From the IMG/VR virus record IMGVR_UViG_3300042287_000377, positions 1-22,956 of that record: a DNA stretch of 22,956 nucleotides; one strand, written 5' to 3'. Positions within the stretch are counted from its first letter, which is position 1; each line of letters starts with the position of its first letter. Positions 1 to 22,956 of the stretch are shown here, piece after piece. The notes beneath the pieces are model-generated. The model had not been told where the DNA came from, ran no database searches, and was given only the letters and a program-made list of their open reading frames with translations. Position numbers and translations under genes: made by a program. The stretch is from a virus.

Positions 1-163
1 AGCCGCCCATACCCCTCGACACCCTGTGCTGTATCGTCCACGCCCCACCACAAGGCCACAACAACGCCCACGACGACCCCGCAGCAACACAACCACCATC
101 ACGATCATAAACACGCTGGCGAACCTTCTCCACCTGCGCCTTAGAACGTTTGCCAACACTCAT
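1..163 (-). CDS. HNH endonuclease, N-terminal part (runs off left edge)
   Basis: The first 54 codons of a gene that continues beyond the window. The protein begins MSVGKRSKAQVEKVRQRVYD, then has a Cys at residue 25 (RDGGCVAAG), a second Cys in WPCGG and the stretch TIQHRVSRGMGG. This is the usual N-terminal half of small phage HNH nucleases, with zinc-binding cysteines and the first histidine of the motif (QHR). The start is fixed by a 4-nt ATGA overlap with the stop of the gene before it. It is the last visible gene of the leftward early operon. HNH proteins are metal-dependent DNA nickases or nucleases; some act in packaging and some are homing enzymes, and the visible part does not decide between these. 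Confidence 0.75.
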   Translation of the reverse strand, partial: MSVGKRSKAQVEKVRQRVYDRDGGCVAAGSSWALLWPCGGAWTIQHRVSRGMGG

Positions 164-327
164 GTTTTCAACTCATTCCGGCGCGTCAACTCCGCCGTAA
201 TCGCATCCACCTGTGCTTGCCAACCCTCACGCTCTTCCGCCGTCGAATACCTAACCGACACAACACCGCGCAACAACGTCGAACGCATAGCCGTCAACTC
301 ATGCACACCCATCCGCTCAAACATCAT
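160..327 (-). CDS. Small hypothetical protein, 55 aa
   Basis: A short polar protein with a predicted C-terminal amphipathic helix (around STAEEREGWQAQVDAITAEL). The reading frame is open upstream to 348, but a GAGGGG ribosome-binding site at 331-336 places the start at one of the adjacent ATGs at 327 or 324. The gene then overlaps the end of the RusA-type gene by about 11 nt, and its own stop overlaps the next start as ATGA. This tight coupling supports it as a real gene of the early operon. No family is recognised. Confidence 0.6.
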   Translation of the reverse strand: MMFERMGVHELTAMRSTLLRGVVSVRYSTAEEREGWQAQVDAITAELTRRNELKT

Positions 328-745
328 CAAACCCCTCATCAGTCTCAAAAATGCGAATCACAGACCGCGCCCGATTCTTCGTCACATACACACGCCGCGC
401 CAACACCACGTTCACATGAACATCGTCCTCGTAAGCAATGCCGTTGAGACTGTCCAAAATTAGTTTCACCAGGTTGTCAACATCCTTCCGAGCACGAGTG
501 CCCTGAAAAAACGCTAATTCGACCCCTACAGCCCCAGAAAAACCCTCACACCCAGTAGCCTCAAAAGCCTCCCTAACGCGCTTCTCAGCCTCAACAGTGG
601 CCTTAGGAGTGTATGTGTGGCCTGTTTTCGTCATGCGCGGACGCGCTTTCACCATCGGTTCGCCTTCAACGGTAAACAACACCGCCTTCACCGGCCCTTG
701 CCGGATCATAGGCTCATAATTCCAGCCCGTAAACTCGTAGGTCAT
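317..745 (-). CDS. rusA: RusA-type Holliday junction resolvase, 142 aa
   Basis: Members of this family are dimeric Mg-dependent endonucleases that cut four-way DNA junctions during phage recombination or before packaging. Seen here: an N-terminal strand followed by GEPMVKARPRM (28-38), VELAFFQG (75-82), then KDVDNLVKLILDSLNG (87-102) and YEDDVHV (105-111). Asp88, Asp90 and Asp107/108 are in the expected places for the acidic catalytic residues. Length is close to the usual ~120-140 aa. The frame is open to 844, but ATG 745 is the start because it overlaps the stop of the small membrane gene at 742-852 as ATGA. It shares the operon with an exonuclease and an annealing-protein candidate, which fits a recombination module. 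Confidence 0.88.
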   Translation of the reverse strand: MTYEFTGWNYEPMIRQGPVKAVLFTVEGEPMVKARPRMTKTGHTYTPKATVEAEKRVREAFEATGCEGFSGAVGVELAFFQGTRARKDVDNLVKLILDSLNGIAYEDDVHVNVVLARRVYVTKNRARSVIRIFETDEGFDDV

Positions 746-852
746 CCGGCAATCCACCAGGCAAGCATTACGCCGCCCCAAATCAGTGCGCCGATAAACG
801 CCAACTCGAGCGCAAAGCCAATGAATTTTCCTGCCAGTTTCCAATTAGTCAT
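742..852 (-). CDS. Small single-span membrane protein, 36 aa
   Basis: A very short gene nested exactly between WhiB and RusA. The protein starts MTNWKLAGKFIGFALELAFI and continues through IGALIWGGVMLAWWIAG, giving one long hydrophobic helix with a short basic N-terminus. The start ATG (852) has a strong AAAAAGGAAACC site in front of it and overlaps the WhiB stop as ATGA. Its stop overlaps the RusA ATG in the same way. Two perfect 4-nt junctions plus a good ribosome-binding site make chance unlikely. The role is unknown; tiny membrane proteins in phage early operons may act on the host envelope or on superinfection, but that is speculation. Confidence 0.72.
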   Translation of the reverse strand: MTNWKLAGKFIGFALELAFIGALIWGGVMLAWWIAG

Positions 853-1082
853 GGTTTCCTTTTTCCCATCATTAGTCGGTGTCTCTCAGTAGGGGACAAG
901 CCGCCCCAAATGCCATCTTTAAACTTGTTCTCTAGCGAGTATACGAGGCAAGATTCGGAAACCCTGCAACCACCGCAGATTTTTTTTGCTTGTGCCACGC
1001 GCCACAAACTGTCGAGCTCTGGAAAGAATAATTCTGGATCTACCTCGACACACGCGGCCTCATCCATCCAGTAAGTGCTCAC
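849..1082 (-). CDS. WhiB-family iron-sulfur transcriptional regulator, 77 aa
   Basis: WhiB-like proteins are found only in actinobacteria and their phages. They bind a [4Fe-4S] cluster and act with the primary sigma factor. The four cluster cysteines are present as C11, C36-x2-C39-x5-C45, followed by the family's GIWGG turn (57-61) and a basic C-terminus (RHRLMMGKRKP) that may contact DNA. Length is at the short end of the family. The start is GTG at 1082, overlapping the previous stop as GTGA, and the stop overlaps the next ATG. Phage versions are known to alter host WhiB-dependent transcription, including superinfection control and cell division; which applies here cannot be told from sequence. 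Confidence 0.93.
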   Translation of the reverse strand: MSTYWMDEAACVEVDPELFFPELDSLWRVAQAKKICGGCRVSESCLVYSLENKFKDGIWGGLSPTERHRLMMGKRKP

Positions 1083-1402
1083 GCGCCCTCGGCCATCACC
1101 GACTTCAACACCGCCATATGGGCCATAAGCGACGAATCAAGTTGCTTCATCTTTAACTTCACACGCCCATGCGCCGCCCTTGCAATCGCCGCTTTATCGC
1201 GCAACTCCTGCGTGACGAGTCTGGCCTGTGACTTGCGTTCCTCCACGTTGCCTTCCGAATTTAGGAACGCCTGGTCATACGCGGCCTCATAATCGCCCTC
1301 AGCACGTTCAGCCAACAACTCGGCCTCCTCGTGGGCAATGGGGCCTCGAGCTTGTTCGCGGGTTAGTCCGAGGATAATCGTGCGGATCTCATCCGGTGTC
1401 AC
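1079..1402 (-). CDS. Hypothetical helical protein of the recombination operon, 107 aa
   Basis: A strongly charged, almost entirely helical protein (LAERAEGDYEAAYDQAFLNS, then a long Glu/Lys/Arg-rich helix to the end), with a likely coiled coil at about residues 20-100. The EGNVEERKSQARLVT segment resembles uncharacterised phage proteins I recall from near recombination genes; no function can be assigned. The start is GTG 1402 with GGGGAG seven bases upstream, overlapping the preceding stop as GTGA. The stop overlaps WhiB. Confidence 0.75.
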   Translation of the reverse strand: MTPDEIRTIILGLTREQARGPIAHEEAELLAERAEGDYEAAYDQAFLNSEGNVEERKSQARLVTQELRDKAAIARAAHGRVKLKMKQLDSSLMAHMAVLKSVMAEGA

Positions 1403-1623
1403 TTGTTTTCTCCCCGCCGACGCTTTGGCCTCGGTATCTCGCCACGATTTATTTTTAGGTTATGCGCTTTTTTGTCTGTAAACCACACCTGTTCACTAAA
1501 CGCAGTAACAATTTCCCAAGTTTGACCACAGTCACAAAGCCACTGAGTTCCATCACCCCATTCTGGTTTTAGATTGGGCTGTACGCACTGATGAATCTCT
1601 TTAATGATGCGCCCGCGAGTCAT
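1399..1623 (-). CDS. Small cysteine-containing hypothetical protein, 74 aa
   Basis: Contains C13 and a CDCG pair (C30, C32) within TQWLCDCGQTWEI, suggesting a small metal-binding or zinc-ribbon-like fold, with a basic tail (PRPKRRRGENK). ATG 1623 has GGGAG seven bases upstream and overlaps the previous stop as ATGA; its own end overlaps the next gene as GTGA. No family is recognised. Confidence 0.72.
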   Translation of the reverse strand: MTRGRIIKEIHQCVQPNLKPEWGDGTQWLCDCGQTWEIVTAFSEQVWFTDKKAHNLKINRGEIPRPKRRRGENK

Positions 1624-1823
1624 TCAGGTTCTCCCAACAGTCGCTCTAAGTTGGCTTTTCTTTCGGCACGCTCACGCTCTTGTTGTTCCTTTAAGCGCAA
1701 CGCCTTTACCACCAAGCCCTGAGTGCCTTTGTTGAACTCGTTGTTTTCACGTTCCTCGCGCGAAAGTTTGCGCTTTAACGATCCCTGCATCCAACGCCGG
1801 TTTCTACTCGCCGCCCGAGTCAA
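1620..1823 (-). CDS. Highly charged hypothetical protein, 67 aa
   Basis: Arg/Lys/Glu-rich throughout, with a long predicted helix (LRLKEQQERERAERKANLER) and a basic N-terminus (RAASRNRRWMQGSLKRKL). It could bind nucleic acid, but this is only a composition argument. The start is taken as TTG 1823, because AAGGGTGAG lies just upstream and the codon overlaps the preceding stop as TTGA. An ATG at residue 12 is the alternative. The stop overlaps the next gene as ATGA. Confidence 0.65.
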   Translation of the reverse strand: MTRAASRNRRWMQGSLKRKLSREERENNEFNKGTQGLVVKALRLKEQQERERAERKANLERLLGEPE

Positions 1824-2014
1824 TCGAACTCACCCTTGATCACACGAATCACGTTCGCCATCAACCGCTTATCATCACCAAACACAAGCGTCCGCCCATG
1901 CTCCTGCAACAACGCCACGATCCGTTCACGCTCCGCATCCGCAGCCTCCACCATCGAACGCTTCAACGTCCCATAAGTCGTCGTAAACTCATCGTCATCT
2001 TTCCACTCAGTCAT
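1820..2014 (-). CDS. Hypothetical protein, 64 aa
   Basis: Acidic N-terminus (MTEWKDDDEF), then a helical segment rich in Glu and Arg (VEAADAERERIVALLQEHGR) and a C-terminal helix. The frame is open to 2083, but ATG 2014 is chosen because GGGAGGAAC sits six to seven bases upstream. This start overlaps the end of the zinc-ribbon gene by 8 nt. Not recognised. Confidence 0.7.
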   Translation of the reverse strand: MTEWKDDDEFTTTYGTLKRSMVEAADAERERIVALLQEHGRTLVFGDDKRLMANVIRVIKGEFD

Positions 2015-2138
2015 GCTGTTCCTCCCACTCATCACTAATCCACTGCCCAGTCTGACACTTCGCACAAAAATCGGTTTGCACACTCCACATTTGCCGACAA
2101 CTCGAACACTGCGAAAACATAAACAACGGCCTAGACAT
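2007..2138 (-). CDS. Zinc-ribbon microprotein, 43 aa
   Basis: A tiny gene filling the gap between the annealing-protein candidate and the 64-aa gene. The protein starts MSRPLFMFSQCSSCRQMW and has two CxxC pairs, C11-x2-C14 and C25-x2-C28, about ten residues apart: the layout of a small zinc ribbon. ATG 2138 overlaps the previous gene's end by 8 nt, with a GAAGG-type site upstream, and its stop lies inside the next gene. The paired cysteines and the tight overlaps support coding. Single zinc ribbons of this size may bind DNA or partner proteins; the partner is unknown. Confidence 0.7.
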   Translation of the reverse strand: MSRPLFMFSQCSSCRQMWSVQTDFCAKCQTGQWISDEWEEQHD

Positions 2139-2649
2139 TGCTTAGCACCTTCTTTCGGTTATCCACCAACTGCTTCACTTGCTCGTGAAAACCACCAGCC
2201 ACAGCCTCATCCCAGCGCGCCTTCAACTCATCCATCGTCATCGCACCAGTAATCAACTCCCGAAACCCGTCAGGCATATCCACCGGCTTACCAGGCGCAA
2301 CCGCCCGAGCAACCTTCGCCATCTCCTCACGGCTCGGGCCTTTACTGCCGCCCAACGCCCAACGCAACGCACGCCCAAGAGCTGACGTGCAAGCGTTCTC
2401 AAGAGCCGACGTTTTGTTAGCCATGCCAACACCATCCACCTCAAACGCCCACTCAACGGCCTTCGGCAAATCAAGTGCCTGATCCTCAGCGTTCAAAAAG
2501 ACTTGCGCCTCAACAACCCACATCCCCTGCGCCCGGTCATTCGGTGTCGTGTGATTATGAATCACACAACGCAAATCCGGGTACTGCTCGAGCGCGCGAG
2601 CGTGACGATCCTCAACCGTCTCATAATTGTTCAAATCAAAATTAGCCAT
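2131..2649 (-). CDS. Candidate single-strand annealing / recombination protein, 172 aa
   Basis: The N-terminal two-thirds follow a pattern I know from actinobacteriophage proteins next to exonucleases: NYETVEDRHARALEQYPDLR (7-26), a beta-rich middle (MWVVEAQVFLN), then a Gly/Asn-rich TSALENACTSALGRAL stretch (about 80-95). The last motif recalls ERF/Rad52-like annealing proteins, where it lies in the DNA-binding core. The C-terminal third is a helical tail. The gene sits two places after a YqaJ exonuclease, the usual exonuclease-annealase partnership of phage recombination. ATG 2649 is preceded by AAGGGAAAAGGC. The family is inferred, not proven; a non-enzymatic ssDNA-binding protein is the alternative. 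Confidence 0.6.
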   Translation of the reverse strand: MANFDLNNYETVEDRHARALEQYPDLRCVIHNHTTPNDRAQGMWVVEAQVFLNAEDQALDLPKAVEWAFEVDGVGMANKTSALENACTSALGRALRWALGGSKGPSREEMAKVARAVAPGKPVDMPDGFRELITGAMTMDELKARWDEAVAGGFHEQVKQLVDNRKKVLSNV

Positions 2650-2758
2650 TGCCTTTTCCCTTCATCATTCTGTTTACACGCCGCCCCTGTTTACGCGCCG
2701 CGTTCCTACGTTGCTTCCTTGTCGCCGCCTTAACCCTATGCGTCGGCCAAATCACCAT
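2642..2758 (-). CDS. Very basic microprotein, 38 aa
   Basis: Begins MVIWPTHRVKAATRKQRRN; more than one third of the residues are Arg or Lys. The ATG lies inside the 3' end of the exonuclease gene (23-nt overlap) after GGGAAGGG/CAGG sequences, and its stop overlaps the next ATG by 8 nt. Translational coupling on both sides supports it, but composition alone cannot prove a short basic ORF. If real, it is a likely nucleic-acid-binding peptide. Confidence 0.5.
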   Translation of the reverse strand: MVIWPTHRVKAATRKQRRNAARKQGRRVNRMMKGKGNG

Positions 2759-3368
2759 CCTGCAACCCTTCCCTCTCTTGTGACTTAAATACGCTGACTT
2801 GCTGAACCTGCTCCGCCACGGCCACAAGTTTTTTTATGAGCTCGTCATCGCGCAAAATTTCCTGCGTGTGAATCTCGAAGCCCGGCGCGAATCCACCAGG
2901 TGAATCCATTCGCAATTCCCACGCAAAAATGGCGCGTGTGGCATCAGTGCACCAAAGTTGCCACTGAATCTGCCTCATGTAATGCGCGGGAATCTTGTCT
3001 AACGGCTTGCCACTCGTCTTGTACTCGCCAATCGTCTGGTGGTCGTCATGCCAACACAACCCGTCAGGTGTGGCCATCATCCACCGATCAGGAGACATCT
3101 TGCCACCCGCGGAAATCAGCCAGTCGTTCGGAAGCAATCCATGCCGTTCTTTGACGAATTCGGCAATGTAGGGTTCACGCTCATTGCCCCAATCCATGTA
3201 GGCGTTCGGCGTTACATCGCGCGGCTCGTCCAACTCCGCCAGTACTTCCTTCATCCCGGCGGGTGTAAATGCTCGGCTAACGGTGGTGGCCGTGACACCA
3301 GAAGCGCGAGCCTCCAGCCATTGCGCGCGATCCGTAGACCGAACAACAAAACGGTCAACCTCAATCAC
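2736..3368 (-). CDS. YqaJ/lambda-exonuclease-type recombination nuclease, 210 aa
   Basis: PD-(D/E)xK-fold 5'-3' exonuclease that resects DNA ends for phage recombination. Motifs in order: QWLEARASGVTATTVSRAF (N-terminal YqaJ motif), MDWGNEREPYIAEF (the conserved GxxxEP helix), MMATPDGLCW followed by IGEYKTS (active-site Asp and E-x-K) and YMRQIQWQLWCTDA (Q-x-Q helix). Length fits the family. The frame is open to 3404, but GTG 3368 overlaps the stop of the small membrane gene as GTGA, so it is taken as the start. Its likely partner is the annealing-protein candidate at 2131-2649. Confidence 0.9.
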   Translation of the reverse strand: MIEVDRFVVRSTDRAQWLEARASGVTATTVSRAFTPAGMKEVLAELDEPRDVTPNAYMDWGNEREPYIAEFVKERHGLLPNDWLISAGGKMSPDRWMMATPDGLCWHDDHQTIGEYKTSGKPLDKIPAHYMRQIQWQLWCTDATRAIFAWELRMDSPGGFAPGFEIHTQEILRDDELIKKLVAVAEQVQQVSVFKSQEREGLQDGDLADA

Positions 3369-3496
3369 AGCAGAAACCACCCAACCAACAACGCACCCAC
3401 ACACACAGCCGCCAACACACCAGCAACCAACGCAAGAATGTAATCCCGCAAATGCTCTCTACTATTAAAACTATTCTTGAACCTCTGCCACCACAT
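3365..3496 (-). CDS. Single-span membrane protein, first gene of the early operon, 43 aa
   Basis: The protein starts MWWQRFKNSFNSREHLRDY and is followed by one hydrophobic helix (ILALVAGVLAAVCVGALLVG). The basic amphipathic N-terminus suggests the N-terminus stays in the cytoplasm. ATG 3496 has the strong site GAAAGGAGAAC upstream, and the stop overlaps the exonuclease GTG as GTGA. It begins about 20 nt after the predicted start of the early transcript. Function unknown. Confidence 0.72.
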   Translation of the reverse strand: MWWQRFKNSFNSREHLRDYILALVAGVLAAVCVGALLVGWFLL

Positions 3497-3523
3497 AATG
3501 TGTTCTCCTTTCGTGACACCCAG

Positions 3524-3552
3524 ACTCTACACACCACCAGGTACAACGTCAA
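3524..3552 (-). promoter_or_regulatory. Leftward early promoter
   Basis: On the minus strand, TTGACG (3552-3547) is followed by 17 nt and TAGAGT (3529-3524), a good match to actinobacterial sigma-A promoters (TTGACA / TAnnnT). The predicted transcript starts near 3517, directly in front of the ribosome-binding site of the first early gene, giving a short leader of about 20 nt. It would drive the whole leftward operon from the membrane protein to the HNH gene at the left edge. Confidence 0.65.
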
Positions 3553-3553
3553 C

Positions 3554-3598
3554 AAAAAAAGAAGAGGCCCCGAGTCGAAGAGGCAGACGACTCGGGGC
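3554..3598 (-). terminator. Rho-independent terminator, leftward
   Basis: A perfect 11-bp inverted repeat, GCCCCGAGTCG (3567-3577) with CGACTCGGGGC (3588-3598), has a 10-nt loop. On the minus strand it is followed by a CT-rich stretch ending in seven T (3560-3554). It lies just upstream of the early promoter, so it would stop leftward transcripts arriving from the late region. Confidence 0.85.
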
Positions 3599-3660
3599 AG
3601 CGCAGTGGGGGAAAGGAATACCCGGCGCACTCAAATCATAGCAAAAAAAACTTTGAGAAA

Positions 3661-3712
3661 AGTTGCCAAATAAGTTGACAAGGTGGTGCAAATCACTAAA
3701 CTTATATATATA
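3661..3712 (+). promoter_or_regulatory. Rightward promoter of cassette A
   Basis: TTGACA at 3675-3680, a 16-nt spacer and TAAACT at 3697-3702, followed by the alternating TATATATATA tract. The flanking sequence matches cassette B (14375-14430): both have AAAAGTTnGC..AAATAAGTTGACA upstream and TTATATATATAGGGCAA downstream. A perfect -35 hexamer with shared flanks suggests a strong constitutive promoter. Confidence 0.75.
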
Positions 3713-3730
3713 GGGCAAAGCAGATAGCCC
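3713..3730 (+). promoter_or_regulatory. 5' leader hairpin of cassette A
   Basis: GGGC (3713-3716) pairs with GCCC (3727-3730) around a 10-nt loop AAAGCAGATA. It would sit at the very 5' end of the predicted transcript. The same stem with a 9-nt loop occurs in cassette B. A 5'-terminal stem commonly protects mRNA from decay; a regulatory role is possible. Confidence 0.45.
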
Positions 3731-3747
3731 CAAACGAAAGGGAAACC

Positions 3748-3981
3748 ATGAACACCAAAACAGTCTCCGTAGAATTCGCTTCACGCTTTCACATCATCAA
3801 CACTCGCGAATATCGCGGCTACATCATTTCAAAAGCTGTAGGCAAATACACAGGCACGCAGGTTTTTATGTTTGCACTCGATGACTACCTCTATGTTGGG
3901 AATGCAGGATACTGCGCCAAGACCCTCAAGCAAGCAAAGGTAATGATTGACTACGTCATTGACGAGCACGTTGCCGCTTAG
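3748..3981 (+). CDS. Small hypothetical protein of plus-strand cassette A, 77 aa
   Basis: Unrecognised protein of mixed alpha/beta character (YRGYIISKAVGKYTGTQVFM, then ALDDYLYVGNAGYCAK and a C-terminal helix KQAKVMIDYVIDE). It contains a repeated aromatic/Gly pattern and looks like a small soluble fold. ATG 3748 follows GAAAGGGA by four bases. The gene is expressed from its own promoter, ends in its own terminator and reads against all neighbours. This arrangement is typical of a moron, a gene expressed independently of the lytic programme. The function cannot be assigned. Confidence 0.8.
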   Translation: MNTKTVSVEFASRFHIINTREYRGYIISKAVGKYTGTQVFMFALDDYLYVGNAGYCAKTLKQAKVMIDYVIDEHVAA

Positions 3982-3994
3982 TCCGCAAACAAAG

Positions 3995-4025
3995 AAATCC
4001 CCCAGACTCAACACCTGGGGGATTT
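3995..4025. terminator. Bidirectional terminator between cassette A and the late operon
   Basis: AAATCCCCCAG (3995-4005) and CTGGGGGATTT (4015-4025) form an 11-bp stem with a 9-nt loop. Rightward it is followed by T-rich sequence (ATTTTCTT), leftward by ATTTCTTTGTTT, so it can end both the cassette A transcript and the converging late transcript. Its core and the upstream ACAAAGAAATCCCCC are shared with the cassette B terminator. Confidence 0.85.
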
Positions 4026-4040
4026 TCTTATGAGCGCAAT

Positions 4041-4106
4041 TTACTGACAACCCTCACACTGAGCAGCTTCAGCCGGATCAACAGGGCACGCAACCCCGCC
4101 AACCAT
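4041..4106 (-). CDS. Possible cysteine-containing microprotein, about 21 aa
   Basis: Downstream of the holin, a short frame encodes MVGGVACPVDPAEAAQCEGC plus one residue, with three cysteines including a CxxC. ATG 4106 has GAGG five bases before it; a GTG at 4121 overlapping the holin stop as GTGA would give 26 aa. Position in the operon and cysteine pattern favour a real peptide, but the length makes this tentative. Confidence 0.35.
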   Translation of the reverse strand: MVGGVACPVDPAEAAQCEGCQ

Positions 4107-4117
4107 GTCCACCTCGT

Positions 4118-4330
4118 TCACTCGGAAGCGTCAGGAACAAACTTGAAAGCAACAATCGAACCAGCCACAGCCACGATGCTCGCCGCAATCGAACCAATCG
4201 TAGCGGCCACTGAAGGCTCAATAACGCCTTGGGTAATCAACACTGGGAGAACAACGCCGAGCAGACCATTCAGGGCGATAACGACCCCGTAGATGCTCTT
4301 TCTGGTAGTAGTGCTAAGTAGTTTCTTCAT
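4118..4330 (-). CDS. Putative holin, 70 aa
   Basis: Holins are small membrane proteins that open the cytoplasmic membrane at lysis. This one has a short basic N-terminus (MKKLLSTTTRKSIYG), two hydrophobic helices (about 14-36 and 41-64) joined by a short loop with Pro and Glu, and a polar C-terminus, the layout of two-span holins. It follows the peptidase and a coiled-coil membrane protein, completing a lysis cassette. ATG 4330 has GGGAG eight bases upstream. Assignment rests on topology and position; no diagnostic motif is visible. Confidence 0.7.
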   Translation of the reverse strand: MKKLLSTTTRKSIYGVVIALNGLLGVVLPVLITQGVIEPSVAATIGSIAASIVAVAGSIVAFKFVPDASE

Positions 4331-4342
4331 TTCATTTTCTCC

Positions 4343-4612
4343 CTAAGGTGTTGTGTTTGTTTGATATAGACGGTCAAAAAGTGCGAGGCCGAAACCGACC
4401 AGGGCGAGAATACCCACCAAAATTGTGATCCAATGAACCTTCGGGCCACGCTGACTCTCCAAAACCGCAATCTTAGACTCAAGCTCAGCGATCCGTTTAT
4501 AGTGACCGTCACTCTCGTCACGCAATCTTTCAAGTGCTTGCATCATGGCATCCTGTTTCGCTTCAAGCCGGGAACAGGCGACAAGAACATCGGTCAGAGT
4601 TGGTGCAGCCAT
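4343..4612 (-). CDS. Coiled-coil membrane protein, lysis-associated, 89 aa
   Basis: N-terminal coiled coil (about 12-55, with heptad-like LERLRDESDGHYKRIAELES), a short linker, and one membrane helix near the C-terminus (WITILVGILALVGFGLALF, about 61-79). This resembles XhlA-like or other actinophage holin-accessory proteins with a helix bundle plus a single span. It begins three bases after the peptidase stop and lies directly before the holin. It may be a second holin, an antiholin or a lysis accessory. No strong ribosome-binding site is seen, so coupling to the peptidase is likely. Confidence 0.75.
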   Translation of the reverse strand: MAAPTLTDVLVACSRLEAKQDAMMQALERLRDESDGHYKRIAELESKIAVLESQRGPKVHWITILVGILALVGFGLALFDRLYQTNTTP

Positions 4613-4615
4613 GAC

Positions 4616-5401
4616 TTATGAACTCATACGCTTAGCGACATCATCATTCACCGTCTTGGGAATGGCCGCAAAATCATCCTTCAAGCTTGCATCAACAGCC
4701 GCCGCAATCTCAGCCGGTGTAACACCACCGCCAGAAATCGTGTCAACCTTCGACCAGGTGCCGCCCTCCTTCAACGCATTGAACGCAGAAGCCGGAACAC
4801 CCATAGCACCACAAAACGAAACCAGATCAGAAGTCTTCGCGTGCATCTTCGGTGTGCCGAACTGCCATGCAACATGGATGGCCTCACTGGCAGAAACCCA
4901 GTGGATAAACTCAGCCCCGACAAGATAGGTGCGTCCCTTAGACGTGTCTCCTACATATTTCATTTCGTCATCTCCGCTATCGGTTGGTTCATTTGTAAAG
5001 TATTCCCATTGGCGAACAACTTTGCCCTGCGGGTTTACGAGATCCCAGTGAATGTGTGGCCCGGTGCTCGAGCCGGTGTTTCCGCTAAACCCAATGGTAT
5101 CACCCGGCCCATAAACGCCAGGCGAGACAAACGCAGACAAGTGCATAAACTGATCATAAAAACCAGTCTCAGCCCCATCATCACCAATGTGGTAAAAGTC
5201 CACCGCATTACCCGCTGACGAATTAGACCAATTACGGACGCGGCCTTTTGTAGGCGCAATGACCGGCGACCCGGTTCGCACAGCAAAATCCACACCGCCG
5301 CGAGAACCACGCGCTAAATGCTCGTCAAACGAACAAGGCATGGTTGAGCACGGCTCAGAAATCGGATACCCGGCAGCACCCAGCGAATCATAGTAGCGCA
5401 T
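4616..5401 (-). CDS. M23-family peptidoglycan endopeptidase (endolysin candidate), 261 aa
   Basis: Zinc metallopeptidase that cuts peptide cross-bridges in peptidoglycan. The catalytic domain covers about residues 10-135: RGGVDFAV (35-41, Asp38), the GxxV strand TKGRVRNW, MHLSAF with His87, and GFSGNTGSSTGPHIHWDL with the H116-x-H118 zinc pair. The usual first ligand, His in HxGxD, is Arg34 here; His28 (DEHLARGS) may take its place. The C-terminal ~110 residues have no recognised fold and may bind cell wall. It is followed by the coiled-coil membrane protein and holin, which supports a lysis role; a virion-associated lysin is the alternative. Confidence 0.85.
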   Translation of the reverse strand: MRYYDSLGAAGYPISEPCSTMPCSFDEHLARGSRGGVDFAVRTGSPVIAPTKGRVRNWSNSSAGNAVDFYHIGDDGAETGFYDQFMHLSAFVSPGVYGPGDTIGFSGNTGSSTGPHIHWDLVNPQGKVVRQWEYFTNEPTDSGDDEMKYVGDTSKGRTYLVGAEFIHWVSASEAIHVAWQFGTPKMHAKTSDLVSFCGAMGVPASAFNALKEGGTWSKVDTISGGGVTPAEIAAAVDASLKDDFAAIPKTVNDDVAKRMSS

Positions 5402-5406
5402 GTGCG

Positions 5407-6090
5407 TTAGACGCTCAGAGGCTTCAGGAACTCGACTACCGTGACGACGGATGTCATTGCCAAGTTACCACCGCTGTCTTGGTTGAAAGACGCAATAATA
5501 TAATCCGTTGTCCCATTCATAGAAGTTACAAAACTGCCTCCGGTTGGCGTTACCGAGCCACCACCAATTGCAGCCACACTCCGCGAGTAAGATCGCGCAG
5601 TGTTTTTAAAAATGTTTGTGTTTCGCGTGCCACTAGAGTTTGAAGCAAATACCGCATCAGACGAAATCCGATAGAGACCCGCAACTGTCGGAATAATGCG
5701 TTGAGTATTTGTGGCCGCCGAATGCCAACCCAACGGGTCAATGTTCTCAGTGTAAAGATTACCCGTCGCACCCGCATCCGCCTGAACACCGTTGGTGGTC
5801 GTAAACGAACCACAAGTACCCATAAACACGGCACTACCCGGAACCGGGTACCAGCCCGCAGCACTTGCGCCCGAGGGGTTCGTTGATACGTTGTAGAGTT
5901 CGTAGTACTGCCAGACAGTTCCTGAGTCATTCAAAAAAGACATCATGCCCTGAGAAGGCGCAGCAAGAGCCGTCGTGCGCGCCGCAGAAGAAGCAAACAC
6001 CATCGTGGACTGATCCACCGCGTAACCCTGCAAGTTTGCGGCGGTCAGCACCTCACCCGAAGCAAAAAGCTTGTAACCGAGTCCAGCCAT
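5407..6090 (-). CDS. Minor tail protein, C1q-like receptor-binding candidate, 227 aa
   Basis: The N-terminal ~65 residues (LFASGEVLTAANLQGYAVDQ, then ARTTALAAPSQGMMSFLNDS) are a module I know from minor tail proteins of actinophages, thought to anchor the protein to the tail tip. A Gly/Ser/Ala-rich middle leads to a C-terminal beta-rich domain (about 130-227; GLYRISSDAVFASNSSGTR, repeated Ser/Thr/Gly strands, ending VVTVVEFLKPLSV) resembling a C1q/TNF jelly roll. Such domains trimerise and bind surface sugars or proteins. It lies between the baseplate hub and the lysin. The receptor is unknown. Confidence 0.75.
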   Translation of the reverse strand: MAGLGYKLFASGEVLTAANLQGYAVDQSTMVFASSAARTTALAAPSQGMMSFLNDSGTVWQYYELYNVSTNPSGASAAGWYPVPGSAVFMGTCGSFTTTNGVQADAGATGNLYTENIDPLGWHSAATNTQRIIPTVAGLYRISSDAVFASNSSGTRNTNIFKNTARSYSRSVAAIGGGSVTPTGGSFVTSMNGTTDYIIASFNQDSGGNLAMTSVVTVVEFLKPLSV

Positions 6091-6092
6091 GT

Positions 6093-7340
6093 TTATACTC
6101 CCAAAATTCCCGTATCAAGTTTGCCCTGCACCAGGTCATCCAAAATCAACGAACCGTACCCGAGCGCGTAATCTAATGATACCGTAGCCGTGAACAGCCC
6201 CGGCGTAGCATCATACCTAACACCGCTAATCAGCAACGCAGGAATGTTTATCGGATCAGTCGTCCCCACAGTCCCAGGAGGCAACCAATACGCGGCAGTC
6301 AAATAGCCAATGTCAATCGTCCGAAAGTTAAGCCTTGGTTTTGTTCTATCTTGAATGATGGCATCACTCGGTACAAACAAATCAAAGTTTTCCAAATTGT
6401 AAGTAACCTGACGAGGGATAAACGCAGGTTCACCATACAGCCCCACAATGCCATCAGCCACAGACTGCATTTGAGTTGAAGATGCAATCAACACATCATA
6501 CGAAGCAGGTCGCTGACCGTACTGGGTAACCGACGCAGTATCAGAAGCCGTCGCCGTCGCCGGCACACTGTCATTTGTCAACGTCACCGTGTTAAACATT
6601 CGGTCAAACGAATAATCAAACGTGACATCACTTGTCGTGCTGTTTACATCGCCCACAGCATTCGTGACGCGGATCTCGCTGAACACTGACACAGCGTTGC
6701 GAGACTCAAAGGTCAACGTGCCCAAACGATCCATGTAAAACTGGCCGAACTCAGACTGGGCAACCTTCGTCAAATACTCCAACGCAGAAACATCCGTAAT
6801 CGTCTCCGCCGCCAACGTCGAGTAACCGTTATCCACTGCCTGACTGGAAACAGGCCAACCAATGTTCGCCAACACGCGCCGAACTCGAGCACCCGACAAC
6901 TCCGCCGGAGCACTAATAGACGTAATAATTTTGCTACCCAAATAACTGAAAGCGTCAATGACATTGACAGTCACCGTGGCATCACCGTCCAAGGTGTAAT
7001 CGTAAGTCCACGAATCAACAAAGCCCGAAAAGACCGTGGCCGTAGACGAACCCTGAGACAGAAACAACGAAAACGCGCGACCAGGATAAAGTTCCCCATA
7101 CAACGGGGACGACGTGTTCACCGGGTCAAGCAACCGATCACGGTTATCAAAAACAACCGTTGCAGAACCCGCGCTGAAATTGTCAAAAAACGAGTTACGG
7201 CCACGACCCCAAGAAGCTGACCGAACCTTCGCCGCGATAGACGTTTGCAAATAACCGAGAACACCAGTGTCTAGTTGGTCAGTGCCTAACGTAAAACCCG
7301 TTGTAGTTTCAAGGGCAGCCGTAACATTCAAATCGAGCAT
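6093..7340 (-). CDS. Minor tail / baseplate hub protein, 415 aa
   Basis: The gene directly after the tape measure. It has the actinophage minor-tail signature: RSASWGRGRNSFFDNFSAGS (about 40-59), VVFDNRDRLLDPVN (62-75), SPLYGELYPGRAFSL, then a beta-rich hub-like fold including SGFVDSWTYDY and a C-terminal DDLVQGKLDTGILGV. LDTGxLG occurs near both ends (24-30 and at the C-terminus). Proteins of this type form the tail tip under the tube and carry the receptor-binding proteins. The start overlaps the tape-measure stop by one base. Confidence 0.85.
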   Translation of the reverse strand: MLDLNVTAALETTTGFTLGTDQLDTGVLGYLQTSIAAKVRSASWGRGRNSFFDNFSAGSATVVFDNRDRLLDPVNTSSPLYGELYPGRAFSLFLSQGSSTATVFSGFVDSWTYDYTLDGDATVTVNVIDAFSYLGSKIITSISAPAELSGARVRRVLANIGWPVSSQAVDNGYSTLAAETITDVSALEYLTKVAQSEFGQFYMDRLGTLTFESRNAVSVFSEIRVTNAVGDVNSTTSDVTFDYSFDRMFNTVTLTNDSVPATATASDTASVTQYGQRPASYDVLIASSTQMQSVADGIVGLYGEPAFIPRQVTYNLENFDLFVPSDAIIQDRTKPRLNFRTIDIGYLTAAYWLPPGTVGTTDPINIPALLISGVRYDATPGLFTATVSLDYALGYGSLILDDLVQGKLDTGILGV

Positions 7341-8854
7341 TAGGCCCCCGCAAAAACAGGGCCGGAAGCCTTCTCATAGCGTTTGATGTAAGCCACAATC
7401 TGCTGACCGATAACCTGCGGATCACCAACACCCGCCTGGACGTTGATGTTGTACGTTGCTCCGCCGCCCATATTGCCCAAACGATCCAACGGAATAATAG
7501 CCTCCGGCCCCGCCTCACCCACCAGGCCAACCATCGGCCCCATCACAATTCCACCTTCAGCAAAAGGCATAGGGCCACGAGGACGCGTAGGGAGACGTTG
7601 CCCCGTAGGATTCCCCAAACCCTGTGTATCCATTGTGTTCATTGCATTACCAATAACCTCATTGCCGCCAAAGTCCACCTTGGCAATTTGGCCAATAGAC
7701 GCACCAAGAAGATCCAGCACACCAATAACCATGTTGATTCCGTCAATAATGCCGTTGACAAAACCCTCAGCGGCGTTCAAAATGCCGCCAAACAACACCT
7801 GAAAACCGCCAGCCCAAGAAGCCATCAGCTCATTCCAGTTAGACACCACCCAAGTTGTCAACGCAATCACACCAGCAATCGCCATAATGATCGCCCCAAC
7901 AGGGTTAGCTGACATCACCGCATTCAAAACAACCATCGCCGCCGTTACAGCACCCAACCCGACAACAATGCCGTTCCAAATTTCCGGGTTATCTGCAACC
8001 CAACCAGAGAACGCAAAGAACGCTTCAATCAGGTCAATAGCGAAATCGCCAACCTTCGCAAAAGCCTCCTCAAGTTGAGGGCCATGCTCTTCAATGAACT
8101 CCTGAATTTTCTCAACAAACAAATTGAACGCTGGCAAAAGATAAACGCCAATCTGCTCCTGCAAATTCTGAACATTCTGCTGCAACACAGCAAACGGATC
8201 AGCCGCCGCCTTAGCCGCACCCGCATAAGTAGTCCCCAACGTTTGAATCAGATAATCCTGCGCCTCAATCTCACCACTCGTCGCAAGAGTCTCCTCATAA
8301 ATTTGCTTCTGAGCATCCGACAAAACAATCCCGGCACGCGTCAACTTAGACATCGCCGTCTCTTCGTCGCCAGCAACCTTCACAAAAATCTGACCAATAG
8401 CGGTCACATCCTTGCCCGTACCAGCAGCAACATCCGCAACAACCTTAACCATGTTGGTCAGGCCATCAACACCCTTACCCGCCAACTCCGGCACAGCCAT
8501 CCAGCCACGCACAATCGAGTTTAGAATCTCGTCATCAATACCCGTCAGGTTAGACAAGCTTTGCGTGTACTTCATAATCTCATCGGTAGACTTTTTTACC
8601 TCCGCAGCAGTATCACCAAACACACCCGAGTTCTTCGCAATCTGTTGCAAAGACTTAGACACCGATTCACTCTCAGCGGCAGCCCTCAAAGACTGATAAC
8701 CAAACGCAGCCGCACCCGCAGCCACAGCCGCAAACGCAGCAACACCCGCAGCCGCGAAACCACCCGCGGCTTTGCCCAGCCGATCCAAACCAGATTGTGC
8801 CTGGCCAATGCCCTTAGCATCAAACTTAGAGAAAATATTAAGACTAATAGGCAT
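7340..8854 (-). CDS. Tape measure protein, 504 aa
   Basis: Sets tail length and is thought to help deliver DNA through the cell envelope. N-terminal helical part with an Ala/Gly-rich hydrophobic stretch (about 30-55), a long helical body with 'tail measure' signatures (VRGWMAVPELAGKGVDGL, KVVADVAAGTGKDVTAIGQI), two strongly hydrophobic segments (about 290-345) and the typical C-terminal FAEGGIV...GLVGEAGPEAIIPLDRL. At roughly 1.5 angstrom per residue, 504 residues suggest a tail of about 75 nm, rather short. The start overlaps the preceding stop as TAATG. Confidence 0.95.
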   Translation of the reverse strand: MPISLNIFSKFDAKGIGQAQSGLDRLGKAAGGFAAAGVAAFAAVAAGAAAFGYQSLRAAAESESVSKSLQQIAKNSGVFGDTAAEVKKSTDEIMKYTQSLSNLTGIDDEILNSIVRGWMAVPELAGKGVDGLTNMVKVVADVAAGTGKDVTAIGQIFVKVAGDEETAMSKLTRAGIVLSDAQKQIYEETLATSGEIEAQDYLIQTLGTTYAGAAKAAADPFAVLQQNVQNLQEQIGVYLLPAFNLFVEKIQEFIEEHGPQLEEAFAKVGDFAIDLIEAFFAFSGWVADNPEIWNGIVVGLGAVTAAMVVLNAVMSANPVGAIIMAIAGVIALTTWVVSNWNELMASWAGGFQVLFGGILNAAEGFVNGIIDGINMVIGVLDLLGASIGQIAKVDFGGNEVIGNAMNTMDTQGLGNPTGQRLPTRPRGPMPFAEGGIVMGPMVGLVGEAGPEAIIPLDRLGNMGGGATYNINVQAGVGDPQVIGQQIVAYIKRYEKASGPVFAGA

Positions 8855-9384
8855 TAGCGGTCCATCTCATTAGTAACCATACGCTCGAACTTGTTAACAA
8901 CCATTTGAGCCGCCCGATTCAACAAAGGCCGTTGCGCCCAAAAATACTTCCACGCTATACGGTTACCACCCTTACCCTTCAACGGGCCAAACTTTTGCAC
9001 CATCATGGCAATAAAATGCGTACCTTGAGGCGTGTTGCCCGAAGAGCCTTTACTTCCAGCAGACTCCGCAGCAATGTAACCAGGCGCACCCTTCGGTGAA
9101 TCGACCTTGATGGCCAACAGCGGGGTCACATCACGCTGACGAGACCGAGCCATCGAAATAGACACTCGAGCCTTAGCGCCCTGCCAAATTAGCGAACGAG
9201 GCGTATACCCGCCCATGCCGGACAGCGGCGGAGTCACCTGAATACGCGACTGAATAGTACTCGCCATATCCTTAGCCGTCCCGCGCAACTCCTTGCGGAA
9301 CTGAGTCACAAGTTGGGGATCAATCTCTTTGAGTTTGGCAAGCATCTCACGCACACCCTCAGCGCGAACATCATACTTAATCAT
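8854..9384 (-). CDS. HK97 gp10-like tail completion / minor virion protein, 176 aa
   Basis: The N-terminus (MIKYDVRAEGVREMLAKLKE, then IDPQLVTQFRKELRGTAKDMA) and a basic central part resemble HK97 gp10-type neck/tail completion proteins. It lacks a clear diagnostic motif, so the assignment is tentative. ATG 9384 is chosen over the TTG one codon upstream because GGGAG lies nine bases before it. The location, between tail chaperone and tape measure, is unusual for a neck protein, which normally lies between adaptor and tail tube. Confidence 0.6.
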   Translation of the reverse strand: MIKYDVRAEGVREMLAKLKEIDPQLVTQFRKELRGTAKDMASTIQSRIQVTPPLSGMGGYTPRSLIWQGAKARVSISMARSRQRDVTPLLAIKVDSPKGAPGYIAAESAGSKGSSGNTPQGTHFIAMMVQKFGPLKGKGGNRIAWKYFWAQRPLLNRAAQMVVNKFERMVTNEMDR

Positions 9385-9412
9385 CAAAGACTCCCTAACC
9401 CAAGTTTACCGC

Positions 9413-9813
9413 CTACCGCTTAGGGTTATGCTTAGCAATCAAATAGCGTTCCATCGTCCACAACATTCGCGGCGACAACTGCACAAGCTCCCGAGGACTA
9501 ATGCCCGTCTCGCACGCAATCACCGCAAGATTCCAATGAACCGACGATGCGCCGAGACCCGCTATTTTTTTACTGTCGGAACCTCAACGCCAGCAATCGT
9601 TTCAGCGTAAGCCTCAAACTCGAGTGCCGTGGCCTTCGTCCGCGTCTCAGCCTTCCACGCAATGAACACCAGCCAAGACAGGCGCACACCCTTCTGGAAG
9701 TCGGCAACACTCTTGTCAAACTTGTCCTCAAACGCCATGAGGTCAGAGACAATAGCCGTCACTTCACGGCTCGTTCCATCAACGAAAGTGATGAGTAGGT
9801 TTATAGGATTCAT
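9413..9813 (-). CDS. Tail assembly chaperone G-T fusion by -1 ribosomal frameshift
   Basis: A longer product made by the first chaperone frame slipping back one base at 9571-9565. After Lys-Lys the ribosome would read IAGLGASSVHWNLAVIACET and on to a stop at 9415-9413, adding 50 residues that end MERYLIAKHNPKR. The -1 frame is open across the whole gap before the next gene, which would otherwise be unexplained. The position just upstream of the tape measure (one gene between) is where siphoviruses encode such G/GT pairs. GT is thought to bind the tape measure and recruit tube subunits and is absent from the finished virion. Confidence 0.82.
9562..9813 (-). CDS. Tail assembly chaperone G, 83 aa
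   Basis: In-frame product ending at a TAG directly after the slippery A-run. The protein begins MNPINLLITFVDGTSREVTA, is beta-rich at the N-terminus and helical afterwards (FEDKFDKSVADFQKGVRLSW, then LEFEAYAETIAGVEV), like other siphoviral tail chaperones. ATG 9813 follows the tail-tube stop by two bases; the frame extends upstream to 9864, but that part overlaps the tail-tube gene and looks non-coding. Confidence 0.8.
   Translation of the reverse strand: MNPINLLITFVDGTSREVTAIVSDLMAFEDKFDKSVADFQKGVRLSWLVFIAWKAETRTKATALEFEAYAETIAGVEVPTVKK
9565..9571 (-). promoter_or_regulatory. -1 frameshift slippery site
   Basis: On the minus strand GT AAAAAAA TAG: a run of seven A read as A-AAA-AAA in the zero frame, followed at once by the UAG stop of the short chaperone. 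Both lysine codons can re-pair after a -1 slip. A homopolymeric heptamer followed by a stop is a plausible shift site; no strong downstream stem was found by eye. Confidence 0.78.
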
Positions 9814-9815
9814 GG

Positions 9816-10244
9816 TTACGCAGTCGCCCTGGTAATGCCAGCAGTGCCGGAACCAAGAGGCCACGTCAAGTCGCGAGTGGCCAGATCTCCAACGCTTCCG
9901 CTAATCGGGTTTACCTGCGACACCAGGAAAACACCGGTGTAAGAAGGATTTGTGGCCGAGACACTTCCCGACGTGGGGCGAACAACAACCGTAGCGTTAC
10001 TGCCGTAAAGGTTGTAAATCGTCGAGTCAACCGCTTCAGAACCAGACGACCCAAAATCGTTGTGGAAAGAAAGCGTGATGCTGGCATCCTTTAGACCACC
10101 GACACGAGTGCGGAAACCTGAACCGCCGAAGGCCGTGGTCTCCACCTCATCGGCTGACAAATCCAGAGCCACGCTGGCGAGGTGATCGCTGAAGTCCACA
10201 CCATTTATGGACGTGGTAACGCTGGTCAATACGAACTTACCCAT
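9816..10244 (-). CDS. Major tail (tube) protein, 142 aa
   Basis: Forms the stacked rings of the tail tube. Beta-rich: ING VDFSDHLASVALDLS, then TTAFGGSGFRTRVGGLKD, DASITLSFHNDFG, and the C-terminal NPSYTGVFLVSQVNP with DLATRDLTWPLGSG. This matches short actinophage tail-tube proteins of the gpV/Hcp-like fold. Size is at the small end for tube proteins. It lies between the tail terminator and the chaperones, the standard place. GGAG is nine bases before the ATG. Confidence 0.87.
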   Translation of the reverse strand: MGKFVLTSVTTSINGVDFSDHLASVALDLSADEVETTAFGGSGFRTRVGGLKDASITLSFHNDFGSSGSEAVDSTIYNLYGSNATVVVRPTSGSVSATNPSYTGVFLVSQVNPISGSVGDLATRDLTWPLGSGTAGITRATA

Positions 10245-10258
10245 TTTTTATTTCTCCA

Positions 10259-10660
10259 TTATTCTGCGTAGACCTGAACTGCGAAATCTGCGGCGAGATA
10301 TGTTTGCTCACCTAAGTTTAGCGCACCAAGCGTGCTCATTTCAGAAAGGCGCACATCAAAAGCCGCCCCACCAAGTTGCCGGTCTGACTGCACCGCCGTC
10401 TTTATCGAACGCTCACCATTGCCAGCATACGCGTCCAGTTTGCGCTGTGCGTCCCGTTCAGCCACCCGGCCAACAATTAGTGTCACCGTAAAGTTATAGA
10501 GCGTCATGCCCCGGTTAAAGTCCAAATCGTAGGAGACGTTATTGAGTGCGATTACCGCGATAGGTGGTGATGGGTTATCCGGAATCTCCGCAGCAACACG
10601 CAACCCCGAAATCGTGGCAATGTTCGCAGCCAACCCGGCACGAATCTCAGCAATAGCCAC
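10259..10660 (-). CDS. Tail terminator / neck protein, 133 aa
   Basis: Located between the adaptor and the tail tube, where the protein that caps tube growth is normally encoded. Alpha/beta with ERSIKTAVQSDRQLGGAAFD (83-102) and a C-terminal strand LAADFAVQVYAE, typical of this actinophage protein. The start is GTG 10660, overlapping the adaptor stop as TAGTG. The stopper protein expected in this interval is missing, so it could be the stopper instead; the position directly before the tube favours terminator. Confidence 0.72.
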   Translation of the reverse strand: MAIAEIRAGLAANIATISGLRVAAEIPDNPSPPIAVIALNNVSYDLDFNRGMTLYNFTVTLIVGRVAERDAQRKLDAYAGNGERSIKTAVQSDRQLGGAAFDVRLSEMSTLGALNLGEQTYLAADFAVQVYAE

Positions 10661-11265
10661 TAGCCGGCACTCACCTTACGGAACGGGGCCACTAGAGCCT
10701 CCACATCCGGGTCAAACCGTCCCACACGCATCGAACCCAAGTCGTTGCTGATCATGCCAAGAGGCGCATCAAGCCGCTTGAACAAACGCATGGCAAGAAT
10801 CACCGTCGCCTGACGAATAGCCGCCGGAACAGCAGACCAACCAAACACACCCACCACCTGAATGAGAGCCTCAAGTTCGTAAAACGTACCAACCGAGAAC
10901 GACGGCATAAGATAATTGCCCGTCGCACGAATTCGAGTGAACGGCGTAACAAGACCACCGGCGACACCGTTCAACGGCTCGAGCTGGTAATCGCTCGTCG
11001 CCCAGGTGATGTCATAAGTCACACCGTCGCTGGAACTCTTTAGAGTCGTCACAGAGATAATGTCGTCGGTGGTCACTGTGTAAATGTTTGTCGGCGCGTA
11101 AACGCGTGTGCCCGTTGTGCTGTAAAAGAGTCGCTCACAGTAGCCGTCAATTTCGCGGCTGGCCGACTCGATGGCCAACTCGAGCAACGAGTCGTCAATG
11201 GAATCCTGCACGCGCAACGCCGCCTTCAAATCGGCAAGCGTGCAATATCCATTAGTGATGGCCAT
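10660..11265 (-). CDS. Head-tail adaptor (connector) protein, 201 aa
   Basis: N-terminal CTLADLKAALRVQDSIDDSL, then LLELAIESASREIDGYCERL: the helical core of gp6/gp15-like adaptors that bind under the portal ring. A beta-rich insertion follows (45-120), then a helical C-terminus (PAAIRQATVILAMRLFKRLD). The family uses this helical bundle to continue the DNA channel. It starts the tail-side gene block after the inserted glycosylation genes. Confidence 0.85.
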   Translation of the reverse strand: MAITNGYCTLADLKAALRVQDSIDDSLLELAIESASREIDGYCERLFYSTTGTRVYAPTNIYTVTTDDIISVTTLKSSSDGVTYDITWATSDYQLEPLNGVAGGLVTPFTRIRATGNYLMPSFSVGTFYELEALIQVVGVFGWSAVPAAIRQATVILAMRLFKRLDAPLGMISNDLGSMRVGRFDPDVEALVAPFRKVSAG

Positions 11266-11274
11266 GCTTCTAGT

Positions 11275-11793
11275 TTACCGCGTCACACCATAAAAATAGA
11301 GGTCACACGACTCAGCGTTGAACTCAAAACCAAAATCAGCAAACATGGTCGGCAAATCAAAGCAGTCCCGGAAATCCTGCTCAGTCAAGTTCATGTAGTA
11401 ATCATGCGTCGCCGGCGAATCGCCAGGATGTGCGCTGTGAGTCCCATGCTCAGCGCGACCCGTCGAAGCGCAAGTGAAAAACACATACTTGCCAGACATT
11501 CGCGCCATGTTCGCAAACGTCGCCACCCACTCCGAATTGTGCTCGAAGCACTCCGCCGACACCACAACATCAAACCAGTTATCAACATAATCGAGTGACT
11601 GCCCGGCACACACGCGATCCACGCCCGGCCCCTCCACCAGGTCAACGCCGATATATTCTTTCGCGTCAAAGAAATCGCGCACCGTCCCGTTAATATTCAG
11701 ACTGCCAACCTCGAGCACGCTCACACCAGTAAACGCATCCGGGAAACTCTCCCGCATATTCTCAAAAAACACTCTTTGCTCATCATGTGCCAT
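11275..11793 (-). CDS. SAM-dependent methyltransferase, 172 aa
   Basis: Class I methyltransferase fold. Motif I is VLEVGSLNINGTVRDFF (26-42), followed by an acidic strand YIGVDLVEGPGVDRV (47-61; Asp51 expected to contact the cofactor ribose) and WFDVVVSAECFEHN (73-86), equivalent to motif IV. The last part contains CASTGRAEHGTHSAHPGD, a His-rich loop near the substrate side. The start is taken at ATG 11793, overlapping the previous stop as TGATG. Grouping with three glycosyltransferases suggests that it methylates a sugar, but a protein or small-molecule substrate cannot be excluded. Confidence 0.85.
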   Translation of the reverse strand: MAHDEQRVFFENMRESFPDAFTGVSVLEVGSLNINGTVRDFFDAKEYIGVDLVEGPGVDRVCAGQSLDYVDNWFDVVVSAECFEHNSEWVATFANMARMSGKYVFFTCASTGRAEHGTHSAHPGDSPATHDYYMNLTEQDFRDCFDLPTMFADFGFEFNAESCDLYFYGVTR

Positions 11794-12452
11794 CACTTGC
11801 CCCAATCGTTAGCGCGTCGAATCTTCAAAGACCATTGCCCCGCAGTCACATCCCCACGGTCAACCTTCCTCACAAAATAAACCTCATTAGCGTTATAAGT
11901 TCGCGCGTTCTGTGCAACCCACTCAGTAGCGTGAACCGTCCCCTGTTTGACATGAGTGTGTGGCGCAGTGACTTGCCTAATGGCAACACCTGCAACTTCA
12001 CACCGTCGCTGGTAGTCGTCGTCCTCAAAATTGGCGGGGTAAAGGTTCTCGTCGAACAAACCGACCTTTTCGACGACGTTCTCACCAACACCAAAAAACT
12101 GATAGTGCGGCCACTCATCGCTTAGCGTCAACCCGTCCGGCGAACACTCCGCAGCAAAGCCCTCCAACGCACCAGGCTGAAACACCACATCATCACTCAC
12201 AACCATCCACCACGGTGCAAACGGGCTGAGCTTCACACCCAAATTCCATGATCCGGCACACCCAAGATTTGCTGGCATATTCAACACCCGATAATCCGCT
12301 ACACAATCCGGAATCGAATTAGTGCCCTTAAAGTTCGCGCTCGGGTGATTGTTCACAATGATGAGCAACCCAACCGGGTAGTCAATGCTTTTTAGCATTT
12401 GAGTGAGCAGGTCATGCCTGGTCAACGTGGGCACGATCATGCTAGGAATCAT
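11793..12452 (-). CDS. GT2-type glycosyltransferase (GT-A fold), 219 aa
   Basis: Starts with MIPSMIVPTLTRHDLLTQML, the first Rossmann strand and helix of GT-A enzymes. NLGCAGSWNLGVK (around 65-77) is the usual nucleotide-sugar region, WWMVVSDDVVF holds the acidic metal-binding pair, and FDENLYPANFEDDDYQRRC supplies the conserved ED catalytic region. Transfers a sugar from a nucleotide donor. The frame continues upstream to 12482, but ATG 12452 has AGGGG upstream and an 11-nt overlap with the previous gene. The acceptor is unknown; virion proteins are the likely target given the location. Confidence 0.87.
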   Translation of the reverse strand: MIPSMIVPTLTRHDLLTQMLKSIDYPVGLLIIVNNHPSANFKGTNSIPDCVADYRVLNMPANLGCAGSWNLGVKLSPFAPWWMVVSDDVVFQPGALEGFAAECSPDGLTLSDEWPHYQFFGVGENVVEKVGLFDENLYPANFEDDDYQRRCEVAGVAIRQVTAPHTHVKQGTVHATEWVAQNARTYNANEVYFVRKVDRGDVTAGQWSLKIRRANDWGK

Positions 12453-13152
12453 TACGACCCCTAAACCAAAACGCAGGGCCATCCAACACCGCAGCCGGTA
12501 AGTCGGGCAAGTCAGCCAACTGAGTCATCGGGTTGCCGTTCTCCACAGCCAAACCCTCCAGCCAACACTTCTCCACCCAGTCGTCCATGTTCTCACGCAC
12601 CAATTCCTGATGTGAGAAGTTGCGCCATTTTGTTTGCAAATCCTCGAGACTCAGAAACGATGAGAAGTGCCAACCGCCACGAATTTCCGGCAGACCTTGC
12701 CGTGTCTGAATCAGCTCCACAACATCCTTGCCCTTGAAGTGTTGCAGCGCGCCCGAAATTGAAGCCCACTCCACTTGCTGAAACCACCGGGCAGACATCT
12801 GATATTTGGTTATGTTCCAAACCGACAACTCGGGCCGTATCAGCTCAGTGACCAGGAACTCGTCAACATCGCACACGGCCACGAGAGCATCATCCGGCAA
12901 CCCGAGACTCAGCAGGTACGCGAACGCCTCACGTCGAAACGCATACTCATTCGCCCACGGGTTCGGATCAGTGCCGCCCTCCACGACGTAATGCAACACG
13001 TCCTCAAGGCCACTCAAATCAGACACCGGTTTGTCCAACCCAGTGAACGAACGTGTGGACTCATACACAATCGTCAAATCGGCCTCCATGTGTTGCATAC
13101 GCGCTTGCAACATTTCAGCCTCACCCGAATACGAAACAAAATCAACTAGCAA
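12442..13152 (-). CDS. GT17-like glycosyltransferase, 236 aa
   Basis: The N-terminus (LVDFVSYSGEAEMLQARMQH, then ADLTIVYESTRSFTG) and VAVCDVDEF with the D95-x-D97-E98 metal site match the family of beta-1,4-N-acetylglucosaminyltransferase-like GT17 proteins. RGGWHFSSFLSLEDLQTKWR (158-177) is another signature of this family. The start appears to be TTG 13152, with GAGGGAG a few bases upstream and an 11-nt overlap with the previous gene. GT17 members are uncommon in phages. The sugar added cannot be predicted reliably from sequence. Confidence 0.8.
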   Translation of the reverse strand: MLVDFVSYSGEAEMLQARMQHMEADLTIVYESTRSFTGLDKPVSDLSGLEDVLHYVVEGGTDPNPWANEYAFRREAFAYLLSLGLPDDALVAVCDVDEFLVTELIRPELSVWNITKYQMSARWFQQVEWASISGALQHFKGKDVVELIQTRQGLPEIRGGWHFSSFLSLEDLQTKWRNFSHQELVRENMDDWVEKCWLEGLAVENGNPMTQLADLPDLPAAVLDGPAFWFRGRNDS

Positions 13153-14344
13153 AATACTCCCTCAAGAAAGGCAACCAACCCCACTTCCAAACCCTTTCAG
13201 CGTCGAACTGAGACGCGAAATCACGGGCAACCTTAGACGGGCCACGGTCAGCCTTATACGCCTCCACAAGAGCGTTATAAATCGAATCAACAAGCGGGAT
13301 AGACCACCACGCCTTCTGAGGTTCATCCCAAAACGGAACACCCTGCAACAACCAACCATCCTCGGCCACCAGGTCAGCACTCGCCGCCCATCCCGACGCG
13401 ATCACACGCGTCCCGCACGCCTGAGCCTCGATGACAGGGATGCCAAAACCTTCCCCATACGAAGGGTTAGCCAACACGTCAAACGCGCTATAAAGGGCAG
13501 CCATGTCTTCCTGTGAGTAGCCTTTACGCAAACGGTCACGCTCCGGAAAAATAATTGACTCCGGCGGAACACCACAAGCTTGCAACAAAACGGGCAAGTC
13601 AAACCCGCCCATAATCCCCGAAGGCTCGGTGTGAATGTACAGTTTCGACTTTGGGTAAGACTTCAGAAAAATAGACCACGCCAAGATGAGCTCGCTGTAA
13701 GCCTTCCGGTGAATCAGCCCGTTAGCCTTATTCGCGCTGACGACGCCCACCAGGAACTCGTCAGGCTTCACCCCAAGATAGTCGCGTGCTTTCACCCCGT
13801 CACTCATCGTCTCGCGTGGCTTAAACGTCTTGGTGCAAATTGCGTGAGGGATATAAGTGCTGGCGATTCCTGCCGCTTCAAGTTGGCGTTGCCCATGCGG
13901 TGACATTGTGACAGGTGTCACGTTGGCTCTTAACAGCCATTTTGCACAGGCTGGCGGCAACGACTGGTGATCAAGCGGAACCCACGAAATAAACTTTGTC
14001 GGGAAATCGTTGCGCGGCGGAACATCGTTATACACCCACACGTCATAGAGCGTGAAACACGCATCAGGCACGCCCGGATTCTGCCCCACAAAATCCTCAT
14101 GCCACGGCTGGATAACGTCGTCCGAATACTGTTTGAACCCGCGAGGGTAATGAGGAATCTTCTTCCCAGCAAACTCAAGCTCACCAGCAACACCCTCAAG
14201 CCCGTAATTACTCAGTGCCGCCACCTTAATACCGTGGCGCACCATCCGCTCCACCAACATTGCACCCTGTTGCCCGTAACCTGTCGGCTGTCCGGGCGAA
14301 TTAGACACGAAAGAAATAAGGCCGTCAATTTGTTCGTAGGTCAT
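13142..14344 (-). CDS. GT4-type glycosyltransferase (GT-B fold), 400 aa
   Basis: Retaining GT-B enzyme. The N-terminal domain begins with FVSNSPGQPTGYGQQGAMLV, the acceptor-side glycine loop. The C-terminal domain has VGVVSANKANGLIHRKAYSE (199-218) and the donor-binding ANPSYGEGFGIPVIEAQACG (292-311), with the E298-x7-E306 pair. Length is typical. It is first in the sugar-modification block and starts after the major capsid terminator, so it needs its own promoter. No ribosome-binding site is visible before its ATG; a TAAACT six bases upstream suggests a leaderless transcript. Confidence 0.9.
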   Translation of the reverse strand: MTYEQIDGLISFVSNSPGQPTGYGQQGAMLVERMVRHGIKVAALSNYGLEGVAGELEFAGKKIPHYPRGFKQYSDDVIQPWHEDFVGQNPGVPDACFTLYDVWVYNDVPPRNDFPTKFISWVPLDHQSLPPACAKWLLRANVTPVTMSPHGQRQLEAAGIASTYIPHAICTKTFKPRETMSDGVKARDYLGVKPDEFLVGVVSANKANGLIHRKAYSELILAWSIFLKSYPKSKLYIHTEPSGIMGGFDLPVLLQACGVPPESIIFPERDRLRKGYSQEDMAALYSAFDVLANPSYGEGFGIPVIEAQACGTRVIASGWAASADLVAEDGWLLQGVPFWDEPQKAWWSIPLVDSIYNALVEAYKADRGPSKVARDFASQFDAERVWKWGWLPFLREYFAS

Positions 14345-14350
14345 GGCAAA

Positions 14351-14356
14351 AGTTTA
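14351..14356 (-). promoter_or_regulatory. Possible -10 element for a leaderless glycosyltransferase transcript
   Basis: On the minus strand TAAACT is followed by six bases (TTTGCC) and the GT4 ATG at 14344. Leaderless mRNAs with TAnnnT about six bases before the start codon are common in actinobacteria. It fits the absence of a Shine-Dalgarno sequence and the terminator upstream. No good -35 hexamer is seen, so support is modest. Confidence 0.35.
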
Positions 14357-14374
14357 GCCCGAAAAATGTCTAAA

Positions 14375-14430
14375 AAAGTTTGCAAAATAAGTTGACACGC
14401 GCCGTCAAATTGCTAGAATTATATATATAG
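14375..14430 (+). promoter_or_regulatory. Rightward promoter of cassette B
   Basis: TTGACA at 14392-14397, a 16-nt spacer and TAGAAT at 14414-14419, then the TATATATATAGGGCAA tract shared with cassette A. The spacer carries a small inverted repeat TTGAC-ACGCGCC-GTCAA that cassette A lacks and that could be an operator. Confidence 0.75.
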
Positions 14431-14447
14431 GGCAAGGCAGAAGCCCT
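14429..14447 (+). promoter_or_regulatory. 5' leader hairpin of cassette B
   Basis: AGGGC (14429-14433) pairs with GCCCT (14443-14447) around a 9-nt loop AAGGCAGAA. Stem and loop match the leader hairpin of cassette A, including the GCAGA in the loop. Confidence 0.45.
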
Positions 14448-14465
14448 CCAACGAAAGGGAACAAA

Positions 14466-14624
14466 ATGGAAATCTGGTTCACAACCGCTAAGAATGGCAA
14501 AGCCTCAGCTTGGTACTTCAACATGAACGCTCGCCGCTCGTTTCGCCTCCCAATGGAAACCGCTGAGTTCATGATTGCCACCGGCGAGGCCGTACAGATC
14601 GCAAAGCCTTTCCACCGCAACTAA
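14466..14624 (+). CDS. Small hypothetical protein of plus-strand cassette B, 52 aa
   Basis: A short gene between the capsid and glycosyltransferase genes, reading against both. The protein begins MEIWFTTAKNGKASAWYFNM and contains RRSFRLPMETAEFMIATGE. It looks like a small beta-alpha fold (strand, basic turn, helix). The ATG follows the site ACGAAAGGGAA, the same as in cassette A, and the gene ends 12 bases before its terminator. There is no clear similarity to the cassette A protein, so only the expression signals are shared. Function not recognised. Confidence 0.82.
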   Translation: MEIWFTTAKNGKASAWYFNMNARRSFRLPMETAEFMIATGEAVQIAKPFHRN

Positions 14625-14636
14625 ACACAGACAAAG

Positions 14637-14671
14637 AAATCCCCCGGCGAACCTACAACGCCGGGGGATTT
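14637..14671. terminator. Bidirectional terminator after major capsid gene and cassette B
   Basis: AAATCCCCCGGCG (14637-14649) pairs with CGCCGGGGGATTT (14659-14671), a 13-bp stem with a 9-nt loop. Rightward it is followed by CAGTTTTT, leftward by CTTTGT. It ends cassette B and lies 16 bases after the capsid stop, so it would also stop or reduce leftward late transcription. Confidence 0.87.
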
Positions 14672-14687
14672 CAGTTTTTACAACCGC

Positions 14688-15848
14688 TTAGGCAGTACCA
14701 CCACGGAAGTGAACAACGCTGGCAGCACCAAGACCAGAGTCCCCGCGCCACGTCACACGGAACGTAGTAACGTCCTGGTTGAACGCGTAGTCAGTCGAAG
14801 TTGCAACCTGAATACCGCCAGCCTGACGAACAATGAAGTCGTCAAGCTTTCCGTACACGATTGACTTCGAGGCGGCAGTTGCAGCAACAGCAGCCATCGA
14901 AGCGTTCTCGTGGATCACGTTGCCCATCAGGTAATCGCGGCCATCAACCGAAATTGAGGGTGCGAAAATGAAGTTACCTGCGGTGTCCTTGATCTTGCGA
15001 ATTGCAGCGAGGGCAGTCGTGGAAACCATAAACCCGTACGATGCGCGGTTGTCACCGGCTACCGAGTAGGTCAGGTCAACAAGGTTCTCGTAGGTCGGGA
15101 CACCGCCGGTTGCCGTACCGGTCACGGCCAGCGAGCTAGCCGTAACGATACCCGTAGGCTCAACAGTTCCCGTACCCGTAGTAAGTGCAGCACCAGCATC
15201 AAACGCGATTTCACGCGAAGAAATACGGGCAACCAAGTCGAGAAGGTTCACGCCACTGTCAGCGATAATCTCGTTGGACAGGCTAACCAGCGCACCGTAC
15301 TTGTAAGCACCAAGGTTTAGCTGGCTGAGAGTCGGGTTCGACTCAGCAATCGCAGAACCAGCAGCGGTCAGTGCATACGTTCCCGCAGCCGTAACCTTCG
15401 GGATCTGAAGCGTGTTGCCACCAGTGGTGTTGATGATGGTGGACGTGCTAAACAGCGGGTTGCTGTTCTGCAGGAACTCGAACACCTGGTCGTAGAAAGC
15501 GTAAGGAACAACGCCAGAACCCGAAGTCGGGGTCAGGGCGGCGCGGAACTCGTGACCACGCATTTCGCCCATAGCAATGCTACGAAGAATCGCAGAATCG
15601 TCACGAGCCTCAACAGCAGGAACGAAACCGCGAGCGGCCTCGGCAACCTCAGCCTGACGCTCCTCAGAGCGGCGTGCTACGGAAATGCCGGTGTCAATGT
15701 CGGCAATACGAGCCTCAAGACGCTCAACGTGTCCAAGGTCGTCAACGGTAAGGCCACGGGCCTCAGACTCAGCCCGATCAAGGATGTCACGAACCTGAAA
15801 AATCAGGTTAGCGCGTTCCTCAGTCTGGCCCTTAATGAAATCACTCAT
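14688..15848 (-). CDS. Major capsid protein, HK97 fold, 386 aa
   Basis: The N-terminal ~100 residues form a charged coiled-coil delta/scaffold domain (EERANLIFQVRDILDRAESE, then LGHVERLEARIADIDTG). The mature HK97-type body follows: SGVVPYAFYDQVFEFLQNSN, TLQIPKVTAAGTYALTAAGS, the E-loop-like region AESNPTLSQLNLGAYKYGAL, VSLSNEIIADSGVNLLDLVA and the C-terminal DFIVRQAGGIQVA with FRVTWRGDSGL. The delta domain is presumably removed by the protease encoded just upstream. The start has GGAG eight bases upstream, a good site for a highly made protein. Confidence 0.95.
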   Translation of the reverse strand: MSDFIKGQTEERANLIFQVRDILDRAESEARGLTVDDLGHVERLEARIADIDTGISVARRSEERQAEVAEAARGFVPAVEARDDSAILRSIAMGEMRGHEFRAALTPTSGSGVVPYAFYDQVFEFLQNSNPLFSTSTIINTTGGNTLQIPKVTAAGTYALTAAGSAIAESNPTLSQLNLGAYKYGALVSLSNEIIADSGVNLLDLVARISSREIAFDAGAALTTGTGTVEPTGIVTASSLAVTGTATGGVPTYENLVDLTYSVAGDNRASYGFMVSTTALAAIRKIKDTAGNFIFAPSISVDGRDYLMGNVIHENASMAAVAATAASKSIVYGKLDDFIVRQAGGIQVATSTDYAFNQDVTTFRVTWRGDSGLGAASVVHFRGGTA

Positions 15849-15971
15849 TGTGAATACTCCAAAGGTAGAAAGGATTATGAACGGTAACCGCTGACGGAAA
15901 ACCTAGCATCGCCGCTAACGGTCAAACGCATACCTTAAGAATACCAAACTCTCTACTCAGTAGAGCGAGGA
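15849..15971 (-). promoter_or_regulatory. Leader of the major capsid gene: direct repeat and hairpin
   Basis: This 123-nt gap is the longest inside the head genes. It holds a direct repeat CCGCTGACGG (15888-15897) and CCGCTAACGG (15912-15921) at a 24-nt step, and the palindrome CTCTACTCAGTAGAG (15951-15965) just after the protease stop, which can form a short hairpin. TTGACC at 15925-15920 has a TAGGTT only 14 nt away, so no convincing promoter is claimed. The element may be a processing or expression signal for the capsid gene. Confidence 0.35.
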
Positions 15972-16724
15972 TTACAGGCTTTCCAGCAACTCCATGAGCG
16001 CAAGCTTCTTACGGTGCAACGCCAACTGATCAAGGCCGTTCTGCTCAGACATCGCCTCATCCATCGGCGCATCCTCAACCGGTGCTTCTTCTTCAGGAAC
16101 CAAAGCGTCCAAAACCAACTCCATAACTTCCTTCTCAGCGTAAGTGATTGGCTCACCAGCGGCAACCTTGCCGAGCACCATGCTGAGCGCGTCATAATCA
16201 ACGCCGACAGCCATAACAACATCTTCTAGTGACCGAACCTGCGCCGTGGAATTGGTGCTCGGGTAAGCGGGGAAGGCCACCCCCGTGGAAACTTCGAGCA
16301 AGCGCACAGATTTCAATGTTCGTTCCGTTCCATCAGCGTTCCAAGTGTCACCGTTTGGCGGCACAGTAAATCCAAAACTAAACCCAGTAACGTCACCGCG
16401 CTGAATAAGAACCTTCGCGTCCCGACCTGCCTGAGTGTCAGGCAAATCAGCCTCAATGCGCAAACCCAACTCATCTTCATAGAGTCGCAGCGTTTTGGAA
16501 CGAGTAGATCCGAGAACCGTAGAAGAGTCGTGATTCCACAAAAGTTTGATGTCGTTCTTAGAGCGCAGCGAAAGCTTGAACGCTCCAGGCGCAATACGCT
16601 CCACGAACGGGAGCGGGGATGAGGCTTCGTTGAATCTCGCCGCATAGCCCGTGAGGGTCATGCCGTCAGCGGTTTCACGCACCTCAAAATCGTTTGTGAA
16701 TACGCGGGTTTCAATTTTTGACAC
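15972..16724 (-). CDS. Possible free protease from an internal GTG start, 250 aa
   Basis: Inside the fusion gene, GTG 16724 (Val307, before SKIETRVFTNDFEV) is preceded by AAGGGA at an ideal six-base distance. Initiation here would give a protease of ordinary length without the HAD and helical domains. The codon lies exactly at the domain boundary, after the linker AENTNRSKGRT. This is a nested in-frame product, reminiscent of other phage head genes with internal starts. Confidence 0.45.
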   Translation of the reverse strand: MSKIETRVFTNDFEVRETADGMTLTGYAARFNEASSPLPFVERIAPGAFKLSLRSKNDIKLLWNHDSSTVLGSTRSKTLRLYEDELGLRIEADLPDTQAGRDAKVLIQRGDVTGFSFGFTVPPNGDTWNADGTERTLKSVRLLEVSTGVAFPAYPSTNSTAQVRSLEDVVMAVGVDYDALSMVLGKVAAGEPITYAEKEVMELVLDALVPEEEAPVEDAPMDEAMSEQNGLDQLALHRKKLALMELLESL

Positions 16725-17642
16725 GGTACGTCCCTTAGATCGGTTAGTGTTCTCCGCCTCAATTCTACCAATTATATCCTCAGCATAGGAAAGCACCCTG
16801 CGCGCGCCAGCCTTGCCACCATCCGAACCCCACAACGCATGAGCAACAACACCCGCGCTCGGATAGTCTTCGTTGTCCGGGTCGGCACTTGGGGCATCAA
16901 GGTCAACTAGGTGGCGGGAAATCCACGCCGCAATCCGCACCCACTTATCCGCCGAAACCTGACCGGCAACCATATCCCGCGCCTCACGCACCGTTCGCCC
17001 CGTCAAACCATCCCCAGCAAGCCCCTCAGCGAACCACTCAAGCCCTTTACGTGCCGCGTCCACCATGTAAGCCGGTGGTGTCAAATCAACCGCCCTAGCC
17101 TCCGCACGAGAAGCCGGAACTTCATTAGGATGCAGTGCCGTAATACCGGCAGCGCGATAGGCCGCGCGTGCGCCCTCATCGTTATCCACCGCAACCATCA
17201 CGTTATATGTTTCCATCAACCGCACCGCAGTCTCAGCCTTGAACTCATTACTTGTCAAAGACTCATCCGGGCGCATAATCAAATCATCAAAACGCACACC
17301 CGCATCAGTCAGCTCGGTAGCGGTGCGCTCACGATCTTCCTCGAGTCTGCCCGTCACCACAAAGATAGACGTGTCCGGGAAACTGTCAAGATAACTCAAC
17401 AGTTCCTCATTGACTTTGTTGCCATCAATAAAAATTGTGCCGTCAATATCAGTCACCACAACCTGTGGCCCCGACTCATTACGCTCACCCAAAAACTCCA
17501 CCTCCTCCGCCAACGAAATCGCCACCGCCTGATCAATCGCAGACTCCTTCGTTGTGTGGCAACCAAACACCTCATCGGAGTCAACAGCCATGACGGCCCA
17601 ACCCGCACACTCAGCGGACTTATCAGTGATGTAATAAGGCAT
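15972..17642 (-). CDS. HAD phosphatase - capsid maturation protease fusion, 556 aa
   Basis: Several domains in one frame. Residues 1-50 are a small N-terminal module (ECAGWAVMAVDSDEVFGCHT). Residues 60-170 are a HAD phosphatase with all four motifs: D65-x-D67-G-T, VVTGR (Thr97), Lys135 in NEFKAETA, and D153-N-D155. The MRPDES and VDNDEGARAAYRAAGI stretches resemble the 3'-phosphatase domain of polynucleotide kinase/phosphatase. Residues 190-295 are a helical domain with DKWVRIAAWISRH and HALWGSDGGKAG, known from phage protease fusions. Residues 309-470 are the S78-type prohead protease, with probable catalytic His371 (LLWNHDSS) and Ser422 (VTGFSFGF). An acidic helical tail follows. The start overlaps the upstream stop as TAATG. 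The protease cuts the capsid delta domain; the role of the phosphatase is unknown. Confidence 0.9.
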   Translation of the reverse strand: MPYYITDKSAECAGWAVMAVDSDEVFGCHTTKESAIDQAVAISLAEEVEFLGERNESGPQVVVTDIDGTIFIDGNKVNEELLSYLDSFPDTSIFVVTGRLEEDRERTATELTDAGVRFDDLIMRPDESLTSNEFKAETAVRLMETYNVMVAVDNDEGARAAYRAAGITALHPNEVPASRAEARAVDLTPPAYMVDAARKGLEWFAEGLAGDGLTGRTVREARDMVAGQVSADKWVRIAAWISRHLVDLDAPSADPDNEDYPSAGVVAHALWGSDGGKAGARRVLSYAEDIIGRIEAENTNRSKGRTVSKIETRVFTNDFEVRETADGMTLTGYAARFNEASSPLPFVERIAPGAFKLSLRSKNDIKLLWNHDSSTVLGSTRSKTLRLYEDELGLRIEADLPDTQAGRDAKVLIQRGDVTGFSFGFTVPPNGDTWNADGTERTLKSVRLLEVSTGVAFPAYPSTNSTAQVRSLEDVVMAVGVDYDALSMVLGKVAAGEPITYAEKEVMELVLDALVPEEEAPVEDAPMDEAMSEQNGLDQLALHRKKLALMELLESL

Positions 17643-18178
17643 TATTCGCTCGTTATGTAAGTGCCGGAAATGTGAAAGTTGTCCGCAACATTCAACGTAA
17701 TTGGAGAACCCTGCGCGAAAGCAACGTTAAAAGTAGTGTTGCCCTGAGCGTCCATAGACTCCAAACGCAACTGAGACTCCCCAGCAAAGACGTGACCGAA
17801 AATCGGGTACGTTCTCCCAGTGCTTATGTCGTGCAAACAACCCGCCGTCAACTCGTAAGCAAACGCGGCCGGGTAAGGCAAGTTCACATAGTATTGCCCC
17901 GAGCCAAAACTGGTGATGTTGTCAAAGTCAACTTGAATCTCAAAATGAACTAGCGAACCCATTTTCACAAAACTGCCGGTAAAAAGTGGTGGGCCGTTGA
18001 AAGTTGGTTGAGTTCCAAGCGTTCCACCCTCAACCGTAAACTCAGCCGGAGCGGGCCACACAAAATCAGGTGCAACACTAACCGTCGCCGTCGCCGCGCC
18101 CGAAGTCGTCACAGTCGCGGAAGCGGGTGGGATAACGTCAACGACAGCCGTGGAGGTCGTCACCGTTACAGTGGTCAA
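17642..18178 (-). CDS. Beta-rich virion protein, head-fibre or decoration candidate, 178 aa
   Basis: A Thr/Val/Ala-rich N-terminal stretch (1-38; repeated TVTTS and TVS units) leads to a C-terminal domain FTVEGGTLGTQPTF, PLFTGSFVKMGSLVHFEIQ, ITSFGSGQYYVNLPYP, then FHISGTYITSE. I recall this second part from structural proteins of environmental phages, where it is thought to form a trimeric surface domain. The start is TTG 18178, overlapping the previous stop as TTGA. Its place between portal and protease is unusual for a tail fibre and suggests a capsid- or portal-associated fibre. Function inferred. Confidence 0.65.
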   Translation of the reverse strand: MTTVTVTTSTAVVDVIPPASATVTTSGAATATVSVAPDFVWPAPAEFTVEGGTLGTQPTFNGPPLFTGSFVKMGSLVHFEIQVDFDNITSFGSGQYYVNLPYPAAFAYELTAGCLHDISTGRTYPIFGHVFAGESQLRLESMDAQGNTTFNVAFAQGSPITLNVADNFHISGTYITSE

Positions 18179-18528
18179 CGTGTAACCTCGGGCGACACTA
18201 GAAAATTACCCTCAACAAGACGTGTGACAGTCGAACCGCTCACAAGCTCAAGATCGTAAACGTACTGACCGGAAGGTGTCGCGTCAATCGCAGCGGTTTG
18301 CGTAGCAGTCAAAGCCACAACAATAGTCCCAGCCGTCCCACCCAACGTGATACCAGTACCAGAAGTCAGGTTGACAATGGCCGAACCGCCATCAAAACCA
18401 TCACGCACCTGCATCCGCGCCGAATACCCCGACAAGTTCACAGGTGTCCCGCCAGTCTGCCACGTCAACGTGTAATCAAAAGACGCGCCCTGATAGCACG
18501 ACATATCTAAACGGCCCGGTGCTTGCAT
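18175..18528 (-). CDS. Beta-rich virion-associated protein, 117 aa
   Basis: Begins MQAPGRLDMSCYQGASFDYT. The core has VNLSGYSARMQVRDGFDGGS, a series of Thr/Gly-rich strands (LTSGTGITLGGTAGTIVVAL) and GQYVYDLELVSG, ending RLVEGNFLVSPEVTR. The RMQVR and LxEGxFxxxPEVTR pattern is widespread in phage proteins that resemble the N-terminal (Ig-like) part of upper-baseplate or fibre proteins. It may be an adaptor for the beta-rich protein that follows. ATG 18528 overlaps the portal stop as TGATG; a GTG one codon earlier is an alternative. Confidence 0.65.
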   Translation of the reverse strand: MQAPGRLDMSCYQGASFDYTLTWQTGGTPVNLSGYSARMQVRDGFDGGSAIVNLTSGTGITLGGTAGTIVVALTATQTAAIDATPSGQYVYDLELVSGSTVTRLVEGNFLVSPEVTR

Positions 18529-19886
18529 CACTTCACCTCGTAAACAGCAGTTGGGTCTGTTTGGTCAATCTGCGCCACCGGTTGCAACTGGCTCGATGGT
18601 AGGCCCGTGTGGGCAATCTCGCCAAGACCGACAGCCGCCAACGACTCCGCCGGGTCGAAGCCGGACAACACAAGCACGTTGACCATTCTGACTCTTTTCT
18701 CCTCGGCGGTGAGAGCCTGATCCGTAATCGTCACGTTAGCCAACGGCACTCGAACGGTATCGGCGGCCTCGGATTCCACGGGCAACATATCTTCCATTCG
18801 TCGCACGTCATTTATGCTTAAGTAGCCCGCTTGTAGTCCCGACGAATACGCGGCAGTACGCGCCTGAATGTTCGCACGAAGCAACGCATCCATGTTGAAC
18901 TTCACATAAGCGTTCTCACCACCAGGCGAACGCCTCATAAGCGGTGAAATGGCTTGCTCAATTTTTGCCACCATCGGCTGAATAGTCGAAGTCAAAAACG
19001 CCCGGTTGTTTTCCTCAACGCTTGCATAGGCCATCGTGCCCGGAAGCCCGAGCAGGTGCGGTGGAATGTTCAAGGCGCGCGCCACATCCTCAACAGCAAA
19101 ACGGCGTGAGTCAATCAGGCTCGACTGTTGCGGATCAATCTGAGTCGGCTTGAATTGTGCGCCGCCCGAAAGCACGCCAGTACGGTTAGACCGCGACCAA
19201 CCCGAGTGCCGTGAGTCAAACCCAGACCGCAAATTGTCAGCTTGTTCCTGCGTAAGGTTGCCGGGGAACTCAATAACGCCGGCAAGGTTAGTTCCCGACC
19301 CAAAGAAGGTTGCCGCGAACTTCTCGAGAGCAAGCGCAAGACCAAAGTTTTCTTTCAACGCAGTCACCCGCGAAACACCACGCACCTGACCAGGACGCAA
19401 CAGATCCGGGATATAAAGAATCTCATCGCTCGTCAACGGTTGTTCTTCGCCCACAACATTGAACTGGAGTCGGCCAATACCGTTGCGAACAATCTGCACA
19501 CTCGTCGGGTTCAACACAACAAGGTTGACAACCTCGCCCCGCCGGTTCGAGTACACGCGAATAAACGCATTGCCATCAAGTAGCAGACTCGTCACCACCG
19601 ACGAATAAAACGCTTGGCGTGGCAGGTCAACATCAGGCTGATCCACCCACGACGGCTTAGGCCGAAACGGAAACCGCGCCCCATCACGATTCACAAAACA
19701 GTCAACCGGCAACGTCGAAACCAAATCGCTGATAAGACTGACACCGCTGAAAATCGCGTTGACCTGAAACACCGTGTCATTGTTCACAACAGTGCCAGCA
19801 AGGTTGTTCAACTCAACCATGTCGCCCGAAGCCCACATGGTTTGATACGAGATATTGCGCTGCTCGAACAGACGATTGAACAACAT
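18528..19886 (-). CDS. Portal protein, HK97-type, 452 aa
   Basis: Dodecameric ring through which DNA enters the head. Recognised by VNNDTVFQVNAIFSGVSLIS and DLVSTLPVDCFVNRDG near the N-terminus, LLLDGNAFIRVYSNRRGEVV (about 105-124), EILYIPDLLRPGQVRGVSRV and the stem/clip region LNIPPHLLGLPGTMAYASVE, followed by NNRAFLTSTIQPMVAKIEQA. The C-terminal tail is flexible. Length fits the Phage_portal family. The start overlaps the small membrane gene as TAATG. Confidence 0.95.
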   Translation of the reverse strand: MLFNRLFEQRNISYQTMWASGDMVELNNLAGTVVNNDTVFQVNAIFSGVSLISDLVSTLPVDCFVNRDGARFPFRPKPSWVDQPDVDLPRQAFYSSVVTSLLLDGNAFIRVYSNRRGEVVNLVVLNPTSVQIVRNGIGRLQFNVVGEEQPLTSDEILYIPDLLRPGQVRGVSRVTALKENFGLALALEKFAATFFGSGTNLAGVIEFPGNLTQEQADNLRSGFDSRHSGWSRSNRTGVLSGGAQFKPTQIDPQQSSLIDSRRFAVEDVARALNIPPHLLGLPGTMAYASVEENNRAFLTSTIQPMVAKIEQAISPLMRRSPGGENAYVKFNMDALLRANIQARTAAYSSGLQAGYLSINDVRRMEDMLPVESEAADTVRVPLANVTITDQALTAEEKRVRMVNVLVLSGFDPAESLAAVGLGEIAHTGLPSSQLQPVAQIDQTDPTAVYEVK

Positions 19887-20029
19887 TATTTACTCATTCC
19901 AAAAGCGAACCCGACAAGCACCAAACACGCGCCACCAACAATCAAACCGGCGGGCAAGAAAACCAGCGAGACACCAGCGGTGATAACAATCAGCCCGGCA
20001 ATCTGCGCGACCATTGAAAAAAGTTTCAT
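19886..20029 (-). CDS. Small two-span membrane protein between terL and portal, 47 aa
   Basis: The protein begins MKLFSMVAQIAGLIVITAGV and has two hydrophobic helices (about 5-25 and 27-44) separated by a Pro-Ala turn, ending with MSK. ATG 20029 follows GGATAGG and lies five bases after the terL stop; its TAA overlaps the portal ATG. Both junctions support a real gene. Very small membrane proteins at this place occur in other actinophages; the role is unknown. Confidence 0.78.
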   Translation of the reverse strand: MKLFSMVAQIAGLIVITAGVSLVFLPAGLIVGGACLVLVGFAFGMSK

Positions 20030-20033
20030 AAAC

Positions 20034-21557
20034 CTATCCGTAAAATTGTGGAACCGGTGACTCTAGTTTACCGGATGCCCGGTCATAAGCCATGAGCAAG
20101 GCAATCGCAAGGTCAATCTTCAAACGCGGGTTACGGTAATCCTTCGTCAACCTCGAGCCGCCTTTGCTGTCCATCTTCAGTATGCAATTGTCGATATGCC
20201 GTTGAATCGCCCCATCCCCATCGTGACGAATCTTTCCTGCCATGATCCCCTCATAAAGTTTCGCCGTAGCAGGAACAAGACGATTCAAAGTTTGCGGATA
20301 CTCAACAACCGGCAACCCGGCTTGCGCCCACTGGTAAGCCTCGTCCTGCCAAAACGAAACATCGGCCACAATCTCAATACAGCCCGGATTGTCTCGCACA
20401 AAATCCATGACAGTATTCACCACAAGTTGTTTGTCCACCACCCAACTGTCGTCGTCGGTCATCTCGCGTTCCCACGAGGCCACACGCATCACGCGGTAAA
20501 CGTCATCCTCAAAGCGCGGCTTGATAATCGCCACCACCGCTGTGCAGTCATTCTTCCACGAACCATCGAAGCCCAGCACATACTCGTCATCCGGCTCGAG
20601 ACGCACGCCATCCTCAGCCAGGTTCTCCCAAGCACCAGGCGGAAGCCATGCTTGCTTGACCGACGTAAACTGATTCAATCTTTTGGTTCTAAATTCTGCC
20701 TCAGGGGTGGTCAGCACCGCGCTCGCAAAATCCTTCTCAGCAACCAGGTCATCAAAGCCCGGATTAGCCAACCGCCACGCTTCCGGATCATCATGCTTCA
20801 ACCGTTCTGGGGCCTCCCACCACGCCATGAAAAAAGACGGGTCAACAACCTCGCCACTTGCCACCTTCTTTCCGTATTGGTAAAGCTGATACGCGACAGA
20901 CTCACCGCCGGTCACATCGTTCTTCAAACCCGCCGTCGTCACGGCCACGAGCTGCGCCAGACCGCCTCTGTTGCCCATCGCCAAACTCATAACATCAAAC
21001 AATGATCTATCTCGGTGAGCGTGCAATTCGTCAATAACGACGCGGCTCGGATTAAGGCCCTCGGCCGAGAAACTCTCACTAGCGATAACCCGCAAAACTG
21101 ATTGCGTTGCAGGAACATAAAGTGAGTCGCGGTAGACCTGCACCTCGCGCGAGAGTTCGGACTGCTCGACCATGCGCCTTGCCTCTCCGTAAATGATTCT
21201 GGCTTGCTCTTTTGTTGCCGCGCAGGTTATGACTTCTGCCCCAGAAACTTGTTCAGCGATTAGTGAATACAAAGCAATGGCCGCACTTGCCAGCGCGCTT
21301 TTACCGTTCTTCCTGCTAACACCGACGAGCGCCGTTCTCGCGACATAGCCTCCAGCCTCATCTCTCGCGTACAAATGGCGCAACAACTCCTTCTGCCAAT
21401 CACGCAAACGCAACGCCTCACCAGCCCGACCAGCAATACCATCCTTACCAATCGAACCAAACAACTCAGCAAACCGCACAGCCTTCCAGCCATCACTACG
21501 CGCCAAAGCGTCAGCACTAACAGGCGTAAGAAAAGCCGGTGGCCAACTACTCACCAT
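20034..21557 (-). CDS. terL: Terminase large subunit, 507 aa
   Basis: ATP-driven packaging motor and headful/cos nuclease. N-terminal ATPase: adenine-binding LRLRDWQKELLRHL (49-62), Walker A GVSRKNGKSALA (79-90), Walker B RVVIDELHAH (172-181, Asp176 and Glu177), coupling motif VAVTTAG. C-terminal RNase-H-like nuclease: LGFDGSWKNDCTAV (Asp331), VADVSFW (Asp399) and LKIDLAIALLMAYD (Asp482). Matches the Terminase_1 family in length and order. The start at 21557 overlaps terS by 11 nt. Confidence 0.96.
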   Translation of the reverse strand: MVSSWPPAFLTPVSADALARSDGWKAVRFAELFGSIGKDGIAGRAGEALRLRDWQKELLRHLYARDEAGGYVARTALVGVSRKNGKSALASAAIALYSLIAEQVSGAEVITCAATKEQARIIYGEARRMVEQSELSREVQVYRDSLYVPATQSVLRVIASESFSAEGLNPSRVVIDELHAHRDRSLFDVMSLAMGNRGGLAQLVAVTTAGLKNDVTGGESVAYQLYQYGKKVASGEVVDPSFFMAWWEAPERLKHDDPEAWRLANPGFDDLVAEKDFASAVLTTPEAEFRTKRLNQFTSVKQAWLPPGAWENLAEDGVRLEPDDEYVLGFDGSWKNDCTAVVAIIKPRFEDDVYRVMRVASWEREMTDDDSWVVDKQLVVNTVMDFVRDNPGCIEIVADVSFWQDEAYQWAQAGLPVVEYPQTLNRLVPATAKLYEGIMAGKIRHDGDGAIQRHIDNCILKMDSKGGSRLTKDYRNPRLKIDLAIALLMAYDRASGKLESPVPQFYG

Positions 21558-21987
21558 CAGGTCGCTTCATTGCCATCAGCTCCTCGAGCTTTGACATCTT
21601 TTGCACCTCGGCCACGCCCAACTTCATGCGATCAGTCGGCGTGAAACCCAAGATAGAAAGATTAGAACGAATTGACTTCTCTAACTCTCGCAACGCAGCA
21701 CGCTCACGCCACGCCTCAGCATCAGACATCACCAACTCACGCAACACATCGCGTTCATCAAGTTGCTCACACAAAATCTGCAACACGTCAATGTCAGTCG
21801 AAAGCGAAAGCCAGACCCTGCCCATGCTCCAAATACGTTTCCACAACTCAAGACCAGACGGCCCCAACCTGCGCAACGGTTCAGGCATCACCTCAACCTC
21901 CGGCACAAACGTCACAGACTCGCCGGGCTGATAATGACGAGAACCAATCAACCGCTTCGTCTCGGCGGGCTTACCAGGATTAACCAT
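21547..21987 (-). CDS. terS: Terminase small subunit, 146 aa
   Basis: DNA-recognition subunit of the packaging enzyme. Helical throughout, with MPEPLRRLGPSGLELWKRIW (34-53), DIDVLQILCEQLDERDVLRE and the C-terminal SNLSILGFTPTDRMKLGVAE (108-127), a signature of P27-type small terminases. It directly precedes terL. ATG 21987 overlaps the HNH stop by 8 nt. It should bind the packaging site, likely close to the upstream intergenic region. Confidence 0.9.
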   Translation of the reverse strand: MVNPGKPAETKRLIGSRHYQPGESVTFVPEVEVMPEPLRRLGPSGLELWKRIWSMGRVWLSLSTDIDVLQILCEQLDERDVLRELVMSDAEAWRERAALRELEKSIRSNLSILGFTPTDRMKLGVAEVQKMSKLEELMAMKRPDGE

Positions 21988-22630
21988 TTACAAACTCCAA
22001 ACTATCGCTCTTCCGAATGTTACAAATCCAATGCGCCAAACGCACATTGTCTAACAAATCCAAACCACCTTTAGAAATCGGCACAACATGATCTAGCGTT
22101 GCACCCATTCGTGAAGTACGAGGCAAAGACAAATTCACATCATCCCCGCAAATATGACACACGCCCAAATCACGTTCCGCAATTTCATCAAACCTAATCT
22201 GCGCATCAGTCTTAGCGCTCTGCCTCTTATCCGATTTGTTCTTGTTTCGCCGGCGCAAAGCCTGAGTCCTGCAATGCGGGTGATAAGCCTTCGTGCCCGT
22301 ATAAGAAAACGGCACTTCCATATCCGAGTTACACCACCCACACGTTTTCATTCTGGTTAACGGCTTCTCAATCAAAGCTGCTTGAACGCGTTGGTACTCG
22401 CGCGAACGAATCTGCCCACCAACCTTTGAGCAATCCGCCGAGCAAAACAATTTTTTCTTTCCGTAAAGAAATTGCGATCCGCAAATTTTGCAGTTACCAA
22501 AAATTTTTCCGCCGCGCTTTTGCTTGTTCCCCAAATAAGCGCATTTGTTCGAGCACCAAATTTTAGGAGCACCAGTGTTTGCGCTTAAAAATTCCAAAGC
22601 GCACCATTTGCATTTTGAGACTTTTTGCAT
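21980..22630 (-). CDS. HNH endonuclease with tandem zinc-finger modules, 216 aa
   Basis: C-terminal HNH domain: CHICGDD (C158, C161), ATLDHVVPISKGG (Asp180-His181) and DNVRLAHWICNIRKSD (Asn195, His200, Cys203). In front are three treble-clef-like cysteine modules: C7/C10/C26/C30, C47/C50/C63/C67 and C97/C100 with H118/C120. These are likely DNA-binding zinc fingers. The frame stays open to 22930, but that part overlaps a terminator and a second HNH gene in another frame, so ATG 22630 is used; ATG 22648 is the alternative. Neighbouring terminase genes suggest a packaging role, since HNH proteins next to terminases stimulate cleavage in several phages. Confidence 0.85.
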   Translation of the reverse strand: MQKVSKCKWCALEFLSANTGAPKIWCSNKCAYLGNKQKRGGKIFGNCKICGSQFLYGKKKLFCSADCSKVGGQIRSREYQRVQAALIEKPLTRMKTCGWCNSDMEVPFSYTGTKAYHPHCRTQALRRRNKNKSDKRQSAKTDAQIRFDEIAERDLGVCHICGDDVNLSLPRTSRMGATLDHVVPISKGGLDLLDNVRLAHWICNIRKSDSLEFVNG

Positions 22631-22661
22631 AGTTCCAGTCTTACACATAAAAAATTGGCAA

Positions 22662-22685
22662 ACGCAAGAAACACGTTTCAAGCGT
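22662..22685. promoter_or_regulatory. 24-bp near-palindrome upstream of the packaging operon
   Basis: ACGCAAGAAACACGTTTCAAGCGT: the outer ACGC/GCGT and inner GAAAC/GTTTC arms match, with only the AA/AA pairs breaking symmetry. It lies 32 bases upstream of the HNH start and downstream of a terminator, where the late promoter or packaging site is expected. It may be an operator, a terminase/HNH recognition site or a late activator site. Confidence 0.4.
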
Positions 22686-22735
22686 ATAGGCGTGTTTTTG
22701 TGAGGCTGCGGGGTGAGGAAGCGCGTTATTGCAGG

Positions 22736-22774
22736 AAAAAACCTACCCCCCGTTGATGCCGGATAGGGGGTAGG
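22736..22774 (-). terminator. Rho-independent terminator, leftward
   Basis: CCTACCCCC (22742-22750) and GGGGGTAGG (22766-22774) form a 9-bp stem with a 15-nt loop; on the minus strand six T follow at once (22741-22736). It ends the transcript carrying the edge HNH gene, so the packaging operon needs its own promoter between 22735 and 22631. Confidence 0.83.
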
Positions 22775-22791
22775 CGTGTGGTCGTGGCTGT

Positions 22792-22956
22792 TTAGAGTGG
22801 TTTGTTGCCTCTTGCTTGGTTGCATGACCGGTGGGCTGGTGCGAGTGGTGACTGGTCGCCTAGGTGGGGGTATAGGTGGTCTGCCTCCCAGGGGTCGTTT
22901 GCTTTGTAGCCTTCTTTGCAGATGTGGCATTGTGTTGCGTTTGCTTTTACTATCGG
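22792..22956 (-). CDS. HNH endonuclease, C-terminal part (runs off right edge)
   Basis: The last 54 codons of a gene entering from the right. The frame reads CHICKEGYKANDPWEADHLY, then PHLGDQSPLAPAHRSCNQAR and GNKPL. This is a complete HNH core: C10-x2-C13, Glu-Ala-Asp-His (26-29), then H41-x2-C44-N45. The Asp-His and Cys-Asn pairs coordinate the metal and zinc. It is followed by a strong terminator. Long overlapping frames on this strand hide it. It is a different protein from both other HNH genes in the window. Confidence 0.85.
   Translation of the reverse strand, partial: PIVKANATQCHICKEGYKANDPWEADHLYPHLGDQSPLAPAHRSCNQARGNKPL

Follow-up and report, generated by a model that had tools for sequence, protein, structure and literature searches.

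Morons of tailed phages are independently expressed genes placed between genes that are adjacent in relatives, with a cargo that varies from phage to phage. The definition of Juhala et al. (2000) is quoted in PMC2629481; the 'ant moron' of P22-like phages is one case. T4-like phages carry PeSL cassettes, in which a repeated early promoter/stem-loop supplies the homology for the shuffling of small ORFs (Arbiol 2010; Comeau 2014; as outlined in PMC4503421). In archaeal viruses shared early regulatory sequences precede diverse anti-defence genes (Bhoobalan-Chitty 2024; PMC11065993), and the anti-CRISPR genes of the acr-aca loci of Pseudomonas phages have been classed as morons (PMC6538845).

The 22,956 bases considered here, which we call the window, form one virus record of IMG/VR. 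The leftward genes on it belong to a small tailed phage (terminase, portal, protease/capsid, glycosyltransferases, tail, M23 peptidase, holin, RecE-like exonuclease and WhiB), and two rightward units break into this array, at 3661-4025 (site 1) and 14375-14677 (site 2). In our judgement the units are likely to be filled slots of a two-site cassette platform that trades small genes; these genes may have an early role in counter-defence or host takeover.

The two rightward units

The nearest isolate is Pontimonas phage phiPsal1 (31,069 b), which has the same gene order and a terminase 48% identical to that of the window. It is the sole non-metagenome relative, nearly all of the comparison genomes being metagenome contigs. 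The phages of the group are small (about 31 kb) and apparently lytic, with Microbacteriaceae-like actinobacteria as hosts. One relative (L023/L024, 30,853 b) has its contig break inside one tail gene and so represents nearly the whole genome; the exact promoter-core pattern occurs in it exactly twice, at the same two sites. phiPsal1 itself is devoid of the promoter-leader block. The features of the two units and their neighbours in the window are as follows.

2736-3496, minus strand: small ORF and RecE-like exonuclease gene, flanking site 1; start of the leftward recombination operon
3656-3674, plus strand: conserved upstream box of site 1, AGAAAAGTTGCCAAATAAG, from the alignment of both sites and relatives
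3675-3702, plus strand: sigma-70-type promoter of site 1, with TTGACA (3675-3680), a 16-nt spacer and TAAACT (3697-3702); kept at site 1 in six other contigs
3703-3730, plus strand: core and leader of site 1, with TATATATATAGGGCAA (3703-3718) and hairpin GGGC (3713-3716)/GCCC (3727-3730)
3733-3744, plus strand: ribosome-binding stretch of site 1, AACGAAAGGGAA
3748-3981, plus strand: cargo gene F1 of site 1, 77 aa
3989-4025, plus strand: terminator of site 1
4118-4330, minus strand: holin-like gene, flanking site 1; anchor for finding relatives
13142-14344, minus strand: glycosyltransferase gene, flanking site 2
14373-14391, plus strand: conserved upstream box of site 2, AAAAAGTTTGCAAAATAAG
14392-14419, plus strand: promoter of site 2, with TTGACA (14392-14397), a 16-nt spacer and TAGAAT (14414-14419)
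14420-14446, plus strand: core and leader of site 2, with TATATATATAGGGCAA (14420-14435) and hairpin GGGC (14430-14433)/GCCC (14443-14446)
14450-14461, plus strand: ribosome-binding stretch of site 2, AACGAAAGGGAA
14466-14624, plus strand: cargo gene F6 of site 2, 52 aa
14631-14677, both strands: bidirectional terminator, common to the cassette and the convergent capsid gene
14688-15848, minus strand: major capsid gene, flanking site 2

The preliminary description had reported two rightward units at these places, and the sequence confirms both, together with the 16-nt spacer that is followed by TAAACT or TAGAAT. The second unit had been given an end at 14671; its location is borne out, with the end at about 14672-14677. 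An AAAAGTTnGC element claimed for both units is present in two copies, which are one base out of register with each other.

Each unit runs from TTGACA through a 16-nt spacer, TAnnnT, the 16-mer TATATATATAGGGCAA, a short leader hairpin and the ribosome site GAAAGGGAA to a strong terminator. The 16-mer has exactly two matches in the window even when 3 mismatches are allowed, with 0.02 expected by chance, and a promoter scan of the window places both unit promoters among the best sigma-70 matches. The ribosome-binding stretch AACGAAAGGGAA and the terminator start ACAAAGAAATCCCCC, previously assigned to both units, are indeed found at both. Apart from the 77- and 52-aa ORFs, the window has no plus-strand ATG ORF of at least 40 codons with an AAAGG-like ribosome site. 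No relationship between the two proteins is detectable, in agreement with the earlier view that they are unrelated.

The leader hairpin had also been described, and a 4-bp GGGC/GCCC stem is present at both units. The fold is weak, however (z -1.35 and -0.88, little better than shuffles), and it is absent from alleles L028 and L024. Its stem pairs are nearly invariant among the alleles and hence provide no covariation in its support. Given the usual start-site distance, the hairpin would lie only a few bases from the 5' end of the RNA and, since L028 and L024 lack it, it may be only a minor stabilizer. The terminator hairpins are strong (-28.6 kcal/mol with z -7.6 at site 1; -19.9 kcal/mol with z -5.6 at site 2). 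Both had been taken to be parts of the cassettes. This is the situation at site 1, where the empty alleles carry a different terminator, which indicates that the ACAAAGAAATCCCCC hairpin arrived with the cassette. It is not the situation at site 2, where the terminator is also present in empty sites and is therefore the capsid gene's own.

Alleles and cargo families in related genomes

A search for the block in relatives, as proposed in the preliminary description, located it at both of these sites in related contigs; absence from relatives, the outcome named there as a refutation, was thus not what the search gave. Site 2 was surveyed in 24 close contigs, the window included, with the glycosyltransferase as the main anchor; 18 of the 24 are filled, four are cargo-less, one is empty and one, a contig truncated in the promoter, is promoter-only. 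For site 1 the holin alignment was chosen as the anchor, because the RecE-like protein gave only two loci; seven of the ten genomes scored are filled, with five protein families between them, and three are empty. Site 2 is empty in most of the distant relatives too, so that the empty state is probably ancestral there. The tree of the glycosyltransferase (GT1; 21 genomes) implies at least 14 changes of allele state, and one clade of eight genomes (support 100/100) holds five allele types, the inner branches being otherwise weakly supported.

The empty allele L031 and the filled allele L043 have the same site 2 flanks, and neither a target-site duplication nor a terminal inverted repeat is found at the boundary between them. 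Discrete insertions and clean empty sites are what a self-mobile element, transposon-like or endonuclease-driven, could leave behind on inserting at both sites. Such an origin is nevertheless extremely improbable: besides the plain boundary, no nuclease or transposase was recognized in any cassette, the same two sites only are used and the flanks stay site-specific while the ORF changes.

Thirteen cargo protein families of 46-92 aa were distinguished, F1-F5 at site 1 (five families) and F5-F13 at site 2 (nine), where the genes occur singly or as operons of two to three genes. Within the contigs of the group these families are confined to the two sites, and F8, F9 and F10 form one superfamily. 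The earlier idea that the expression frame is conserved while the cargo differs is upheld by the 13 families, by the empty alleles and by the presence of F5 at both sites. Convincing family matches for the cargos were obtained in none of Pfam, PHROGs, NCBIfam and PADLOC, where all matches were weak, nor with models of defence and counter-defence proteins; no HTH family was detected among the cargos searched, and the helical model of F8 (pLDDT 69) had no match in the PDB. Matches of F6 to an 'excisionase' (phrog_16129; E 0.021) and of F7 to phrog_24339 (E 0.011) were too weak to be used.

Of the two cargo genes of the window, F6 has relatives in L043 (90%), in Gordonia phage Puppers (gp49; 45%) and in contig L125 (53%), with a dN/dS of 0.29 against L043; in Puppers and L125 they sit among runs of small genes, gp49 being near the DNA polymerase. 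The GC content of F6, 52.8%, equals the genome value. No relative of F1 was found in the phages or viral contigs searched, so it is a putative protein gene, judged by its anatomy. The structure model of F1 is beta-beta-beta-beta-alpha at low confidence (pLDDT 52), and its GC content of 46.2% is equal to the lowest among the 30 other genes of the window.

In the five families compared (F5, F6, F8, F9 and F12) dN/dS lies between 0.06 and 0.47, which identifies these as real proteins under purifying selection. The result bears on the proposal that the transcript is conserved and not the protein, with an antisense, roadblock or small RNA separating the operons and the ORFs incidental. Four cargo-less alleles (L041, L042, L044 and L061) retain a promoter-like TTGCCA-N17-TATCCT directly before the terminator, as this proposal would have it. 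We nonetheless regard it as highly improbable in view of these ratios, the good ribosome sites, the existence of operons of two to three genes and the sites that are wholly empty in other genomes.

Evidence for exchange between the two sites

F5 (66 aa) is the sole family to occupy both sites: L015 and L108 carry it at site 1, L017 at site 2. In a comparison of L017 with L108 the F5 ORF is 96.5% identical, and the -10 box and the sequence up to the hairpin agree at 27 of 27 bases; the far upstream region (74%), the -35/spacer region (57%) and the terminator (66%) are typical of their respective sites. Pairs from the same site with different cargo have the reversed pattern, with 78-98% identity far upstream, 90-91% in the terminator and about 50% in the ORF. 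The occurrence of F5 at both sites with site-specific flanks and terminators indicates that genes have been exchanged between the common promoter-leader and terminator blocks. On the simplest reading of the F5 pattern, recombination would have taken place within the common core at one end and close to the stop codon or terminator at the other. The leader variants GGGCAGGCAGCCC and AAGCAGATAGCCCC each occur at both sites, and the third gene of L036 keeps the GGGCAGGCAGCCC leader and has no promoter, a fused cassette.

Might the units instead be two independent ordinary morons, their promoters alike only via the host sigma-A consensus, with no exchange across sites? Convergence on this core is possible, since the unrelated phages L004, L009, L013 and L016 also carry TTGACA..TATATATAGGGC promoters. 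The match between the sites runs on, however, through the leader and ribosome site, the leader variants are mixed between the sites and F5 contradicts independence directly, so we find this quite unlikely. The block was absent from the isolate phage DNA searched, where only chance matches of 80%, in Citrobacter phages, were recovered. A general form of the leader pattern gave mostly unrelated matches outside the group, in AT-rich sequence or in coding sequence that precedes tape-measure-like genes, along with a small number of promoter-like matches in other phages.

In the two-site platform that we favour, each slot separates the 3' end of a leftward gene from the leftward operon that begins next, and a sigma-70-type promoter directed rightward, a brief leader and a terminator make up its frame. 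Small genes, singly or in operons of two to three, would swap between slots and between phages by recombination, with crossover points in the near-identical -10/leader core and, on the other side, around the stop codon or terminator. The conserved gene at 2131-2649, which adjoins the RecE-like exonuclease gene, can be read as a putative ERF-like annealing protein, and the pair may promote such short-homology exchange. A bolder version makes the promoter-leader core and the terminator a two-slot exchange board. The phage's recombinase pair would move single counter-defence ORFs, with ORF precision, from slot to slot and from one co-infecting phage to another, and a lytic phage of 31 kb would have access to a common anti-defence pool, like an integron without an integrase; this version strikes us as rather unlikely.

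Possible role of the cargo and known systems

Host RNA polymerase might read the promoter right after DNA entry, independently of the leftward programme. Expression outside the late programme, suggested in the preliminary description and inferred here as well, would fit a promoter of the host-type consensus and a location on the opposite strand. Fast turnover, purifying selection and one strong promoter together fit strain-dependent counter-defence or host takeover; a cargo value that depended on the host strain would explain the fast turnover. Taken alone, the step that makes the cargos early counter-defence or host-takeover proteins is tentative, being nearly as probable as its converse.

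An alternative is that the units are lysogeny morons, expressed from the prophage to alter or protect the host cell. Placement on the opposite strand with an own promoter and terminator is classical moron anatomy, and at the position of site 1 phiPsal1 carries an opposite-strand gene that is cI/cro-like. Expression from a repressed prophage, often listed as a moron trait, is outside the definition quoted above. A lysogenic role is unlikely, however, because a search of phiPsal1 and of the group contigs tested gave no integrase domain of the tyrosine or serine type, and phiPsal1 is described as a lytic phage with no sign of integration (PMC6106888). Neither an integrase nor a cI-like repressor is apparent among the ORFs of the 30.85-kb contig, and we consider the alternative very unlikely. 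The bacterial genomes searched contained no integrated copy, no match to the promoter core and no relative of the ERF-like protein.

The two-site platform turns an orphan gene pair into a predictive rule for this phage group: where TTGACA-N16-TAnnnT-TATATATATAGGGC stands at the holin or the capsid junction, the gene that follows should encode a fast-changing accessory protein. It also singles out the cargo genes as candidate early weapons against the host and tells where such genes can be sought. The 13 small families, for which no function is recognized, form a list of candidates against the defence systems of streamlined aquatic actinobacteria, hosts for which few phages are in culture. The platform is also a natural case for measuring single-gene exchange between fixed phage loci.

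Judged on their sequence, the two units are morons by the definition quoted in PMC2629481. Firstly, they are insertions between genes that close relatives have side by side, as the empty alleles at both sites demonstrate. Secondly, scans and folds predict a promoter and a terminator of their own. Thirdly, different genes occupy the same place in different phages. In base composition, where morons may be atypical, F1 is at the low end of the window and F6 at the genome value. They depart from other morons of tailed phages in that two separate sites have one promoter-leader block and trade cargo, in that the phages are apparently lytic and in that the terminator of site 2 is borrowed from the capsid gene. 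A moron platform and PeSL-like shuffling are already known. We found no description of a promoter-leader frame that recurs at two fixed sites and lets single ORFs pass between them, a negative result that is weak evidence since the literature searched is partial.

The platform works like the PeSL cassettes, with a repeated promoter/stem-loop motif at shuffled ORFs, and is not a member of that class. PeSL promoter and stem-loop form one composite intergenic motif. Here, promoter and terminator flank the ORF with no single composite motif between genes, only two sites are involved and the phages are 31-kb relatives of phiPsal1, not T4-like. Small exchangeable accessory genes are common to the acr-aca loci and to our cassettes, but in the latter no HTH Aca gene was recognized and no Acr family was matched. 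The P2/P4 defence hotspots (PMC9122126) resemble the slots as fixed loci with variable accessory genes; they hold larger defence systems in prophages and satellites, whereas the slots hold the small cargo proteins of apparently lytic phages.

Among published systems, the shared early regulatory sequence of archaeal viruses (PMC11065993) comes closest. The present system is that of a bacterial phage, with a sigma-70 promoter and no Aca-like regulator recognized within the cassettes. What the two have in common is that unrelated small genes of a single virus stand behind the same strong promoter block.

Surroundings of site 1

The stretch that separates the rightward site 1 cassette from the leftward recombination operon contains two elements.

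3567-3598, perfect inverted repeat of 11 bp, GCCCCGAGTCG / CGACTCGGGGC
3552-3524, leftward, promoter TTGACG-17-TAGAGT, immediately downstream of the repeat

The repeat has a folding z-score of -4.8; comparison among relatives showed that its stem is mostly retained though the arms vary, and that its loop, AAGAGGCAGA, is almost invariant. The repeat resembles a terminator or attenuator of leftward transcription, placed just upstream of the promoter.

The nearest isolate, Pontimonas phage phiPsal1 (L022), has a different gene at the site 1 position.

18564-18767 of L022, opposite strand, HTH gene of 67 aa, annotated as cI/cro-like

This is possibly a regulator at the position where the window carries cargo.

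Promoter types and cargo-less alleles at site 2

In six related contigs (L035, L037, L040, L045, L047 and L086), site 2 carries another type of promoter, TTGCAT-18-TACCAT followed by TACACATATAGGGC, which accompanies cargo families F8 and F9. The site 2 promoter of L068 is intermediate between this and the main type.

Four cargo-less alleles (L041, L042, L044 and L061) retain TTGCCA-N17-TATCCT immediately 5' of the terminator. The RNA predicted from them would be only about 60-70 nt long, with one GGGGG run that could pair with two CCCCC runs.

The capsid/glycosyltransferase junction and unrelated phages

11275-14344, methyltransferase and glycosyltransferases, flanked by capsid and neck genes

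This capsid-to-neck block is common to the window and phiPsal1; in the latter, the methyltransferase gene lies on the other strand. In L067, a distant relative with a 52% identical glycosyltransferase, the capsid/glycosyltransferase junction holds an independent rightward two-gene unit, the promoter of which differs from that of the cassette; the junction itself therefore seems to tolerate insertions.

Closely similar TTGACA..TATATATAGGGC promoters or GGGC-hairpin leaders precede small genes in unrelated phage contigs (L004, L009, L013, L016, L096 and L111), a sequence likeness that would reflect either convergence or a wider promoter habit.
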